Positions 1-64,000 of a stretch of DNA of 64,000 nt are shown piece by piece. Location: NCBI RefSeq assembly GCF_900129785.1, contig NZ_FSRC01000001.1, positions 2,604,001-2,668,000 of the forward strand, given 5' to 3'. Each line of letters begins with the position of its first letter. Position 1 is the stretch's first letter. The translations under genes and the position numbers were made by a program. The DNA comes from Algoriphagus halophilus. GTDB taxonomy: Bacteria > Bacteroidota > Bacteroidia > Cytophagales > Cyclobacteriaceae. Below the pieces are notes generated by a model. That model did not search any database, had not been told where the DNA came from, and saw only the letters and a list, made by a program, of their open reading frames with translations.

Positions 1-20
1 ATCTATCCTCAGGGAGGCAG

Positions 21-45
21 ACGATCCCGGGAATCGGGAGATGCA
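21..45. repeat. Short palindromic intergenic element at the window edge
   Basis: CCCG (26-29) and CGGG (35-38) form a small hairpin followed by AGATGCAAC. The CCCGG...TCGGGAGA core resembles the left arm of the larger palindromic element at 10397-10516, so this is probably a fragment or diverged copy of the same dispersed family. No gene is seen in 1-149. Confidence 0.35.
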
Positions 46-149
46 ACCTCTTTTCAGACTTCAGACTCTTCTTATCTGATTTCAGGTTTGAATTAAAGTA
101 CTTTTAAAACTCACACTGTACATTTCGAGACTGGTAAAACACCCAATCG

Positions 150-1379
150 ATGCCTAAAAATAGAATCAATACAAAATTTGAACTTCCATGTGGGATTACT
201 CTGAAGAATAGATTGGTAAAATCTGCCATGACAGAGCGTATCAGTAACCATAAATTGGAACCCACTATTGAGCACGAAAGACTCTATGAAAAGTGGGCTG
301 ATACTGGGGCGGGTTTATTAATTACCGGAAATGTGATGATTGATAGGATTCATTTAGAATCCGCTGGAAATGTATGTTTTGATGATGAAAAGATGCTGCC
401 AAAGCTCAAAAAATGGGCTGCTGCCGGAAAAAAGAATGGAAATCATATTTGGGTACAAATCTCTCATGCCGGAAGGCAATCCAATAAATTTAGCACCTTA
501 AAACCATTGGCACCTTCAGAAGTACAACTCAAGAAACTTGGCCTATTTGGGAAACCAAGAGCCATGTCAGAAACGGATATTAATGTCACCATCAAAGGTT
601 TTATAAAAGCTGCCAAAATCGCCAAAGATGCAGGTTTTACAGGGATCCAGATCCACGCAGCACATGGCTATTTGATCAGTCAATTTCTTTCCCCTTTAAC
701 CAATCAAAGAACGGATGATTGGGGAGGAAGTATTTTCAACCGTAGCAGATTACTGCTTACCGTAATTCGTGAAATACGAAAGGTGGTCGGACCTTCTTTT
801 CCAATTGCAGTAAAATTGAATTCATCCGATTTCCAAAAGGGTGGATTTACTGAAGAGGAATCACTGGAAGTAATTAAGCTGCTGGACAATGAAAAAATTG
901 ACCTCTTGGAAATTTCTGGAGGAACTTATGAAAAAGTGGCGTTCTTTTTAATGAATGAGGATCAGGTTAAGAAAAGTACACGACAAAGAGAAGCCTATTT
1001 TATCGACTTTGCTAAAAAGGTGAGAACAATCAGCAACTTGCCCTTATTGATTACAGGAGGTTTCCGATCCTATGACTTTTGTAATGCAGCATTGGAAAAG
1101 GGAGAATTGGATTTGATAGGAATGGCCCGTCCCTTTATAACCAACTTAGATGACATCCACAGTTTTTTGAAGGGAGAAATTCCTAACCTGGACAACCTTA
1201 TTTTAAGAACTGGAATTAGTCAGTTTGAGGACGCGGCTGAAGCTGGGTTTTATGCAAGACAATTGATCCGACTATCCAAAGGCAAGAAGGTAAAGCCATC
1301 TATGAGCCCTTTTATATGTTCCAATTTTTTAATCCTGAATGAACTCCGTCTGGCAGTCTCCAAAAAATTCAAATCCTAA
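150..1379 (+). CDS. NADH:flavin oxidoreductase, old yellow enzyme family
   Basis: This is an FMN-dependent ene-reductase-like TIM barrel of 409 residues. The diagnostic block HAAHGYLISQFLSP followed by NQRTDDWGGS (about residues 173-197) is the FMN/substrate-binding signature of the family, and ITGGFRS and IGMARPFI near residues 308-328 fit the C-terminal phosphate-binding strands. The length suits the single-domain form, with no FeS or NAD(P) domain as in 2,4-dienoyl-CoA reductase, so the protein is cytoplasmic and probably reduces an activated alkene. The physiological substrate cannot be told. It stands alone and its downstream neighbour is convergent. The ATG at 150 is the first good start. 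Confidence 0.9.
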   Translation: MPKNRINTKFELPCGITLKNRLVKSAMTERISNHKLEPTIEHERLYEKWADTGAGLLITGNVMIDRIHLESAGNVCFDDEKMLPKLKKWAAAGKKNGNHIWVQISHAGRQSNKFSTLKPLAPSEVQLKKLGLFGKPRAMSETDINVTIKGFIKAAKIAKDAGFTGIQIHAAHGYLISQFLSPLTNQRTDDWGGSIFNRSRLLLTVIREIRKVVGPSFPIAVKLNSSDFQKGGFTEEESLEVIKLLDNEKIDLLEISGGTYEKVAFFLMNEDQVKKSTRQREAYFIDFAKKVRTISNLPLLITGGFRSYDFCNAALEKGELDLIGMARPFITNLDDIHSFLKGEIPNLDNLILRTGISQFEDAAEAGFYARQLIRLSKGKKVKPSMSPFICSNFLILNELRLAVSKKFKS

Positions 1380-1548
1380 AGTGTTTTCTAAAATTAAAAC
1401 AGCACTATAACAATGGGCATTTAATTAGGGATAGGTACTTCTCTCCTCTCAGCTTTCTAAACTACCTTGAAAAGACAAGCTTTAGCCCTCCGGATTCCAC
1501 CAACTAACCTTGCACATCAAAAACCCATCTAAGTAATTTCAATAGCTT

Positions 1549-2280
1549 TTAGAGGAAATTGACATCAATTTTTTTATAGATGGAAAAGGTAAACATGATG
1601 ATCCCCTGTGAAATGAATTGAGTTATGAGAATAACCAATACAGTTTTTATAATACTCCATACTGACCGCGTTTGATAAAATTGTAACACAGCAAGTACAT
1701 ACCAAAAACTTATAAAAAGCCCTAAAATCAGACCTAATATTTTCATGGACGACGGAAAGAAAATAAAGATGATTATGGTAATGGTATAATAAAGCATCGT
1801 TTGTCCACTTAGATAAGCAGATAAAGCTAAATTTTCGACAAAATTGGTTCCTTGCCCTATAAAAAATAACCAGATAAGGAAACCATAAATTGGACAGTTG
1901 AGCAGTATAAATACATTGAAATGCCTAAAAGAGAAACGCAAAAGCTCAATCTCATTTGTTTCTATCTTGGAATAATTGATTGCGGTATCTTCGAACTTCA
2001 AAATAAAAAATAATGCTACGGCTACCATAATTACCAAAAAGCTAAAGGGATTAAAATAGGTCTTTCGCTGCCCTGAAATATAGGCACGAGCCACCCTGCC
2101 TGGCCTGTATACCAATTGTTTAACTAATAGCAGAATTCCCCGGTCTGTATTACTAAATGCCATCCAAAGGTCTCTCAGCAACTGTTGGAAATTCAATCTT
2201 TCAATATCCGTTTTTTGACCACAATGAGGACAATATTGATAATCACCCGTTATTTGTTTACTACAGTTTTTACATTTCAT
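1549..2280 (-). CDS. DUF3667-like membrane protein with N-terminal zinc ribbon
   Basis: The N-terminus carries a zinc ribbon (CKNC then CPHCG, residues 3-20). It is followed by a soluble stretch resembling the RDLW...NTDRG...LVYRPG block and then about five hydrophobic segments. This is the usual layout of the Bacteroidota DUF3667 family, whose function is unknown. I place the start at the ATG at 2280, giving MKCKNC. An in-frame ATG at 2316 adds 12 residues that do not resemble the family. The gene is monocistronic as far as can be seen and is convergent with the flavoprotein at 150-1379. Confidence 0.75.
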   Translation of the reverse strand: MKCKNCSKQITGDYQYCPHCGQKTDIERLNFQQLLRDLWMAFSNTDRGILLLVKQLVYRPGRVARAYISGQRKTYFNPFSFLVIMVAVALFFILKFEDTAINYSKIETNEIELLRFSFRHFNVFILLNCPIYGFLIWLFFIGQGTNFVENLALSAYLSGQTMLYYTITIIIFIFFPSSMKILGLILGLFISFWYVLAVLQFYQTRSVWSIIKTVLVILITQFISQGIIMFTFSIYKKIDVNFL

Positions 2281-2826
2281 CCTCAATAATTGGTTTAGTG
2301 CATAAACAATATTCAAGTAGCTTCAGCCTACGTCTAAGACATTGTATTACAGGTTATGAGCATACACTTAGCCACTTTATCTTTAAATTGCTCCATTTAA
2401 CCTATTAGCTAAAAAAGTCATGAGTTTTAACCTACTTAAATTTAGTAATAAGAATAGTATTATGGCACAAAGCCAAAATCACACGGCAGCTAAACACCAA
2501 ATAATTCATCATATCATAAGGGCTTCCATAAATACTCAAAAATTGAATTTTTAGCATTTTTTCTGGAAGAGCTACTCTTGATTATTGTGGGTAGACGTAC
2601 CAAGAAGTAAAGAACTAAATCATCTTTTAGATTTTTAGAACCTCAAAGATGATCTCACTTCACTTGTCTTGGCTCGAATCTCTTCGAGCCTTGCGATTTT
2701 CAGTTCGTGAAGACACAAACTGGGAAAAACAAAACCTTATACCCTACATTAAAATCTCCACTGGCTTTTTTTATATATTAAGAGTCGTTAACCAAAATCG
2801 TAGCCCATTAACCCATAAATCCTCCT
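2281..2826. other. Gene-free intergenic stretch
   Basis: I see no credible gene in these 546 bases. They hold the upstream regions of the divergent zinc-ribbon protein and GH3 genes and, at 2671-2722, the tandem hairpins listed separately. An open frame starting at 2649 is composed largely of that repeat and runs into the GH3 gene out of frame, so it is not called. Confidence 0.6.
2671..2722. repeat. Tandem hairpin repeat
   Basis: GGCTCGAA (2671-2678) and TTCGAGCC (2683-2690) form a perfect 8-bp stem with a TCTC loop. Ten bases on, CAGTTCGTG-AAGA-CACAAACTG (2701-2722) forms a 9-bp stem with one mismatch. A related pair of hairpins and the same CAGTTCGTGAAGA word recur at 4979-5069, so the GH3 gene is bracketed by copies of one element. 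Confidence 0.65.
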
Positions 2827-4866
2827 ATGAAAAACACTTTTTATATAGTTCTCGTCTTGTTATTAATTTCAAGAAATACGTTGGCTCAAGGAACGTATAC
2901 GTTTCAGCCTCCCATTGAAGGTCGTGTTGTAGATCTGCTTCACGACAATCAATTCATTTTTAAAGATCTCAACAAAAACAACAAACTAGATCCCTATGAG
3001 GATTGGCGGCAACCTGTGGACATCCGAATCGCTGATCTAATAAATCAAATGACGCTGGAGGAAAAAGTGGGAATGATGTTGATCAATACCCTAAATGCTG
3101 GAGAACACGGAAAAATAACGGATCAAGCTGTAGACTTAATTGAAAATCAGAAAATGACCCGGTTCATTTTCAGGAATACCATTAAGGACAATCCAGTCAA
3201 TATTGGCCCTGGAAATGGATTTGCTGGAGTACAAATCTCTCCCTTCGATGCCGCTCAATTTATGAATGCGATCCAAGAGCTTTCAGAGCACACACGCCTG
3301 GGTATACCAGCTATGTTTAAATCCAACGCCAGAAACCATATGGACTATGATTCTCGTGCCGGAATTAACGTGGAATCCGGATCATTTTCATCCTGGCCTA
3401 AAGAAAGTGGACTGGCAGCGACAAGAGATCTGGAATTAATTGCCGACTTCGCTAAAATCATGGCAGAAGAATGGAAGGCTATAGGCCTGCGTGGCATGTA
3501 TGGATACATGGCCGACTTATCTACCGAACCGAGATGGTACCGGGTACATGAAACCTTTACGGAGGACAGCGAACTTGCTTCCGATATTCTCTCAGTATTG
3601 ATAAAGAATCTTCAGGGAGAGCAATTGAATTCAAAAAGCATTGCCTTAACCATTAAACATTTCCCCGGTGGAGGGCCCCAGGAAGGAGGGGGCGATCCGC
3701 ATTATGATTTTGGTAAAAACCAGGTCTATCCGGCTGGTAAATTCGATTACCATCTCGCTCCTTTTAAAGCTGCTGTGGACGCAGGTGCTTCATCCATCAT
3801 GGCTTATTATGGCATTCCGGTAGGCCAGCCTTATATGCCCAATACAGTTGGGATGGCTTTTTCCAAAGGAATCTTGACAGAGTTATTACGTTCGAAACTC
3901 GGCTTTAGTGGATATGTGAATTCCGATACTGGAATAATAGGTGACAGAGCTTGGGGATTGGAAGATAAAAGTGTGGATGAACAAATTCTGATTGCAATTG
4001 ACGCTGGAACGGATATACTTTCCGGTTTTAGCAATAACAAGCAAATCCTGGACTTAGTGAAATCCGGTCAACTTTCTGAAGATAGAGTCAATCTTTCGGT
4101 GACCAGATTATTAAAAGAGCAATTTGAATTAGGCTTGTTCGAAAACCCTTATGTTGACCCAAACCGAGCAGATTATGTAGTGGGAAATCCTTCTTTCCAA
4201 AAAAAGGCCGACCTCGCGCAACGTAAATCAATTGTGCTTCTCCAAAATAAAATGACTCTTCCCCTGTCTCAACCTAAAGAACAGGATACATTGAGGGTCT
4301 TTACTATGGGAATGAATACGGCTTTGTTTAAAGATCGAGCATGGTCAAATTACATCTTCACTCCAGGGGATGACAACAAAGCGAATGAGGAAACATTGCC
4401 AGCCATAGATAAAGAAACTGATATCGCTATTATCCGAATTCAGGTAACAACGGACGGAGGGCGCGATAGAAGATTTGGAGGAGCTAGTCCTGATGAATTA
4501 AACTTCCTTTCCTTTTCAGAAATGGCTAAATCAAACTCTTGGAAAATTTCACCTTCCTTAGAGGACATTCAGAAGGTTATGGAAACCGTTGGTCCGGAGA
4601 AAACCATTTTATCCATTGACTTCCGCCAGCCATATGTATTGGATGAAGCCAGTGGTGTTCTCAATGCTGGGGGTATACTTGCCACGTTTGGGGTAAGTGA
4701 TGCTGCCGTGATGGATATAATTATGGGCAAATTCAATCCGAGCGGAAAACTGCCATTTGCCTTGGCAAAAACCAGTTCGGCAATTATTGAACAAGATCCA
4801 GACGCGCCGGGATATCCCGAAAAAGACACCTTATTCCCATTTGGGTTTGGGTTGACTTATAAATGA
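2827..4866 (+). CDS. Secreted glycoside hydrolase family 3 protein
   Basis: A signal peptide (residues 1-20, ending LAQG) precedes a GH3 enzyme of 679 residues, so it acts in the periplasm or outside. DLNKNNKLDPYEDW near residue 48 is the acidic loop often found at the start of Bacteroidota GH3 enzymes. KHFPGGG (about 278-284) carries the substrate-binding Lys-His pair, and GYVNSDTG (about 361-368) holds the probable nucleophile Asp. A C-terminal alpha/beta sandwich domain follows and ends at PFGFGLTYK. There is no fibronectin-III tail. Beta-glucosidase is the usual family annotation, but the sugar specificity cannot be read from sequence. No SusCD or other glycan genes lie next to it. Confidence 0.88.
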   Translation: MKNTFYIVLVLLLISRNTLAQGTYTFQPPIEGRVVDLLHDNQFIFKDLNKNNKLDPYEDWRQPVDIRIADLINQMTLEEKVGMMLINTLNAGEHGKITDQAVDLIENQKMTRFIFRNTIKDNPVNIGPGNGFAGVQISPFDAAQFMNAIQELSEHTRLGIPAMFKSNARNHMDYDSRAGINVESGSFSSWPKESGLAATRDLELIADFAKIMAEEWKAIGLRGMYGYMADLSTEPRWYRVHETFTEDSELASDILSVLIKNLQGEQLNSKSIALTIKHFPGGGPQEGGGDPHYDFGKNQVYPAGKFDYHLAPFKAAVDAGASSIMAYYGIPVGQPYMPNTVGMAFSKGILTELLRSKLGFSGYVNSDTGIIGDRAWGLEDKSVDEQILIAIDAGTDILSGFSNNKQILDLVKSGQLSEDRVNLSVTRLLKEQFELGLFENPYVDPNRADYVVGNPSFQKKADLAQRKSIVLLQNKMTLPLSQPKEQDTLRVFTMGMNTALFKDRAWSNYIFTPGDDNKANEETLPAIDKETDIAIIRIQVTTDGGRDRRFGGASPDELNFLSFSEMAKSNSWKISPSLEDIQKVMETVGPEKTILSIDFRQPYVLDEASGVLNAGGILATFGVSDAAVMDIIMGKFNPSGKLPFALAKTSSAIIEQDPDAPGYPEKDTLFPFGFGLTYK

Positions 4867-4934
4867 GATCTTGAATAGGTTGAGCAGCTAATTCCTCGAG
4901 AATTATCGGAATCAAATGCATTTGAAAACAAAAA

Positions 4935-4966
4935 AACCTTCGAGGTTTTAAAAAATCTCGAAGGTT
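4935..4966 (-). terminator. Intrinsic terminator of the ABC export operon
   Basis: AACCTTCGAG (4935-4944) pairs perfectly with CTCGAAGGTT (4957-4966). Read on the minus strand, the stem is followed by a T-rich tract (TTTTTTTGTTTT), so it would end transcripts coming from the permease gene that stops at 5225. Confidence 0.75.
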
Positions 4967-4978
4967 GAATTTTGCTAC

Positions 4979-5004
4979 GGTTCGTGCCTTCACGAGCCTT
5001 TTTT
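4979..5004 (+). terminator. Hairpin terminator downstream of the GH3 gene
   Basis: GGTTCGTG (4979-4986) and CACGAGCC (4991-4998) pair through a CCTT loop and are followed by six T residues, which fits termination of the GH3 transcript. The hairpin also belongs to the repeat family seen at 2671-2722. Confidence 0.6.
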
Positions 5005-5069
5005 ATTTATAAGTTCCCCAGTCCCGGCTTGTGTCTGCACGAGCCGTTTGTAACATCAGTTCGTGAAGA
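4979..5069. repeat. Second copy of the tandem hairpin repeat
   Basis: Besides the terminator-like hairpin, CGGCTTGTG-TCTG-CACGAGCCG (5025-5046) forms a 9-bp stem with one G-U pair, and CAGTTCGTGAAGA (5057-5069) repeats the word found at 2701-2713. The shared hairpin core is approximately GGCTCGTG-N4-CACGAGCC. Confidence 0.6.
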
Positions 5070-5129
5070 AAGAAACTTGTGCGACCATAGGCCTTTTTTC
5101 AGATTTATGACTTTAGCTTTCTGACTTAA

Positions 5130-5159
5130 GATTGCTTCGCTCGTACCTCACTCGCAATC
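5130..5159. repeat. Palindromic element with GATTGC/GCAATC arms
   Basis: GATTGC (5130-5135) and GCAATC (5154-5159) flank CTTCGCTCGTACCTCACTC. Together with 7890-7918 and 10397-10516 it looks like one family of intergenic palindromes with GCAATC-type arms. Confidence 0.5.
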
Positions 5160-5224
5160 ACGATCAAATCAGAAGATCGGTAGTAACTAAATCTTATATC
5201 CTACATCTAAAATCTTAAATCAAT

Positions 5225-7678
5225 TTATTCGCTTTTCAGCGAGTTCACAGGATTCGCAGTGGCAGCTTTGATGGATTGATAACTGGTGGTCAACAAGGCA
5301 ATCACCACTGCAAAGAGTCCTGCCCCCAGGAATACCTGCCATCCCAAATCCTGTTTAAATTGATAATCTTCCAGCCATTTTTTCATGGCGTACCAGGCCA
5401 CTGGTGAAGCAATCAAAAAGGCTATCAAAACCAGTTTGGCAAACTCTTTCGACAGCAAAACGATGATGCTTCCAATGCTTGAACCCAATACTTTTCGGAT
5501 ACCAATCTCTTTAGTTCGCTGCTCTGCAGTAAATGCCGTCAAGGCAAAAAGGCCCAAGCAGGCTATCACAATGGCAAATACTGCAAATATGCCAAAGACC
5601 TTTCCAAGTCGGGTTTCTGCTGCATACATTTTCCCAAAACGATCATCCAAAAAAGAATAAGTGAAAGGTTGCCCTGGAGCAAATTCATTCCACTTTGCTT
5701 CCACAAATTCAATCACCTGATCCGTATCATTCGCATTGAAACGAAAAGAGGCAATCCCTTGAGGTCTTTTGCTTAGGAAAATCATCAAAGATCCAATATT
5801 CTCTTTCAGAGATTGGAAGTGGAAGTTTTTCACCACACCTACTACCGTTTTGCTTTCCAATTCGTCTAAATTCATCGTTTCATTGTCCCCCGCCAAGGTG
5901 TAAATTCGCTGTCCGATTGGATCCCCTGTAAAGTTGAATTGCTTCACTGCAGATTCGTTTAGGATGACTGCACTTGAATCAGATGGAAAATCCATTGAAA
6001 AATCTCTACCTTCTACAATTTCCATTTCCATAGTCTTCACATAGTCGTAGTCTACCCGCCAGTTTTGAAGACTAACTAGATTTTCTGTTTGCTTGGGATC
6101 TTTTCCTTCCGCCCACCAAGGTGTATCAGATCTATTGGTGCCAGCTACTGGCAAGAACCCAGTGATCGTTCCGGATTCCATCATACTATTTGCTAGAATC
6201 TCCCGCTTGAAAGCTTCTGCCTGATCTCCCAAGGCATAAACATCATCAATAGTGATGACTTGATCTTTACTGAAACCAATTTTCTTGTTTTGAATGTAGT
6301 TCAGCTGGTTGAATACCGCGATGGTAGCAATGATCAGAATTATGGAAATCGAGAACTGGAAAACCACTAGGGAACTTCGTATCATCCCACTTTTCATTCC
6401 GGAGGCCACCTTTCCCTTTAAAATGCTCACCGGTTTAAATCCAGATAGAAAAAATGATGGATAGGTACCAGCAAGAAGACCTGTACCAATGGCACCCACC
6501 ATCAAGATGATATAAAACGTCAATTGGGAAAATGGAATCCCCAAGGTTCTCCCTGCCAAATCATTGAAAACTGGCAATAGCAAGGCTACAATTGGAATCG
6601 CAATTAAGAAAGAGATGACACTTAGCAAAATAGACTCCATCAGGAACTGTCGTATCAAATGAGACCTATAAGATCCCATCACTTTTCGGATACCTACTTC
6701 TTTGGCCCGATTGGAAGATCGCGCAGTGGATAAGTTCATAAAATTGATGCAGGCAATGACCAAGATAAATAGGGCAATTGCCACAAAAAGGTAGACGTAG
6801 GTGATATTGAAATTTGGCTCAAATTCCCCCATCAAATCACTTTTCAAGTGAATATCAAGCAGCGGTTGCAGCACGTATTCCAATTTGCCCCCATCAGCAA
6901 GCATGGCATCCATTGTTGCCCCTTCACCAAATATTTTACTTAATTCAGGTTCGACATTCTTTTTGATCAGTGATTTCATCTTTAAATTCAAATCCTCTGG
7001 ATCAGCCCCTTCCCTTAGTTTCAGGTAGGTCTGGAAATTATTGCTTAGCCAAGAGGTGGTTTTCGCTTCATCCAAACCTTCCATAGAAAGTAAAAAATCG
7101 AAATGGAAGTGGCTATTTTGAGGAATATCCTCATAGATTCCAGTGATCCGAAAATCATAGTCATTATCTAAAATCAAAGATTTTCCTAAAGCACTTTCTC
7201 CAGGAAAATACTTCTCAGCAATACTTTTGCTGATGGCCATGGTGTTTGGCTCAGTTAGAACGCCCTCCGGATTTCCTTCCAAAAGTGGCATCCCGAAGAC
7301 ATTAAAAAAATCCTTGCTCGCCCAAATTACATTATTTTCTTTGATGTTCTGATCTACTTTTTTGACCAGATAGGAACCACGCTGTCTAAAATTAACCGCG
7401 AATTCCACCTCGGGAAACTCAGCAGGAAGTGCTTCTGCCATGGGCGCCGGTGCCTGGGTCATATTATAATGATTCCCACCAAAAATAATTTCCGAATGAA
7501 TTCTGTAAATCTGATTCGCATCTTTGAAATGCTTGTCGTAAGAGAGTTCATTGATGACAAAAAGTGAGATAATCATACAGACTGCCACCCCGACGGATAA
7601 ACCCAAGATGTTGATAAAGGTGTAGAACTTATGCTTTTTTAAGTTCCTAATGGCGATTTTGAAGTAGTTTTCAAACAT
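5225..7678 (-). CDS. FtsX/MacB-type ABC transporter permease (second permease of the export operon)
   Basis: This is a large permease of 817 residues without its own ATPase domain. One membrane helix (about 20-42) is followed by a long periplasmic MacB-like domain, then an FtsX block of about three helices (about 290-410). A second half follows (helix about 435, another extracytoplasmic domain, three C-terminal helices about 690-810). Both FtsX blocks contain the coupling motif seen as KEVGIRKVMGS and KEIGIRKVLGSS. It is a paralogue of the next gene upstream and the last gene of the MacA-like/ATPase/permease operon, reached across a 327-nt gap. Family members export lipids, peptides or antibiotics or drive mechanotransmission. 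The substrate is unknown. Confidence 0.9.
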   Translation of the reverse strand: MFENYFKIAIRNLKKHKFYTFINILGLSVGVAVCMIISLFVINELSYDKHFKDANQIYRIHSEIIFGGNHYNMTQAPAPMAEALPAEFPEVEFAVNFRQRGSYLVKKVDQNIKENNVIWASKDFFNVFGMPLLEGNPEGVLTEPNTMAISKSIAEKYFPGESALGKSLILDNDYDFRITGIYEDIPQNSHFHFDFLLSMEGLDEAKTTSWLSNNFQTYLKLREGADPEDLNLKMKSLIKKNVEPELSKIFGEGATMDAMLADGGKLEYVLQPLLDIHLKSDLMGEFEPNFNITYVYLFVAIALFILVIACINFMNLSTARSSNRAKEVGIRKVMGSYRSHLIRQFLMESILLSVISFLIAIPIVALLLPVFNDLAGRTLGIPFSQLTFYIILMVGAIGTGLLAGTYPSFFLSGFKPVSILKGKVASGMKSGMIRSSLVVFQFSISIILIIATIAVFNQLNYIQNKKIGFSKDQVITIDDVYALGDQAEAFKREILANSMMESGTITGFLPVAGTNRSDTPWWAEGKDPKQTENLVSLQNWRVDYDYVKTMEMEIVEGRDFSMDFPSDSSAVILNESAVKQFNFTGDPIGQRIYTLAGDNETMNLDELESKTVVGVVKNFHFQSLKENIGSLMIFLSKRPQGIASFRFNANDTDQVIEFVEAKWNEFAPGQPFTYSFLDDRFGKMYAAETRLGKVFGIFAVFAIVIACLGLFALTAFTAEQRTKEIGIRKVLGSSIGSIIVLLSKEFAKLVLIAFLIASPVAWYAMKKWLEDYQFKQDLGWQVFLGAGLFAVVIALLTTSYQSIKAATANPVNSLKSE

Positions 7679-8005
7679 AGCTGTACTGGTTTAGGTGGGT
7701 TTCCAAAATTCAGAAAGAGTTCCTTGCCTTCATTAGATGCTTACTGGTTCCATAAGGTTGCAGAAGTCCTACTCTCTGAGGGTTATATATTTTTTAAAAG
7801 GTGTATTAAAGATTCCTAATCCTTTTCTTCTTTCTTCTGGGACCTATTCATTTCATTGAGAAAGAAATAATCCTTTTTACGGGAATCCGGCAATCACGAG
7901 ATTTTTAATCGAGATTGCATGGTCAAATTTTCTTCATCTTACCATGAAGAACCTTAAATCATTCCTTTTTTAACTTAATTCGTGTAGCTCAAATTCTAAA
8001 TCCCC
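7679..8005. other. Intergenic gap inside the ABC operon
   Basis: No gene is seen in these 327 bases between the two permease genes. They contain the small palindrome at 7890-7918. The gap is long for an operon, so the downstream permease may also have its own promoter, although I cannot point to a convincing one. Confidence 0.5.
7890..7918. repeat. Palindromic element between the permease genes
   Basis: GCAATCACG (7890-7898) matches the reverse complement of CGAGATTGC (7910-7918) at 8 of 9 positions around ATTTTTAAT-like sequence. The GCAATC arms match the elements at 5130-5159 and 10397-10516. Confidence 0.5.
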
Positions 8006-10366
8006 TTACTCACTTCGAAGGGAATTGACCGGATTGGCAGAAGCTGCTTTGAAAGCCTGGTAACCTACCGTGACCAGGGAAATCAGAATCAATAGCACCC
8101 CTGATCCGGCAAAGATCCACCAACTCAAATCTGTTTGGTAGGCATAGCTTTGCAGCCAATTATTGGCAAAATACCAAGCAATGGGAACGGCAATGAGGAT
8201 CGAAACCATAATCAAAGCAACAAAGTCTTTGGAAACCAAAGTCAATACGCTCATCAAGGAAGCCCCCATCACTTTCCGTACTCCGATTTCTTTTTTACGT
8301 TTTTCGGCAGTAAAGGCAGCCAATCCAAATAGCCCCAAACAAGAAAGGAAAATGGCTGTAGTACCAAAATATTTAGCCAGTTTCGAAGCTCTTTGTTCTG
8401 AAGCATACAAGGACTGATAATCCTCATCCATGAATGAATAGTTCAAAGGTTGACCCGTGAATTTCTCATAAACCTCGGATATTCCTGCAATACTGGCTTG
8501 CTGGTCATCGGACTCAATTCTTACCATCACTTTTTGAGCAAATGCGGGGTCGTATTTTAGAAATGCAGGTTTGACTGTTTCTTTTAAGGACTCAAAATGA
8601 AAGTCTTTCACTATGCCGATTACTTCTTTGTCTTCTCCCCAAAGATTCACGATTTGACCTACCGGATCCTGAAAACCAATCGTTCTGACGGCGGCTTCAT
8701 TTAGGATGATCTTGTTATCTTCTTCTCCGAATTCGGGAGAAAAAGCACGACCTTCAGCCATTTCAAAACCCATGGTTTCGATCAAGCCCATATTCACAGT
8801 AATATTTTCAAACTTCACTTGTTCCTCAGGATCTTTTCCTTCCCAAGTCAATCCGATCGTAGAACTGGCAAGCCCTACCAATGGATGGGATAGGCTTGAG
8901 GCATTGCTTACCCCTGGCACTTTCTTGGTTTCTTCGAGGTAGGTATCCAATTGATTTGGAGCAATTCCAGAAGCATTCAGTTCCAGTAATTGTGCTTGAT
9001 TGTACCCTAAATTTTGATTTTGGATAAAGTTCATCTGCTTACTCAATACGGTTATTCCAATAATGAGCAAAAGCGAGATGGAAAACTGAAATACAACCAA
9101 TCCCTTTCTTGCCAAAAGTTCTCCAAAACTTCCTTTGAGATTGGATTTCATCACCTCTACCGGTTTAAACTTGGAAAGGTATATAGCCGGGTAAATTCCT
9201 GCTAATAATCCTGTAATCAACCAAACACCAACTATAATGAATACAATATCTGGTTGAAATGTAAGGCCAAGTGACTTGGAGGTAACTTGATTAAAAAATG
9301 GTTGTAATAGAAAGGAAACCAAGATCGCTAAAACAACGGCAAAAAAGGTCAGAACTAATGATTCTGTAATAAACTGGGCAAATAATCCTCCACGACTGGC
9401 CCCCATAGATTTCTTCACTCCGATTTCCTTTAACCTGCTCATGGATCTGGCCGTGGTCAAATTCATGAAATTGATGCAGGCAATGACCAGGATGAATATT
9501 GCGATGACGGAAAAGATTTTTACATAGCTGATTCTTCCTCCCGCAACTTTTCCATCCTCATAGGTTCCGTACAAGTAGGTATCTCCAAAAGGCTGTACAA
9601 AAACAGAAACATTGGATTCAGCTTCCTTATTTTTTATGAAATCAGCAACCTGCTCATTGAAGGAAGCCACATCTGTTCCTGCTTTCAATAACACAGTGGC
9701 AGTTGCATTGAAATTATCCCAATGCGCACCTTCGCCCAGCATTTGCTTAAAAAAAGGAAAAGCCAATAAATATTCAGGCTTAACCAGATCAAGTTTCCCA
9801 TAGTCCTTGTAAACTCCGGTCACTTCTACCTCATTCTTAAAATCAAATACCTGCCATTTCAAGGACTTTCCTAAAGCCAGTTGCGGACTACCAAAAAGTT
9901 TATTCGCCAAGGTTTCTGAGATGACCACAGAATTAATATCTGTTAGGGCTTTTTCTGGATTTCCTGCCAAAAAATCTACATCGAAAATCTGGAAATATTC
10001 CTGATCCACGAAATATCCATCCCCTTCCATTTTTGTATTTCCCTGCTCAAAGGTCACTCCTTCGATAAAGGGAGAAAATGCAGTTGCCTTATCCACTTGT
10101 GACAATTCGGCTTTCATAGCCTCCGCCATTTCCGCAGGGGTATATGGAATAGTGACAATTCCAGTAGAATTATCATGATTCGTCATCACGGTGTAAATCT
10201 GATCTATCTGGGAATGATAACGATTGACACTCAATTCATCTTTCACCCAAAGCAATATGATAATGACCGTGGTAAGACCTACAGTCAACCCAAAAAGATT
10301 GATGGCAAAAATATGCTTGGACTTCATGAAACTTCGGAAGGCCAATAGAATTTGATGACGTAGCAT
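8006..10366 (-). CDS. FtsX/MacB-type ABC transporter permease (first permease of the export operon)
   Basis: The 786-residue protein has the same plan as its paralogue at 5225-7678. There is an N-terminal helix (about 18-40), a MacB-like periplasmic domain, an FtsX block (about 280-400) with KEIGVKKSMGAS, a second periplasmic domain, and a C-terminal FtsX block with KEIGVRKVMGAS. There is no nucleotide-binding domain, so it should depend on the ATPase encoded upstream at 10535-11233. The two permeases differ enough to suggest either a heterodimer or two alternative transporters sharing one ATPase. The ATG at 10366 gives a family-typical start (MLRHQILLAFRSFMKSK). Confidence 0.9.
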   Translation of the reverse strand: MLRHQILLAFRSFMKSKHIFAINLFGLTVGLTTVIIILLWVKDELSVNRYHSQIDQIYTVMTNHDNSTGIVTIPYTPAEMAEAMKAELSQVDKATAFSPFIEGVTFEQGNTKMEGDGYFVDQEYFQIFDVDFLAGNPEKALTDINSVVISETLANKLFGSPQLALGKSLKWQVFDFKNEVEVTGVYKDYGKLDLVKPEYLLAFPFFKQMLGEGAHWDNFNATATVLLKAGTDVASFNEQVADFIKNKEAESNVSVFVQPFGDTYLYGTYEDGKVAGGRISYVKIFSVIAIFILVIACINFMNLTTARSMSRLKEIGVKKSMGASRGGLFAQFITESLVLTFFAVVLAILVSFLLQPFFNQVTSKSLGLTFQPDIVFIIVGVWLITGLLAGIYPAIYLSKFKPVEVMKSNLKGSFGELLARKGLVVFQFSISLLLIIGITVLSKQMNFIQNQNLGYNQAQLLELNASGIAPNQLDTYLEETKKVPGVSNASSLSHPLVGLASSTIGLTWEGKDPEEQVKFENITVNMGLIETMGFEMAEGRAFSPEFGEEDNKIILNEAAVRTIGFQDPVGQIVNLWGEDKEVIGIVKDFHFESLKETVKPAFLKYDPAFAQKVMVRIESDDQQASIAGISEVYEKFTGQPLNYSFMDEDYQSLYASEQRASKLAKYFGTTAIFLSCLGLFGLAAFTAEKRKKEIGVRKVMGASLMSVLTLVSKDFVALIMVSILIAVPIAWYFANNWLQSYAYQTDLSWWIFAGSGVLLILISLVTVGYQAFKAASANPVNSLRSE

Positions 10367-10396
10367 GGGGAGGTTGGTTTAGTTGATGGTCTTTTT

Positions 10397-10516
10397 CGTC
10401 ATTGCTTCCCCCGGCTTTCGGGAGAAGCAATCTCGCCCTAAGAAATCTACTCCTACTTTTTTGGATAAGTGCTTCTTTAACACGAGACTACTTAGTGGTT
10501 CCTCCTCGCAGTGACG
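10397..10516. repeat. Large palindromic intergenic repeat
   Basis: The outer arms CGTCATTGC (10397-10405) and GCAGTGACG (10508-10516) are inverted copies at 8 of 9 positions. Inside, ATTGCTTC and GAAGCAAT (about 10401-10431) form a hairpin around CCCCCGGCTTTCGGGA. The element fills most of the gap between the first permease and the ATPase gene. I recall similar CGTCATTGCGAGG-like palindromes as dispersed intergenic repeats of Cytophagales, but cannot confirm copy number here. Confidence 0.55.
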
Positions 10517-10534
10517 GATTGTGCTTCACACGTT

Positions 10535-11233
10535 TTACACATGAAACTGCTCACGAATATTTTCAGTCACCACCTTACCATCAAATAAGTTGATCGTTCT
10601 GTGGGCATAGTTGGCATCATGAGGAGAGTGAGTTACCATCACGATGGTAGTTCCTTCATTGTTTAACTCCTCCAAGAGGCGCATTACTTCTTCACCATTG
10701 GTAGAGTCCAAGTTACCTGTAGGCTCATCGGCAAGGATTACAGAAGGTTTTGCGACAATAGCTCTGGCAATCGCCACACGTTGCTGCTGACCACCGGAAA
10801 GTTGCTGTGGGAAGTGATTTCGACGGTGCATGATGTTCATCCTTGTCAATACTTCTTCCACCCTGGTTTTGCGCTCATCTGCAGGAATTTTCAAATACAA
10901 TAGAGGTAGCTCTACGTTTTCAAAAACTGTCAGTTCATCGATCAGGTTAAAGCTCTGAAACACGAATCCGATATTTCCTTTTCTCAAGGAAGAGCGTTGT
11001 CTTTCAGAAAACTTGGCCACTTCCTGATCCAAGAAATAATATTCACCGGCATCAGGGTTATCCAATAAACCAAGAATATTTAAAAGAGTGGACTTACCAC
11101 AACCGGAGGGTCCCATGATTGCGACAAATTCCCCTTTTTTAATTTCGATTTGAATACTATCCAAAGCGGTAGTTTCTACCTCTTCAGTAGCATACATTTT
11201 CCTAAGATTGACGGTTTTGATGACGTTTTCCAT
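10535..11233 (-). CDS. MacB/LolD-type ABC transporter ATP-binding protein
   Basis: This stand-alone ATPase has 232 residues. The Walker A motif is GPSGCGKST (41-49), the Q-loop lies near FQSFNL (92-97), the signature is LSGGQQQR (145-152), and the Walker B motif is VILADEPTGNLD (165-176), the subgroup mark of the LolD/MacB/FtsE class. The H-loop is MVTHSPHDA. It should energise the two FtsX-type permeases downstream and couple to the MacA-like adaptor upstream. The next gene starts 168 nt away across a palindromic repeat, so translation is not coupled. Confidence 0.93.
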   Translation of the reverse strand: MENVIKTVNLRKMYATEEVETTALDSIQIEIKKGEFVAIMGPSGCGKSTLLNILGLLDNPDAGEYYFLDQEVAKFSERQRSSLRKGNIGFVFQSFNLIDELTVFENVELPLLYLKIPADERKTRVEEVLTRMNIMHRRNHFPQQLSGGQQQRVAIARAIVAKPSVILADEPTGNLDSTNGEEVMRLLEELNNEGTTIVMVTHSPHDANYAHRTINLFDGKVVTENIREQFHV

Positions 11234-11422
11234 ATGGTGTTGTTATTGCCCGATGTCCGAAGTCGCTGATCCGATCCGGCTCAATCAGTGGTTTTAGTAT
11301 TTATTTTATTTTTTGACTTTACTAGTTCTATCCTATTGATTAGATGGCAAGAATCCGGTTTTGGTTGCATGGGTTTCCTTTTTATACATGACACCCCAAT
11401 TCATTCTTCTCAATTCTAATTT

Positions 11423-12670
11423 CTATTTCAACTCCAGTACCTCGTTATCCCCGAAATTCTCATAGCCCGATACAATGACTCTTTCTCCCTCTACCAAACC
11501 TTCCAGTACTTCGTAATATTCAGGATTCTTTCTTCCCAAACGGATATTTCTTTTCTCTGCATTTCCTGCAGCGTTTAAAACAAATACCCAGTTTCCTCCG
11601 GTATCTTTAAAGAAGCCTCCTGTAGGTAATAATAAGCTTTGCTCGCTATCTCCTAGCTCCAGCCTAATCCGAACACTTTGACCACGTCTGATCCCTTGTG
11701 GGCTTTCACCTGTAAACTTCATATCCACTTCGAATCGACCATTGGTAATGGTTGGATAGATTTTCATAATCTCCAATTCATGATCTACACCACTTAAGGT
11801 GAATTTACCTCTCAGCCCCTGTCCAATTCTTGGTAGGTATAATTCATCGATCGGAACTCTCACTTTAAACTCATCTAATACATCGATTTGCCCATAGCGC
11901 TCTCCCGAATTGATTGCTTGCCCAACTTCAATCTGCTCCATGGCCAACTGTCCAGCTATAGGAGCCTTGATGACCAGGTTATCCAAAATCCGACCTACTC
12001 CATTCAGAGAAGCATTCATTCTGCTTTCTGACTGCCTAAGCTGAGCGAGCTGATAAGCTCTTGCGATGGAATCACTTTTATATGATGCATAAGTCAACTC
12101 CTTACGCTTCAGGTTATATTCGTATTGCTCGGCTACTTCCTCGAATTCACGGTCTGAAACCAGGTTTTTCTCATGAAGCTCCTTGAATCTTTTATATTGG
12201 GGCTCTAGCAAACTGATTTGATAATCAATTTCAGCCAGTTGACCTTGTTGACTCAAATCATTTTGATCTAAAAAGAGACGAGTTTGACGCAGGTTATTGA
12301 TTTGTTCGTACAACATCGTTTCACGCTGCATGACATCTAATTGTAGATTGGAGTTGGCCATGATCAAAATCGTATCACCCACATCCACCAAGGCTCCGGA
12401 CTCCCGGACAATTTCGGCAACCATCCCGCCTTCTACAGCATCTAGGAAAAAAGTCTGTGCAGGTTCTATTTGGCCAGAGACCAAAATATAATCTGTAAAC
12501 TCTCCTTTACTTACCGTAGCAATACTTAACCGATCTCGCTCTACATTCATGGTAGAACGGTGATCCGCAAAGCCTATTTGATAAATAATTCCGATGAGCA
12601 ATGCTGCTCCTCCGACAATCCATGCAATTCTCCTGGGCGTCCAGGTCTTCTTTTGTATTTTTCTATCCAT
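11423..12670 (-). CDS. MacA/HlyD-type periplasmic adaptor (membrane fusion protein)
   Basis: One N-terminal membrane anchor (about 14-32) is followed by a lipoyl/barrel half-domain (about 50-105, GMVAEIVRESGALVDVGD). A long alpha-helical hairpin with coiled-coil character spans about 115-225. The second lipoyl half (VIKAPIAGQLAMEQIEVGQ, about 232-250) and beta-barrel and membrane-proximal domains complete the 415 residues. Adaptors of this class join an inner-membrane ABC or RND pump to an outer-membrane channel, and no TolC-like gene is present in the window. It is the first gene of a four-gene minus-strand operon and lies directly behind a sigma-54-like promoter. Confidence 0.9.
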   Translation of the reverse strand: MDRKIQKKTWTPRRIAWIVGGAALLIGIIYQIGFADHRSTMNVERDRLSIATVSKGEFTDYILVSGQIEPAQTFFLDAVEGGMVAEIVRESGALVDVGDTILIMANSNLQLDVMQRETMLYEQINNLRQTRLFLDQNDLSQQGQLAEIDYQISLLEPQYKRFKELHEKNLVSDREFEEVAEQYEYNLKRKELTYASYKSDSIARAYQLAQLRQSESRMNASLNGVGRILDNLVIKAPIAGQLAMEQIEVGQAINSGERYGQIDVLDEFKVRVPIDELYLPRIGQGLRGKFTLSGVDHELEIMKIYPTITNGRFEVDMKFTGESPQGIRRGQSVRIRLELGDSEQSLLLPTGGFFKDTGGNWVFVLNAAGNAEKRNIRLGRKNPEYYEVLEGLVEGERVIVSGYENFGDNEVLELK

Positions 12671-12706
12671 TGTGTGTATCTGCCATTTTCGGCTATACCC
12701 TTTATG

Positions 12707-12721
12707 CCAAATGGTATGCCA
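12707..12721 (-). promoter_or_regulatory. Candidate sigma-54 (-24/-12) promoter of the export operon
   Basis: On the minus strand the sequence reads TGGCAT-ACCAT-TTGG, against the sigma-54 consensus TGGCAC-N5-TTGC. The GG doublet and the 10-nt distance to the -12 dinucleotide are correct. The mismatches are T for C in the -24 box and G for C in the -12 box. The predicted start site near 12696 leaves a leader of about 25 nt before the adaptor ATG at 12670. The NtrC-type activator gene sits divergently next door. Confidence 0.5.
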
Positions 12722-12783
12722 TCAAAAAAACATCGTTCTCAGGCTTAAAATGGAGGTTTCACCTTTTTTGAATTTGGATCTCC

Positions 12784-12812
12784 CGAACATTTTTGTTCGC
12801 AGGCGAACAAAA
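12784..12812. promoter_or_regulatory. Enhancer-like triple half-site for the NtrC-type regulator
   Basis: CGAACA (12784-12789), TGTTCG (12794-12799) and CGAACA (12804-12809) alternate in orientation at exactly 10-bp steps. The last two extend to a perfect 9-bp inverted repeat, TTTTGTTCG-CAGG-CGAACAAAA. The array lies about 65-100 bp upstream of the candidate -24 box, a normal distance for an upstream activating sequence of a sigma-54 activator. It is also about 200 bp upstream of the regulator gene itself. Confidence 0.6.
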
Positions 12813-13010
12813 CTCATTCAACTTTCTTATTTTTATCAAAAGCAGATCACTGGCCCAAAAAGAATTAAAATGGCCTAATTTCCGTCATAGGGCTGGATTT
12901 GATTTTAAATTATTTGAAATGTAGAATTCGGTATGCTTTTGGAACACTACAGTGCAATTATTTGAATATGGCGAAAGCCTAGATCTTATTCTTTAAAACC
13001 CAACAGATAG

Positions 13011-14399
13011 ATGAGTGAGCAAAAAATTGGTAAAATTCTCATTATTGATGACAATGAAGACCTACTAAAAGCTGCCAAGATTTTTCTAAAAAGACATTTT
13101 GCGCAAGTAGATACTGAAACCAACCCTGACCTACTTCCTATTTTGACTCACAACGAGCAATATGATGTGATCATGCTGGACATGAACTTTACTAAAGATG
13201 TGAGTTCAGGACAGGAAGGTTTTTATTGGCTTGACCGGATCCTGGAGCTAGATCCTTCCGCTGTGGTGGTCTTGATTACTGCTTATGGAGATGTCAACCT
13301 TGCTGTAAGAGCTATCAAGGAGGGTGCTACTGATTTTGTCTTGAAGCCATGGGAAAATGAACGCTTATTGGCCACGTTGAACTCTGCCCTGAAACTAAGG
13401 CAGAAAAAACTGGAGGTAGATTTACTGAAAGACCAGAAGCAAACACTTCAGGCGGACATGGACCGCAAGTTCAGCGAAATCATCGGTCAAAGTGCGGTCA
13501 TGCAAAAAGTCTATGAAACCATAGAGAGGGTAGCTTCAACCGATGCCAATGTTTTGATCTTAGGCGAAAACGGGACAGGAAAAGAATTGATCGCCAGAGC
13601 GATCCATAGACATAGTAGAAGAAATAAAGAGGCTTTTGTAGGAGTGGATCTTGGATCCATCACTCAATCACTATTTGAATCCGAATTGTTCGGTCATAAA
13701 AAAGGGTCCTTTACGGATGCCAAAGAAGATAGGGCTGGAAGGTTTGAACAAGCACATAAAGGCACCCTCTTTTTGGATGAAATCGGAAACTTACCTCTTC
13801 CACTTCAAGCTAAATTATTAGCAGCATTACAAAATCGGCAGGTTACCCGTGTGGGAGCAAACCGTGCCATTGATGTCAACATCCGGTTGATTTCAGCGAC
13901 CAATATGCCGATCCACAACATGGTATATGATAATAGTTTCCGACAAGATTTATTATACCGGATCAATACGATTGAAATCCAGCTTCCTCCGTTACGGGAA
14001 CGAGATGACGATATCATGTTGCTGGCCAATCACTTTATCGCTTTCTATGCCAAGAAATACAATAAGGATGTCAGAAAAGCTTCAGAACCTTTGATCAAAC
14101 GAATGATGAAGTACCATTGGCCTGGAAACATCCGGGAACTGCAACATAGTATTGAAAGGGCAGTAATTATGAGTAATCATAATGTGCTTCAGCCAGAAGA
14201 TCTCTTCCTTCAAAAAATGCAGCAACCGGAAAGCAAGGATGAATCGGTGAGTTTAGAGCACTTAAATATTGAAGACGTAGAACGGATTTTGATTCGTAAA
14301 GCCCTTCAGAAACATAACGGACATATCACTAGGGCCGCTGAGGAATTAGGATTGACCCGCTCCTCACTTTATCGCAGACTGGAAAAATATGGTTTATAA
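13011..14399 (+). CDS. NtrC-family sigma-54-dependent response regulator
   Basis: The 462-residue protein has a receiver domain with acidic pocket D13/D14, phospho-acceptor D57 and K112. It then has an AAA+ domain with Walker A GENGTGKE (185-192), the sigma-54 contact loop as GSFTDA (232-237; the textbook form is GAFTGA), and Walker B FLDEIGN (254-260). A Fis-type helix-turn-helix lies at the C-terminus (ITRAAEELGLTRSSLYRRL, about 438-456). It should open sigma-54 promoters when phosphorylated by the kinase encoded next, whose gene overlaps its 3' end by 11 nt. The likely target is the divergent export operon, whose upstream region has matching sites. Confidence 0.94.
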   Translation: MSEQKIGKILIIDDNEDLLKAAKIFLKRHFAQVDTETNPDLLPILTHNEQYDVIMLDMNFTKDVSSGQEGFYWLDRILELDPSAVVVLITAYGDVNLAVRAIKEGATDFVLKPWENERLLATLNSALKLRQKKLEVDLLKDQKQTLQADMDRKFSEIIGQSAVMQKVYETIERVASTDANVLILGENGTGKELIARAIHRHSRRNKEAFVGVDLGSITQSLFESELFGHKKGSFTDAKEDRAGRFEQAHKGTLFLDEIGNLPLPLQAKLLAALQNRQVTRVGANRAIDVNIRLISATNMPIHNMVYDNSFRQDLLYRINTIEIQLPPLRERDDDIMLLANHFIAFYAKKYNKDVRKASEPLIKRMMKYHWPGNIRELQHSIERAVIMSNHNVLQPEDLFLQKMQQPESKDESVSLEHLNIEDVERILIRKALQKHNGHITRAAEELGLTRSSLYRRLEKYGL

Positions 14400-15741
14400 G
14401 CGGTTTTCGATAGGTGTTGGGTTTAGGATTTTCCTGATTATTTTATGCCTATACCTAGGTTTATGGCTTTATTATAGGCAAGAGTTATGGCTAGCGCCGG
14501 GTATTCTAGGGCTGATTGCTTTGATCCAAATAGGCGAATTGATTTACTATGTCAACTCGGTCAATCATAAGCTTGCCCGATTTCTAGACTCCATTCGTTT
14601 TACTGATTTCTCCAGCTCCTTTACCTCTGATAGCCAAATGGGAGGTTCCTTTAGAGAAGTGAACATGGCATTCAATGAAGTCATGAACGTCTTCAAACAA
14701 ACCAGGGCTGAAAAGGAGGAACAAATGCTGTTTCTCCAAGTGATTATCCAGCATATCAACTCAGGGATCATCTCTTTCAATTCTGAAGGAAAAATCGGGG
14801 TGATCAATAATGCCGCCAAGCACTTATTACAAATCCCTCAGTTTCGAGATATTTCTGATTTAGGAAAGCTCTCTACTTCTTTATTGGAACAGGTCATGGA
14901 AATGAAACCTGGTCAGCGAATCTCGTATCGGGTCAATCCAAACCTGCACTTGATCATTCAGTCCACCTCTTTGAAAATGGGAGGTCAAAGCTGGACGTTG
15001 CTCTCTCTACAAAACATCAATGCGGAACTTCAATCCAATGAATTGGAAGCTTGGCAAAACCTTACCAAAGTGCTGAGACATGAAATCATGAATTCCATCA
15101 CCCCTATTTCCAGTTTGGTAGATTCGTTGAGTACCATTTTAGAAGAAGACTCCTACGTACAAAAAGAAGGGTTCTTGATCAAGAAAGACGGCTATCAAGA
15201 CATACAGGAAGGATTGGAAACCATCGCCAACCGAAGCAAGGGCCTGGTAGCTTTTGTCAATGCCTATCGGGATTACACCAACATCCCTACTCCTAAAAAG
15301 GAGCTGATTTCTGTTAAATCATTGTTCGAAAATGTCCTGATTTTAATGAAGGAGGACCTGAAAGTATCGGATGTTAAAATTGTGACAGACATCATGCCGG
15401 AGGATCTTGAAATCAATTGTGATCCAGATCTAATTGCGATGATTTTGATTAACCTCGTAAAAAATGCCAATGAGTCTTTACAAAATCAAGAAGAACGAAC
15501 CATTTGGCTGTCTGCCTTATCCCAAGGGGATTTGGGAATTCTGATCCGCGTGGAAGATCATGGCCCAGGAATCATACCGGAGGCCCTCGAACGAATATTT
15601 GTTCCTTTCTATACCACTAAAAAAACGGGATCAGGGATCGGTTTGGCAATTTCAAGGCAAATCATGAACCTTCATAGAGGAAGTTTACAAGTGACTTCCA
15701 TCCCCAATGAAAAGACGGTCTTCACCTTAAATTTCAGATAA
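14389..15741 (+). CDS. Membrane-bound sensor histidine kinase, partner of the NtrC-type regulator
   Basis: Two N-terminal membrane helices (about 10-28 and 34-52) are separated by only a few residues, so there is almost no periplasmic sensor and the stimulus is probably sensed in or below the membrane. A HAMP-like linker and a PAS-like region (about 108-210) follow. The phospho-acceptor H231 (LRHEIMNSITP) starts the dimerisation domain, and the ATPase domain shows NLVKNANES, EDHGPGI and GSGIGLAIS. The gene overlaps the regulator gene by 11 nt, so the two are translationally linked. It ends back to back with the convergent gene at 15742. Confidence 0.92.
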   Translation: MVYKRFSIGVGFRIFLIILCLYLGLWLYYRQELWLAPGILGLIALIQIGELIYYVNSVNHKLARFLDSIRFTDFSSSFTSDSQMGGSFREVNMAFNEVMNVFKQTRAEKEEQMLFLQVIIQHINSGIISFNSEGKIGVINNAAKHLLQIPQFRDISDLGKLSTSLLEQVMEMKPGQRISYRVNPNLHLIIQSTSLKMGGQSWTLLSLQNINAELQSNELEAWQNLTKVLRHEIMNSITPISSLVDSLSTILEEDSYVQKEGFLIKKDGYQDIQEGLETIANRSKGLVAFVNAYRDYTNIPTPKKELISVKSLFENVLILMKEDLKVSDVKIVTDIMPEDLEINCDPDLIAMILINLVKNANESLQNQEERTIWLSALSQGDLGILIRVEDHGPGIIPEALERIFVPFYTTKKTGSGIGLAISRQIMNLHRGSLQVTSIPNEKTVFTLNFR

Positions 15742-16284
15742 CTATCGGTTATATAAGGAGGAATAATAATCGGTATAGTAGTTATATACATCAGGGGTCT
15801 GTCGGTACAGATCCCTCAATCTTTTGAAAACAAAAATAGATTGAGCGATCAATTCTTTTTCATTAGTCACCTCAACGGAAGCTACCCCCCTATTTTCTAC
15901 ACTGAACAAAAGTCCGGAAGGACCGATGATATCATATCCTTCCTTTTTCTTCTTCTTTTCAAAATTTAAAACCTCCCCATCTGTAAAAGTCAAGTTTGCC
16001 AACTGGTAACTATTCAAACTTTTGCCTTCTGCCAACACTTTATCGGACTCCAAATCGATGATTTTACATTTTTTACTGCTATTGTTCAGCAATATCCGGT
16101 AAGATCTAGACCCTACTTTTAGATCTGCATATTCCAGACTTTTTTCAACTCCTAGATTTGCTATTTCTTCGCCCTCTGAGACCAAAGGAATATTGATTTT
16201 TGGTAGTTCCCAACTGGATTCTTGGGCATTGGTTGAAATAACACTACCTATCAAAAGGGCAATTAGTAAGAATGACGTTTTCAT
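15742..16284 (-). CDS. Secreted or periplasmic protein of unknown function
   Basis: I do not recognise a family. The 180-residue product has a clear signal peptide (residues 1-20, ending TNAQE), and the rest looks like beta-rich strands with a Lys-rich turn (KKKKKEG) near residue 112. The C-terminus is tyrosine-rich (YNYYTDYYSSLYNR). The gene is convergent with the histidine kinase gene, its stop codon directly abutting the kinase stop with no intergenic base, and has its own upstream region of 188 nt. No functional link is evident. Confidence 0.7.
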   Translation of the reverse strand: MKTSFLLIALLIGSVISTNAQESSWELPKINIPLVSEGEEIANLGVEKSLEYADLKVGSRSYRILLNNSSKKCKIIDLESDKVLAEGKSLNSYQLANLTFTDGEVLNFEKKKKKEGYDIIGPSGLLFSVENRGVASVEVTNEKELIAQSIFVFKRLRDLYRQTPDVYNYYTDYYSSLYNR

Positions 16285-16409
16285 CAGAAGGAGTTTATGG
16301 TGAACAAGTAATTGATACGCTTTTCATTCCTCCTAAGTTCTTATTAAACAGGAGTCTGCCATCATTTATTTTTGAAACTGACTTAAGTGGCCACTAACTT
16401 TCCGAAAAT

Positions 16410-16425
16410 TACCCAGTACTGGGTA
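16410..16425. promoter_or_regulatory. Perfect 16-bp palindrome, candidate operator
   Basis: TACCCAGTACTGGGTA is a perfect inverted repeat, 48 bp before the start of the gene at 16473. A second perfect palindrome, AGTGGCCACT, lies 15 bp upstream at 16386-16395. Such symmetry suggests a dimeric regulator. I cannot name it. Confidence 0.5.
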
Positions 16426-16472
16426 TTTTATTGTAGTTCAAGTATTTGTAACTTATATACAAAAAAGAGGAT

Positions 16473-16994
16473 ATGGAAGAAAATATCATCACCCAAACCC
16501 AAATAGCTTTTCACAATTTGAATGGACTCATCAATGGTATTGCCATGGATGGACATATTTCAAAAAGCGAATTCGACGCACTCAAATCCTGGTGTCAAAC
16601 TCACGATGGTTTATGCTCTATAGATCCTTTCAAGGATTTTCATGAAGAGGTAAAAGAAACAATCAAAAGTGGTGTCCTGGGCTCAGAAGAAATAATAGAA
16701 CTGCAACAAATTATTGCGAAATATTCTCCCTTGTTTGAAGAAAAGGATCAAATCAAAGCGGATCTACATTTCTTACAAGGGGTTTGTTATGGAATCATGG
16801 CAGATGGAGACATTAACAAATATGAGTTAAGCCTGCTCCAAAAATGGTTAACTGACCACGATCACTTGAAAGACACCTACCCGTTTAATGAAATTACTGC
16901 TGTGGTGAAAAAAGGCATCGATGCCGGTAAAATAGAACAGGAGGAATACAAGTACCTCAGCAAGTATTTCTTGGAGTTCCTGAAGATTGACTAG
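16473..16994 (+). CDS. Duplicated TerB-like helical protein
   Basis: The 173-residue protein consists of two similar halves. Residues about 13-70 (LNGLINGIAMDGHISKSEF...LKSWCQTHDGL) align with about 103-160 (LQGVCYGIMADGDINKYEL...LQKWLTDHDHL), each followed by PF and a G-x-(I/L) turn. The repeating A/M-D-G-x-I-x-x-x-E motif resembles the acidic helical core of TerB-like domains, so a metal-binding or scaffold role is possible, but this is inference. The protein is acidic, with no signal peptide, so cytoplasmic. A GAGGAT ribosome-site-like stretch precedes the ATG, and two palindromes lie upstream. Confidence 0.65.
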   Translation: MEENIITQTQIAFHNLNGLINGIAMDGHISKSEFDALKSWCQTHDGLCSIDPFKDFHEEVKETIKSGVLGSEEIIELQQIIAKYSPLFEEKDQIKADLHFLQGVCYGIMADGDINKYELSLLQKWLTDHDHLKDTYPFNEITAVVKKGIDAGKIEQEEYKYLSKYFLEFLKID

Positions 16995-17073
16995 TTATCA
17001 TCTATTTCTGAAATCATTGAGTTGTCCCATTGAAAGCCTGTTAGGAAATGGTCTTCAATGGGACAATCATTTG

Positions 17074-19725
17074 TTATCTTTTGAATTGAATGGAATGCAT
17101 ATTAAAGGTGGACCAAATCGATATTCCAGATTCAGTACGTAAAATCAGGTAAATAGGGGTCGGAGCCTTCATTTTTGAAATTGGAATTTCTACCGTTAAG
17201 AACTGCTTGTCTTTTGGTTTTTGAGAATTGTCCAGCAACCTGGACTCCCCGATAAGCTCTCCGTCTACACTTCCTGCTCGTACTTCCAACTTACCTGATA
17301 TACTTCCTGGCTCTACCTCCATTTCCAAGGAGGAAATACCACTCAGATCCAATTGATCAAATTTAATGTAAGCTCCTTTTTCGGTGAACTTTACAAAATG
17401 AGAGTTATTTTCATTGGATTTGGCAACATGTACGAATTCATCCGCACGGGTAGGTGATAGGCTTGGGCTTCTTAATACCAGCTGTTTGGTAACCTTTAAA
17501 GGTTGAATACCATGGGCTCCTTGGTCTTCATAGGATGCCTGAATTAAATAATAAGATTCACCTGAGCTGGACTGATCCAGCTGATAATCTCCTGCCAAAG
17601 GAAGTGTTCTTTCTTTGAGGGATGGGTCAGCGATGGCCAATATAAAATCCACCATCTCCTCAATCTCACCTTTATCCAGGTGGACGTGACCAGGCATTTC
17701 GGTATCTCCCCAAACTCCTGCACCGCCCTTGGTTACTTTCTCCACCAAATAGGCTTTTGCTTCTGGATCCTTTAGGTACTTCTGGGACACTTCGGTGTAA
17801 CTCGGACCAACCGACTTATCGGCAATGCCATGACAGCCTTTACAGCCAGATTGATTGATCAATGTCTCCCCTAAACTAAGCACTTCTTCTTGGTGACCTG
17901 TTTGAATGAGGTCGTAGCCTCCTTCCATAAAATCAATGCTGAATTCAATTTTAGATTCGTTGATTTCTGCATCTTCTCGGTCTGAAACCAATACCTCATA
18001 GGAGACTTGATCACCTGGAAAATAAAAGCTTTGGTTCCCATTCCATTGGATATCCACCACTGGTGCTTCATTCCCAGCTAGGATCTCCATGGATTTTTCA
18101 GCTGTGGCTCCTGAGTCATCGGTTACGGTCAAGGTCACTGGGTACACTCCTGGCTTTTCAAAGGTGAAACTTGGGTTTCTCTCTTTCGAACTTCCAGCAT
18201 CTCCAAACTCCCATCGATAGCTAAGCTCATCACCCTCATCAAAATCCTGCGTCCCTTCCGAAGAAAACTGAACCCGCAAAGGGGCCGCTCCAATTCTTTG
18301 ATCCGAACTCAACTGAACCGAAGGCTTCCGGTTCCCTGCAGAAAATTCAATTCGATACAATCCGGAATTATCATTTTGGGAACGCCAGAAGGTTCCATAT
18401 TCTAAAATATACAGTGCTCCATCTGGGCCATATTGCATGTCCATGGGCTTGTCAAAATTGGTAGATGGCATGAACTGTTCTAAGGTATCCAATTCATTAT
18501 CTTCGGTAAGACTGACCATGAAAATCCAATTTCTCATCCAATCATAGAAAATGGACTTTCCATTGAAATAACCTGGAAACCGCACTTCGGAATCCCGGTA
18601 ATCCTCTCGGTAATAAACCGGTCCAGCCATGGCATTCCTCCCTCCTGTCCCTAGCATCGGGAATTCCTCCGACTCATCATATGGATACCAGATCAAAGGT
18701 TTTTGTGCCGGTGGCAACTGTTGAATTCCAGTATTTCTTGGAGAAGTATTGATTGGGGCATTGGGATCAAATTGGAATAAGGATTCACCTGTGGCGAAAT
18801 CAAATTTCCAATAGGCTTTATTGTCCCCCACAAAATACGGCCAACCATAAAACCCTGGTTTAGTTGCCAAGTTATATTCATCGTGTCCTTTGGGACCTCG
18901 GAGAGAATCACTTACCGCAGCATCTGGCCCCACTTCTCCCCAAAAGAGATTGTCATTATGCGGATCGATGGCAATTCGAAAAGGGTTCCGGTTTCCCATC
19001 ACATAAATTTCCGGCCGAGTCCCTTCCGTACCTACCGGGAATAAATTTCCCTCAGGAATGGAATAAGTACCATCGGGTTCTGGATGAATTCTCAAAATAG
19101 CACCACGCAAATCATTGGCATTGCCCGAGGATCTTTGCGCGTCCACATTTTCATCTCTAAACTCACGCTCATCAATCGGATTATAGTTACTGGACTCAAA
19201 TGGTGTGGAATCATCCCCTAGGGATAAAAACAAATTACCATGTCGATCAAACTCCAGGGAACCACCAGAATGGCAACAATCTCTGTAAATCGGGATATCC
19301 AACAATACCTTTTCGGAAGCCAGATCTACCAGATTATCTTTAAAATCAAATCTGGAAAGTCGATTGATTGAGGTATTTGGCGGAGCATAGTATAGGTAAA
19401 TCCAATGGTTATTTTCAAAATCAGGATCTTTGGCCAAACCCATCAGCCCGTCTTCTCGCTCGGGATAAACAGGTAAAAACCCAGCCTCCACTAATTCTCC
19501 GGTCTCATGTTGATAAAGCCTGATTTTCCCAGCCCGTTCTATAATCAAAACATCTAGATTGTCGAGAACCTCAATTTCCATAGGTTCATTCAATTTCTCA
19601 ACCAGGGTGATTTTTGTAAATCTACTTTCGTCAGGTTTGACAGTAGCAAATGGGTCTGAATCTTGTTCGGTGCAACTGCTCAGGCAAACACCTAAAACAG
19701 CCATGGCCAACAACCATTTCTTCAT
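17074..19725 (-). CDS. Lipoprotein fusion: PQQ-type sugar dehydrogenase, PKD, cytochrome c and carbohydrate-binding-like domains
   Basis: The 883-residue product has a lipoprotein signal (LSSC, Cys18). Residues about 35-460 form a glucose/sorbosone-dehydrogenase beta-propeller (for example DRHGNLFLSLGDD, RNPFRIAIDP, GPDGALYILEYG). A PKD domain (about 465-555) is followed by a linker and a monohaem cytochrome c domain near 610-695, with CKGCH and a downstream Met (TEMPGH). The last 130 residues look like a CBM6-type beta-sandwich. The fusion suggests oxidation of a sugar or polyol at the envelope with electrons passed to the attached haem. The substrate and true cofactor are not determinable here. 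It is monocistronic and divergent from msrAB. Confidence 0.88.
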   Translation of the reverse strand: MKKWLLAMAVLGVCLSSCTEQDSDPFATVKPDESRFTKITLVEKLNEPMEIEVLDNLDVLIIERAGKIRLYQHETGELVEAGFLPVYPEREDGLMGLAKDPDFENNHWIYLYYAPPNTSINRLSRFDFKDNLVDLASEKVLLDIPIYRDCCHSGGSLEFDRHGNLFLSLGDDSTPFESSNYNPIDEREFRDENVDAQRSSGNANDLRGAILRIHPEPDGTYSIPEGNLFPVGTEGTRPEIYVMGNRNPFRIAIDPHNDNLFWGEVGPDAAVSDSLRGPKGHDEYNLATKPGFYGWPYFVGDNKAYWKFDFATGESLFQFDPNAPINTSPRNTGIQQLPPAQKPLIWYPYDESEEFPMLGTGGRNAMAGPVYYREDYRDSEVRFPGYFNGKSIFYDWMRNWIFMVSLTEDNELDTLEQFMPSTNFDKPMDMQYGPDGALYILEYGTFWRSQNDNSGLYRIEFSAGNRKPSVQLSSDQRIGAAPLRVQFSSEGTQDFDEGDELSYRWEFGDAGSSKERNPSFTFEKPGVYPVTLTVTDDSGATAEKSMEILAGNEAPVVDIQWNGNQSFYFPGDQVSYEVLVSDREDAEINESKIEFSIDFMEGGYDLIQTGHQEEVLSLGETLINQSGCKGCHGIADKSVGPSYTEVSQKYLKDPEAKAYLVEKVTKGGAGVWGDTEMPGHVHLDKGEIEEMVDFILAIADPSLKERTLPLAGDYQLDQSSSGESYYLIQASYEDQGAHGIQPLKVTKQLVLRSPSLSPTRADEFVHVAKSNENNSHFVKFTEKGAYIKFDQLDLSGISSLEMEVEPGSISGKLEVRAGSVDGELIGESRLLDNSQKPKDKQFLTVEIPISKMKAPTPIYLILRTESGISIWSTFNMHSIQFKR

Positions 19726-20004
19726 AAATTCTATCCTTAATTTTTGGCAGTGCCCAAGATATAAATTTTAGTTTTCTATGAAATTACCGATGGTGGATTT
19801 CAAGACATTATTCATTGGACTCCTAAAAAAAGTCCAATATCTACTCAATTTGTCATATAGAAGACACATCCACACCCCCTATTTATCCGTATTTTAAGCT
19901 AGCCATAAAAAACTTTATCTTTAACCAAAACACTAAGAGTGGATTGAAGGTTTTATCTTTTATTGGCTGATTCATTCGCCACTCGTTAAACTATACAACA
20001 ACCC
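19726..20004. other. Divergent intergenic region with an inverted repeat
   Basis: ATTGGACT (19814-19821) and AGTCCAAT (19831-19838) are a perfect 8-bp inverted repeat with a 9-nt spacer, about 90 bp upstream of the dehydrogenase fusion and 167 bp upstream of msrAB. No T-tract follows on either strand beyond the loop, so it is more likely an operator or a chance hairpin than a terminator. Confidence 0.4.
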
Positions 20005-21111
20005 ATGAATTATTTTAAAAATATGTCTTCAAAACTATTGATTGCAGGATTTGCGCTCATGGTGGCAGCCTGCGGAAATTCTCCAGCTGAAAAGAATGAA
20101 AATGGTAGTGCTGACATGGAAAAAGTAGCAGCTTATAAAGGGGATACCGAATTGGCGACTTTCGCTGGAGGCTGTTTTTGGTGTGTGGAAGCACCCTTTG
20201 AGGGGTTAGATGGGGTCATAGCAGTGACCTCTGGATATTCCGGTGGTAAGGAAAAGAATCCCACCTACGGAGAAGTAAGTAGCGGAGCTACTTCACATCG
20301 AGAATCTGTACAAATCACCTTTGACCCAGAAGTCATCAGTTACTCCGAACTGGTGGATATATTTTGGCAAACATTTGATCCTACTGATGTTGGAGGATCC
20401 TTTTACGATCGAGGTTCACAGTACGAATCGGCAATTTTCTACCATGATGCCGAACAAAAGAAAGTGGCTGAAGAATCCAAAAAGCTGTTGGATGCATCAG
20501 GAAAATTTGACAAGCCTATTGCCACTCCTATTATCAAATACACGAATTTCTACCCAGCTGAGGAATACCATCAGGATTATTATAAAAAGAATCCTAAAGA
20601 ATATTATGCTTATAGAAGCGGAAGCGGAAGAGATGCATTCATCAAGGCTCACTGGCCAGAATTGTCAGAAAAAAAATATCCAGCTCCTTCCAAATCTGAA
20701 TTAAAAGCCAAACTGACGGACTTGCAGTACGAAGTCACCATGGAGGATGCCACTGAATACGCCTTCCAGAATGAGTACAACGGCAATAAAGAACCTGGTA
20801 TCTATGTGGATATTGTAACTGGAGCTCCCCTATTCAGTTCGAAGGACAAATACGAATCTGGCTCCGGATGGCCAAGCTTCACGAAGCCTATTGATGCAAG
20901 AATCATTGATAAACCTGTAGACAGATCTGCCGGGATGACCAGAGTGGAAGTCCGAAGCAAATTAGGTGACAGCCACATAGGCCACGTGTTCTACGATGGA
21001 CCAAACCCTACCAACCTACGTTATTGTATGAATTCAGCAGCGATGAAATTTATCCCAAAAAGCGAGATGGAAGCTGCCGGATATGGAGATTACTTATGGT
21101 TAGTAGATTGA
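20005..21111 (+). CDS. msrAB: Lipoprotein bifunctional methionine sulfoxide reductase MsrA-MsrB
   Basis: The enzyme repairs both epimers of methionine sulfoxide in proteins. A lipoprotein signal ends at MVAAC (Cys23), placing it in the envelope. The MsrA domain (about 48-210) carries GGCFWC with catalytic Cys57 and the GYSGG loop. The MsrB domain (about 228-368) carries SGSGWPSF and the catalytic RYCMNS (Cys341) and lacks the paired CxxC zinc motifs of one MsrB subclass. The length of 368 residues matches other A-B fusions. Export suggests repair of oxidised surface or periplasmic proteins, but the thioredoxin-like partner is not obvious in the neighbourhood. A strong terminator follows. Confidence 0.93.
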
Positions 21112-21129
21112 AATGGTTAGTAGATTAAA
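21096..21129 (+). repeat. 17-bp tandem duplication across the msrAB stop codon
   Basis: ATGGTTAGTAGATTGAA (21096-21112) is followed directly by ATGGTTAGTAGATTAAA (21113-21129), differing at one base. The first copy contains the functional stop, so the second is untranslated and the protein is unchanged. Confidence 0.75.
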
Positions 21130-21150
21130 AAACTACCTCTTTTGAGAGAT

Positions 21151-21174
21151 AAAGCCCAGATTAATCTGGGCTTT
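21151..21174 (+). terminator. Intrinsic terminator of msrAB
   Basis: AAAGCCCAGATT and AATCTGGGCTTT form a perfect 12-bp inverted repeat, followed by TTAATTTTTT. Confidence 0.85.
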
Positions 21175-21488
21175 TAATTTTTTAGTAGGATCAATTTTAT
21201 TTCTGCTAATTTTAGTTCAAAATTGAGGGTAGTATTTTTTCAAATGCTACAAATGAAGCGTCTATCTATTACCAAACCTATTATTGAATAATTTTTTGAT
21301 ATTGATTTTGAGGTATTGAAAAGAATTCAAAGCAAGAATCAGGGGAATTATAAATATTTTAAGAGAATTTGAAGGATTTGACGAGGAAGTTTCAAACAAT
21401 TTTAAAATATTACTCCTTCATCCTTCATATAGTTGTTTCTATTTCAGCAAAAACGTGGAAACTTTATTAAAACAAGATAACCGGCCTA
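21175..21488. other. Gene-free AT-rich intergenic stretch
   Basis: No gene is seen. A short frame from 21245 is broken by stops after 15 codons, and no recognisable remnant could be identified. The upstream region of the receiver gene at 21489 must lie here, but no clear promoter was found. Confidence 0.5.
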
Positions 21489-21878
21489 ATGAATTTTGAC
21501 CTATTAATCGTTGATGACGATCCCCAATTTCAATTATTACATAGAAAATTAGCTGAAATAACTGAATTTCATCTCCATCCCCATTGTGTTTCAAACGGAT
21601 TGGATGCAATTGAATATATAAAGTTGAAAAGCGCAGAACCCAAAAAGAACCTGTTGATCTTTTTGGATATCTACATGGAAGGAATTGATGGATGGGGGGT
21701 ATTGGACTATTTGGAATCCTTGAACCTCCCCAAAAGATTCAAGGTGATTCTGATCTCTTCTTCAGTCAATAGTGAGGATAAGAAAAAAGCCATTAAATAT
21801 CACTCCGTGATCGAGTACATAGAAAAACCCCTGGCAACCGATTATTTAACCATGCTGAAAGACTGCTATTTGTTCTAG
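21489..21878 (+). CDS. Orphan single-domain response regulator (CheY-like receiver)
   Basis: The 129-residue protein consists only of a receiver domain. It has the acidic cluster D9-D11, phospho-acceptor D60 in FLDIYMEG, switch serines in LISSS near 89-92, and the conserved K113 in EKP. It has no output domain, so it must act by protein contact or as a phosphate relay or sink. There is no kinase gene beside it, so the partner is unknown. A second orphan receiver lies at 61610-61993, related in type only. Confidence 0.9.
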   Translation: MNFDLLIVDDDPQFQLLHRKLAEITEFHLHPHCVSNGLDAIEYIKLKSAEPKKNLLIFLDIYMEGIDGWGVLDYLESLNLPKRFKVILISSSVNSEDKKKAIKYHSVIEYIEKPLATDYLTMLKDCYLF

Positions 21879-22060
21879 ATGGATTTTAGGGCAGAAAGGG
21901 CAATTCCTTATGAGAAAACTATTTTTCCCTTTTCAGGTAAAATGTGTTAATCAATCGAACTCTAGGAAAAAGTTGGAGGCGTGAAAGATCAAATATTTGA
22001 TTTTTGAATCAATTATTCTATTCCACTTTCTATATTTAATAAAACTTTTAAAATTTCATT

Positions 22061-22468
22061 ATGAAGAAGTTCGCTTGGATTGCCGGTATCAGTGCATTGC
22101 TTATTTTCTTACTCTTTTTTTGGTGGAAATTCTATTTTGTTTTCGGTGAAGGAGTCAAAGCCGGAAGTTTAAATTACTTCGTGAAAAAAGGGGTCATCTT
22201 TAAAACCTTTGAAGGCAGAGTCGTTCAAGAGGGATTTCAAAGTCCCACCGCTGGAGGATTGCAAAGTAACGAATTTAGATTCAGCGTGGTAAGTGATGAG
22301 GTTGCCAGCGAATTGGAAAGGGCTTCGGGAAAATTTGTGGAACTCCGATACAAAGAATATAATGGAATGCTTCCCTGGAGAGGCACTAGTAATTTTGTGG
22401 TAACGGAAGTTTTGACGGTAAAAGAAGCAGGCAAAACGGACGGATCCGCTTTGCCATTTGATCAATAA
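22061..22468 (+). CDS. Membrane-anchored protein of unknown function
   Basis: One N-terminal membrane helix (about 5-22) leads into a soluble domain of about 110 residues with motifs GVKAGSLNYFVKKGVIFKTFEGR and LRYKEYNGMLPWRG. Similar small Bacteroidota proteins exist, and I recall them being mislabelled 6-phosphogluconate dehydrogenase, a label this 135-residue sequence does not support. The soluble part probably faces the periplasm. Its stop directly abuts the stop of the convergent Dabb gene. Confidence 0.7.
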   Translation: MKKFAWIAGISALLIFLLFFWWKFYFVFGEGVKAGSLNYFVKKGVIFKTFEGRVVQEGFQSPTAGGLQSNEFRFSVVSDEVASELERASGKFVELRYKEYNGMLPWRGTSNFVVTEVLTVKEAGKTDGSALPFDQ

Positions 22469-22903
22469 TTAATGGGTCCAATAGTCGACTACTACCACTT
22501 TGGATAGGCTATTGCCTAACACTTCTCCAAATGCTTTATGATCTGGATGAGGTAAATAAATAGCACGATCTTCTTCCGAGTGAAAAGTCAGCGTAAATGC
22601 ATGGGTCAACCCATCATTTAATCCTTCAGGGCTGTTGTTAATCCCCCATTCAAATCCTTTTATTTGTTCGATTTTACTTGGCAATGCAGCAAATGCATCA
22701 ATTACCTCTTGAATTTTTTCAGGACTCGTTTCTTCCTTAAAACCAAACATCACTACATGCCTTAATACTGAATCCGGAGCAGTACTTTCCATTTCTATTT
22801 CTTTCATTTCTTCAACAATTTTTTTCTCTTCTGTTTCCTGCGAACAAGCCCCTACCAAGGCCATTGCAACAACTAAAAGGACACTTTGATATAGTTTTTT
22901 CAT
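22469..22903 (-). CDS. Lipoprotein with a Dabb (stress-responsive alpha-beta barrel) domain
   Basis: A lipoprotein signal ends at LVGAC (Cys20). After a Glu-rich linker comes a Dabb domain (about 45-143) with the typical opening LRHVVMFGFKEE and the later LTHAFTLTFHSEEDRAIYLPHP. Dabb domains form ferredoxin-like dimers and occur in stress proteins and in some cyclases. An envelope-anchored version has no assigned role. It is convergent with the upstream membrane-protein gene and preceded by an ordinary promoter-length gap. Confidence 0.85.
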   Translation of the reverse strand: MKKLYQSVLLVVAMALVGACSQETEEKKIVEEMKEIEMESTAPDSVLRHVVMFGFKEETSPEKIQEVIDAFAALPSKIEQIKGFEWGINNSPEGLNDGLTHAFTLTFHSEEDRAIYLPHPDHKAFGEVLGNSLSKVVVVDYWTH

Positions 22904-23009
22904 AATCTGATGGTTTTTGACCCAATCTAGGCAGAAACTATAAATTTCTCCAACTCTTTGTCAAATCAGAAAGACAAAATCATGTTAATTGAAGGAAATA
23001 AGCTATTTG

Positions 23010-23055
23010 ACGAAAAGATTTTAAATTAAACGAAAATTTCGTAGACTTACGAAAA
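23010..23055. promoter_or_regulatory. Three ACGAAAA repeats upstream of a lipoprotein gene
   Basis: ACGAAAA occurs at 23010, 23030 and 23049, about two helical turns apart. The middle copy is part of a perfect 13-bp palindrome, ACGAAAATTTCGT (23030-23042). The array ends 15 bp before the ATG at 23070, so it overlaps the expected promoter and may be a repressor or activator site. Confidence 0.4.
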
Positions 23056-23069
23056 TTAAATATTTAAAC

Positions 23070-24236
23070 ATGAACAATTCTACTCACCCACTTCTATTTT
23101 GTCTTTTATTCGGGTTTTCACTCTTCAGCTGTACTTCAAAGACCGAATCTACAGTTGATCTGAATTACTCTTTAGTGAAAGTGGATTCTTTCCAGGTAAA
23201 TAACTTTACCAGAGTGAGCATCCGGGATTATAGCCATGAAGAAAACATCTATTTAGGCTACTCTGAAGTTGAAGACGATCTACTTGAAATTTCAGAAAAC
23301 GGAGAAATTATCAAAAGAGTCAATAAAAAAGGAGATGGACCGGGAAAATATGGGAATTGGAATCCAGTTGGCTTAGCCTTTGGCCCCAATCAAGAACGAA
23401 TTGTGGAGCTTCCCTTTCAAGTAATTTCTTACGACCCCAATTATGAGATTACCCATTCCCACCGTGTGTTATCTCCGTTACCGATTAGAACGAATACTCC
23501 TTTGGGAAAAACTCCTTATTTTGTTTCTAATGACACCACTCATTTGTTGGTCGGCCCAAGCAATTACCTGACTGCCTCTCATTTGATTCGAAATCAAGAA
23601 GGAAAAGACACACTCAAAAACTTTTATCAATTAAACTTATTTACCGGTGAGACGAAAATGGTAGTCCCTTACGAACCAACCTCGGTTTATGAGCAGACAG
23701 AAAATGTTTATAACGGGGTCATGGGGAAGACTTTTTTCATTGACCATGACGCCAATGAATTGGTAGTAGCACAAGAACTGGATCCGGAAATCCTAGTGTA
23801 TCAATTACCAGAATTCACGTTGAAAAACTCCATTCCTATCAACTATTCTGAATTTTTGACTTATAATCCTGTACCCATAGGAGCGCCTTTTGACGATCCA
23901 CAGGCAATTAACCTTGCAAGACTTTCAGGGAGAAACAGAAAACTGATTAACCTGGGGAACGGCTTTGTGCTGCTCCAGTATTTCACCGGGATTACTGAAT
24001 CTGAATTCGAAAACCGGAATTCAGAAGAAAACCCTTATTCTGCGGTACAAGATGCATCTGAGCAAAGAATTCTTATTTTTAAAGACGGAAAACAATTGCC
24101 AGTAGAATTACCGGGAATTGAGGGGGTGTTGGTCACTGCTCTCAAGGAGAATAAACTGTTAGTCCAAGAACCTGCAAATACGGAAATAGAAGAAGAGTTT
24201 ACTAAATTCACCATCTACCAATTACAAACCAATTAG
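23070..24236 (+). CDS. Lipoprotein, probable six-bladed beta-propeller
   Basis: A lipoprotein signal ends at LFSC (Cys21). The 388-residue protein has repeated strand-rich segments and the stretch KKGDGPGKYGNW near residue 90, which resembles the GxGPGE-type loop of Bacteroidota 6-bladed propeller lipoproteins (BF3164/DUF4221-like). The assignment is by overall appearance only. The following D-lactate dehydrogenase gene starts 2 nt after its stop, so the two are almost certainly co-transcribed. Three spaced ACGAAAA repeats lie directly upstream and suggest specific regulation. Confidence 0.7.
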   Translation: MNNSTHPLLFCLLFGFSLFSCTSKTESTVDLNYSLVKVDSFQVNNFTRVSIRDYSHEENIYLGYSEVEDDLLEISENGEIIKRVNKKGDGPGKYGNWNPVGLAFGPNQERIVELPFQVISYDPNYEITHSHRVLSPLPIRTNTPLGKTPYFVSNDTTHLLVGPSNYLTASHLIRNQEGKDTLKNFYQLNLFTGETKMVVPYEPTSVYEQTENVYNGVMGKTFFIDHDANELVVAQELDPEILVYQLPEFTLKNSIPINYSEFLTYNPVPIGAPFDDPQAINLARLSGRNRKLINLGNGFVLLQYFTGITESEFENRNSEENPYSAVQDASEQRILIFKDGKQLPVELPGIEGVLVTALKENKLLVQEPANTEIEEEFTKFTIYQLQTN

Positions 24237-24238
24237 CT

Positions 24239-25237
24239 ATGAAAGTCGCATGTTTTAGTACCAAATCTTATGATCAAAAGAGTTTCGATTTAAGATTGAC
24301 AAAACATGGACATCATTTCACCTATTTTGAGGCAAAACTGGATAAGCACACGGTAAATTTAGCAAAGGGGTACGATGCGGTTTGTGCATTTGTCAATGAT
24401 CATCTCGATGCTCCGGTTTTAAAAATACTCCATGAGTTCGGAATCCAGGCGGTTGTACTTCGCTGTGCCGGATACAACCAAGTAGACCTGAAAACTGCCA
24501 AGGAGCTAAACTTAAAGATTTGTCGTGTTCCTGCGTATAGTCCAGAGGCAGTGGCCGAACATGCATTTGCCATGATTTTGACTTTAAGCAGAAAAACCCA
24601 TAAAGCTTACAATAGGATCAGGGAAAACAACTATTCCTTGGAAGGTCTTGTGGGGTTTAATTTAAACGGGAAAGTGGTCAGCGTCATTGGAACCGGTGCT
24701 ATCGGCACCGCTTTCTGTAAAATAGCTCTAGGCTTCGGCTGTGAGGTTTTGGCGTATGACCTGATCGAGAACAAAGAGTTGAAAGCGATAGGAGTAAAAT
24801 ACCTGAACTTGGATGAGCTATTATCGCAAAGCCAGATCATATCTCTCCATTGTCCTTTGACTCCAGGAACCAAGCATCTGATCAATAAAAAGACCATAGA
24901 CCAAATGCCAAATGGCGTGATGATCATTAATACCAGTCGTGGGGCTTTGATCGAGACCAAATCTGTCATTAGAGCCCTGAAATCCAAAAAGATAGGATAT
25001 TTAGGAATTGATGTTTACGAACAGGAAGAGGACTTATTTTTTAGGAATTTATCCGAAGAGATATTGATGGACGAACAAATTGCGCGATTAATGACCTTCC
25101 CTAATGTGTTGATTACAGGTCACCAGGCATTTTTAACCCAAGAGGCATTGTCCCAGATTGCAAAAACCACCTTGCTCAACCTAGACGAGTTGGAACAGGG
25201 CAGTGAGCTGTCTAATGAGGTCACCTACTCCGAATAA
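24239..25237 (+). CDS. ldhA: D-lactate dehydrogenase (D-2-hydroxyacid dehydrogenase family)
   Basis: The 332-residue cytoplasmic NAD-dependent enzyme probably interconverts pyruvate and D-lactate. It has a catalytic domain with LRCAGYNQVDL (about 80-90), a Rossmann domain with VIGTGAIGTAF (about 149-159), NTSRGALIET containing the substrate Arg (about 231-240), a catalytic Glu region (DVYEQEED), and the catalytic His in GHQAF near 297. DVYEQEED and the overall length match LdhA-type enzymes better than phosphoglycerate dehydrogenase. It is coupled to the upstream lipoprotein gene by a 2-nt gap. A bidirectional terminator follows. Confidence 0.88.
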   Translation: MKVACFSTKSYDQKSFDLRLTKHGHHFTYFEAKLDKHTVNLAKGYDAVCAFVNDHLDAPVLKILHEFGIQAVVLRCAGYNQVDLKTAKELNLKICRVPAYSPEAVAEHAFAMILTLSRKTHKAYNRIRENNYSLEGLVGFNLNGKVVSVIGTGAIGTAFCKIALGFGCEVLAYDLIENKELKAIGVKYLNLDELLSQSQIISLHCPLTPGTKHLINKKTIDQMPNGVMIINTSRGALIETKSVIRALKSKKIGYLGIDVYEQEEDLFFRNLSEEILMDEQIARLMTFPNVLITGHQAFLTQEALSQIAKTTLLNLDELEQGSELSNEVTYSE

Positions 25238-25256
25238 GTTGGCTATCGCTAAAAAG

Positions 25257-25290
25257 AAAACACCTGACCTCAAGAGAAGCCAGGTGTTTT
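25257..25290. terminator. Bidirectional terminator between ldhA and the cold-shock gene
   Basis: AAAACACCTG (25257-25266) and CAGGTGTTTT (25281-25290) form a perfect 10-bp stem with T-runs on both strands, serving the convergent ldhA and cold-shock operons. Confidence 0.85.
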
Positions 25291-25335
25291 TGTATCAAAA
25301 AGTAAATAGATCGGGTTGCCCCATTCTATTTTTCC

Positions 25336-25530
25336 TTATTTGATCACTTTAACATTTACAGCGTTAACGCCTTTTTTACCTTGAACTAGTTCATAGGATA
25401 CTTTGTCGTTTTCACGGATATCGTGAACCAAACCAGACTGGTGTACGAAAACGTCCTCGTCAGAGTCAGATGGTGTGATGAATCCAAAGCCTTTTGTAGT
25501 GTTAAAGAATTTTACTGTTCCTTCATTCAT
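25336..25530 (-). CDS. Cold-shock domain protein (CspA family)
   Basis: This small RNA/DNA-binding protein of 64 residues has RNP1 as KGFGFI (13-18) and RNP2 as VFVHQS (about 27-32), the two aromatic nucleic-acid-binding strands. It is the last gene of an operon and its start overlaps the end of the preceding basic-protein gene by 8 nt. The family acts as an RNA chaperone. Position behind a desaturase and a helicase gene fits a low-temperature role. The NEGTVKFF opening is the usual CspA start. Confidence 0.93.
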
Positions 25531-25786
25531 GATTTCTTGATTTAAAATTTGGTGTTCTTGTGTTTTTATTACTTTGATTTTGATTTTTTGTATTCTTTAC
25601 TGGCTCCTCTTCAGGAGGAGTATCGGTGAAATTACCGAAGCGATCAACGTAGACAATCATGTCATCCAAGTCGCCGCTTTTGGGCTGTGCTTTTCTTTCT
25701 AACTTTTTCTCAAATTTTTCTTTCTGTTTTCTTCTCTTTAATTCAGCTTTTTGCTTCTTAATGAAGCTATTTTGATTTTTTGACAT
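25523..25786 (-). CDS. Small highly charged protein linked to the cold-shock gene
   Basis: The 87-residue protein has a Lys-rich helical N-terminal half (about residues 9-35, [19 protein letters not shown]) and the central block [20 protein letters not shown]. The C-terminal tail is Asn/Lys/Arg-rich and probably disordered. I recall similar proteins directly upstream of CspA-type genes in Bacteroidota, but no function is known to me. The charge pattern suggests RNA or ribosome contact. It starts 9 nt after the helicase gene and overlaps csp by 8 nt. Confidence 0.75.
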
Positions 25787-25795
25787 ACAGTTATT

Positions 25796-26989
25796 TTAGT
25801 TGACAAATGTGAGGGCATGACCAGTCTTACCAGCCCTACCTGTTCTTCCGATTCTGTGTATATAGCTATCCATTGTCATGGGCAGCTGATAGTTTATCAC
25901 ATGGGAAACATCAGCCACGTCTATACCTCTGGCAGCTACATCTGTCGCTACCAACACTCTGGTTTCGCCAGATTTGAATTGCTCTATCGTTTTATTTCTA
26001 AAATTCTGAGACTTATTTCCATGGATCAATCCTGATTTAATCCCAGATTGGTTCAATTTTTTACTTAGCTTATCTGCTAAGCGTTTTGTTTCTGTAAAGA
26101 TGATCACCTTATCCATGCCTCGATCCTGAAAAAGGTCTGCAAGCAATACAAACTTATCCTTGCCTTCTGGTACCCGGATGATTCCTTGTTCAATGTTTTC
26201 GTTTGTGGTAACCCCTGAATTGATTTTCACCTCCACAGGATTATTCAATAAGCTATTGATCAGTGCTTTCTGACTGGCCTCCAAGGTGGCAGAAAACAAC
26301 ATGGTCTGTCTTCTTTGGGTCATTGCCCCAACAAGCTTCTTGACATCATTGACAAAACCCATATCGAGCATTCTGTCAAATTCGTCCAATACCAAGGTTT
26401 TCACTTGGTTTAGCTTTAGAAGTCTTCTGCTGGCCAAATCCAACAACCTACCTGGGGTACCAACGATTACATGAAGTTTTCTCGAAAGCACCTTCATGTC
26501 CGTGTTGATATTGGTCCCTCCAATAAAGGTCGCAGAGTAAAGGTTCATCCCTTTGCTCAAGCTTTTAAATTCCTCTTCAATTTGAAGGGCCAGCTCCCGG
26601 GTAGGAGTTACAATCAATGCTGTAAACTGGTTTTTGTCCTGTAATGCATGTTCGATAATAGGAATCAAAAACGCTCCTGTTTTTCCAGAACCTGTATTGG
26701 AAATCCCTAGCATATCTCTTCCTTCCAACAAAGGGGCTACTGATTGCTCTTGAATATTGGTCATATTCACATAGCCTTTTGTTGCCAGGTTATTCATCAA
26801 TCCTTTTGAAAGCGATAGGCTGGTGAAAGAAGTCTTCGATTGAAAACCCTTTTGCCCAGTTGGCTTGGCTTTCTTGATCAATAAATTTGGATCAAGCGTA
26901 GAAACCTTTTTCTTCTGAACCTGTCTCGGCCCGCGATTAGGTCTACTAGAAGAAGTAGGCTTCGTATTTCTATTTGTGGTGCTATTCAT
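25796..26989 (-). CDS. DEAD-box-family RNA helicase (RhlE-like) with a DEFD motif
   Basis: The 397-residue ATP-dependent RNA helicase has a basic N-terminal extension (about 1-50) and a Q motif region (FTSLSLSKGLM...NIQEQSV). Motif I is SNTGSGKT (97-104), motif Ia is TPTREL, motif II reads DEFD (202-205) instead of DEAD, motif III is SAT, and motif VI is HRIGRTGR. There is no long C-terminal tail. Its ATG overlaps the desaturase stop by one base (TAATG), indicating coupled translation. With the cold-shock protein downstream it probably unwinds structured RNA at low temperature. Confidence 0.92.
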   Translation of the reverse strand: MNSTTNRNTKPTSSSRPNRGPRQVQKKKVSTLDPNLLIKKAKPTGQKGFQSKTSFTSLSLSKGLMNNLATKGYVNMTNIQEQSVAPLLEGRDMLGISNTGSGKTGAFLIPIIEHALQDKNQFTALIVTPTRELALQIEEEFKSLSKGMNLYSATFIGGTNINTDMKVLSRKLHVIVGTPGRLLDLASRRLLKLNQVKTLVLDEFDRMLDMGFVNDVKKLVGAMTQRRQTMLFSATLEASQKALINSLLNNPVEVKINSGVTTNENIEQGIIRVPEGKDKFVLLADLFQDRGMDKVIIFTETKRLADKLSKKLNQSGIKSGLIHGNKSQNFRNKTIEQFKSGETRVLVATDVAARGIDVADVSHVINYQLPMTMDSYIHRIGRTGRAGKTGHALTFVN

Positions 26990-28098
26990 TATTTGAAAAC
27001 TTTTTGAGGCTCCAACTTCGGAGTGTTTCCGAGGATATAAAGCATTTTAAAATGGTCTAAAACAGCCATCAAAAAGTTCGGCTTGGAGTAATAAGGCACA
27101 TTAAACTCCGCTGCTGTAGCTTTTACAATAGGTGCGATTTTTTTATAGTGTACATGACAAATATCCGGAAATAGGTGATGTTCCACTTGGTAATTCAACC
27201 CCCCGGCAAACCAGGTGATGATGCGTGAATTCGGTGAGAAGTTACAGGTAGTTGCCAACTGATGCAGCATTCGCTCACCTTCCACATTTCCATGCTCATC
27301 AACTACCGGAAAATTAACATCTTCCACAATATGAGCGATTTGGAAAACCATGGTTATTACAAACCCTGTCACAAAGTGCATGGATACATAACCTAACAAT
27401 ATCATCCAAAAAGGAAAGGGAGAGAAGATTAATGGCAATCCTAGGATCACAGCAAAATATCCCGCCTTCCAAGCGATGATCTTCCACAAGGTTTTTTGAT
27501 ATCCATTTTTCCCTTTCACCAATCCCTTGTCATGGTATCTTTTAAGTCTAATGAAATCCTTGGCTGTTACCCAAGAAAGTGTAGACAAGGAGTAAAAGAA
27601 CCATGCATAGAGATGTTGAAATCTATGAAGTTTATTTTGCTCAGCTTCAGGAGAAAATCTCAAAAAGAATGGAGCATTGATATCATCATCATGTTCATGG
27701 ATATTCGTATAGCTATGATGCAACACATTGTGTTGAATTCTCCATACTTCTGAACTTGCTCCCACCATATTCAAGGTGTAGCTCACGAACTTATTGACTA
27801 AAGGATTTTTTGAATAGGAACCGTGACATGCATCATGCATGACACCCATGCCTATGCCGGCCATTCCGAAGGCTGATAATAAATAGCAGGTAAATAGCTG
27901 CCATGTTTCGGCAACCCATCCTGAAATAATGAGTGCTTGAGGGATTAAAAATAGTGAAACGAGTAAAACAGTCTTGATGACCATTTCCTTATTTGCATAC
28001 TTGGATTTGTTATTGGACTTGAAATGTCCATAAACCCTTGACTTGAGGGTGACAGAGAAATCTGATAGATTTGATTCTGAGAATCTTACAGTTTTAAT
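26989..28098 (-). CDS. Membrane fatty-acid desaturase, probable ATT start codon
   Basis: This front-end/acyl-lipid-type desaturase shows the three His boxes HDACH, HNVLHH and QVEHH, and several membrane helices. The first ATG is at 27984 and would give 331 residues. The frame stays open for 38 more codons with family-like sequence (KTVRFSESNLSDF, then LKSRVYGHFKSNNKSKYANKE) up to a stop at 28120-28122. No ATG, GTG or TTG exists in that stretch. An ATT at 28098 gives a 369-residue protein of normal family length. It heads an operon with the helicase, a basic protein and the cold-shock gene. Raising membrane unsaturation fits cold adaptation. Confidence 0.82.
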   Translation of the reverse strand: MKTVRFSESNLSDFSVTLKSRVYGHFKSNNKSKYANKEMVIKTVLLVSLFLIPQALIISGWVAETWQLFTCYLLSAFGMAGIGMGVMHDACHGSYSKNPLVNKFVSYTLNMVGASSEVWRIQHNVLHHSYTNIHEHDDDINAPFFLRFSPEAEQNKLHRFQHLYAWFFYSLSTLSWVTAKDFIRLKRYHDKGLVKGKNGYQKTLWKIIAWKAGYFAVILGLPLIFSPFPFWMILLGYVSMHFVTGFVITMVFQIAHIVEDVNFPVVDEHGNVEGERMLHQLATTCNFSPNSRIITWFAGGLNYQVEHHLFPDICHVHYKKIAPIVKATAAEFNVPYYSKPNFLMAVLDHFKMLYILGNTPKLEPQKVFK

Positions 28099-28277
28099 AG
28101 AGTGTTGTTTTGGTTTAAATTAAAAGGCAATTCTGATACTGTTGGGGAGGATTTTTACTGCAGGTTTTAATTCGAAAAATGACGCTGGGCCATTGTTGAA
28201 TTAAAAAAGTAGAAAAGGGAGAGAATTAAAACCTAGGTAATCGTAAGGGAAAACTCTTGAATTTGCTACTTAAGCAG

Positions 28278-28290
28278 GTTGATAATCAAC
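28278..28290. promoter_or_regulatory. Perfect 13-bp palindrome upstream of the cold operon
   Basis: GTTGAT-A-ATCAAC lies 180 bp upstream of the proposed desaturase start. The symmetry suggests a dimeric regulator, but nothing in the sequence identifies it. Confidence 0.35.
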
Positions 28291-28389
28291 GCTAACTTTA
28301 CTTCAAGGATCAGGATAATAGTTGTTAAGTGAATTCCTGACTGGGACAAAGGTCCATCTATTATTTGGTAATTCCTAATTTGTATCAAA

Positions 28390-28412
28390 ATAGGGGTATT
28401 TTAATCCCCTAT
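28390..28412 (-). terminator. Probable terminator of the tsdA-porin operon
   Basis: ATAGGGG (28390-28396) and CCCCTAT (28406-28412) form a perfect 7-bp stem. Read on the minus strand it is followed by TTTTGATA, a modest T-tract, just beyond the porin stop at 28446. Confidence 0.5.
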
Positions 28413-28445
28413 CTCTCCACCGGTATCTCATGGAAATGATTCAAA

Positions 28446-29795
28446 TCACTTAAAAGGCCTCCAATTCAACATGCCGTTGACATGGATCATTTCCACTTTA
28501 TTGTAGCGTAATTTCGGGCTAAGGTCCCTATTCCCCATGGCTTCCTTATTCATGATGATCAAATGAAAATCAATGGCTTTATAGGATTGGGGCACATATT
28601 TAAGACCTAAATTTACTTGTCGGTAGGAAGGAAAACCGTATTTGTTGGCTTGAGGATCTGTATAATCCGGCAACCAATGAAGTCCGAAATGCAAATATGG
28701 CTTAAGACCTGTATCCCCTATTTGATAATCCACATAAGCTACCAAGGCATCCATTCCTCCAAATCCTTCATTCCGCTCTCTAGGAATAAAGGTATACCAA
28801 GCATCTTTCCCCCACTCTCTAGGGCTTAGCCATCTCCCTTTGCCATCCAAGTGAGAATAACTCAAACTCATGGACCAGTTTTTTACAGCATAACCAGCCT
28901 TTGCCGACACTACCCAATTGGTATCTTCAGGGTCTTTGTATTGAAATATGGGATTGATATTACCTCCATCCCCTATCCCATTTTGAAATCCAAACTGAAT
29001 TCCTGAAAACCACTTGCCATGAGGTTGCTCCGGCCAATTTTTCTCCAATGATGCCCAAAGGGTGTTGGATATATTCTGCACCAACGTTTCTGAAACACTT
29101 ATTTTTCCAAACTTTTCGGTTTGATGGGAAAACTCCAAGATCCCTATCCAATCACTATTGGTATTCCCTGCATACTGAGACGGTTCTCCATTAATAGCTC
29201 TACCAACAGGAAATACTCCAATAGACTCCCCAACCCCAAGCCATTCAGAAGTTCCCCTCACTCCCATTTTACTGATTGCCCATAAACCGAATTCCCATTT
29301 TGGACTTGGTGCATACCAAGCATGGAGTCCCTCTATGGCTGTGGGAGCAAGTCTTCCATCCTGGGCATTGACCCAATCGGTATTGATCCCCATTCTACCC
29401 ACTTTTGCACCCCACTTTTCTTGGGTGTAGGATATAGAAAGAGTCTCCAATTTTCCGAAAAACTTATCTTCTGGGTGGAGCAAATCAAATAATCCCACTT
29501 CATAACGATTCCCAAGCCCGGAAAGGGGATCCGGACTCGTGAGATCGGAACTCCATAGATTTCCGTAAAACCGATAACCCACATGGAAGTTTATATGATC
29601 TGCAAAAGCCAGATTCGCCCCTAGGTTCAAGCTTGAACCCAGGGCAAAGTCATTTTTAAAGTCTTTTGGATAGCTGGTACTCATCCAAAACATTCGGAAA
29701 TGGACATCCGGTACTACTTTTAGCTGACGCTCTGATTGTTGAGCAATAGCTTGAAAAGATAGCACCAGGAATAATCCTAGTAGTATCTTTTTCAT
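28446..29795 (-). CDS. Outer-membrane porin-like beta-barrel (paired with tsdA)
   Basis: The 449-residue protein has a signal peptide (residues 1-18, ending AIAQ) and alternating beta-strand pattern throughout, ending in a strand with terminal WRPFK. Conserved blocks include GRMGINTDWVNAQDGRL (about 137-153), FPVGRAINGE and SPREWGKDAWYTFIPRER. The same blocks occur in the 468-residue paralogue at 34175-35581, for example FYPTGRNPTGEE and FPREWGREQFFASLPRER. OprD-like porin is the closest description I can give. The start overlaps the tsdA stop by 4 nt, so the channel is translationally coupled to a thiosulfate-oxidising cytochrome. Confidence 0.78.
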   Translation of the reverse strand: MKKILLGLFLVLSFQAIAQQSERQLKVVPDVHFRMFWMSTSYPKDFKNDFALGSSLNLGANLAFADHINFHVGYRFYGNLWSSDLTSPDPLSGLGNRYEVGLFDLLHPEDKFFGKLETLSISYTQEKWGAKVGRMGINTDWVNAQDGRLAPTAIEGLHAWYAPSPKWEFGLWAISKMGVRGTSEWLGVGESIGVFPVGRAINGEPSQYAGNTNSDWIGILEFSHQTEKFGKISVSETLVQNISNTLWASLEKNWPEQPHGKWFSGIQFGFQNGIGDGGNINPIFQYKDPEDTNWVVSAKAGYAVKNWSMSLSYSHLDGKGRWLSPREWGKDAWYTFIPRERNEGFGGMDALVAYVDYQIGDTGLKPYLHFGLHWLPDYTDPQANKYGFPSYRQVNLGLKYVPQSYKAIDFHLIIMNKEAMGNRDLSPKLRYNKVEMIHVNGMLNWRPFK

Positions 29796-30847
29796 TTTAG
29801 TTTTGCTATCGCTTCTTTGATAGGTTTGAAAGGACCAAACTTATGTTGCTCCTCTGAAAATTCATCTGCATAAGGACCAAATGGATGATCCATTGGCTTT
29901 TTACTGATATCTGGCCAATCATTAGGAAAATCTCTGGTAGGTCGATCAAGGCTGTTTACATAGGCTGCCACATCCCAGGCTTCCTCGTCAGATAGCATTG
30001 GATTTTCATAAGTAGCCCCAAAAGGCATATTGGCTTTGACATATCCGGCAAATCTTGACATTCTAAATAGACCGGCTTTCTGGTTGTAGCTATGCTCTCC
30101 CCAAAGTGGAGGGTAAGTGTAACCGGTCCCGTCTGCTTTTGCCAAGCCTTGTCCATCCGCCATATGACAGGCAACACATTGTCTATCATACACAAGTTTT
30201 CCTTTTACCGGATCGGCAGCTCTATCCAACAGTGGCACCTCATAAATCCCTGCTCCTACCGGTTTTTCTCCTTTTGGAACATCCTGACCTAGCCAATTCA
30301 TATAGGCAACCATGGCTTTCATTTCTTTGCTGTCCCTAGGCAAGACACCTCCATTCAAGCTTCTTTGGAAACAGCCATTGATTCGCATCTCAATATCTTC
30401 AGAAGTACCAGATCGACCTCTTACTTTTGGATAAGTACTTGCAGCAGCTGAATAATTATTTCCCAAGGGAACGGTACCTGCCTGAAGATGGCAATTCTGG
30501 CAATTCAACCCATTGGATATCTTTTTGACCTTTCCGTTTGGCCCCAAATATTCAGAAGTATTGGCAATCAATTCTCTACCATACTTGATTTCATCGGCAT
30601 TGGGTTCCGTATCTACACTTGCCCAATCAGGCGCTTGCCACATACCCGAAGGATCCATCAATGCCTTAGAAACAGGTGTATTCACTACTTGGGCTACTAC
30701 AGGCTGCTCTTTAAAAGCCGGTAGATTAACCCCCGAGTAGGACAAATAAATTACAAATCCGATTACGCCTACTAATAAACTGGCCAATACCAATAAACTT
30801 AGTACCAGCGTAATCAATTGCAGAAATGGTTTTCCGATCTCTTTCAT
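29792..30847 (-). CDS. tsdA: Dihaem cytochrome c, TsdA-type thiosulfate dehydrogenase
   Basis: TsdA joins two thiosulfates to tetrathionate in the periplasm. The 351-residue protein has one N-terminal membrane helix (about 10-36). The haem 1 site is CQNCH (116-120), the sequence NGCFQRSLNG follows with Cys159 at the place of the unusual axial Cys ligand of TsdA, and the haem 2 site is CVACH (224-228), with KANMPFG (Met274) a likely axial Met. The Cys-ligand block makes TsdA more likely than a generic dihaem cytochrome. The direction of reaction (oxidation or tetrathionate reduction) is not readable. The downstream porin overlaps by 4 nt, and a Crp/Fnr-type site lies 48-63 bp upstream. Confidence 0.85.
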   Translation of the reverse strand: MKEIGKPFLQLITLVLSLLVLASLLVGVIGFVIYLSYSGVNLPAFKEQPVVAQVVNTPVSKALMDPSGMWQAPDWASVDTEPNADEIKYGRELIANTSEYLGPNGKVKKISNGLNCQNCHLQAGTVPLGNNYSAAASTYPKVRGRSGTSEDIEMRINGCFQRSLNGGVLPRDSKEMKAMVAYMNWLGQDVPKGEKPVGAGIYEVPLLDRAADPVKGKLVYDRQCVACHMADGQGLAKADGTGYTYPPLWGEHSYNQKAGLFRMSRFAGYVKANMPFGATYENPMLSDEEAWDVAAYVNSLDRPTRDFPNDWPDISKKPMDHPFGPYADEFSEEQHKFGPFKPIKEAIAKLK

Positions 30848-30864
30848 AGTGCTATATCAAGCTA

Positions 30865-30910
30865 CAAAAATGGCTCAAAGAATGGCTATAATGCTGTGAC
30901 AAGAATCACA
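30865..30910 (-). promoter_or_regulatory. tsdA promoter region with a Crp/Fnr-type site
   Basis: TGTGA-N6-TCACA is perfect at 30895-30910 (minus strand reads TGTGATTCTTGTCACA), centred 55 bp before the ATG. A near-consensus -7 box, CATTTTTG against TAnnTTTG, lies at 30865-30872, 34 bp from the site centre. This fits activator-dependent transcription with the site replacing the -33 box. Confidence 0.65.
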
Positions 30911-30931
30911 TCTGGCTTGACATATTGTAAT

Positions 30932-31648
30932 TTAATAGGCTTCTGCTAAAAATACGAGTTTAGCCCCCACTAATCCTTGAAAAATAAAACGATCTTCTTT
31001 TTGGTAGAGATTAATTTCCACCACCTCTCCCAACATGCATTCTGCCTGAAAATTGATTAAAAATTTAGCTTTCTCAATGTTCCTTTCTTTCAGGATATTT
31101 TCTACCCATAGAATGTAGCTGGTATTATTCACATGATCGTTTAAGTCTAAATCCGAATACCTTACCATCAGCTTTTCACTGGCAATCAAGTCTCCTTCCA
31201 CTTTCACCTTCGCTGCTTGCCAATCCGGTTTCTCCAATGGATCAAATAGCTGGGATGGCAATACCTGCTCAGGTCTCATAGGTCTTTTGGACTCCATGTT
31301 CAACAAAAGATAAGAGGTCATGCAAAGTGCGAGGATATTATCTTCCTCATCAGTCATCATAAACTCCCTGAAAGCAAACAATTTCTCTACACCTCTCCCG
31401 GCAGTATAAACTTTCACATGATCGCCCCAAGAGGGCAAATTAAAACAATGAAAATCCATTCTTGACAATACCCACATTTGACCATTTTCCATCAAATTCC
31501 TCCCAAAATCCGCAGAATCAGCATGCCCCCAAGAACTTTCCTGGAATAAGTCTGCCACACAACTCAATCTGATTTTCCCCGAAGGATGAACTTGAAACGA
31601 GCCGATTTCAAAGTCTTTTTCGTACTGAAAGGTAGAAGCATGACTCAT
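30932..31648 (-). CDS. Acyl-ACP thioesterase
   Basis: The 238-residue protein is built of two hot-dog folds. It probably releases fatty acids from acyl carrier protein in the cytoplasm. Landmarks are the N-terminal hot-dog (FEIGSFQVHPSGKIRL, then QMWVLSRMDF) and the second fold with YSDLDLNDHVNNTSYILWVEN (about 173-193), the FatA/FatB-like catalytic Asn/His block. It overlaps the upstream MFS gene by 4 nt (ATGA), so the pair is translationally coupled. The pair sits inside the sulfur cluster but has no visible sulfur role. Confidence 0.87.
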   Translation of the reverse strand: MSHASTFQYEKDFEIGSFQVHPSGKIRLSCVADLFQESSWGHADSADFGRNLMENGQMWVLSRMDFHCFNLPSWGDHVKVYTAGRGVEKLFAFREFMMTDEEDNILALCMTSYLLLNMESKRPMRPEQVLPSQLFDPLEKPDWQAAKVKVEGDLIASEKLMVRYSDLDLNDHVNNTSYILWVENILKERNIEKAKFLINFQAECMLGEVVEINLYQKEDRFIFQGLVGAKLVFLAEAY

Positions 31649-32817
31649 GAAACAGAAGAGGGTTTAACTTTTTGCGGAATAAGAAATACAGCTTTACGGA
31701 AACTTGAAAGCAAGGTGATCCCCAAGGCAGCTACCGCTACCATGGCGAAAGAGGTTTTCAAATTAAAGAGATCAGCAATGAATCCAATCAAAGGAGGTCC
31801 TAACAAAAACCCGAAAAATGAAATGGTAGATACCAAAGCCAAAGCCACGCTTGGCGCGTATAATTTAGATCTCCCAGCTATGCTATAGGAAAGAGGGATA
31901 ATAGATGCCACTCCTAATCCAACCAATAAAAATCCTACAGTAGCCACCGTAACTGTGGGGAATACCACCGCTAAGGCTAAGCCTACAAATATCAAAACAC
32001 CACTTACTTGAATGACGGCAACTTTGGTAAATCTCGCTGCAATTTTATCGGTAATAAATCTTCCTGTAGCCATGGTTCCCATAAAGGCTACATATCCTAA
32101 CGCAATTAGTGAAGGGTCAGCATTCACCACTTTTTTGAAATACACGCCACTCCAATCAAACATACATCCTTCGCACATCATGCCCAAAAACGCAATCAAG
32201 CTAATTCTTAATAGCAAAGCATCCGGCTTTTTCAACACCAACCCACCATCTGCAGATGCAGCTTTTTCTTTAATGATGAATCTTTGAGCAACTAGAATAA
32301 TCGTCAAAGAAATCAACATGACCACCCCATAATGCTGGGCTGGACTTAGCCCCAGGTAGATCATTAATGCGCCGATTCCAGCTCCTGTAAATCCCGCCAT
32401 GCTCCATAGACCATGAAAGGAAGCCAGTATATTTTTCCCCATTTGGTCTTCCAAGTTTAATGCTTGAGTATTCAATGAAATGTTCATGGTATTCCCTAAC
32501 ATTCCATACAGAATCAAAACCGGAACAAGTAACCAAATAGCAGGAGCCAATCCAATCAAAGGCAAGGTGAGTGCATAAGCAACCGCGCCGATCATAATGA
32601 CTTTTCTGCTTCCAAATTGATGAACTGCCCAACCCGCAATTGGAAGTCCTATCACTGAACCCAACGGAAGGAACAATAATAAAGTCCCGAGTTGACCTTC
32701 TGAAAGATCAAACCTGGCTTGAATATCAGGTATCCTTGCAGCCCATGAGGCAAAACATAAACCCACAAAAAAGAAAAATGCTCCGAGGGCTACTCGGCGT
32801 TTGGAATAAGAAATCAT
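31645..32817 (-). CDS. MFS transporter
   Basis: The 390-residue inner-membrane protein has about 12 hydrophobic helices. GxxxD/R-type loops of the major facilitator superfamily are visible, for example GWAVHQFGSRKV after helix 2 and the matching GRFITDKIAARF after helix 8. The N-terminus RRVALGAFFFFVGLCFASWAARIP resembles the group of sugar/drug efflux MFS proteins close to FucP/YbjJ-like members. The substrate cannot be told. It is coupled to the acyl-ACP thioesterase downstream through a 4-nt overlap and may export a product of that enzyme, which is speculation. Confidence 0.85.
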   Translation of the reverse strand: MISYSKRRVALGAFFFFVGLCFASWAARIPDIQARFDLSEGQLGTLLLFLPLGSVIGLPIAGWAVHQFGSRKVIMIGAVAYALTLPLIGLAPAIWLLVPVLILYGMLGNTMNISLNTQALNLEDQMGKNILASFHGLWSMAGFTGAGIGALMIYLGLSPAQHYGVVMLISLTIILVAQRFIIKEKAASADGGLVLKKPDALLLRISLIAFLGMMCEGCMFDWSGVYFKKVVNADPSLIALGYVAFMGTMATGRFITDKIAARFTKVAVIQVSGVLIFVGLALAVVFPTVTVATVGFLLVGLGVASIIPLSYSIAGRSKLYAPSVALALVSTISFFGFLLGPPLIGFIADLFNLKTSFAMVAVAALGITLLSSFRKAVFLIPQKVKPSSVS

Positions 32818-32901
32818 AGGTTGGGTATAGATTAATAGGCTCCGAAATTTAGAAAGATTACTCCAATAAGCGGCAAATAACCTCTCCTCAAGCTTAAACT
32901 A

Positions 32902-32934
32902 TTTGGGAAAAGGGGTGTTATTGTGGTAAATTTA
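32902..32934 (+). promoter_or_regulatory. Bacteroidota-type promoter of the 26-residue gene
   Basis: TTTG (32902-32905) and TAAATTTA (32927-32934; consensus TAnnTTTG) are 21 nt apart, the expected spacing. The start site predicted from the -7 box falls at or next to the ATG at 32940, so the message would be leaderless or nearly so. Confidence 0.5.
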
Positions 32935-32939
32935 AGCAC

Positions 32940-33020
32940 ATGGAATTTATCATCGTAGGTGCAATTATCACCACAGCCATCTTGATCATCAGATTCATTA
33001 TCAAAAAAGTATTTGATTAA
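32940..33020 (+). CDS. Predicted 26-residue single-pass membrane peptide
   Basis: An ATG at 32940 opens a 27-codon frame encoding MEFIIVGAIITTAILI followed by RFIIKKVFD. It is almost entirely one hydrophobic helix with a positively charged C-terminal end, so it would insert with its N-terminus outside. It has a matching promoter and a strong terminator immediately after its stop, and occupies the gap between the MFS and YeeE genes on the opposite strand. I do not recognise a family. Promoter plus terminator around so short a frame argue for a real transcript, but the coding status is unproven. Confidence 0.45.
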   Translation: MEFIIVGAIITTAILIIRFIIKKVFD

Positions 33021-33021
33021 A

Positions 33022-33051
33022 AAAGCCAGTTCCCTATCAGAAACTGGCTTT
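33022..33051. terminator. Bidirectional terminator
   Basis: AAAGCCAGTT (33022-33031) and AACTGGCTTT (33042-33051) form a perfect 10-bp stem. On the minus strand a run of six T follows, which serves the YeeE operon. On the plus strand TTTAATTATT follows and serves the small gene. Confidence 0.8.
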
Positions 33052-33075
33052 AATTATTCCATCTAAACCTAATAG

Positions 33076-33564
33076 TTAATTTGGAAGCTTCTTCGCAAAT
33101 TTTCCATATACCCAGGTTCCCGCTATAGCTGAAATCAAGGTTACAAATACAATGGTAAATCCACTTCCTATTTGAGCAAACAATGGTCCTGGACAAGCTC
33201 CGGTAATCGCCCATCCTAAACCAAAGATGAATCCTCCGATAATCTGTCCTTTCCTAAATTCCTTTTTAGGAATATTGACAGTCTCTCCTTTGATCGTCTT
33301 GATGTTGAATCGTTTGATGATCTGGATGGAAATGATCCCGGTAATGATCGCGGAACCAATGACTCCATACATATGGAAAGACTGAAGACGGAACATTTCC
33401 TGAATTCTAAACCAAGAAATGATTTCAGCTTTGACAAACACGATTCCAAACAAAATTCCGACAATCATGTATTTTACTAAGGCTAGGCCTTTTTCAATAT
33501 TCTCTTGAGAGTTTGGAGCATCACATACTGCAGCCCCTTGTATATTTTTTTCTGCTACTTTCAT
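33076..33564 (-). CDS. YeeE/YedE-family half-transporter, DUF6691-like
   Basis: The 162-residue inner-membrane protein has about four helices and the conserved Cys loop GACPGPLFAQIG (about 124-135). YeeE/YedE (TsuA) proteins import thiosulfate through a line of Cys residues. In this lineage the transporter is made as two short proteins, and this is the second half. The first half ends 12 nt upstream, so they are co-translated. A pore for thiosulfate or another sulfane-sulfur compound is the likely joint product. The N-terminal 25 residues are soluble, so the true start may be the Met in LVKYMIVGI, but the longer form is kept. Confidence 0.82.
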   Translation of the reverse strand: MKVAEKNIQGAAVCDAPNSQENIEKGLALVKYMIVGILFGIVFVKAEIISWFRIQEMFRLQSFHMYGVIGSAIITGIISIQIIKRFNIKTIKGETVNIPKKEFRKGQIIGGFIFGLGWAITGACPGPLFAQIGSGFTIVFVTLISAIAGTWVYGKFAKKLPN

Positions 33565-33576
33565 TTTATCATCTAA

Positions 33577-34158
33577 TTAAAATCCCACCAAAGACATCAA
33601 AGGTCCCAACAACAAATGAGTCATCACAAAACCGCCAAGCATAAAGAAAATGGTAGCTACCAAGGATGGCCACTGAAGTGAACTAATTCCCATGATCGCA
33701 TGCCCGGAAGTACATCCTCCTGCATATCGGGTTCCAAAGCCCACTAGGAACCCTCCAATCACGAAGAACAAAAGGCCTTTCGCAGTAAATAAAACGCTCC
33801 AGTCAAAGATGTCAGATGGCATCAGGCCAGAGAAATCCGTGATACCCAAAGCTGTTAAATCAGCTTTTGTCTGATCTGCCAGGATAAAATCATTGGGGTT
33901 TGCCAAGTAATTAGTCGCTATAAAACCACCAATTAACACCCCTAACACAAACAACATGTTCCACATTTCTTTTTTCCAGTTATAGGTAAAGAAAGGGATG
34001 CCTGCAGGTACGCAAATGGCGCAGACATGTCGCAAGGAAGAGGAAATCCCAAAGGTCTTATTTCCAATTAAGAGCAACGTTGGCACTGTAAGGCCAATCA
34101 TTGGGCCCGCTACGTACCAAGGCCAAGGCTGGGTAATCCAGTCGATAAATTGATTCAT
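33577..34158 (-). CDS. YeeE/YedE thiosulfate-transporter-like protein, first half
   Basis: The 193-residue inner-membrane protein has about five helices and the family Cys motif [13 protein letters not shown] (about 146-158), the typical position of the sulfur-relay Cys. [10 protein letters not shown] near residue 45 adds two more Cys in a loop. It should pair with the 162-residue protein encoded 12 nt downstream to form one YeeE-like unit. Its gene starts 16 nt after the porin stop, so porin and transporter halves form one transcript. That places outer- and inner-membrane steps of sulfur-compound uptake together. The substrate is inferred. Confidence 0.85.
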
Positions 34159-34174
34159 TTTTATTCTCGTTTAT

Positions 34175-35581
34175 TTAAAATCTATAGTCTAGTATGAGAT
34201 TGAAATTCATCATTTCAACCCGGTTTATCACATATTCCAAAGGGATTTCCCTTTCAAATAGTTCTTTTTTGGCTACTACCAACAACTGTAAATCAAGTCC
34301 ATGGAAAAACCCTTTAAATCTGTAATCTGCCAATCCTGAGAAATGCAGATAGCTTGGGATTCCATATTTATTAAGTTCTACATGATGGATATCCGGAGTT
34401 TTTACATGTGAGACTCCCAACACCACCTTCATTCTGTCATCTGCCAGCTGTTGTTCAAACTGGGTCATGATGGCATGAGTAGCACCTAATCCTTCGAACC
34501 GCTCCCTTGGAAGGCTCGCAAAGAACTGTTCCCTCCCCCATTCTCTTGGGAATAGAAACCTTCCCCGGTCTGAAAATCCAAGGTAGTTTACCGTCCATTT
34601 ACTATGGGGCCATGACAATCCAGCTCTCATTCCAAATGCAGAGGATTTCTCCCCTGGCAGAATATAAGCCTTGGCAGGATCAGGATTTCCTCCATCTCCT
34701 ATCGCAGCTTGGAACATGGTTTGTACCCCCCAAACCAAATCAGGTCCTTTCACCATGGGCTTCCTGCCTTCTACTTGGGAAAGATTAGTGGCAAACACCC
34801 CCTCCGAAAGATAGCTCCAGGATTTTGCTGTTACCTGTTCATTATCCCATCCAAGCCCTAACACACCAATTCCTTTGGTATGAATATGATGTTGGTAGCT
34901 TTCTTCCTCACCCGTTGGATTTCTTCCAGTAGGATAAAATCCAAAAGATTCATCAATGGGCAACCATTCTAGAGATCCTCTTGAAATCACATGGGTAAAC
35001 CAAGCCCCTTGCACCGTGAAATCACTTTTATTCCAATCTAAGGATAGACCGCTGAACAAATTGGGACGCATCCTATTATCAGAGGCATTAAGCAAAGGAC
35101 TTTCGAAATGATGTCTTCCGAACCAAGCTGAAATGGAAGAAGATTCATAGGAAATGTAAAACTCCTCCAATCGATCCATATCCTTGTGATTTTCGGGATG
35201 ATGAACATCATACAATGGCAGTTCATATCTATTCGGCATTCCTGTCAAAGGATCTAGTTCGGTGATATGGTTTTCAAAATGTCTGAAGACAAAAAAACCA
35301 CTAAAGCCCACTCCTAGTCCTTTCCATCTTGGTGAGAAATAACCGACTCCAGCTCCTGTACCCCAAGTACTGTAATTAGTCAAAGCACCCTGATTGACAG
35401 TTCCCATCATATATGACCTGAGATGAAACTCAAACGATCCAGTTTTCAATAGTTTACCAAACAACTTTTTGTCTGGCTCTTCTTCCATTTCTACCTCTTC
35501 ATACGAGTGCTGGGAATAAACTGATTCAGCCATCACCATGAGAAGAAATAGTAATGCAAATTTGGCGATCATTTTCTGCAT
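34175..35581 (-). CDS. Outer-membrane porin-like beta-barrel (paired with YeeE halves)
   Basis: The 468-residue barrel protein has a signal peptide (about residues 1-23, ending VYSQ) and shares blocks with the porin at 28446-29795: GRHHFESPLLNASDNRM (about 135-151), FYPTGRNP and FPREWGREQFF. It ends with an aromatic residue (ILDYRF), as outer-membrane barrels do. The gene leads straight into the two YeeE genes, so a role as entry channel for thiosulfate or related anions is inferred. A Crp/Fnr-type palindrome lies only 6-21 bp before the ATG, and the Met at residue 4 is an alternative start. Confidence 0.78.
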   Translation of the reverse strand: MQKMIAKFALLFLLMVMAESVYSQHSYEEVEMEEEPDKKLFGKLLKTGSFEFHLRSYMMGTVNQGALTNYSTWGTGAGVGYFSPRWKGLGVGFSGFFVFRHFENHITELDPLTGMPNRYELPLYDVHHPENHKDMDRLEEFYISYESSSISAWFGRHHFESPLLNASDNRMRPNLFSGLSLDWNKSDFTVQGAWFTHVISRGSLEWLPIDESFGFYPTGRNPTGEEESYQHHIHTKGIGVLGLGWDNEQVTAKSWSYLSEGVFATNLSQVEGRKPMVKGPDLVWGVQTMFQAAIGDGGNPDPAKAYILPGEKSSAFGMRAGLSWPHSKWTVNYLGFSDRGRFLFPREWGREQFFASLPRERFEGLGATHAIMTQFEQQLADDRMKVVLGVSHVKTPDIHHVELNKYGIPSYLHFSGLADYRFKGFFHGLDLQLLVVAKKELFEREIPLEYVINRVEMMNFNLILDYRF

Positions 35582-35586
35582 ATAGT

Positions 35587-35602
35587 TGTGACTTTAATCA
35601 CA
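35587..35602 (-). promoter_or_regulatory. Perfect Crp/Fnr-type palindrome before the porin gene
   Basis: The minus strand reads TGTGATTAAAGTCACA, a perfect TGTGA-N6-TCACA. It resembles the sites before tsdA, the cstB-like gene and trx. The site is only 6 bp from the ATG, so it cannot act as an ordinary class II activator site for a promoter that preserves this start. Repression, or a later start, are the alternatives. Confidence 0.6.
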
Positions 35603-35620
35603 TGGAATAAGTTGATACTA

Positions 35621-35650
35621 AAAATGGCAAGTCCTAAGACTCGCCATTTT
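35621..35650 (-). terminator. Hairpin between the cstB-like and porin genes
   Basis: AAAATGGCAAGTC (35621-35633) pairs with GACTCGCCATTTT (35638-35650) except at one position, with loop CTAA. On the minus strand it is followed by a short T-run, so it can terminate or reduce read-through from the cstB-like gene into the porin operon. Confidence 0.7.
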
Positions 35651-35678
35651 GGGAATTAAGCAACTTTTCTCCTAGCAT

Positions 35679-37100
35679 TTAGAGAAGTGTAGTCGGGCAA
35701 ACGTAATCTGTCACCTGAAACTTCTCGGATTCTTTGATGGCCTTAAATCCTCCATCCACATCGATTAAATTATCATATCCTCTCGCTCTCAAAATGGAAT
35801 TAAACACCATTGATCGATATCCGCCAGCACAATGAACGTAGTAAGTTTTATCCTTGTCTACTTTCAACATACTCTCATTGATGTAGTCCAATGGTGCGTT
35901 TTCAGCATCTACTACATGTTCTGATAAGTATTCACTGTTCTTTCTAACATCCAGAATAGTCAATTCAGGATCTTTCTCTTTTCTTTTTGCAAGCTCTTCT
36001 GCAGAAATAGATTCTATTGAATCCAATTCATGTCCAGCTTTTTTCCAGGACTCAATTCCCCCTTCCAAATAGCCTAAAGCATAGTCATAACCTACTCTTG
36101 CTAACCTGGTGATTACTTCTTCTTCTCTACCTTCATCCGCTACCACCAATATCTCTTGTTTCAAGTCGGGAATCATTGCTCCTACCCATACTGCAAAACT
36201 TCCGTCAATTCCGATATTCACAGAGTTAGGCACAAATCCCTTGGCGAAAGTCTGAGGGGCTCTTGTATCCAAGATCAACGCTCCTGTTTCATTTGCAGCA
36301 GCTTCAAATTGCGCAGGTGTCAATGGTTTCACACCTCTTTCCAATACCTCATCAATGCTGTCATATCCTTCGATATTCATCATCACGTTTTGAGGGAAAT
36401 ATGCTGGAGGAGGAGTTAAACCTGTAAGTACTTCTTTGATAAACTCCTCTTTGGTCATTTCCTGAAGCGCATAATTGGTCTTCTTTTGGTTACCAAGGGT
36501 ATCTGAAGTCTCCTTGCTCATGTTTTTTCCACATGCTGAACCTGCTCCGTGTGCCGGATAGACAATCAAATCATCTGGAAGGGGCATGATTTTATTTCTA
36601 AGGGAATCATATAAATGACCTGCCAATTTCTCTTGGGTCAAATCCTTCACTACTTTTTGGGCTAAATCAGGTCTACCTACATCACCGATGAATAAGGTAT
36701 CTCCGGTAAAGATGGCTTCTGGCTTTCCTTCCTCATTGTAAAGTAGGAAACAAGAACTCTCCATCGTATGTCCTGGAGTGTGAATCACTTTCACTTTCAC
36801 CTTACCTATCTGAAATTCCTGACCATCTTCAGCTACGATTGCATCAAATCCCATTTTCATGGTCGTTGGTCCATACACGATAGGCGCACCAGTCTTCGCA
36901 GAAAGATCTTGGTGACCAGACACGAAATCAGCATGAAAGTGTGTTTCAAACACGTACTTGATCTTCGCATTTCTTCTTTCAGCTTTTTCAATATAAGGCT
37001 GAACTTCTCTTAACGGATCAATCACCGCTGCTTCGCCATCTGACTCAATGTAGTAAGCTCCTTGAGCTAAACAGCCGGTATAAATTTGTTCGATTTTCAT
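35679..37100 (-). CDS. CstB-like persulfide dioxygenase with two rhodanese domains
   Basis: The 473-residue fusion starts with a metallo-beta-lactamase-fold persulfide dioxygenase (1-230). H54 (ETHFHADF), H111 (HTPGHT) and D134 (TGDTLF) fit the single-iron site, the usual second-metal His of HxHxDH is Phe59, and Cys190 in HGAGSACGK sits where CstB has its active-site-near Cys. A rhodanese-like domain (about 265-360) lacks a catalytic Cys (VADEGREEE), and the last rhodanese (about 375-470) has Cys424 in CAGGYRS. In CstB this order turns persulfides and sulfite into thiosulfate. It lies 83 nt downstream of trx with its own Crp/Fnr-type promoter. The protein is cytoplasmic. Confidence 0.88.
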   Translation of the reverse strand: MKIEQIYTGCLAQGAYYIESDGEAAVIDPLREVQPYIEKAERRNAKIKYVFETHFHADFVSGHQDLSAKTGAPIVYGPTTMKMGFDAIVAEDGQEFQIGKVKVKVIHTPGHTMESSCFLLYNEEGKPEAIFTGDTLFIGDVGRPDLAQKVVKDLTQEKLAGHLYDSLRNKIMPLPDDLIVYPAHGAGSACGKNMSKETSDTLGNQKKTNYALQEMTKEEFIKEVLTGLTPPPAYFPQNVMMNIEGYDSIDEVLERGVKPLTPAQFEAAANETGALILDTRAPQTFAKGFVPNSVNIGIDGSFAVWVGAMIPDLKQEILVVADEGREEEVITRLARVGYDYALGYLEGGIESWKKAGHELDSIESISAEELAKRKEKDPELTILDVRKNSEYLSEHVVDAENAPLDYINESMLKVDKDKTYYVHCAGGYRSMVFNSILRARGYDNLIDVDGGFKAIKESEKFQVTDYVCPTTLL

Positions 37101-37135
37101 ATGATGTGTTTTTATATTTTCTCTATTCGGATGTT

Positions 37136-37180
37136 CAAATATACCAGTCCAAAAGAACTGTATAGATGACTTTTGTCACA
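37136..37180 (-). promoter_or_regulatory. Promoter of the cstB-like gene with a Crp/Fnr-type site
   Basis: The -7 box TATATTTG (37136-37143) matches TAnnTTTG. The site TGTGACAAAAGTCATC (37165-37180) has one perfect TGTGA half and a degenerate second half, centred exactly 33 bp upstream of the -7 box centre. The predicted leader is about 30 nt. Confidence 0.65.
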
Positions 37181-37183
37181 CTA

Positions 37184-37510
37184 TTATGCTTCTTTTAAAA
37201 TATTGGATTCAATAGTTTGAATCAATTGATGTGCTGGCACCACTCCGGATTGTCTCCAAAGGATTTTCCCTTTTTGGAACAAAATCAACGTAGGAACACC
37301 TCGTACTTGAAATTTGCTCGCTGCCAATGGGTTTTTATCCACATCAACTTTCAATATTTTGACCTTGTCTCCCATTTGTCTGGAAGTATCTTCCAAAATA
37401 GGATGCATCATCTTACAAGGGCCACACCAAGTTGCAGTAAAGTCTACCAACACTGGCTGGTCTCCGTCAATTAATTCCTGAAAGGTTTTAGGTTGTGCGC
37501 TCATGGTCAT
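37184..37510 (-). CDS. Thioredoxin
   Basis: The 108-residue protein has the redox motif WCGPC (Cys29, Cys32), the cis-Pro loop RGVPTL (about 80-85) and the normal thioredoxin length, and there is no signal peptide, so it is cytoplasmic. At the head of the sulfur cluster it could reduce persulfides, release sulfide or recycle rhodanese-bound sulfur rather than serve as the general thioredoxin, which is inference from context. The ATG at 37510 or the second Met at 37504 are both possible. A Bacteroidota -7 box and a Crp/Fnr-like half-site lie upstream. Confidence 0.92.
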   Translation of the reverse strand: MTMSAQPKTFQELIDGDQPVLVDFTATWCGPCKMMHPILEDTSRQMGDKVKILKVDVDKNPLAASKFQVRGVPTLILFQKGKILWRQSGVVPAHQLIQTIESNILKEA

Positions 37511-37528
37511 TTAATTTATTTAACATAA

Positions 37529-37573
37529 CAAAAGTACAGAGTCAATAGGTTCTCTACAGTAATTTTTATCACA
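37529..37573 (-). promoter_or_regulatory. trx promoter with a Crp/Fnr-like half-site
   Basis: The -7 box TACTTTTG (37529-37536) matches TAnnTTTG. TGTGATAAAAATTACT (37558-37573) has a perfect TGTGA half and a weak second half (3 of 5), again centred exactly 33 bp upstream of the -7 box. The predicted leader is about 15 nt. Confidence 0.6.
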
Positions 37574-37674
37574 AAGGGCTAGATTTCTATTTTACCTTTA
37601 ACTTTTAAAAAGTGCTAAAAAATCCTCAGTTGGGAATTATTTTTTTATTTTCGCCAGTCTAATATTCCGAATTA

Positions 37675-40659
37675 ATGCTCAAGTATAAGCAAATCAATAA
37701 TTTAACCGGCTGGGTGGTTTTTACCGTGGCCGCGATCGTATATATTTTGACAGCCGAAGAGACGGCAAGTTTCTGGGATCCAGGAGAATTCATCGCTGTT
37801 TCTTATAAACTGCAAGTGCCCCACCCTCCAGGAGCACCATTCTTTTTGCTGGTTTACCGAATGTTTAGCTTCCTAGCGCTAGGTGATCCCTTAGAGGTGG
37901 CTTATTGGATGAATGTAGGAAGTGCGCTTTTTTCTGCATTTACTATTTTATTCCTGTTCTGGTCCATTACCCTCTTTGGAAGAAGACTTTACAAAATGGA
38001 GGAAGGAAAAGAGAGCAAAGGGCAAGTAATTACCTTAATGGGTGCTGGAATCGTAGGTTCCTTGTTTTATACATTCAGTGACAGCTTTTGGTTTTCAGCG
38101 GTGGAAGCAGAAGTATACGCCATGTCTTCTTTCTTTACTGCCATTGTCATCTGGGCATTTTTGAAATGGGATGTCATCAAAGATCCTAGAGATGAAAATA
38201 AATGGATGATCTTCATCGCTTATTTGGTAGGACTTTCCATTGGCGTTCACTTGCTAAACTTAGTGACCCTACCTGCTCTGGCGCTGATTTATTATTTTAA
38301 GAAGTATGAGAAACCAACTATAAAAGGTGCCATTCTTGCCTTTTTGGGCGGTGGAGTAGCCTTGGTCATCATCAACAACTTTATTATTCCTGGCTTACCT
38401 AGCCTTGCAGGTTCCATGGAGATATTCTTTGTCAATTCTTTAGGACTTCCTTTTGGATCAGGGATTATCTTCTTTGCGATTGTGTTCTTTACGGCTTTGT
38501 TTTTTGCTTATAAATATTCCAGAAGCAAGGAAAATGCTACCCTCAACACCGCTCTACTTTCCTTGGTGTTTATCTTAATTGGATATAGCAGTTATGCCTT
38601 AATTGTCATTCGTGCCAATCAAGACCCCATCATCAATGAAAATGCCCCTAAGGATATCATCAGCTATGTATCCTACCTAAAAAGGGAACAATACGGGTAT
38701 CGTCCTCTGCTCCATGGTCAATACTTCACAGCCAAATTGGTGGACCAGGAAGAAGGGGATCCAGTCTATATGAAGGGGGAAGACAAGTATGAAATTGTGG
38801 ATTATGGGCTGAAAAACATCTACGAGAAAAGCAAGACCACGATTCTACCTCGGGTATATTCTACTCAGGAAAACCATAAACGGATTTATAGACAAAAACT
38901 TGGCTTAAGAGAAGGTCAGGACCCGACATTCGGCGATAACTTATACTTTATGTTTAGCCATCAGTTAGGGCAAATGTATTGGAGGTATTTCATGTGGAAT
39001 TTCTCCGGTCGTGAAAGTGACTTTTCAGATGCTCCTTGGATTGGAATTACGGATGCCCTGTCTGATAAATACCCTGATTATATCAAGGAGAACAAGGGGC
39101 ATAATAACTACTTGATGCTCCCACTCTTATTAGGGATTATCGGAATGTTCTTCCAAGCCAAATACGATCCAAAATCTTTCTATGTCAACTTGATGCTATT
39201 CCTGATGATGGGAGTGGTACTGGTACTCTACCTGAATTCCCCTCCGGTGGAGCCGAGAGAAAGAGATTATATTTATGTGGGTAGTTTCTATGCTTTTGCT
39301 ATCTGGCTGGGAATGGGCGTAATAGGCATTGCCCATGCCATAGGTAAAATGAATAAGAATTTGGCTACCGCTGGGTTGGTTGCCACCCTATTGACAATGC
39401 CAATTGTGGGGCTGGTAGCAAGCCAGACTTGGGATGATCACAATAGACAAGGAAGATATTTCTCAGTGGATTCTGCAAGAAATTTCTTGGCATCTTGTGC
39501 TCCAAATGCCATTCTGTTTACTGGGGGTGATAATGATACCTTCCCGCTTTGGTATGTACAGGAGGTAGAGGGATTCCGTACGGATGTGAGAGTAATTGTA
39601 CTCAGCTATTTTGATACGGATTGGTACGTGGAACAAATGACCCGACCGGTCAATGAATCAGAGGCATTACCATTTAGTTTGGATAAAAACAGGTACCAAA
39701 AAGGAACCAACGACGTACTTTACGTCACAGGAGACGAAAATCCAAACTCTGCCATATCGGTTAAAGCCTACCTTTCTTTGCTGAATTCCGGAGATCCAAG
39801 ATTGAATGTCAACACGGGAGGAAAAAGTGTGGTCAACATGGTTCCTTCCAGAAACCTGATTCTGGATGTGGATTCTGCTTCTGTGGCCAATAAAGATATC
39901 ATTCCAGAAGAGTTCACTCCGTTATTCACTCCTCAAATTAATCTGAGAGTGAAAGGACAGTACCTCACTAAGGGAACTTTGATGTTGATCGATTTGATCA
40001 CCACCAATAATTGGGAAAGACCAATCTATTTCAATAACACTTCCCTTTCCACGATTGGAATTGACCTGGAAAGCCATGTGGTCAATGAAGGATTGACTTA
40101 TAGACTCCTTCCTATTCAGAAACCTGACTTCATCAGGGATGAATTAGTCAATGCAGACTTAGCTTACAAAAACTTCATGGAGAAGTTTGCATTTAGGGGA
40201 ATGGACGATCCTGATGCATACCTGGATGAGGAATATAGAAGGTTTGCTTCCAATCATAGAAGTGCTTTAAACTCTATTGCCATCGCTTTATTGGATCAAA
40301 ATGAAATGGATAAAGCAGCAAACATCCTAAACTATGGGCTTGAGGTGATGCCTCATGTTGCAATTCCTTACGATCTTTCAAGTGGACAGTCAGTACCCTT
40401 GTTCTTTGAAGTAGGCGAAGAAGAAAAAGCCCTAGACATCATAGATAAAGTATCCAAAAAATCGTTGGATATGATTGAATTCTATACCGCAGAAAACCGT
40501 GATTATGACCGGGAAATGATGATTTCCGTAGAAATGATCAGGTATTTCATCCCTCTTTTGGAAGAGCGAGGTTACCAAGAAAAAGCGGATGAATTAAAAG
40601 CTAGGCTCACCGCCTATATGGGAGCAGAAGCGCTCCCTACCGAGATTGATAGAAGATAA
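37675..40659 (+). CDS. DUF2723 family polytopic membrane protein
   Basis: The 994-residue protein has about 10-12 membrane helices in its first 590 residues and a soluble C-terminal part (about 590-994) ending in helical repeats. The N-terminal loop SFWDPGEFIAVSYKLQVPHPPGAP (about 32-56) is the DUF2723 signature and resembles the first-loop Asp/Glu catalytic motif of GT-C glycosyltransferases. I recall related Bacteroidota proteins being linked to O-glycosylation, so a lipid-linked sugar transferase is a reasonable guess. TPR-like repeats near 860-960 could bind partner proteins. It is divergent from trx and followed by a strong bidirectional terminator. Confidence 0.85.
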   Translation: MLKYKQINNLTGWVVFTVAAIVYILTAEETASFWDPGEFIAVSYKLQVPHPPGAPFFLLVYRMFSFLALGDPLEVAYWMNVGSALFSAFTILFLFWSITLFGRRLYKMEEGKESKGQVITLMGAGIVGSLFYTFSDSFWFSAVEAEVYAMSSFFTAIVIWAFLKWDVIKDPRDENKWMIFIAYLVGLSIGVHLLNLVTLPALALIYYFKKYEKPTIKGAILAFLGGGVALVIINNFIIPGLPSLAGSMEIFFVNSLGLPFGSGIIFFAIVFFTALFFAYKYSRSKENATLNTALLSLVFILIGYSSYALIVIRANQDPIINENAPKDIISYVSYLKREQYGYRPLLHGQYFTAKLVDQEEGDPVYMKGEDKYEIVDYGLKNIYEKSKTTILPRVYSTQENHKRIYRQKLGLREGQDPTFGDNLYFMFSHQLGQMYWRYFMWNFSGRESDFSDAPWIGITDALSDKYPDYIKENKGHNNYLMLPLLLGIIGMFFQAKYDPKSFYVNLMLFLMMGVVLVLYLNSPPVEPRERDYIYVGSFYAFAIWLGMGVIGIAHAIGKMNKNLATAGLVATLLTMPIVGLVASQTWDDHNRQGRYFSVDSARNFLASCAPNAILFTGGDNDTFPLWYVQEVEGFRTDVRVIVLSYFDTDWYVEQMTRPVNESEALPFSLDKNRYQKGTNDVLYVTGDENPNSAISVKAYLSLLNSGDPRLNVNTGGKSVVNMVPSRNLILDVDSASVANKDIIPEEFTPLFTPQINLRVKGQYLTKGTLMLIDLITTNNWERPIYFNNTSLSTIGIDLESHVVNEGLTYRLLPIQKPDFIRDELVNADLAYKNFMEKFAFRGMDDPDAYLDEEYRRFASNHRSALNSIAIALLDQNEMDKAANILNYGLEVMPHVAIPYDLSSGQSVPLFFEVGEEEKALDIIDKVSKKSLDMIEFYTAENRDYDREMMISVEMIRYFIPLLEERGYQEKADELKARLTAYMGAEALPTEIDRR

Positions 40660-40660
40660 A

Positions 40661-40684
40661 AAAAGAGGCCCAAGGGCCTCTTTT
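40661..40684. terminator. Bidirectional terminator
   Basis: AAAAGAGGCCC and GGGCCTCTTTT form a perfect 11-bp stem with an AA loop. It ends the DUF2723 gene on the plus strand and the convergent methyltransferase gene on the minus strand, whose stop codon it touches. Confidence 0.88.
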
Positions 40685-41460
40685 TATTTTTTATGTAGGA
40701 TGTAAAACAAATCCAATCCCTGAGCAGGATCTTCTACAATGGGATAATCTTCATGGGTAATATCCATGGCTTTGCTGGACTTTTGTTTATGAAGCTTATT
40801 TCTATTGATCCTATTCAATATTTCATAAGGCATGCGAAGTATCGATGCAGGAAGCTTGTGCTGCAAATCAAAAATATCAAACCGCATGATTTTATTGACA
40901 GATTCCCGATTGGCCTGATGATACGTCCAGACCTTGTCCGTTCCACCCACTCCTTTTGCCTCCACCTGATCAAAAATTGATTTCGAAAGATCAATTAATT
41001 GTTGAGGAGTATATTCCCTGACATGCCAAGGATTTCTTGAAAGCGTATGGTTAATATTCGGCGTGGAAATAATTGCCTTACCTCCCGGTTTTAAAACCCG
41101 GTAAATCTCTTCCAAAAACAAGCGATCGTTTTCAATATGTTCGATCACCTGAAAACTTACCACTGTATCAAATGAGTTATCTTCTATCCCTGCAAATGGC
41201 GGGATGACTGCTTGCTTGAAAGAAACATCAGGGAATTTTTGCTGGAGCATATCGATTACTTCCTGGATCTTATCAATCCCTAAGTAACCGCTAGCATGAG
41301 GCAATAATATTTCCACTCCCCTGCCTTCTCCACATCCCACTTCCAGCAATTTGCCAGAAATCCAGGGCTGGGCAGCAATGTATGCTTTCAGCAAACGTTG
41401 ATGAATAGGACTGTCACTAATTAACTTGTCAGAAGCAATTTCCGTTGTATAGGTAGCCAT
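40684..41460 (-). CDS. Class I SAM-dependent methyltransferase
   Basis: The 258-residue protein has the SAM-binding motif I as LLEVGCGEGRG (about 38-48), an acidic end of strand 2 (GID), and the post-motif SFQVIEHIENDRLFLEEIYRVLKPGGKAIISTPN (about 109-142), typical of the UbiE/type-11 group. The substrate is unknown. C-terminal basic residues (HKQKSSK) follow the fold. A -7 box TACTTTTG lies 20 nt upstream of its start and implies a leader of about 17 nt. It is divergent from the GWxTD protein gene. Confidence 0.88.
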   Translation of the reverse strand: MATYTTEIASDKLISDSPIHQRLLKAYIAAQPWISGKLLEVGCGEGRGVEILLPHASGYLGIDKIQEVIDMLQQKFPDVSFKQAVIPPFAGIEDNSFDTVVSFQVIEHIENDRLFLEEIYRVLKPGGKAIISTPNINHTLSRNPWHVREYTPQQLIDLSKSIFDQVEAKGVGGTDKVWTYHQANRESVNKIMRFDIFDLQHKLPASILRMPYEILNRINRNKLHKQKSSKAMDITHEDYPIVEDPAQGLDLFYILHKK

Positions 41461-41480
41461 ACAAAATTTTACTATTTTGG

Positions 41481-41488
41481 CAAAAGTA
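41481..41488 (-). promoter_or_regulatory. -7 box of the methyltransferase gene
   Basis: TACTTTTG on the minus strand matches the Bacteroidota -7 consensus TAnnTTTG and is placed for a leader of about 17 nt. No clear TTTG -33 box is seen at the right distance. Confidence 0.45.
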
Positions 41489-41521
41489 AGGTTAATTTTT
41501 AAAACCCGATAGAATCACCTA

Positions 41522-42757
41522 ATGAAGCTTAGAACAAACATCCTTTTCTCATTTTTTCTACTGGCATTTCTAGCCATCCATCCGGCTTTTTCACAGAAGA
41601 AGCTAAACAGCCTCAATCAAGCACTTCGGTATTCGAGGTACTCTAGATTAGGACTAAAAATCATTCCTATCAAAGAGAATGAGACCGATTATAAATTGCA
41701 GATGGTCGTAGAGAAAATTGAAGAAGATATCAACTTCAATACATTTAGTTTCTCTTACATGATCCTCAACAGTTATGATCAAGAGATCATGGATGATGAG
41801 GTAACAATTCTTACAGAAAATGATATCAAGCTAGATACAGAAAGGCATTGGTTCTTTGAAAAGACTGTCAGCATTCCGGCAGATCAAGAAGTTGCAGTAG
41901 CTTTACTTTCTGTGTTGGATACAAGGCAGGCGGATGAATATTATTACCATATTGACTTGAAAAGTCCTTTTGTCTTTGAGCAACCCTCTTTTGGAGCCTA
42001 TTATGCCAATAACGTTCCCTTTGACCAAAATTTCTTAACTAAAGGTCAGTCCCTTCTCTTCAAATCAGAGGAAGGTCCTAGTCTTCATGAATTTTATTAT
42101 CCGGCTACCTTCGATGTCCCTTACCCCCCTATGGAGACGAAACCTGCCACTGTACCCAAAGAACTGGAAGTAATAGATGAAGGAGATTTTCTAACCAATG
42201 TACCTGAAAGCTTGGATAATGAAGGGTATTATTTCATTCAAGGTGACACCAGCGCTAGCACTGGATTGTTATTGAAAACCACCCACGAGGCATTCCCTAA
42301 AGTGAAAGATTGGGAGGAAATGATTCAAATGGTCACCTATATATCCACCAGAAAAGAACATGAAACCTTACTTGCAGCGGAAGATAAAAAGAAAGCGCTA
42401 GATGAATATTGGTATAATTTGACCCGAAACCCGGACATTGCAAAAGACTTAATTCGTGAGTATTTCCGTCAGATCGAGTTTGCAAACATCTTATTTACAG
42501 ACTTTAAAGAAGGTTGGAAAACAGATCGAGGGATGATCTATGTGGTCATGGGGCCACCGAATGAGGTCAACTTTTATCAGGATAGAGAAGTATGGACTTA
42601 CATGGGTATGAATGAGAGTTCAAAAATTCGCTTTACTTTTGTCCGAGTTAAGAATATTCTAAACCCACACTATTACTCGCTGAACCGCTCCAGAGCATAT
42701 CAGCCTGTTTGGTTTAAAAACATATCCATATGGAGAAGCGGAAAGATGGCTTTCTGA
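41522..42757 (+). CDS. Secreted GWxTD-domain protein
   Basis: The 411-residue protein has a signal peptide (about 1-24, ending PAFSQ). The C-terminal GWxTD domain (about 270-405) contains the name-giving GWKTDRGMIYVVMGPP (about 336-351). The middle region is beta-rich. This domain is widespread in Bacteroidota and some other phyla and has no settled function. Secretion suggests an envelope role. The following rlmB gene starts 28 nt before this gene ends, so the two genes are tightly packed and co-transcribed. Confidence 0.85.
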   Translation: MKLRTNILFSFFLLAFLAIHPAFSQKKLNSLNQALRYSRYSRLGLKIIPIKENETDYKLQMVVEKIEEDINFNTFSFSYMILNSYDQEIMDDEVTILTENDIKLDTERHWFFEKTVSIPADQEVAVALLSVLDTRQADEYYYHIDLKSPFVFEQPSFGAYYANNVPFDQNFLTKGQSLLFKSEEGPSLHEFYYPATFDVPYPPMETKPATVPKELEVIDEGDFLTNVPESLDNEGYYFIQGDTSASTGLLLKTTHEAFPKVKDWEEMIQMVTYISTRKEHETLLAAEDKKKALDEYWYNLTRNPDIAKDLIREYFRQIEFANILFTDFKEGWKTDRGMIYVVMGPPNEVNFYQDREVWTYMGMNESSKIRFTFVRVKNILNPHYYSLNRSRAYQPVWFKNISIWRSGKMAF

Positions 42758-43509
42758 TTGATAAAGGAGCAACCGAGAAAGATTTTCTTTTTGGGACAAG
42801 AGCTGTCATGGAGGCAATCCATGCAGGAAAAGAAATAGACAAAGTACTGATTCAAAAAGAGTTAAACAACGACTTGATCAAGGAATTGCTGAAGCTCTGC
42901 AAAGCAGATGGCGTCCCTGTAGTTCGAGTACCAGATGCGAAACTCAATAGAATAACCCGTAAAAATCACCAAGGGGTGGTAGCGTACATTTCTTCCATTG
43001 AGTATGCCTCATTGGATCATGTCATTGAAACTTGCTTTTCTGCTGGAAAATCCCCTTTGATATTGATTTTGGATAGAATTACGGATGTCAGGAATTTTGG
43101 TGCCATTGCAAGGTCTGCTGAGTGCGCCGGGGTGGATGCCATTGTCATCCCCTCCAAAGGAAGTGCACAGATTAATTCGGATGCGGTAAAAACTTCTGCC
43201 GGTGCTTTGAATTTCTTACCGGTAGCCAGAGTCAAAAACCTCTTCTATACCTGTAGGGATTTGCAAAAAAGCGGGCTGACTTTAATTGCCATCACTGAAA
43301 AGACGGATAAGAGCATGTATGAAGCTGATTTTTCAGCTCCTGTAGCCATGATCATGGGCTCGGAAGAAGATGGAATTTCAAATGAGCTAATGGGAATAGT
43401 AGACGAAAAAGTGAATATCCCAATGCTTGGTAAAATTGAGAGTTTAAATGTTTCAGTTTCTGCCGGGGTAGCCATTTATGAGGCTATGAGGCAACGAACA
43501 AACAAATAA
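42730..43509 (+). CDS. rlmB: 23S rRNA (guanosine-2'-O-)-methyltransferase RlmB, TrmH family
   Basis: The 259-residue SPOUT methyltransferase should 2'-O-methylate one guanosine of 23S rRNA. An N-terminal substrate-binding domain (about 15-85, FLFGTRAVMEAI at 19-30) precedes the knotted domain with the three SPOUT motifs ILDRITDVRNFGAIARSAEC, MGSEEDGIS and IPMLGKIESLNVSVSAGVAIYE (about 231-252). The start overlaps the GWxTD gene by 28 nt. The chosen ATG gives the family-typical charged leader before the domain. The TrmH superfamily is certain, and the exact target base is assigned from similarity to RlmB. Confidence 0.88.
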   Translation: MEKRKDGFLIDKGATEKDFLFGTRAVMEAIHAGKEIDKVLIQKELNNDLIKELLKLCKADGVPVVRVPDAKLNRITRKNHQGVVAYISSIEYASLDHVIETCFSAGKSPLILILDRITDVRNFGAIARSAECAGVDAIVIPSKGSAQINSDAVKTSAGALNFLPVARVKNLFYTCRDLQKSGLTLIAITEKTDKSMYEADFSAPVAMIMGSEEDGISNELMGIVDEKVNIPMLGKIESLNVSVSAGVAIYEAMRQRTNK

Positions 43510-43517
43510 GGTTCTTG

Positions 43518-43552
43518 GGGAAGGTCAAACAAAGTCCTTCCCTTTCTTTTTT
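43518..43552 (+). terminator. Terminator of rlmB overlapping the end of manC
   Basis: GGGAAGG (43518-43524) and CCTTCCC (43536-43542) form a perfect 7-bp stem followed by TTTCTTTTTT. The right arm and T-tract lie within the last codons of the convergent manC gene. Confidence 0.7.
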
Positions 43553-44613
43553 GCATTGGCCACAAACTCTCTGAATTTTTTTTCTGCATCCAGCTTACAA
43601 ATCAGAATGACATTATCCGATTCATTCACCAGGTAATTATCTAATCCCTGGACCACCACCAGTTTATCGCTGCTGACTTTTACATAAGAATTTTCTGTAT
43701 CGTACAAGATGGCATTTCCCTCCACTACATTGTTTTTCTTATCCTTTTTCTTTAATTCATGGAGGCTATTCCAAGAACCTAAATCGGACCAACCAAAAGT
43801 AGCTGGGATCACATACACCTGATCTGAATGCTCCATAATCCCATTGTCAATGGATATATTTTTTAACAAAGAATAGGCTTTGGTGATGAATTCATGTTCA
43901 TTTTCTTTACCAAGAAACTCAATCCCCTCATTAAATACCTCAGACACATCAGGCATATATTTTTCATAGGCAGAGATAATGCTGGAAACCTTCCAAATAA
44001 ACATCCCGGAATTCCATACAAAATCACCGCTCTCCAAAAAGGTTTTGGCAAGTTTCAAATTAGGCTTTTCGGTAAATGTTTTGACCTTAAAAATCTCCTG
44101 ACCTTCCTCTTCCAGGTATTGAATATACCCATAGCCGGTTTCCGGTCGATTGGGCTGAATTCCCATGGTAATTAATCTACCCTCTGTCTGAGCTGCATGA
44201 CATGCTTGATCGATGGCAGCATGAAACTTATTTTCCTGCGTAATTAAATGATCTGCTGGAGCGACCACTAAGGTAGCCTTAGGGTCAATGGCATTGATTT
44301 TATAGACAGCATAAGCAATGCAGGTAGCTGTATTTCTCCGGAGCGGCTCTGTCAGGATCTGGTTATCGCTTATTTCAGGTAACTGCTCCTTGACTAAATC
44401 AAAGTACTGTTGATTCGTTACCACATAAAACTTATCTGGACTGGAAATTTCCTGAAACCGATCATAGGTCATTTGGAGCAAGGTCCTGCCAGTACCTAGA
44501 ATATCTAAAAATTGCTTCGGTCGGTCGTTCCGACTGTATGGCCAAAATCTGGAGCCAATGCCCCCTGCCATAATGACGATATATGGTTTTACCTGCATTT
44601 TGGGTTTAAACAA
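43525..44613 (-). CDS. manC: Mannose-1-phosphate guanylyltransferase
   Basis: The enzyme makes GDP-mannose from mannose-1-phosphate and GTP for cell-surface polysaccharide. The 362-residue protein carries the nucleotidyltransferase signature MAGGIGSRFWPYSRNDRPKQ (about 15-34), the VAPADHLI block (about 117-124), TFTEKPN (about 181-187) and WNSGMFIW (about 202-209). The short form without the C-terminal isomerase domain of bifunctional enzymes is present. An alternative start is the Met at 44598. Its 5' end overlaps the kdsD-like gene by 8 nt, so both sugar-phosphate genes are co-translated. The cytoplasmic location is typical. Confidence 0.9.
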   Translation of the reverse strand: MFKPKMQVKPYIVIMAGGIGSRFWPYSRNDRPKQFLDILGTGRTLLQMTYDRFQEISSPDKFYVVTNQQYFDLVKEQLPEISDNQILTEPLRRNTATCIAYAVYKINAIDPKATLVVAPADHLITQENKFHAAIDQACHAAQTEGRLITMGIQPNRPETGYGYIQYLEEEGQEIFKVKTFTEKPNLKLAKTFLESGDFVWNSGMFIWKVSSIISAYEKYMPDVSEVFNEGIEFLGKENEHEFITKAYSLLKNISIDNGIMEHSDQVYVIPATFGWSDLGSWNSLHELKKKDKKNNVVEGNAILYDTENSYVKVSSDKLVVVQGLDNYLVNESDNVILICKLDAEKKFREFVANAKKKGKDFV

Positions 44614-45574
44614 TTCCTTCTTTCATCAAATCATGAATATGAACAAATCCAGCGATTTTGTCCCCATCCATGGCTACAAGTTGTGTGATATTATGACTTT
44701 TCATCTGATTTAATGCACGAATGGCAAATTCATCTTGTGAAATAGTCTTTGGGTTTACCGTCATAATATCCCCTGCAGTTAGCTTTTGGATATCCAGGCT
44801 TTTCTCCAACATCCTTCTCAAATCCCCATCAGTAATGATCCCTTTTAAGTTTCCCCCCGAATCAATGACCGCTGTGGCTCCCAATCGTTTTCCTGAGATT
44901 TCTACAATTACTTCTGCCAACCCCGCTGCTTCATTCACCATAGGCAATTGCTCTTTGTTCAATAAATCCTTGACTTTAAGATACAACTGTTTTCCAAGAG
45001 ATCCTCCCGGGTGGTATTTGGCAAAATCCTCTGAGGTAAAGCCTCTCGCCTCCAATAAACAAACTGCCAAAGCATCCCCCATGGCCATATGCGTAGTGGT
45101 ACTGGTGGTGGGAGCTAAATTATGCGGGCAAGCTTCTTCTCCTATGGTTGCATTCAGGACATAATCTGCATGTTCTGCCAAATAACTTTTGACATTACTG
45201 ACAAGTGCAACCAGTACAGATCCTGATTTTTTTAGAAGAGGAACCAACACTTTAATCTCAGGAGTATTTCCACTTTTAGAAATGCAAATCACCACATCAT
45301 CCTCCTGGATCATCCCTAAGTCACCATGAATAGCATCTGCCGCATGCATAAATAGAGCAGGTGTTCCGGTTGAATTTAAAGTTGCTACAATTTTATTGGC
45401 AACAATGGCACTTTTCCCGACACCTGTGATTACCACTCTTCCCGTTGAGTTTAAAATCCTTTCCACACATGCCTCAAAATCACCATCTATATACTCTACT
45501 AAATTTAAAACAGCATTCGCCTCATTTTGCAATACCCGAGTGGCTGTATTTCTAATATTTTTAGTTAAATTCAA
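44606..45574 (-). CDS. kdsD: KpsF/GutQ-family arabinose-5-phosphate isomerase
   Basis: The 322-residue protein has a SIS sugar-isomerase domain (about 35-185, VITGVGKSAIVANKI and CISKSGNTPEI) followed by two CBS domains (about 205-320). It should convert ribulose-5-phosphate to arabinose-5-phosphate for Kdo synthesis in lipopolysaccharide. The CBS pair is standard for the KdsD/KpsF type. It overlaps manC by 8 nt, linking Kdo and GDP-mannose supply. A -7 box TACCTTTG lies 30 nt upstream of the start. recQ is transcribed divergently. Confidence 0.88.
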   Translation of the reverse strand: MNLTKNIRNTATRVLQNEANAVLNLVEYIDGDFEACVERILNSTGRVVITGVGKSAIVANKIVATLNSTGTPALFMHAADAIHGDLGMIQEDDVVICISKSGNTPEIKVLVPLLKKSGSVLVALVSNVKSYLAEHADYVLNATIGEEACPHNLAPTTSTTTHMAMGDALAVCLLEARGFTSEDFAKYHPGGSLGKQLYLKVKDLLNKEQLPMVNEAAGLAEVIVEISGKRLGATAVIDSGGNLKGIITDGDLRRMLEKSLDIQKLTAGDIMTVNPKTISQDEFAIRALNQMKSHNITQLVAMDGDKIAGFVHIHDLMKEGIV

Positions 45575-45603
45575 TTTTACCTGCGTTTATGAGTATTTTC
45601 GTA

Positions 45604-45611
45604 CAAAGGTA
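45604..45611 (-). promoter_or_regulatory. -7 box of the kdsD-manC operon
   Basis: TACCTTTG on the minus strand matches TAnnTTTG, with an expected leader of about 26 nt before the ATG at 45574. The -33 element is not clear. Confidence 0.45.
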
Positions 45612-45672
45612 TAAAAGTAATTAATCATTCCTGTTTACAGGCTAAGAGCACCCTTTAAAGCACCTGTTTCAA

Positions 45673-47850
45673 GTGGAAGAAAAAGTAAAATCAGAACTCA
45701 AAAAAATATTTGGCTTTAGCCAGTTCCGTGGGAATCAAGAACCCATCGTCGATAATTTACTAAGCCAAAAAAACACCTTCGTCATCATGCCGACTGGGGC
45801 GGGGAAGTCATTGTGTTATCAATTGCCAGCAGTTGTGTCTGATGGTACGGCGATAGTCATATCGCCTTTGATTGCATTGATGAAAAATCAGGTAGACCAA
45901 CTGAATGCCATTGGTATCAATGCCCATTTCCTAAATTCAACGCTGAATAAATCAGAGGCGACAAAAGTGAAAAATGAGGTATTAAGCAAAAAAACCAAGT
46001 TGCTTTATGTGGCACCGGAATCTCTCACTAAGGAAGAAAATGTCACGTTTCTCAAATCAGCACATTTGAGTTTTGTGGCGATTGATGAGGCACACTGTAT
46101 CTCAGAATGGGGACATGATTTTCGGCCTGAATACCGAAAAATAAAATCCATAGTGGCTCAAATAGCCCCTAATCTACCTATCATCGCTTTGACCGCTACT
46201 GCCACCCCTAAAGTGCAGCAAGACATACAACGAAACCTTCAGATGGAGGAAGCAGATTTGTTCAAGTCTTCCTTTAATCGAACCAATTTGTATTACGAGG
46301 TTAGGCCCAAATTAAAAAATGAGTCTAAAAAGCAGCTGATTAAGTTCATCAAGTCCCATAAAGGAAAGTCCGGAATCATCTATTGCCTGAGTAGAAAAAA
46401 GGTAGAAGAAATCGCCCAACTCCTTCAGGTAAATCAAATCAATGCAGCTCCCTATCATGCGGGATTGGAATCAGCCGTCCGGATAAAAAATCAAGATGAT
46501 TTTTTAAATGAGGAGCTAGACGTCATTGTGGCCACCATCGCCTTCGGGATGGGGATTGATAAACCGGATGTCCGTTACGTGATCCATTACGATGTACCCA
46601 AATCACTAGAAGGGTATTACCAGGAAACCGGAAGAGCAGGTCGCGACGGGCTGGAAGGACATTGCCTCATGTTTTACAAGTACGAGGACATTGTCAAATT
46701 GGACAAGTTCAATAAAGACAAACCTGTTACCGAACGAGAGAATGCACGGGTTTTACTTCAGGAAATGGCAGCCTACGCCGAAACCGGAGTATGTAGAAGG
46801 AAGTTTATCCTGAATTATTTTGGGGAGACATTCGAAAAGGATTGTGGATACTGTGATAATTGTAAGAGAGACCGCGAGATTTTTGAGGGGATGACCTACA
46901 TACAAACCGCATTGGAAGCAGCCCTTCAAACCAATGAACGGTTTGGACTTGAGCACCTGGTGAAAGTAATCATTGGAGAGCCTACCGAATACGTCACCAG
47001 CTACAAACACGATCAGCTTCCTGTATTTGGAAAAGGAAAAGAAGTTCCTGAAAAATATTGGACTTCCATCATCCGGCAAGCCATGATTTTTGACCTGTTA
47101 GAAAAGGATATTGAATCATTTGGCGTGTTGAAGCTTACTCCAAAGGGTAAAGAATTTATAGAAGCACCCTATTCTGTCAATCTGTATAAGGATCACGATT
47201 ACGCGACAGAAGACCCATCCAGTACTCCTGATGTACCAATTACAGCAGGGATTGCTTATGATGAAAAACTATTTGAGCTCCTCAAAGCGGAGCGAAAAAA
47301 AGTAGCAAAGTCAAAAGGCTTACCACCTTATGTCATCTTCCAAGACCCTTCTTTGGAAGAAATGGCAACCGTTTACCCAACGACTCGAGAGGAACTTGCC
47401 CAAATCAACGGTGTTGGTATGGGAAAAGTCGCTAAATTTGGTGCGTCATTCTTGAGGATTATTTCTACCTATGTAGAAGAAAATGAGATTGAGACTGCTT
47501 CAGAAGTGGTAGTGAAGTCAGCAGGATCAAGGTCAAAAATAAAAATTACGATTATCCAACAGATTGATCGTAAAATAGACTTAGATGAAATTGCGGACAA
47601 CTTGAACATCAGCATGTCTGAACTTCTTCAGGAAATTGAGCAAATTATCTATAGTGGAACAAAATTAAATATCGATTACTACATTGAACACATCATGGAT
47701 GAGGAACGTGAGGATTTACTCCATGATTATTTCATGAATGCAGAAAGCGATCGAATTAAAGATGCTTTGGAAGAACTGGAAGACGAGGATTTCGCAGAAG
47801 ATGAATTGCGGGTCTATCGAATCAAGTTTATTTCCGAGCATGCTAATTAA
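45673..47850 (+). CDS. recQ: ATP-dependent DNA helicase RecQ
   Basis: The 725-residue enzyme has the helicase core with motif I TGAGKS (41-46), DEAH (138-141), the aromatic-rich loop of RecQ (EWGHDFRPEYRK) and motif VI QETGRAGRDG. A zinc site (CRRKFILNYFG, then CGYCDNC, about 374-397) and an RQC winged helix follow. The C-terminal HRDC domain (about 530-605) is followed by an extra acidic region. It unwinds DNA in recombination and fork repair. The start codon is GTG at 45673, the only start that keeps the conserved first helix (ELKKIFGFSQFRG). purD follows after 14 nt. Confidence 0.94.
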   Translation: MEEKVKSELKKIFGFSQFRGNQEPIVDNLLSQKNTFVIMPTGAGKSLCYQLPAVVSDGTAIVISPLIALMKNQVDQLNAIGINAHFLNSTLNKSEATKVKNEVLSKKTKLLYVAPESLTKEENVTFLKSAHLSFVAIDEAHCISEWGHDFRPEYRKIKSIVAQIAPNLPIIALTATATPKVQQDIQRNLQMEEADLFKSSFNRTNLYYEVRPKLKNESKKQLIKFIKSHKGKSGIIYCLSRKKVEEIAQLLQVNQINAAPYHAGLESAVRIKNQDDFLNEELDVIVATIAFGMGIDKPDVRYVIHYDVPKSLEGYYQETGRAGRDGLEGHCLMFYKYEDIVKLDKFNKDKPVTERENARVLLQEMAAYAETGVCRRKFILNYFGETFEKDCGYCDNCKRDREIFEGMTYIQTALEAALQTNERFGLEHLVKVIIGEPTEYVTSYKHDQLPVFGKGKEVPEKYWTSIIRQAMIFDLLEKDIESFGVLKLTPKGKEFIEAPYSVNLYKDHDYATEDPSSTPDVPITAGIAYDEKLFELLKAERKKVAKSKGLPPYVIFQDPSLEEMATVYPTTREELAQINGVGMGKVAKFGASFLRIISTYVEENEIETASEVVVKSAGSRSKIKITIIQQIDRKIDLDEIADNLNISMSELLQEIEQIIYSGTKLNIDYYIEHIMDEEREDLLHDYFMNAESDRIKDALEELEDEDFAEDELRVYRIKFISEHAN

Positions 47851-47864
47851 CGTGAATTGAGTCA

Positions 47865-49154
47865 ATGAATATACTCTTATTAGGCAGCGGAGGCAGAGAA
47901 CATGCTTTCGCCTGGAAAATTGTACAAAGCCCAAAATGCACACAGCTATATGTGGCTCCTGGAAATGCTGGAACTTCAAGCATTGCAAAAAACATCCCAC
48001 TTTCAATTACTGATTTTGAAGGAATAAAAAATTTTATTCTTGAGCATTCCATTGAGTTGGTTGTGGTAGGCCCAGAAGAGCCTTTGGTAAAAGGTGTAGT
48101 GGATTACCTGCAAAACGAGTCCGAGACCGCATCTATCCCCGTAGTTGGTCCTTCTCAACTTGGAGCTACCCTAGAGGGAAGTAAGGACTTCTCCAAAAGA
48201 TTTATGCAGCGCAACCATGTTCCAACTGCGGCTTATGAGACTTTCACCGCAGAGGATATTGAAGCAGGACTTGCTTATCTGGAAACTCAAAACTTGCCTA
48301 TCGTTTTAAAAGCAGATGGGCTTGCTGCAGGCAAAGGAGTATTGATCTGCCAAACTTTGGAGGAAGCCAAGGAATCCTTCAAGGAAATGCTGATCGATCA
48401 TAAGTTTGGCGCAGCCTCAGCGAAAGTGGTTGTAGAAGAATTCCTTCAAGGAATCGAGCTTTCGGTATTTGTGGCTACGGATGGAAAGAGTTACAAAATT
48501 TTACCTGAAGCCAAAGATTATAAGAGAATCGGTGAAGGTGATACGGGTTTGAATACCGGAGGAATGGGTGCTGTAAGCCCTGTGATTTTCGCCGATGAAG
48601 CCTACATGAAAAAAGTAGAGGAATTGGTAGTCAAACCTACTGTAGATGGTCTATCTAAAGAAAATATCCCTTACAAAGGTTTTCTGTTCATAGGATTGAT
48701 GAATAACAACGGGCAGCCTTATGTAATAGAATACAATGTAAGAATGGGAGACCCTGAAACAGAGGCAGTACTACCACGAATCACCAGTGATTTTGTGGAC
48801 TTACTGGTAGGCATTGGAACGGGAACCTTGGACCAATACCAATTGGAAATTTCTCCTGAATATGCCACTACTGTAGTCATGGTGAGCGGAGGATATCCTG
48901 AATCTTATCAAAAAGGATTTCCGATTAGCTTACCACAAGAGGCCGAGCATACGATTGTTTTCCATGCCGGAACCTCTACAAACGATAAGAACCAGTTGGT
49001 AAACCAAGGCGGTAGAGTGTTGGCAGTTACTGGAATGGGCAAAACTCTAGAATCGGCTTTAACTAACGCTTTTTCCACAGTTGAAAATATTACTTGGGAA
49101 AAATCGTATTACAGAAAAGATATCGGTCAAGATATCTTGAATCTGATGAAGTAA
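47865..49154 (+). CDS. purD: Phosphoribosylamine-glycine ligase
   Basis: This is the second step of purine synthesis: phosphoribosylamine, glycine and ATP give glycinamide ribonucleotide. The 429-residue length is normal for PurD. The N-terminal LLLGSGGREHAFAWKI (about 3-18), the ATP-grasp region with LKADGLAAGKGV (about 144-155), and GFLFIGLM...PYVIEYNVRMGDPETE (about 269-300) are the family signatures. It starts 14 nt after recQ, probably on the same transcript, although the functions are unrelated. Confidence 0.95.
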   Translation: MNILLLGSGGREHAFAWKIVQSPKCTQLYVAPGNAGTSSIAKNIPLSITDFEGIKNFILEHSIELVVVGPEEPLVKGVVDYLQNESETASIPVVGPSQLGATLEGSKDFSKRFMQRNHVPTAAYETFTAEDIEAGLAYLETQNLPIVLKADGLAAGKGVLICQTLEEAKESFKEMLIDHKFGAASAKVVVEEFLQGIELSVFVATDGKSYKILPEAKDYKRIGEGDTGLNTGGMGAVSPVIFADEAYMKKVEELVVKPTVDGLSKENIPYKGFLFIGLMNNNGQPYVIEYNVRMGDPETEAVLPRITSDFVDLLVGIGTGTLDQYQLEISPEYATTVVMVSGGYPESYQKGFPISLPQEAEHTIVFHAGTSTNDKNQLVNQGGRVLAVTGMGKTLESALTNAFSTVENITWEKSYYRKDIGQDILNLMK

Positions 49155-49196
49155 ACCCAATCTTACCCAGGATCAAGGTCCTGTAAATATATACTT

Positions 49197-50741
49197 ATGA
49201 GTGGATGTACTACTTGCTCGACCTCCTCTGGAGGTACCGGTGGCTGCCAAAATAATGGGAGTTGCGGAACGAGTGATTGCAATAAAATGAACTCATTTGA
49301 CTGGTTAGGTCATATGGGAATTCCAGAGGTGGACACCTTTGATATCGTGGAAGTGAAGTTTAAAGGGGGGCGAAAAGATTATTACAGAAATGTCGATTAC
49401 CTTCCTTTGACGACAGGTGACCCTGTAGTCGTGGATGTACCCAATGGACATCATATTGGTTACGTTTCCCTGCAAGGTGAATTGGTTCGCCTACAGATGC
49501 AGAAGCGAAAAATCAAAAATGATGATGAAATACTCAGAATCTACAGAAAAGCTACTGAAAAAGATTTGGAAAAGTGGGCTGAGGCCAAAAACCGAGAAAT
49601 CCCCACCTTGTATCGATGCAAGCAAATCGTGGAAGAACTCGGTTTGAAAATGAAAATGTCTGATATCGAATACCAGGCAGATAATTCAAAAGCTACATTT
49701 TACTATTCAGCAGACGAACGGGTTGACTTTAGGGAGTTGATAAAAGTCCTAGCTGGTGAATTCCGCATTCGAGTGGAGATGCGCCAGATCAGTCTTCGTC
49801 AAGAAGCTGGTAGAATCGGAGGTTTAGGAGTTTGTGGGAGAGAATTATGCTGCTCAACCTGGTTGGTAGATTTCAAAAATGTCAGCACTTCTGCAGCTCG
49901 CTACCAAAATTTATCTCTTAATCCGGGCAAGCTCAGCGGGCAGTGCGGGAGATTAAAATGCTGCCTTAATTATGAATTGGACACCTATATGGATGCCATC
50001 AAAGACATCCCTCAAATTGAGCGTCCACTTCAAACAGAATCGGGCCCTGCCAAACTCCAAAAAACCGACATCTTCAGAAAAATGATGTGGTTTAGCTATA
50101 ATAACGAAAATGATTGGCATAGCATCAGCTGCGAGCGTGTGACTGAGATTTTGGAAATCAATGCAAAAGGGGTCAAAGTTTTTAACCTTCAGGTAAATGA
50201 AGCATCGGATATAGAGGATCTTGCTGCTAAATCTACGAGGGAACTTGAACTTCTGGACAAGAAATTCTCTACTGGCAAAAAGAAGAGAAAATCCAGAAAT
50301 AAATCCAGAAACAACTCCAACACAACTCAACAAACCGCTGATTCCAATAGGAATCAAAAAGCAAATCCAGCACCTTCTAAGGAGGCAGCTCCACAGCAGG
50401 CTAATCCAAATCAACCAGGGGAACCTAAAAGAAAAAAGAATCGAAACAATAGAAACCGGAATAGGAATCAACAGGCCACTCCGCCAGCGCAAGGAAATAA
50501 TCCTCCTAAAAGACCAGGCGGAAATAAACCTAATCCCAACCAACCCGGAGAAAAAAGACAAAACAAGCCTCGAAACCAGGAAGGGAAGAAACAACATCCT
50601 AACCCTAAACAAGGTCCTAAGTCTGCCCCTAAAGGAGAAGGCAAACCAACCCCTAAACCAGAAGGTAAATCAGGAGGTAAAAGAAAATTTCCACCTAGGA
50701 AAAATCAAGGGCCCAATCCAAATTCATCTGGAAATGAATAG
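49197..50741 (+). CDS. PSP1-domain protein, RicT-like, with a long disordered basic tail
   Basis: The 514-residue cytoplasmic protein has a Cys-rich N-terminus (C4, C7, C17, C23, C28) and a PSP1 domain (about 45-300). The conserved cysteine pairs GVCGRELCC (about 220-228) and GQCGRLKCCL (about 246-255) are the likely FeS ligands of RicT, whose complex controls RNase Y-linked RNA maturation in Bacillus. From about residue 357 the sequence is low-complexity, rich in Lys, Asn, Arg, Pro and Gln, and surely disordered. A nucleic-acid-binding role for the tail is inferred. gldH starts 8 nt before this gene ends. Confidence 0.85.
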   Translation: MSGCTTCSTSSGGTGGCQNNGSCGTSDCNKMNSFDWLGHMGIPEVDTFDIVEVKFKGGRKDYYRNVDYLPLTTGDPVVVDVPNGHHIGYVSLQGELVRLQMQKRKIKNDDEILRIYRKATEKDLEKWAEAKNREIPTLYRCKQIVEELGLKMKMSDIEYQADNSKATFYYSADERVDFRELIKVLAGEFRIRVEMRQISLRQEAGRIGGLGVCGRELCCSTWLVDFKNVSTSAARYQNLSLNPGKLSGQCGRLKCCLNYELDTYMDAIKDIPQIERPLQTESGPAKLQKTDIFRKMMWFSYNNENDWHSISCERVTEILEINAKGVKVFNLQVNEASDIEDLAAKSTRELELLDKKFSTGKKKRKSRNKSRNNSNTTQQTADSNRNQKANPAPSKEAAPQQANPNQPGEPKRKKNRNNRNRNRNQQATPPAQGNNPPKRPGGNKPNPNQPGEKRQNKPRNQEGKKQHPNPKQGPKSAPKGEGKPTPKPEGKSGGKRKFPPRKNQGPNPNSSGNE

Positions 50742-51189
50742 GGTTTTTGTTTTCCTTATTGCGTTAATGGGTTTAGGTATTTCATCCTGTTCCGATGATC
50801 GGGTTTTTGAGGAATTCAAAGCATTACCCACTCAAAACTGGGCAATGGAGGATAGTCTTCATTTTGATTTAAGTGCTGTTCAGTTGCAAGACAATCAAAG
50901 TCTTATCGCGTTTCGGTTTAATGAGGAATACGCTTTTTCCAATTGCTATGTAAGGGTACTCAGTCAGGACTCCACTGGAACCATTATTGAAAATAAATTA
51001 ATCAATGTTCCATTGTTTGATTCGAAAACAGGAGAACCTCTGGGTGATGGGTTTGGAAGCACCTATACCTTTTATGACTCTCTTCCTTTTCAATTACCTA
51101 ACCACACCAAGAAAGTCACCCTCTTACAATATATGAGGCAAAATCAGCTTCCGGGCATTGAAGCTGTTGGATTAAAAATCCTCCAATAA
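50734..51189 (+). CDS. gldH: Gliding-motility lipoprotein GldH
   Basis: The 151-residue lipoprotein has a signal ending ISSC (Cys19). The body contains FDLSAVQLQDNQSLIAFRFNEEYAFSN-like strands and the C-terminal block LPFQLPNHTKKVTLLQYMRQNQLPGIEAVGLKIL, which fit the GldH family. GldH belongs to the gliding and type IX secretion gene set in Flavobacterium. Its presence does not prove that this organism glides, because non-gliding relatives keep it. I use the ATG at 50734; the frame is open further upstream but only through the low-complexity tail of the preceding gene, which it overlaps by 8 nt. Confidence 0.85.
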   Translation: MNRVFVFLIALMGLGISSCSDDRVFEEFKALPTQNWAMEDSLHFDLSAVQLQDNQSLIAFRFNEEYAFSNCYVRVLSQDSTGTIIENKLINVPLFDSKTGEPLGDGFGSTYTFYDSLPFQLPNHTKKVTLLQYMRQNQLPGIEAVGLKILQ

Positions 51190-51198
51190 CATAACAAG

Positions 51199-51231
51199 AA
51201 AAAGCCTATTCAGTTTCTGAATAGGCTTTTT
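51199..51231. terminator. Bidirectional terminator between gldH and pgi
   Basis: AAAAAGCCTATTCAG (51199-51213) and CTGAATAGGCTTTTT (51217-51231) form a perfect 15-bp stem with a TTT loop and serve both convergent genes. Confidence 0.9.
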
Positions 51232-51256
51232 CATTGGATGCTGATCGTATTCTTAT

Positions 51257-52900
51257 TTATCGCATCTTTTTATAGGCATTGATTAATCCATTGGTGGAGC
51301 CATCATGGGAAGTCACTTTTTCATCACCTTTCAACTCAGGAAGGATTCCATTCGCCAATACTTTCCCTAGTTCCACACCCCACTGGTCAAAACTAAAGAT
51401 ATCCCAAATCACCCCTTGAACAAAAATCTTATGTTCGTACATGGCGATCAGTGAACCTAAGGTGTAAGGTGTAATCTTTTTCACCAAAATTGAATTGGTA
51501 GGTCGGTTTCCTTCAAAAACCCGATGAGGTGCAATCTTTTCAATTTGCTCATCAGACTTTCCTGCTGCTTTCATTTCTTTTTTCACTTCCTCCAGGGACT
51601 TCCCTTTTGCCAGAGCCTCGGTCTGAGCAAAGAAATTGGAAAGCAATTTTTGGTGATGATCCCCAATAGGATTATGGGAAATGGCAGGTGCAATAAAGTC
51701 ACAAGGAATCAAATGGGTTCCTTGGTGGATCAATTGATAAAATGCGTGTTGACCATTGGTGCCCGGCTCTCCCCAGATAATTGGTCCGGTAGTGTAAGCT
51801 ACCTTGTTTCCATTTCTGCTGACGTATTTTCCGTTACTTTCCATATTTCCTTGCTGGAAATAGGCAGCGAAACGATGCATATACTGATCATAAGGAAGTA
51901 TGGCCTCCGAAGTAGCTCCCAAGAAATTGGTATTCCAAATACCGATCAATGCCAACACAATAGGAATATTTCTATCAAACATGGAGTGGCGGAAATGTTC
52001 ATCCATGACATGGGCGCCTTGAAGCAATTGTTCAAAATTTTCAAATCCTATCGTACAAGCAATCGGCAAACCAATGGCGGACCATAAAGAATACCTGCCT
52101 CCTACCCAATCCCAAAATGAGAACATATTGGCAGGGTCAATTCCAAATGCTTCTACTGCTTTGGCATTGGTTGACAAGGCTACGAAATGCTTGGATACAG
52201 CCGCTTCATCTTTTGCATATCCTACAAACCAATCCCTGGCAGAATGTGCATTGGTCATGGTTTCCTGTGTCGTAAAAGTCTTGGAAGCTATAAAGAAAAG
52301 CGTGGTTTCCGGATCTACTTTTTTCAGGGTTTCTGCAATATGTGTCCCATCTACATTGGAAACAAAATAGCAGTCAATATCAGGATTCTGATAGGGTTTC
52401 AAAGCCTCCGTTACCATGACAGGGCCCAGATCTGAACCTCCTATCCCAATATTTACCAAGGATTTGATCGGCTTTCCAGTATAACCTAACCATTGTTTAT
52501 TTTGAATTTTGTCCGCAAAGACTTTCATCTGATCCAAAACCTTTTGGACCTCGATCATCACATCTTCCCCATCTAAATAAACAGCTCGATCTGACGGGTT
52601 CCTCAAAGCTGTATGCAATACTGCTCTTCCTTCAGTTTCATTGATGGCTTTGCCGGTAAACATATCCTCGATGGCTAGATGAAGCTCCGTCTCGCGGGCT
52701 AAATCACAAAGTGCCTTCAGAATGACATCGTTCACCTTATTTTTAGAATAATCAACTAGAATATCGTCCAGTCGAAGACTGTATCGTTCGAATCTTTCGT
52801 GCTCTTCTAATAGGGAGGTTATTTTTAGGTCTTTATGCTCTTCGGCAAGGTCTAATAATCTTTTCCAAGCAGCTGTTGTGGTAGGATTGATAGATTTCAT
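51257..52900 (-). CDS. pgi: Glucose-6-phosphate isomerase
   Basis: The enzyme interconverts glucose-6-phosphate and fructose-6-phosphate in glycolysis. With the start at 52900 it has 547 residues, the standard length of the large Pgi form. Signatures include [19 protein letters not shown] (about 147-165), [16 protein letters not shown] (about 264-279), and [16 protein letters not shown] (about 373-388) with the catalytic His. An ATG at 52930 in frame is rejected because a TAnnTTTG box overlaps that start, and the longer leader is not family-like. It is monocistronic with a perfect bidirectional terminator. Confidence 0.95.
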
Positions 52901-52927
52901 GGCTAGGTTAATTATAGGTATGGGCAA

Positions 52928-52935
52928 CAAAATTA
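52928..52935 (-). promoter_or_regulatory. -7 box of pgi that decides its start codon
   Basis: TAATTTTG on the minus strand matches TAnnTTTG. The predicted start site near 52924 lies downstream of the ATG at 52930 and upstream of the ATG at 52900, so only the latter can be used from this promoter. Confidence 0.5.
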
Positions 52936-53054
52936 AGACTTATCTTGTGGGATAAAAGTCTTTTCTTTCTTGAAAACAAGTTTGTATTCTCCTTTCCGAA
53001 AAGGAAGGATTTGCCTTTTGTTACTCCAATGAAAAATAAATAGATTGAGATGGA

Positions 53055-53840
53055 ATGAAGCTCAAATCAATAACCTCTTACAAACCCATTCTATTTGCAT
53101 GCTGTCTATGCTTGGTAGGACTAGGAAAGGCATTTGCTGTACAAAGCCAAGACTTTGAAATCACTCCTCTAAATCAACATTTCTTTAAAACTTCCTCTTT
53201 CGATGATCCTACCACTGTGTATTCTCAATTACAAAATATCAATGAAGATGGATCCACGTTCACCCAGATAAGTGATGCCCAAAACAGAGTGATCAAAACC
53301 ATTGAGACCGACCTCAACTCTAAAACCGGGGCCATTGAAGAAGTAGTAAAAGTATTTGATCTACAGGGCCAGTTAATTCTTAGAAGTGAGGAAAATAAAC
53401 AGAACCGTGAAAAGTTCTACTTCTATTATCAAGACGGGGTTCAGGTGGCCCATGTGGCCCATTATGGCAACAATGAGTTTGAAATTTGGAGAAAATCTGG
53501 AGCTAATAGGTATTCTTCCAACAAGAATGATTTTGAACCATCCCTATTCCCTAATGATAAGGACTGGAAAAAATTTGTTCTGAAAGAAAAAAGGTTCTTA
53601 CAAGAAGCCCAATCTCAAGGTTTTGAGGGTACAGTTATCCTAGCATTTTTAATTGACAAGAATGGTCAACGACTAAAGACTGAGGTTGCCAATCTCCATG
53701 ACCTACCCCCCATCTTATCAACTGAAGCACTGCGAATAGGAGAATTGTTTGTAGGAAACTACAATCCTGCCATCGACTATAAAGGGGAAACTGTTGAAGC
53801 TTGGCTCTATTTACCGATAGGGTTTTATTATTATAAATAG
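53055..53840 (+). CDS. Secreted TonB-C-domain protein (first of a tandem pair)
   Basis: The 261-residue protein has a signal peptide (about 1-30, ending AFAVQ), a central region of short beta repeats (NRVIKTIETDLN, GQLILRSEENK), and a C-terminal domain (about 170-258) resembling the TonB C-terminal fold: GTVILAFLIDKNGQ, then LSTEALRIG and YNPAIDYKGETVEAWLYLPI. True TonB proteins have a membrane anchor and a Pro-rich spacer, and neither is present here. It could be a periplasmic binding module derived from TonB. The next gene, 64 nt away, is a paralogue. Confidence 0.75.
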   Translation: MKLKSITSYKPILFACCLCLVGLGKAFAVQSQDFEITPLNQHFFKTSSFDDPTTVYSQLQNINEDGSTFTQISDAQNRVIKTIETDLNSKTGAIEEVVKVFDLQGQLILRSEENKQNREKFYFYYQDGVQVAHVAHYGNNEFEIWRKSGANRYSSNKNDFEPSLFPNDKDWKKFVLKEKRFLQEAQSQGFEGTVILAFLIDKNGQRLKTEVANLHDLPPILSTEALRIGELFVGNYNPAIDYKGETVEAWLYLPIGFYYYK

Positions 53841-53904
53841 AAAAATTTCATATTCCTCCATCGTTCGCTATATTCACACAAAGAATTAGTTATTACCCCT
53901 GGAA

Positions 53905-54654
53905 ATGCATAAGTATTGTTTCATTTTTTTGATCACTTTTTTATGTTTTCAGCCTCTGATAGCACAAGAAAGAGTGGTCCTCAAGCTGAATAAGTACCTA
54001 GTTCCCATTCAAGACAATACTCCTGAAGCACATGCATTTAATCAAGTGATCAGTGAAAAAGATGACATGGCAATAACAAAAACCTATGATCTTCAAAATC
54101 GATTGGTTAGTCAAAAGAAAGAAAAATACAATGAGGAATTAGGCTACCATGAAGCAATCACTTCTACCTATGATAGTCTTCAAAATCTAGTTTCTTCAGA
54201 GATTAAAAATCTAGATAACAGCAGTTTTGTGAAAGTATTTTTGGAGGGGGAACAGGTGGTCTCAAAACTGACCTATTTAGAAGATAAAATCTATTATTTC
54301 TACAGAGGAAATATGGATTCGGCTTGGATCACAGGGGAATTTAATCCTATGCTTCCCAAACCAAAAATTGACAAGAAAGATTTTCAAAAGGCTTTGGCAA
54401 AGGAGCTTCATTATCCCCCCGAAGCACGAAACCTGAGGGAAACCGGTACGGCTCTAGTGGGAATTGAAGTAGATGAAAACGGTCAATTGATTCACCTTTA
54501 TTGGGCCAATCCGGGAGAAGTTCATCCATCCTTAATCAAAGAGGCAATCAGAGTCTTGGAAAAAATAAATCTCGATTTTGAACCTGCCATTGATTATCAA
54601 GGTAACCCAACCAAGGCCTTCTTTACCATCCCTATCCGCTTTGCCATGAGTTAA
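53905..54654 (+). CDS. Secreted TonB-C-domain protein (second of a tandem pair)
   Basis: The 249-residue paralogue of the preceding protein has a signal peptide (about 1-20, ending LIAQE). A middle region with YDLQNRLVSQKKEKYNEE resembles MORN-like antiparallel repeats. The C-terminal TonB-C domain (about 155-248) has LHYPPEARNLRETGTALVGIEVDENGQ and the final FEPAIDYQGNPTKAFFTIPI, a close fit to the TonB_C pattern. The YPxxAR motif is more typical than in the first copy. No ExbBD genes lie nearby. It is probably co-transcribed with its sister gene and followed by a shared terminator. Confidence 0.77.
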   Translation: MHKYCFIFLITFLCFQPLIAQERVVLKLNKYLVPIQDNTPEAHAFNQVISEKDDMAITKTYDLQNRLVSQKKEKYNEELGYHEAITSTYDSLQNLVSSEIKNLDNSSFVKVFLEGEQVVSKLTYLEDKIYYFYRGNMDSAWITGEFNPMLPKPKIDKKDFQKALAKELHYPPEARNLRETGTALVGIEVDENGQLIHLYWANPGEVHPSLIKEAIRVLEKINLDFEPAIDYQGNPTKAFFTIPIRFAMS

Positions 54655-54660
54655 AAGAAA

Positions 54661-54686
54661 AAAACCCGCCATAAATGACGGGTTTT
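54661..54686. terminator. Bidirectional terminator between the TonB-C pair and acnA
   Basis: AAAACCCG (54661-54668) and CGGGTTTT (54679-54686) pair perfectly, and CAT/ATG extends the stem inside with one mismatch each side. T-runs follow on both strands. Confidence 0.8.
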
Positions 54687-54715
54687 GAAGTATTATAAAA
54701 CAACTCTATGGGAAT

Positions 54716-57490
54716 CTAGTCCTTTAAGAAATCTCTTAATACATAATTCAGGATTCCTCCGTGTTGGTAATAAGCAATCTCTACCTCAGAATCCAATCGG
54801 GATTTTACATGAAACTCCTTTTTATTTCCATCTTGATCCACTGCTTCCACCCTAAAGCGTTGGCCAGGTTTCAATCCATCCGAAATACCTTCGATACTAA
54901 AGGTTTCAAAACCTGTTAAGCCCAAACTTTCGGCATGCTCTCCTGAAATAAACTGTAGAGGTAGGACTCCCATTCCCACCAGATTGCTTCGGTGAATACG
55001 CTCATAGCTTTCTGCAATCACAGCTTTAATACCCAATAAATTGGTTCCCTTGGCAGCCCAATCTCTGGAAGATCCTGAACCATATTCTTTTCCGGCCAAG
55101 ACAATCAAGGGAGTCCCATCGGCCTGGTATTTTTGGGAGGCATCAAAAACTGTCATTTCCTCATCATCAGGAATGTAGTTGGTAAAGCCTCCTTCTTGGG
55201 TAGAGAGTTGGTTCTTGATCCGAACATTGGCAAATGTACCTCGAACCATCACTTCATCATTTCCTCTTCTTGAACCATAGGAATTGAAATCAGGCCGCTG
55301 CACCCCTCTTCCATTTAAATACTTCCCAGCTGGAGTATCAGCCTTAAATGAACCTGCTGGAGAAATGTGGTCTGTGGTAATAGAGTCTCCTAGCTTTAAT
55401 AAAACTCTTGCGTTTTCGATATTCTTTGGACTTTGCAAATCCATTGAGATTCCTTTGAAAAAGGGGGCTTCTTTGATATAGGTACTGGAATCATCCCATG
55501 GATATATAGACCCTTCCCCTGAATTCAATTTTTTCCAGATGTCATTTCCCTCGAATATCTCCCCATAATTTTTCTCGTAATCATCGGGTGTCAACACTTT
55601 TCTGGAAATCTCATCTATTTCCGCGGTGGTAGGCCAAATGTCTTTGAGATAAACCGGTTCTTGGTTGGGGTCATATCCTATTGGCTCATTGTACAAATCC
55701 ACATCTACTCTCCCCGCCAAGGCGTACACAACCACCAACATGGGAGACATGAGGTAATTCATTTTCACTTGAGGATGGACTCTGGCTTCAAAATTTCGAT
55801 TTCCCGAAAGTACGGAAGCTACGACCAAATCATTATCCTCCACTGCTTTGGCAATATGGTTAGGTAAGGGCCCTGAATTTCCGATACAGGAAGTACAACC
55901 ATACCCAACAGTATGGAATTTGAGGGCTTCCAATTCTTCCAATAAGCCTGCTTTGCTCAAGTAATCTGTCACGACTTTCGAACCTGGAGCCAAGGAGGTT
56001 TTTACCCAAGGCTTCACATCCAATCCCCTTTCCAATGCCTTTTTGGCTACTAAGCCTGCACCCAGCATCACTGCTGGATTGGAGGTATTGGTACAGGAAG
56101 TGATGGCAGCGATGACAATAGATCCATCATAAAGCGTAAATTTTTCATAGTTTAAATCAATGGTAACCGATTTCAACCCGTTTTTTACTTCTGTTTTAAA
56201 TGCGACATCCTGAGGGGAATTTTTTGCCTCTTTTGAGGATTGTCCACCACCCTCAGCAAGCATTCTTCCTTCCTCTCTTTTATCTATTGGAATGTATTGT
56301 CTACCATGCATGGAATGTAATAACTCTTCAAATTTTGGTTTAAAGTTTCGAACCAAAATTTTATCCTGAGGTCTTTTGGGTCCAGATACCGTTGCCTCTA
56401 CCGTTCCTAAATCCAATTCTACAACAGAGGAATACTGGATCAAATCCTCCTCTTTCCTCCATAATAAATTCGCTTTGCAATAGTCCTCTACCAATTTAAT
56501 CTGGCTGTTGCTTCTATTGGTCTTGGCCATGTAATCAAGAGTTCTGTCATCTATTGGGAAATAGGAAACTGTACATCCAAATTCCGGAGACATGTTGGAA
56601 ATGGTCGCCCGATCCGGCACCGTCAAATGATCCAACCCTGGTCCAAATACCTCCACAAACTTACCCACCACTCCATGTTTTCTGAGCAATTCGGTAATGG
56701 TCAAAACCATGTCTGTCGCAGTGGTTCCAGCAGGTAGTTTACCGGTCAATTTCAAACCAACTACCTCTGGCATGATAAAGAAAATGGGTTGACCTAATAG
56801 GGCTGCTTCGGCCTCAATTCCGCCAACTCCCCATCCTACGACCCCAATTCCATTGACCATTGGGGTATGTGAATCGGTACCTACCAAGGTGTCTGGAAAT
56901 ACCTTCCCATCACGCATAATCACTCCCTGAGCCAAGTATTCGAGGTTTACCTGATGACAAATCCCCATTCCTGGAGGTACTACAGAAAAATTATCAAAGG
57001 ATTTTTGTGCCCATTTCAAAAACTGATACCGTTCGGCATTCCGCTCATATTCTACTTCCACATTCCGTTGATAACTGTAATTGGTTCCAAAATAATCTAC
57101 TTGAACCGAATGATCTATCACCAAATCTACAGGGATCAATGGGTTGATTCTTTCTGGATCTTTTCCTTTACGCTGGGCCTCCGATCTCAGGGAAGCGATG
57201 TCTACTACGGCTGGAACTCCCGTAAAATCCTGCATTAAAACTCTTGCAGGTTTAAAAGGAATATCCGCTTCTGATGCTTCTGGTTTCCAGTTTAAAATAG
57301 TATCTAAATGCTCTTTGGTAATGGAAAAGGCATCATAGTTTCGAAGGGCATTTTCCAATAAAATCCGAATGGAGAATGGTAACTTTTTAATCTCATGCCC
57401 AGCTTGATGGAGCTTATCCAAACTCCAATAATCAAAAGTACCGGAATCAGTTGTTAAACTTGATTTAATTTGAAATGGATCTTGGTTCAT
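54716..57490 (-). CDS. acnA: Aconitate hydratase A
   Basis: The enzyme isomerises citrate to isocitrate in the TCA cycle through a 4Fe-4S cluster. The 924-residue length is normal for the AcnA/IRP1 type. Cluster ligands are the Cys in ITSCTNTSNP and the pair in GYGCTSCIGNSGP (about residues 457 and 523-526). The mobile C-terminal domain with GSSRDWAAKGT and SYERIHRSNLVGMGVLPL is present. The ATG at 57490 gives the standard MNQDPFQIKSSL-like leader. It is monocistronic and divergent from the endonuclease/phosphatase-family gene at 57643. Confidence 0.95.
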   Translation of the reverse strand: MNQDPFQIKSSLTTDSGTFDYWSLDKLHQAGHEIKKLPFSIRILLENALRNYDAFSITKEHLDTILNWKPEASEADIPFKPARVLMQDFTGVPAVVDIASLRSEAQRKGKDPERINPLIPVDLVIDHSVQVDYFGTNYSYQRNVEVEYERNAERYQFLKWAQKSFDNFSVVPPGMGICHQVNLEYLAQGVIMRDGKVFPDTLVGTDSHTPMVNGIGVVGWGVGGIEAEAALLGQPIFFIMPEVVGLKLTGKLPAGTTATDMVLTITELLRKHGVVGKFVEVFGPGLDHLTVPDRATISNMSPEFGCTVSYFPIDDRTLDYMAKTNRSNSQIKLVEDYCKANLLWRKEEDLIQYSSVVELDLGTVEATVSGPKRPQDKILVRNFKPKFEELLHSMHGRQYIPIDKREEGRMLAEGGGQSSKEAKNSPQDVAFKTEVKNGLKSVTIDLNYEKFTLYDGSIVIAAITSCTNTSNPAVMLGAGLVAKKALERGLDVKPWVKTSLAPGSKVVTDYLSKAGLLEELEALKFHTVGYGCTSCIGNSGPLPNHIAKAVEDNDLVVASVLSGNRNFEARVHPQVKMNYLMSPMLVVVYALAGRVDVDLYNEPIGYDPNQEPVYLKDIWPTTAEIDEISRKVLTPDDYEKNYGEIFEGNDIWKKLNSGEGSIYPWDDSSTYIKEAPFFKGISMDLQSPKNIENARVLLKLGDSITTDHISPAGSFKADTPAGKYLNGRGVQRPDFNSYGSRRGNDEVMVRGTFANVRIKNQLSTQEGGFTNYIPDDEEMTVFDASQKYQADGTPLIVLAGKEYGSGSSRDWAAKGTNLLGIKAVIAESYERIHRSNLVGMGVLPLQFISGEHAESLGLTGFETFSIEGISDGLKPGQRFRVEAVDQDGNKKEFHVKSRLDSEVEIAYYQHGGILNYVLRDFLKD

Positions 57491-57642
57491 GATAAAAATT
57501 GTTTAGGTCTATGAAGAAGCGTTTTATTAGTAACCAAATTACGAAAGATAGAATTCATTCCCCACTCGCTATTTCCTTCAATCAAAGGCTTGGTCAATTT
57601 TACTTCTTACTTGTTTATATTAGTTAATAAATTCCAAAGCCT

Positions 57643-58701
57643 ATGCCGATTTACGTTTTGAGGATAATCAGTGCATTTTTTATCCTTGCTACCTGGATCC
57701 CTTTTATCAAATGGGACTATTGGTGGATCAGAGTTTTTGACTACCCTCAACTGCAAAAGCTGGTGATCATTATCCTTTGCGTGTTGCCTTGGACGTACCT
57801 TGCCTTTGAGGAAGCTTCCCCTGAAAGTTTCATTTGGATGGTTCTATTATTGATGGCAGGAATTCACCTTTTTAGAAAAGTGAAAATCTTCAGTCCCTTG
57901 GGCAAAAAGATGATTGACTCGATTGCCTATGATGAGGAGAATGGGATTCACATTTTGGTAGGAAATGTTTACCAATTCAACACCCACTACCAAAAAGTGA
58001 TTGATTTGGTCCATCAAACAAACCCCGATCTCATATTCTTGGTAGAAACCGATCAGGCTTGGGAAGTGGGATTAAAATCCCTTGAAAAACAATATCCAAA
58101 TACGATCTTGATTCCTTTGGACAATACCTATGGAATGTTGCTGTATACCAAATTGGAAATTGTCAGGCATGAAATTAAATACCTCATCGATGATGAAATA
58201 CCCTCTATAGAGTTAGAAATAAAACTAAACAGCGGAAAAACCATTACGGTGTACGCAATTCACCCCACTCCTCCAGTTCCCAACGAAAACCCAAAAAGTA
58301 CCGATAGAGATGCTGAAATTCTTATCGTTGGAAAAAAAGTAAAGGCCAATCCCAAACCCTCTCTGGTGATCGGGGATTTGAATGACGTGGCATGGAGCTA
58401 TACAACTGAGCTATTCCTTAAAATTTCAGAAATGGCTGACCCGAGGAGAGGTAGAGGATTATTTAGTACCTTCCATGCTAAAATACCCCTCTTACGTTGG
58501 CCTTTGGACCATATTTTCCTCAGCAAACATTTTGGACTTTCTGAACTTCAAGTGCAGTCAGGAATTGGTTCAGATCATTTCCCAATCAGTATGAAAGCGG
58601 TGATCACAGAAAAGAATACCACGGATCAATTGGAAGCCAATGGGGAAGACCATCAGGAGGCTAAAGAGAAGATCGAAAACGGAATTTCGGATCGTTCATA
58701 A
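57643..58701 (+). CDS. Endonuclease/exonuclease/phosphatase family protein with membrane anchor
   Basis: Two or three N-terminal hydrophobic helices (about 3-85) are followed by an EEP domain (about 105-325). LVETDQAW holds the metal-binding Glu, IGDLNDVAW the Asp-x-Asn pair (about 243-251), PLDHIFLS the Asp-His, and GSDHFPIS the terminal catalytic Asp-His (about 311-318). The catalytic set looks complete. Anchoring suggests action at the membrane, on lipid head groups or extracellular nucleic acid, and the substrate cannot be told. A disordered acidic tail of about 25 residues ends the protein. A strong terminator follows. Confidence 0.85.
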   Translation: MPIYVLRIISAFFILATWIPFIKWDYWWIRVFDYPQLQKLVIIILCVLPWTYLAFEEASPESFIWMVLLLMAGIHLFRKVKIFSPLGKKMIDSIAYDEENGIHILVGNVYQFNTHYQKVIDLVHQTNPDLIFLVETDQAWEVGLKSLEKQYPNTILIPLDNTYGMLLYTKLEIVRHEIKYLIDDEIPSIELEIKLNSGKTITVYAIHPTPPVPNENPKSTDRDAEILIVGKKVKANPKPSLVIGDLNDVAWSYTTELFLKISEMADPRRGRGLFSTFHAKIPLLRWPLDHIFLSKHFGLSELQVQSGIGSDHFPISMKAVITEKNTTDQLEANGEDHQEAKEKIENGISDRS

Positions 58702-58704
58702 AAA

Positions 58705-58728
58705 AAGCCCTAAATCAATTTAGGGCTT
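58705..58728. terminator. Bidirectional terminator
   Basis: AAGCCCTAAAT (58705-58715) and ATTTAGGGCTT (58718-58728) form a perfect 11-bp stem with T-tracts on both strands, ending the EEP gene and the convergent mla operon. Confidence 0.88.
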
Positions 58729-58733
58729 CATTT

Positions 58734-59717
58734 TTAATTATTTTCATCGGCTTTTTCTTCAGCTTTCGCTTTTCGCTTAAAGCCTTTTCTGAACGGCCAG
58801 GTGTATTCCAATGCCTCCAACCCTCTATTTAGGTTGTATGTCGCTGAATCGGTATTCACCATCGTTTGTTTTAAACTTTTAGCAAATTCTTCATCATTTA
58901 ACAATACACCGATGGAATTGTCCGATGAATTGAATTTCTCTGTAATAGCCTTCAACTCCTCAGTCATTTCCTCTGAATTTTGAGCTGTAGCTTTCAGACT
59001 TCCCATAGTGGATTTAAATTCGGTAAGCAACGTGGTATCCGTTACCAAATCATTGAAAAGATTACCCTCTTGATTCAATTTTGAAGTAAAGGAATTGAGG
59101 TCGGTAAGCATTCTGTTGCTTTGAACAGAGGCATTATTCAAGTTGGCAATGATGGTTTTGAAACTTTCTGCCAAGGTAGAATCAGTCAATACAGCTCCCA
59201 CGATGCCTTCACCTGCGGCTAATTTACTGGTCAAGACTTTTAGGTCATTGGTGATCTCAACTAGATTTTCATTATTTACCTGCAGCGTCTCCATCATTTG
59301 ATCGGTATCCAAAGGCATGACAGATTCCAATCGATCCCCATCCTCCACTGGAGGCGCCATAGTAGTTCCTCCATAGATCACGATGATTTTATTACCGATC
59401 AAACCATCAGAACTCAAGGTAGCTTTAGAATCCTTTCGAATAAATTCTACCACTTCCTCCTCTACATTCATTTCTATTTCAACTTGGGAGTCCCCATAGA
59501 AATTGATTTTTCGAACGGTACCGATTTTCACCCCTGAAAACCAAACATTGTTTCCAGTCTGTAAACCTCCAATATCATCGAACACTGCTTTCAGTTGGAT
59601 CGCTTTGACAAATTTCTTTTGCTGGCCGCCCAAGGTCAAAATACCGGCTACCAGGATGGCAATTCCTATAAATACAAATATGCCTACTAAAACGTTGCGT
59701 TTATTTTCACCTCTCAT
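58734..59717 (-). CDS. mlaD: MlaD-family (MCE) substrate-binding protein
   Basis: The protein belongs to an ABC system that moves phospholipids between the membranes. One N-terminal helix (about 9-29) anchors the 327-residue protein. The MCE domain (about 40-120) shows IQLKAVFDDIGGLQTGNNVWFSGVKIGTV, and a long helical, coiled-coil-like region follows (about 140-300), with a basic-acidic tail. This is longer than proteobacterial MlaD (about 180 residues) but usual for Bacteroidota. Its start overlaps mlaF by 4 nt. It is the last gene of the mlaE-mlaF-mlaD operon. Confidence 0.9.
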   Translation of the reverse strand: MRGENKRNVLVGIFVFIGIAILVAGILTLGGQQKKFVKAIQLKAVFDDIGGLQTGNNVWFSGVKIGTVRKINFYGDSQVEIEMNVEEEVVEFIRKDSKATLSSDGLIGNKIIVIYGGTTMAPPVEDGDRLESVMPLDTDQMMETLQVNNENLVEITNDLKVLTSKLAAGEGIVGAVLTDSTLAESFKTIIANLNNASVQSNRMLTDLNSFTSKLNQEGNLFNDLVTDTTLLTEFKSTMGSLKATAQNSEEMTEELKAITEKFNSSDNSIGVLLNDEEFAKSLKQTMVNTDSATYNLNRGLEALEYTWPFRKGFKRKAKAEEKADENN

Positions 59718-60466
59718 GAATCAATGAAATTATAATCGTAAAATGATTTGACTCGCCCATCTTGTGCATGAGCAAAAACTTCTTCAAAACTACCCATCGC
59801 CTTGAATTGACCATCTAGCAACACTGCTTGACGATCTCCTGTGACTTTGGCACACGTAAGGTCATGGGTAATGACAATAGATGAAGTATTATACTGCTCT
59901 CTTACCTGATTGATCAAATTATTAATATCCATACAAGTAATCGGATCTAGACCAGCAGTTGGCTCATCATAAAGCATGATCTCAGGATTTAATATCAAAG
60001 TCCTGGCCACGCCTATTCTTTTTTTCTGACCTCCAGAAAGTTCAGATGGCATCTGGTTGATGGATTGGGGTAAGCCCACACTATCCAACAACTCTTCTAT
60101 TTTTCTTGTAATTTCTCCCCGGGTAAGATTCTTCACATTTCTTACCAATGGAAATTCCATATTCTCCCGAACAGTCATACTATCATACAAGGCTGAATTC
60201 TGAAAAGAGAAACCGATTTTTAATCGAAGTTCATTGAGGGCTTTGGTTCCTAATTTGGAAACTTCCTGCCCTAACACCTTCATCGATCCTTCATCCTGCT
60301 TCAGCAAACCCACCATGATTTTTATCAATACAGATTTGCCAGAACCAGATTTACCGAGCACAACCAAGTTCTCTCCTTTATATAAATCCAAATCAACTCC
60401 TTTGAGAACATCCAAATCCCCAAATGATTTCTTTAAACCAGCTATTTCTACAACTTTCTCTTCCAT
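59714..60466 (-). CDS. mlaF: MlaF-type ABC ATPase
   Basis: The 250-residue ATPase has Walker A GKSGSGKSV (about 38-46), signature LSGGQKKRIG (about 143-152), Walker B EIMLYDEPTAGLDP (about 163-176), and the H-loop VITHDLTCA. The LSGGQKKR signature and YDEPTAGLDP are typical of MlaF/Ttg2A. It powers MlaE-mediated lipid transport. Its gene follows mlaE after 3 nt and overlaps mlaD by 4 nt, so all three are translationally linked. Confidence 0.93.
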   Translation of the reverse strand: MEEKVVEIAGLKKSFGDLDVLKGVDLDLYKGENLVVLGKSGSGKSVLIKIMVGLLKQDEGSMKVLGQEVSKLGTKALNELRLKIGFSFQNSALYDSMTVRENMEFPLVRNVKNLTRGEITRKIEELLDSVGLPQSINQMPSELSGGQKKRIGVARTLILNPEIMLYDEPTAGLDPITCMDINNLINQVREQYNTSSIVITHDLTCAKVTGDRQAVLLDGQFKAMGSFEEVFAHAQDGRVKSFYDYNFIDS

Positions 60467-60469
60467 GGT

Positions 60470-61264
60470 TTACATCATTCTAATTGCGTTCACAATCTGA
60501 AGAACTAGTAATTCTTCAATAAATATCAGGAACATGGCCATTACAACAGCTGAATTGGCTGCACGACCTACCCCCTCGGTTCCTTTGGAAGAGTTATATC
60601 CTTTATAGCAACCCACTATTCCGATGGTAAAGCCAAATAGAAGGGATTTCAAAACCGAAGAGTTAATATCCAAGAAACTGATTGATTCAAACACCTCTAC
60701 AAAAAAGGTGGTCATACTGACATTTTCATTGGCGTTCACGCTTAAGAAAGATCCCATCAATGCGACAAAATCAGTATACATCACCAAGACAGGTATCATG
60801 AAAGTTGTTGCCAACACCCGGGTTACCACCAAAAACTTAAATGGATTAGTTGCTGAAACTTCCATCGCATCGATTTGCTCTGTCACTTTCATGGAGCCTA
60901 TCTCTGCACCGATACTGGATCCCATCTTACCTGCTGCAATCAATGCCGTCACCAAAGGTCCCATCGCTCTTACTACGGCAATGGAAATCAAAGAAGGTAA
61001 CCAAGAGGTAGCTCCAAATTCTGAAAGTGAGGGTCTAGATTGATTGGTAAATACAATCCCTACGATGAATCCAGTCAATGAAATAAGAGGCAAGGATTCC
61101 ACCCCAATTCGATAACATTGGTGGAAGACTTCTTTTAGTTCATAAGGGGGTAAAAACACTTCTTTAAAGAACCTCCTTACAAAGCTCCAGGCACTTGCTA
61201 AGCCTGTAAAAAATTTATCTATTTTCTTAGAAAGCACAGGCTTTCTGTCTGCTTCTTCAGCCAT
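60470..61264 (-). CDS. mlaE: MlaE-type ABC permease
   Basis: The 264-residue inner-membrane protein has about five helices after a polar N-terminus of about 45 residues. The conserved family block IGAEIGSMKVTEQIDAMEV (about 117-135) is the coupling region, and NPFKFLVVTRVLA follows it. It forms the transmembrane channel of the lipid transport complex with MlaF and MlaD. It is the first gene of the operon. No periplasmic MlaC or outer-membrane MlaA gene is nearby, as is usual for this phylum. I saw no clear -7 box in front. Confidence 0.92.
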   Translation of the reverse strand: MAEEADRKPVLSKKIDKFFTGLASAWSFVRRFFKEVFLPPYELKEVFHQCYRIGVESLPLISLTGFIVGIVFTNQSRPSLSEFGATSWLPSLISIAVVRAMGPLVTALIAAGKMGSSIGAEIGSMKVTEQIDAMEVSATNPFKFLVVTRVLATTFMIPVLVMYTDFVALMGSFLSVNANENVSMTTFFVEVFESISFLDINSSVLKSLLFGFTIGIVGCYKGYNSSKGTEGVGRAANSAVVMAMFLIFIEELLVLQIVNAIRMM

Positions 61265-61453
61265 AGGTCAATTTAATCGCTTGAAATTAAGTAAAAATCT
61301 CCAAAGGGTTTTGGCTTAAGGTACCAAAAGGGATATTAATACTCTTAAATGGTAAAATCATTCATTTAATTATTCCACAAACCTAATTCGTTTTTTTAAA
61401 AAGGTTCAAAGTATCTAAATAGAATGCGAGCTAAATAGTTCGATTTACTAAAA

Positions 61454-61546
61454 TTAATTTTGCTCTTTTATCCATGTAAGAGTTTCTATTACCTTGTCTA
61501 ATTTCAAAATTCCTGCCAAAAAACCAGCGGGGTATTTACTGAGCAT
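61454..61546 (-). CDS. Possible 30-residue peptide with a Shine-Dalgarno sequence
   Basis: On the minus strand AGGAGG lies 5 nt before an ATG at 61546 that opens 30 codons (MLSKYPAGFLAGILKLDKVI, then ETLTWIKEQN). The frame follows the orphan receiver gene by 63 nt on the same strand. The peptide could form an amphipathic helix. Strong Shine-Dalgarno sequences are rare in this phylum, which is the main reason for calling it. No family is recognised, so it may be chance. Confidence 0.3.
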   Translation of the reverse strand: MLSKYPAGFLAGILKLDKVIETLTWIKEQN

Positions 61547-61609
61547 TTCCACCTCCTTTTACGAGGACATTCCTTCCCTTTCTTTGAAATAAACGGGCTT
61601 AATTTTACT

Positions 61610-61993
61610 CTAATTTTTAGAGTTCAAATATTGAAAAACATCATTCACCTGAACATTGGAAATTGGTTTTTCAAACAGTCGAATTGCCTGAGGATAGGCC
61701 TCTATTTTTTCTCTTTCAAAAGGGCCAATATTTCCCGTCAACACGATCACGGGAGCTTGGGAAACCTCCCTGATTTTTTGAAGCAAATCCCATCCGGAAA
61801 GTCCTGGAAAATTAAGGTCCATAAATATTAAATCCACGGAATTATTACCGAGCCATTCCAAGGCATGATCAGGATCATCAAAAGGAAAAATCTCCACCGT
61901 AGGATCTATCAACTGCATTCTTTTCTTGACCAAAATATGTTGAATTTTATCATCATCTATGGATGCAATTCTTTTGGAAACTGGATTGTTCAT
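61610..61993 (-). CDS. Orphan single-domain response regulator
   Basis: The 127-residue receiver-only protein has an acidic pocket D13-D15, phospho-acceptor D59 (FMDLNFPG), switch Thr86 (LTGN) and K109 (EKP). The start is the ATG at 61993 (MNNPVSKRIASIDDD). The frame is open for 44 codons further, to an ATG at 62125, but that extension does not look like receiver sequence. There is no kinase nearby and no output domain, so it acts through an unknown partner. Confidence 0.87.
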   Translation of the reverse strand: MNNPVSKRIASIDDDKIQHILVKKRMQLIDPTVEIFPFDDPDHALEWLGNNSVDLIFMDLNFPGLSGWDLLQKIREVSQAPVIVLTGNIGPFEREKIEAYPQAIRLFEKPISNVQVNDVFQYLNSKN

Positions 61994-62425
61994 ATTTTGA
62001 TTTTTGATACTTAGGGGTGATGCCGAGTCTGCAAATATCACTATTCCTAAGGCAAATCCAATATTTTGGGTTTTCGCATTCAGATCTTCAAATCTACTTG
62101 AAGTATCCTCCCATTGTGATTTCAATCAAGAAACAAATTTTAAAAAAATGAGAAATCACCCGTATTTAGTCTTATCTAAATTTTTTAGTATCACCTAATT
62201 ATGTCAAGACTAATTCATTCATATAGATATATAAATCAATAGATTAATATTCTTTACCTAAAGTTATTTTTAGTATAAAAATGATTCAAAATATCAAATT
62301 TACAAAGCATAAAGTGTACCAATAAAATCCCTATCAACCTGGCATAGACCGGCACTATTTTATTATTCATAAACTTGTTGAAGGCTTATTTTAACTAATT
62401 TACAGGCCTATTAATTACCCCTAAG
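61994..62425. other. AT-rich intergenic stretch
   Basis: No gene is seen in these 432 bases between the divergent receiver and DUF389 genes, apart from the open but unconvincing upstream extension of the receiver frame. No clear terminator, promoter pair or repeat was found. Confidence 0.5.
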
Positions 62426-63802
62426 ATGGAAGAAGAAAAAGCTCCTAGAAGCAATCGAAATCAATTGATCCGAACCCTACTCTATTTGAAAAACAGGTTT
62501 GATTTGCATGAAGGCAAAGAGGATGAGCTTGCCACCATTGACTATATCAAAAAGAACGTGGAGTTTAAAGGAGCCAATTTATGGATTCTGATTTTTGCGA
62601 TTTTTGTAGCCTCGATTGGCCTCAATGTAAACTCCACAGCAGTGATCATTGGAGCCATGTTAATCTCCCCTTTGATGGGGCCCATTATGGGAATTGGACT
62701 GGCTGCTGGGATCAATGATTTTGAGCTTTTGAAACGGTCGCTGAGGAACCTTGGCGTTGCAGTTTTCATCGCGATTTTAACCTCTACAATTTATTTTAAT
62801 TTCACTCCTTTAGATGATGCTCAATCCGAACTTTTGGCACGCACGGAACCTACAATTTGGGATGTATTAATTGCCTTGTTCGGAGGACTTGCAGGAATCA
62901 TTGCAGGTTCCCGAAAAGAGAAAAGTAATGCCATACCTGGGGTAGCAATTGCCACTGCTTTGATGCCCCCTCTTTGTACCGCTGGATATGGTTTGGCAAC
63001 CATGAATCTTTATTATTTTATCGGCGCCTTTTATTTATTTTTTATCAATTCAGTTTTTATAAGTCTCTCCACTTATTTAATTGTTCGTTTTATGAAATTT
63101 CCTAAAAAGGAATTTTTAGATCATAAAAAAGAAAAGCGAGTACAGACTTACATCACCATATTCACCATCATCACGATCGTACCTAGTGTCTATTTAGCCT
63201 ATGGAATCGTCATCCGATCTATCTGGGAGGAACAAGCAAAAACATTCGTCAGTCAGGAAATGGTTTTCCCCAGAACGCAAGTCCTCAATTCGAACTTCAC
63301 CTATTCCAGTTCAAATAAAACAATCCAGGTAAGTTTGATTGGAGATCAAATTGACCAAGAAACCATCGGACTTATCAAAGAAAAAGCGGTCAGCTTTGGC
63401 TTAACTGATACGGAGATTACCATCAATCAAAACAATGCGGGAATTACGGATATGAATTTATTGCGTTCGGATATCCTGAAAGATCTGTATGAACGAAATG
63501 AACAAATCATTCAAGATAAGGATCAACGCATCGCCTTGCTTGAAAGTGAAGTCGCAAATTATGGAGAAGTACGGTTTCTTGGGAATGATATTGCACAAGA
63601 AGCAAAGATCAATCATCCCAAACTTCGTAAATTCACCTTAAACAGGTCATTGGTCACTGACTTGGAAAAAGAAAAAACTGACACGCTTTTAGTGGCCTAT
63701 GCGGAGTTTTCTACCAAACCTTCGGCTTCGGAAACTAAAAAATTGACAGAATGGCTTAAATTAAGAACCAAAGCAGACACTGTTGGTCTTATCCTCAACT
63801 AA
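62426..63802 (+). CDS. DUF389 family polytopic membrane protein
   Basis: The 458-residue protein has a soluble N-terminus (about 1-48) and the DUF389 membrane domain (about 50-270, roughly six helices). The latter has the conserved LNVNSTAVIIGAMLISPLMGPIMGIGLA (about 72-99), RSLRNL and GLAGIIAGSRKEKSNAIPGVAIATALMPPLCTAGYGLA (about 155-192). A soluble C-terminal part (about 280-458) contains a short coiled coil (about 349-375). The transport role of DUF389 is not established. A truncated YciI-like gene follows 12 nt downstream on the same strand. Confidence 0.88.
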   Translation: MEEEKAPRSNRNQLIRTLLYLKNRFDLHEGKEDELATIDYIKKNVEFKGANLWILIFAIFVASIGLNVNSTAVIIGAMLISPLMGPIMGIGLAAGINDFELLKRSLRNLGVAVFIAILTSTIYFNFTPLDDAQSELLARTEPTIWDVLIALFGGLAGIIAGSRKEKSNAIPGVAIATALMPPLCTAGYGLATMNLYYFIGAFYLFFINSVFISLSTYLIVRFMKFPKKEFLDHKKEKRVQTYITIFTIITIVPSVYLAYGIVIRSIWEEQAKTFVSQEMVFPRTQVLNSNFTYSSSNKTIQVSLIGDQIDQETIGLIKEKAVSFGLTDTEITINQNNAGITDMNLLRSDILKDLYERNEQIIQDKDQRIALLESEVANYGEVRFLGNDIAQEAKINHPKLRKFTLNRSLVTDLEKEKTDTLLVAYAEFSTKPSASETKKLTEWLKLRTKADTVGLILN

Positions 63803-63814
63803 TCCCACACTGAC

Positions 63815-64000
63815 ATGAAAACCCTTCTCTTTGTATTTGCCTTGCTAGCTTGCTCAATTGGTATTTCCAAGGCCCAGTCCAGTTATGACCCTCATTTAGC
63901 CGAAGAAGTAGGGGCTGATCAGTACGGAATGAAGAAGTATGTCATCGCTTTTCTCTATAGGGGAGACAAAGTAAGTGAATACACCGAAGAAGAGCGGGGG
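63815..64000 (+). CDS. Secreted YciI-like protein, cut by the window end
   Basis: The first 62 codons are present. A signal peptide (about 1-21, ending SKAQ) precedes DPHLAEEVGADQYGMKKYVIAFLYRG, which resembles the opening of YciI-related proteins (GADxYGMKxYVxAFLxRG). YciI folds are small ferredoxin-like domains of mostly unknown role. The rest lies beyond the window, so length and active residues cannot be judged. It starts 12 nt after the DUF389 gene and is probably co-transcribed. Confidence 0.7.
   Translation, partial: MKTLLFVFALLACSIGISKAQSSYDPHLAEEVGADQYGMKKYVIAFLYRGDKVSEYTEEERG

Follow-up and report, generated by a model that had tools for sequence, protein, structure and literature searches.

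Four Crp-type sites before sulfur genes

Do the palindromic sites ahead of sulfur genes in Algoriphagus halophilus mark one regulon, and if so, which protein would read them? We analyzed a window of 64,000 nucleotides (contig NZ_FSRC01000001.1, positions 2,604,001 to 2,668,000), in which a sequence-only reading had reported four Crp/Fnr-type sites. Each of the four 16-mers was found on the minus strand at the reported place, with the letters as given. The sites and the genes of the cluster are listed below.

37558..37573, minus strand: Crp-type site TGTGATAAAAATTACT upstream of trx, with 55.5 bp between its centre and the start codon
37184..37510, minus strand: trx, thioredoxin, 108 aa (Pfam PF00085; NCBIfam thioredoxin model above cut-off)
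37165..37180, minus strand: Crp-type site TGTGACAAAAGTCATC upstream of the cstB-like gene
35679..37100, minus strand: CstB-like metallo-beta-lactamase and rhodanese protein, 473 aa (PF00753; PF00581 in two stretches)
35587..35602, minus strand: perfect palindrome TGTGATTAAAGTCACA upstream of the porin-like gene
34175..35581, minus strand: porin-like protein, 468 aa (name from the earlier reading; no Pfam or NCBIfam matches)
33577..34158, minus strand: YeeE/YedE half-transporter 1 (Sulf_transp; PF04143), a downstream member without its own site
33076..33564, minus strand: YeeE/YedE half-transporter 2 (Sulf_transp / DUF6691; PF04143, PF20398)
30895..30910, minus strand: perfect palindrome TGTGATTCTTGTCACA upstream of the tsdA-like gene
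29792..30847, minus strand: TsdA/SoxA-like cytochrome c, 351 aa (PF21342, PF00034)
28446..29795, minus strand: 449-aa protein, overlapping the tsdA end (no Pfam or NCBIfam family match)

The CstB-like protein is a candidate persulfide dioxygenase-sulfurtransferase; its domain make-up fits, while no NCBIfam model scored above cut-off and none named CstB was listed. In 16 of 20 loci a relative of the porin-like protein, with 40-63% identity, is found at the corresponding position. The 449-aa gene adjoins tsdA in several relatives and is probably cotranscribed with it.

Two of the four sites, those of the porin-like and tsdA-like genes, are exact copies of TGTGA-N6-TCACA, and the earlier estimate of about 0.06 such copies per 64 kb is correct under equal base use. 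The genome as a whole shows no excess of the perfect palindrome (4 copies in 4,976,387 bp). The remaining two copies, C1:195163 and C4:60827, were rejected as targets because both lie within called reading frames, so that the porin and tsdA sites are the genome's sole intergenic perfect copies. The trx and cstB-like sites carry two mismatches each. With up to two mismatches allowed, the window holds 29 matches against 30.2 expected, and these imperfect sites, not above chance by sequence alone, gain weight because of their position and conservation.

Conservation in relatives

Conservation was assessed in 20 "split" relatives, taken from the best cstB-like matches. The site is kept before the orthologues of trx in 15 of 17 relatives, of the cstB-like gene in 18 of 20, of the porin gene in 12 of 12, and of tsdA in 7 of 7. 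Half-transporter 1 has a site match in 3 of 20 relatives and half-transporter 2 in 0 of 20. The MFS-thioesterase pair, said to be without a site, has none in the window, and the same holds in relatives (MFS, 0/13; thioesterase, 0/8). Matches before the 449-aa gene (10 of 16) were discounted, as the query had probably cross-matched the porin gene. The sites stay upstream of the orthologous genes, as the sequence-only reading had asked to see.

That the palindromes are chance matches or shared-ancestry leftovers in slowly changing intergenic DNA is hardly credible: the relatives do share descent, and near-matches are not in excess within the window, but site identity (0.77-0.96, from only those rows where the site was found, which favours the site) is far above that of the flanks (0.27-0.54 over the 30 bp before and 0.30-0.40 over the 20 bp after), shuffled windows match in only 5 of 1120 cases, and the fixed 33-bp box spacing described below contradicts it also. 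The four sites are conserved binding positions for, very probably, a single Crp-type regulator whose gene lies elsewhere in the genome.

Targets outside the window

The two-mismatch pattern gave 395 places genome-wide, and a tighter relaxed pattern was used in its stead. It matches 37 places, 28 within called genes, which were set aside, and 9 intergenic. Six of the nine are at two sulfur loci: before trx, porin, and tsdA in the window, and before sqr, tauE/usp, and a crp gene at a second locus 1.5 Mb away. The other three are C1:368466, which precedes a recombinase-like gene, C2:408769, and C3:491523. Beyond the window, the intergenic matches are mostly at sulfide genes, and this, with the conservation, supports the claim that the four sites mark one regulon. 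The label "dabA" for the open reading frame beside sqr was dropped (no Pfam matches).

Sites were found upstream of crp, sqr, tauE, and rhodanese genes in the own genome, and before the same four genes in the two retrieved relatives whose sqr, tauE, and rhodanese genes adjoin crp (L078 and L079). One contiguous cluster (L115) has a site before each of tauE, trx, the cstB-like gene, and porin, and another between sqr and crp. Among the split-type relatives, only 13 of 20 have a site at the crp gene. With related sites, the same type of regulator would govern sulfide oxidation in many other Bacteroidota.

A candidate regulator

As the reading had stated, the window has no Crp/Fnr gene; a domain search found no cNMP-binding gene there, and the nearest of the genome's ten cNMP-binding matches is 51 kb past the window end. 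The regulator expected elsewhere now has a specific candidate, a 218-aa Crp/Fnr protein (G000:C1:1144648-1145304) encoded about 1.5 Mb from the window sites; many relatives carry its homologue close to the cstB-like gene. PF00027, PF00325, and PF13545, for a cNMP-binding domain and a Crp-type helix-turn-helix, score above cut-off, which places it in the Crp/Fnr superfamily, and the predicted fold of the A. pacificus orthologue (L138:9001-9654, 90% identical) is CRP-like.

Of 148 family genomes (an even draw from a larger group), at least 40 carry a regulator homologue no more than 11 kb from the cstB-like gene, these linked genomes being picked by eye as 20 + 20; two members of the split set, G128 and G050, have both genes on a single contig with 16-20 kb between them. 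Among 79 named loci selected solely by their regulator, 62 have sulfur genes close by, and 17 have none of cstB, tauE, yedE, and sqr nearby. Six of the 80 named loci, also counted among the 79, are genomes from earlier sets, included in the linkage counts and left out of the Glu/Val and spacing counts. Loci L078-L137 were found by whole-protein similarity; the regulator scan used two peptide patterns, one containing the cysteine motif, which match at least 583 stretches in the genome collection.

The recognition helix of the own protein reads R-E-V-I-S-R, and both arginines are present in 134 of 134 regulators. This helix resembles the CRP motif as given in PMC11253593. A CRP-type TGTGA half-site and an Arg-Glu-x-x-x-Arg helix are both present for the own protein. 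The sites, their conservation and spacing, the linkage, and this helix match are all computed results.

Another Crp/Fnr paralogue, for instance a general one responsive to cAMP or oxygen, might bind the sites instead, with the sulfur genes as a small share of a respiration regulon; the genome encodes ten cNMP-binding proteins, and the site is similar to the E. coli CRP consensus. Among these ten, however, the Arg-Glu-x-x-x-Arg motif is unique to the C1:1144648 protein (by eye), whose gene is close to the targets in numerous genomes and bears a site itself, and two sulfur loci account for 6 of the 9 intergenic matches. We regard binding by a paralogue as quite improbable and take the 218-aa protein as the regulator in what follows.

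Promoter geometry

In class II activator promoters the site is centred near -41.5. The spacing claimed earlier was reproduced throughout: an exact -7 box (6/6) lies 33 bp downstream of the site centre at trx (TACTTTTG), the spacing is likewise 33 bp for an exact box at the cstB-like gene (TATATTTG), and the tsdA-like gene has a 5/6 box (CATTTTTG) at 34 bp. The porin-like gene has a 5/6 box (CAAATTTG) at 34 bp, within the called reading frame. A -7 box stands 33-34 bp from the site centre at all eight own targets; among strict sites of more distant loci, 40 of 52 have one at this spacing, and the offset of 33 was counted 41 times where other offsets averaged 0.98. Such spacing would put the site centre near -41.5, where class II activators bind. 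The activator geometry first proposed for the window extends to the other own targets and to distant loci. In Flavobacterium psychrophilum, TAnnTTTG is given at -12 to -5 (PMC9723704). Within 70 bp of the 71 sites in relatives, only 27 exact boxes were found; of the 13 crp sites in split-type relatives, none shows an exact TAnnTTTG 33-34 bp away, and one shows it at 46. At the porin gene in this genus, the box is inside the called frame and the start codon is upstream of the box.

The right regulator might also be a repressor relieved by reactive sulfur. BigR, one known persulfide regulator of a yeeE-yedE-pdo2 operon, is described as a repressor (PMC7315123), and a repressor could act at the porin site, whose centre is 13 or 22.5 bp from two candidate start codons. 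This is unlikely, because the box keeps a constant 33 bp from the site centre, as expected for class II activation and unneeded for repression.

Proposed mechanism and signal

We are confident of a reading in which the sites are operators of a dedicated sulfide/thiosulfate oxidation regulon and the 218-aa protein is a class II activator, its signal most likely persulfide or polysulfide. Its dimer would bind TGTGAY-N4-RTCACA centred near -41.5, and the site would replace a -33 element in class II activation of trx, the cstB-like gene, tsdA, sqr, tauE, and a rhodanese gene, as well as of the regulator's own gene. Binding is expected at the porin site too, with a less certain output. Sulfide oxidation would be switched on as one unit by a regulator encoded elsewhere; regulator and targets form a single cluster in many relatives, and this lineage has the cluster split over two loci. 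Regulator binding, activation, and the signal are what we infer from the computed results.

Cys78, Cys84, and Cys85 are the only cysteines in the 218 residues, and all are in the former cAMP cassette. The signal, persulfide or polysulfide, would be sensed through them; persulfide sensing is our best guess. Cys84 is absent from 3 of 134 regulators, and cysteine counts for L138-L217 lean upward because the scan pattern contains the cysteine motif. In the A. pacificus model the mean pLDDT is a low 62 for residues 81-90, around Cys84 and Cys85, and for this reason no distances were taken from it. Second Crp copies in nine relatives gave no within-genome contrast: eight belong to a sister type marked by a CAIT[M/L]ICS motif, and the copy in L245 has a Val-type helix and lacks that motif.

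The cysteines might instead sense heme, general redox state, or a metal cluster. The nearest characterized Crp/Fnr relatives found are PgRsp of Porphyromonas gingivalis and PDB 3DV8 of Eubacterium rectale. 3DV8, the top PDB sequence match, has cysteines at regulator positions 78 and 84, so that two of the three are not peculiar to sulfur clusters. PgRsp, modelled on 3DV8 by its authors, is reported to bind heme and the hmu and bcp promoters, to affect the oxidative-stress response, and to act as a redox regulator rather than one of sulfide oxidation; replacement of its Cys76 left the heme spectrum unchanged (PMC6955866). Linkage and sites, on the other side, indicate sulfide oxidation genes, and we consider a signal other than persulfide a real possibility, though the less likely one.

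Comparison with known regulators

The candidate is like E. coli CRP in its TGTGA-N6-TCACA operator, R-E-x-x-x-R helix, CRP fold, and predicted site position near -41.5, and unlike it in its narrow sulfur regulon and its cysteines in the cAMP-cassette stretch. CRP contacts cAMP through Glu72, Arg82, and Ser83; opposite these the regulator has a gap, Lys, and Pro (phmmer alignment, by eye), so the contacts of a cAMP receptor are missing, and the NCBIfam CRP model scores 54 bits against a cut-off of 266. FNR, a 4Fe-4S protein, has an N-terminal cysteine cluster plus a fourth cysteine and a TTGAT half-site, whereas the regulator has only its three cassette cysteines and TGTGAY/TGTAAY sites.

CstR and SqrR are persulfide-responsive and control sulfide genes of the kind considered here, and CsoR-type proteins are a further family among such regulators. 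FisR and BigR, from the sigma-54 activator and ArsR-type repressor families, are described as controlling SQR, persulfide dioxygenase, TauE, and YeeE/YedE genes (PMC7315123), control that is predicted for the candidate as well. All four belong to other families and have no Crp fold. No regulator of sulfide oxidation in Bacteroidota was found in the open-access literature searched, subscription journals being mostly outside its scope. A gene, its operators, a promoter geometry, and a cysteine motif are now named for testing.

A recognition-helix residue and an operator base that differ together

The equivalent of CRP Glu181 is Glu or Val, and the sites go from TGTGA to TGTAA along with it. In the wider set, Val replaces Glu in 69 of 134 regulators; the own protein has Glu. 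The residue matches the site base in 92 of 96 informative regulators (37 of 133 were uninformative). Independent changes were sought on the tree and there were no replicates, only one change and one independent pair, which makes this one evolutionary event and not many. We tentatively propose, at somewhat less than an even chance, that in this Bacteroidota Crp/Fnr subfamily the cyclic-nucleotide cassette became a C-x5-C-C reactive-sulfur switch for turning on sulfide oxidation and that the natural Glu/Val change went with a regulon-wide TGTGA/TGTAA rewriting. The counts above give a natural example of a single residue in the recognition helix varying in step with a single operator base throughout a regulon, at a contact known from CRP. 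Allowing one mismatch blurs the base split (Glu loci: G 179, A 118, T 50, C 37; Val loci: A 93, T 30, G 24, C 15).

Proposed operator sites in the genome

All four Crp/Fnr-type sites that the sequence-only reading had placed before sulfur genes are present in the window (G000:C1:2604001-2668000 of the own genome, 4.98 Mb):

37558, minus strand: 16-mer, Crp-type site before trx, two mismatches to TGTGA-N6-TCACA
37165, minus strand: 16-mer, Crp-type site before the cstB-like gene, two mismatches to TGTGA-N6-TCACA
35587, minus strand: 16-mer, Crp-type site before the porin gene, perfect TGTGA-N6-TCACA, between genes
30895, minus strand: 16-mer, Crp-type site before tsdA, perfect TGTGA-N6-TCACA, between genes

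Perfect palindromes occur four times genome-wide, about the number predicted from equal base use, and the only intergenic copies are those of porin and tsdA, in line with the claim that both precede sulfur-cluster genes. Near-matches with two mismatches are not in excess in the window (29 observed versus 30.2 expected), so the trx and cstB-like sites, which carry two each, cannot be established by sequence alone. Three near-matches fall within 62 bases at window positions 15372-15433, inside reading frame 14389-15741.

A relaxed pattern, DGTRAYNNNNRTCACH, which admits the variation seen among sites, matched 37 places in the genome, 28 within called genes and nine intergenic. Sulfur loci hold six of the nine: trx, porin, and tsdA in the window and, at a second sulfur locus at ~1.13 to 1.15 Mb, sqr, a crp gene, and the tauE/usp intergenic region, so that the proposed genome scan did reach further sulfur genes. 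The cstB-like site does not match DGTRAYNNNNRTCACH and is outside the 37; a weaker site lies upstream of the rhodanese gene adjoining tauE. The TauE and rhodanese assignments are supported by Pfam. The sqr product scored 238.5 bits against the type III sulfide:quinone reductase model (cutoff, 525) and had no second match in the own genome (E value of 1e-10). All YeeE/YedE family matches in the genome are inside the window. Another intergenic site, AGTGATATGTATCACT (G000:C3:491523-491538, locus L254), precedes a gene for a 201-residue lipoprotein-like product, a possible extra regulon member.

Conservation in relatives

A matrix built on the four own sites was run, with a threshold of 13, over the 300 bp upstream of orthologues in 20 family genomes that do not have the two loci side by side. 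The expected conservation was found: usable cases with a site numbered 15/17 for trx, 18/20 for the cstB-like gene, 12/12 for porin, and 7/7 for tsdA, and crp had 13/20, against a background of 23/286 for other genes and 5/1120 for shuffled target windows. Matches were few before yedE1 (3/20) and absent before yedE2 (0/20). The intervening MFS-thioesterase pair, read as site-free, had none in the same regions of the relatives either (0/13 and 0/8); in several relatives, as in the window, this pair (window 30932-32817; the thioesterase is acyl-ACP thioesterase-like) is flanked by yedE2 and tsdA.

In alignments centered on the site (16, 19, 13, and 8 site-bearing rows for trx, cstB-like, porin, and tsdA, including the own sequence), mean pairwise identity over the 16 bp was 0.96, 0.88, 0.82, and 0.77, respectively, compared with 0.27 to 0.54 for the 30 bp before the site and 0.30 to 0.40 for the 20 bp after it; selecting rows by site biases identity toward the site, though such selection is unlikely to account for a difference of this size. 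The trx and cstB-like sites are asymmetric, a feature that most relatives retain.

Promoter geometry

The noted spacing of 33 to 34 bp between site and -7 box extends to all eight own targets (trx, cstB-like, porin, tsdA, sqr, crp, tauE, and rhodanese), which have a box of at least five of six letters there, exact in four; the chance of such a box at a random window place is 1.6%. On its usp side, the tauE site has no box at 33 or 34 bp. Within 70 bp of 71 sites in relatives we found 27 exact TAnnTTTG boxes, of which 26 lay 33 or 34 bp away, center to center; none of the 13 crp sites had one at those distances. At 53 strict sites in the other loci retrieved (L098-L217), boxes numbered 41 at offset 33 and 2 at offset 34, with a mean of 0.98 elsewhere, and 41 of the 53 sites had a box. 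After dropping repeat genomes and regulators at least 70% identical to the own one, the count was 40/52, which also includes regulators unclassified in the former analysis.

Work on Flavobacterium psychrophilum places TAnnTTTG at -12 to -5 (PMC9723704). On that register the site would be centered at -41.5 to -42.5. We take this to be the class II activator position of CRP work, and the geometry supports activation as the probable mode. Porin in this genus is an exception, with its start codon before or within the -7 box. Outside the genus, many relatives have the start codon just past the box, only a few bases from its end, which suggests that the porin transcript there (34175-35581 in the window) may be leaderless or nearly so.

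The candidate regulator

A regulon under a distant Crp/Fnr regulator is well supported. As the sequence-only reading held, the regulator is encoded elsewhere: the genome has 10 cNMP-binding matches, none of them inside the window. Among the ten, the CRP-type Arg-Glu-x-x-x-Arg recognition motif occurs only in the 218-residue protein of C1:1144648-1145304 (sequences read by eye), whose own gene has a site 50.5 bp upstream of the start. Judged by the regulator, Algoriphagus pacificus is the nearest named relative, at 90% identity (own-genome records were possibly left out).

Of 148 family genomes, 125 have a relative of this protein (E value of 1e-30) and 136 have the cstB-like protein (1e-80). 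The two are encoded on one contig no more than 11 kb apart in at least 40 genomes, 30 of these within 2.2 kb. Locus L115 has sqr, crp, tauE, trx, cstB-like, porin, and both yedE genes in one contiguous cluster, with sites before tauE, trx, cstB-like, and porin and one more between sqr and crp. Among 79 named loci picked by regulator alone, whose titles include Cytophagales, Flavobacteriales, and Saprospiraceae, 62 have cstB-like, tauE, yedE, or sqr nearby, and 17 have none.

The residue at the CRP Glu181 position is Glu in 65 and Val in 69 of 134 regulators of the subfamily, between invariant arginines. In CRP, Glu181 makes contact with TGTGA at the cytosine of its fourth base pair (PMC11253593). 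We counted the bases of strict sites with this position left free. In loci L058-L137, half-sites near Glu regulators have G in 36 of 52 and A in 12, and those near Val regulators have A in 19 of 26 and G in 2. In the named set, G was found in 4 of 6 Glu half-sites and in both of a second Glu group, and the 40 Val half-sites have 29 A, 7 G, and 4 T; a letter-reversed decoy pattern found zero sites in this set. Pooled without repeat genomes, the counts are 40 G and 13 A in 58 Glu half-sites and 48 A, 9 G, 7 T, and 2 C in 66 Val half-sites. Since T remains rare, AT-richness alone does not explain the shift. Residue and base agree in 92 of 96 informative regulators (majority over sites with at most one mismatch; L143, L162, L207, and L216 disagree), and because the tree has a single Glu/Val change, this agreement counts as a single event rather than as independent replicates. 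Glu181 mutants of Escherichia coli CRP show a similar specificity change. Linkage and residue-operator agreement together strongly support the C1:1144648-1145304 protein as the probable regulator.

Signal and sister proteins

The candidate would resemble CRP in its action at DNA but is not a member of CRP proper; likewise, it would resemble FisR and BigR in what is controlled but belongs to neither family. For the A. pacificus orthologue, a structure model (mean pLDDT, 86; pTM, 0.63; low near Cys84 and Cys85) predicts that the fold is CRP-like. In an alignment to CRP read by eye, Cys78, Cys84, and Cys85, the sole cysteines of the own regulator, fall on Ile70, Glu77, and Glu78, and CRP Glu72, Arg82, and Ser83 are not retained. 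The cysteines occur in 134, 131, and 126 of the 134 regulators, respectively, part of which were fetched by a pattern that includes the motif. Regulators of L134, L136, and L159 lack Cys84; in L134 and L136, where a cstB-like gene is no more than 11 kb away, another cysteine lies a few residues downstream (SFLGATC).

Given the three cysteines and the target genes, reactive sulfur would be the likeliest signal. Because 3DV8 has two of the three cysteines and PgRsp, related to 3DV8, binds heme, we regard this hypothesis as evenly balanced.

Eight of nine relatives checked (L238, G130:C8; L239-L244, L246) encode a sister Crp/Fnr protein bearing a CAIT[M/L]ICS motif. Its gene's neighbors in L238, L239, and L246 include genes resembling those of cytochrome bd oxidase, and in L238 a TGTGA-type site, GGTGACCAGAATCACC, lies directly upstream of it.
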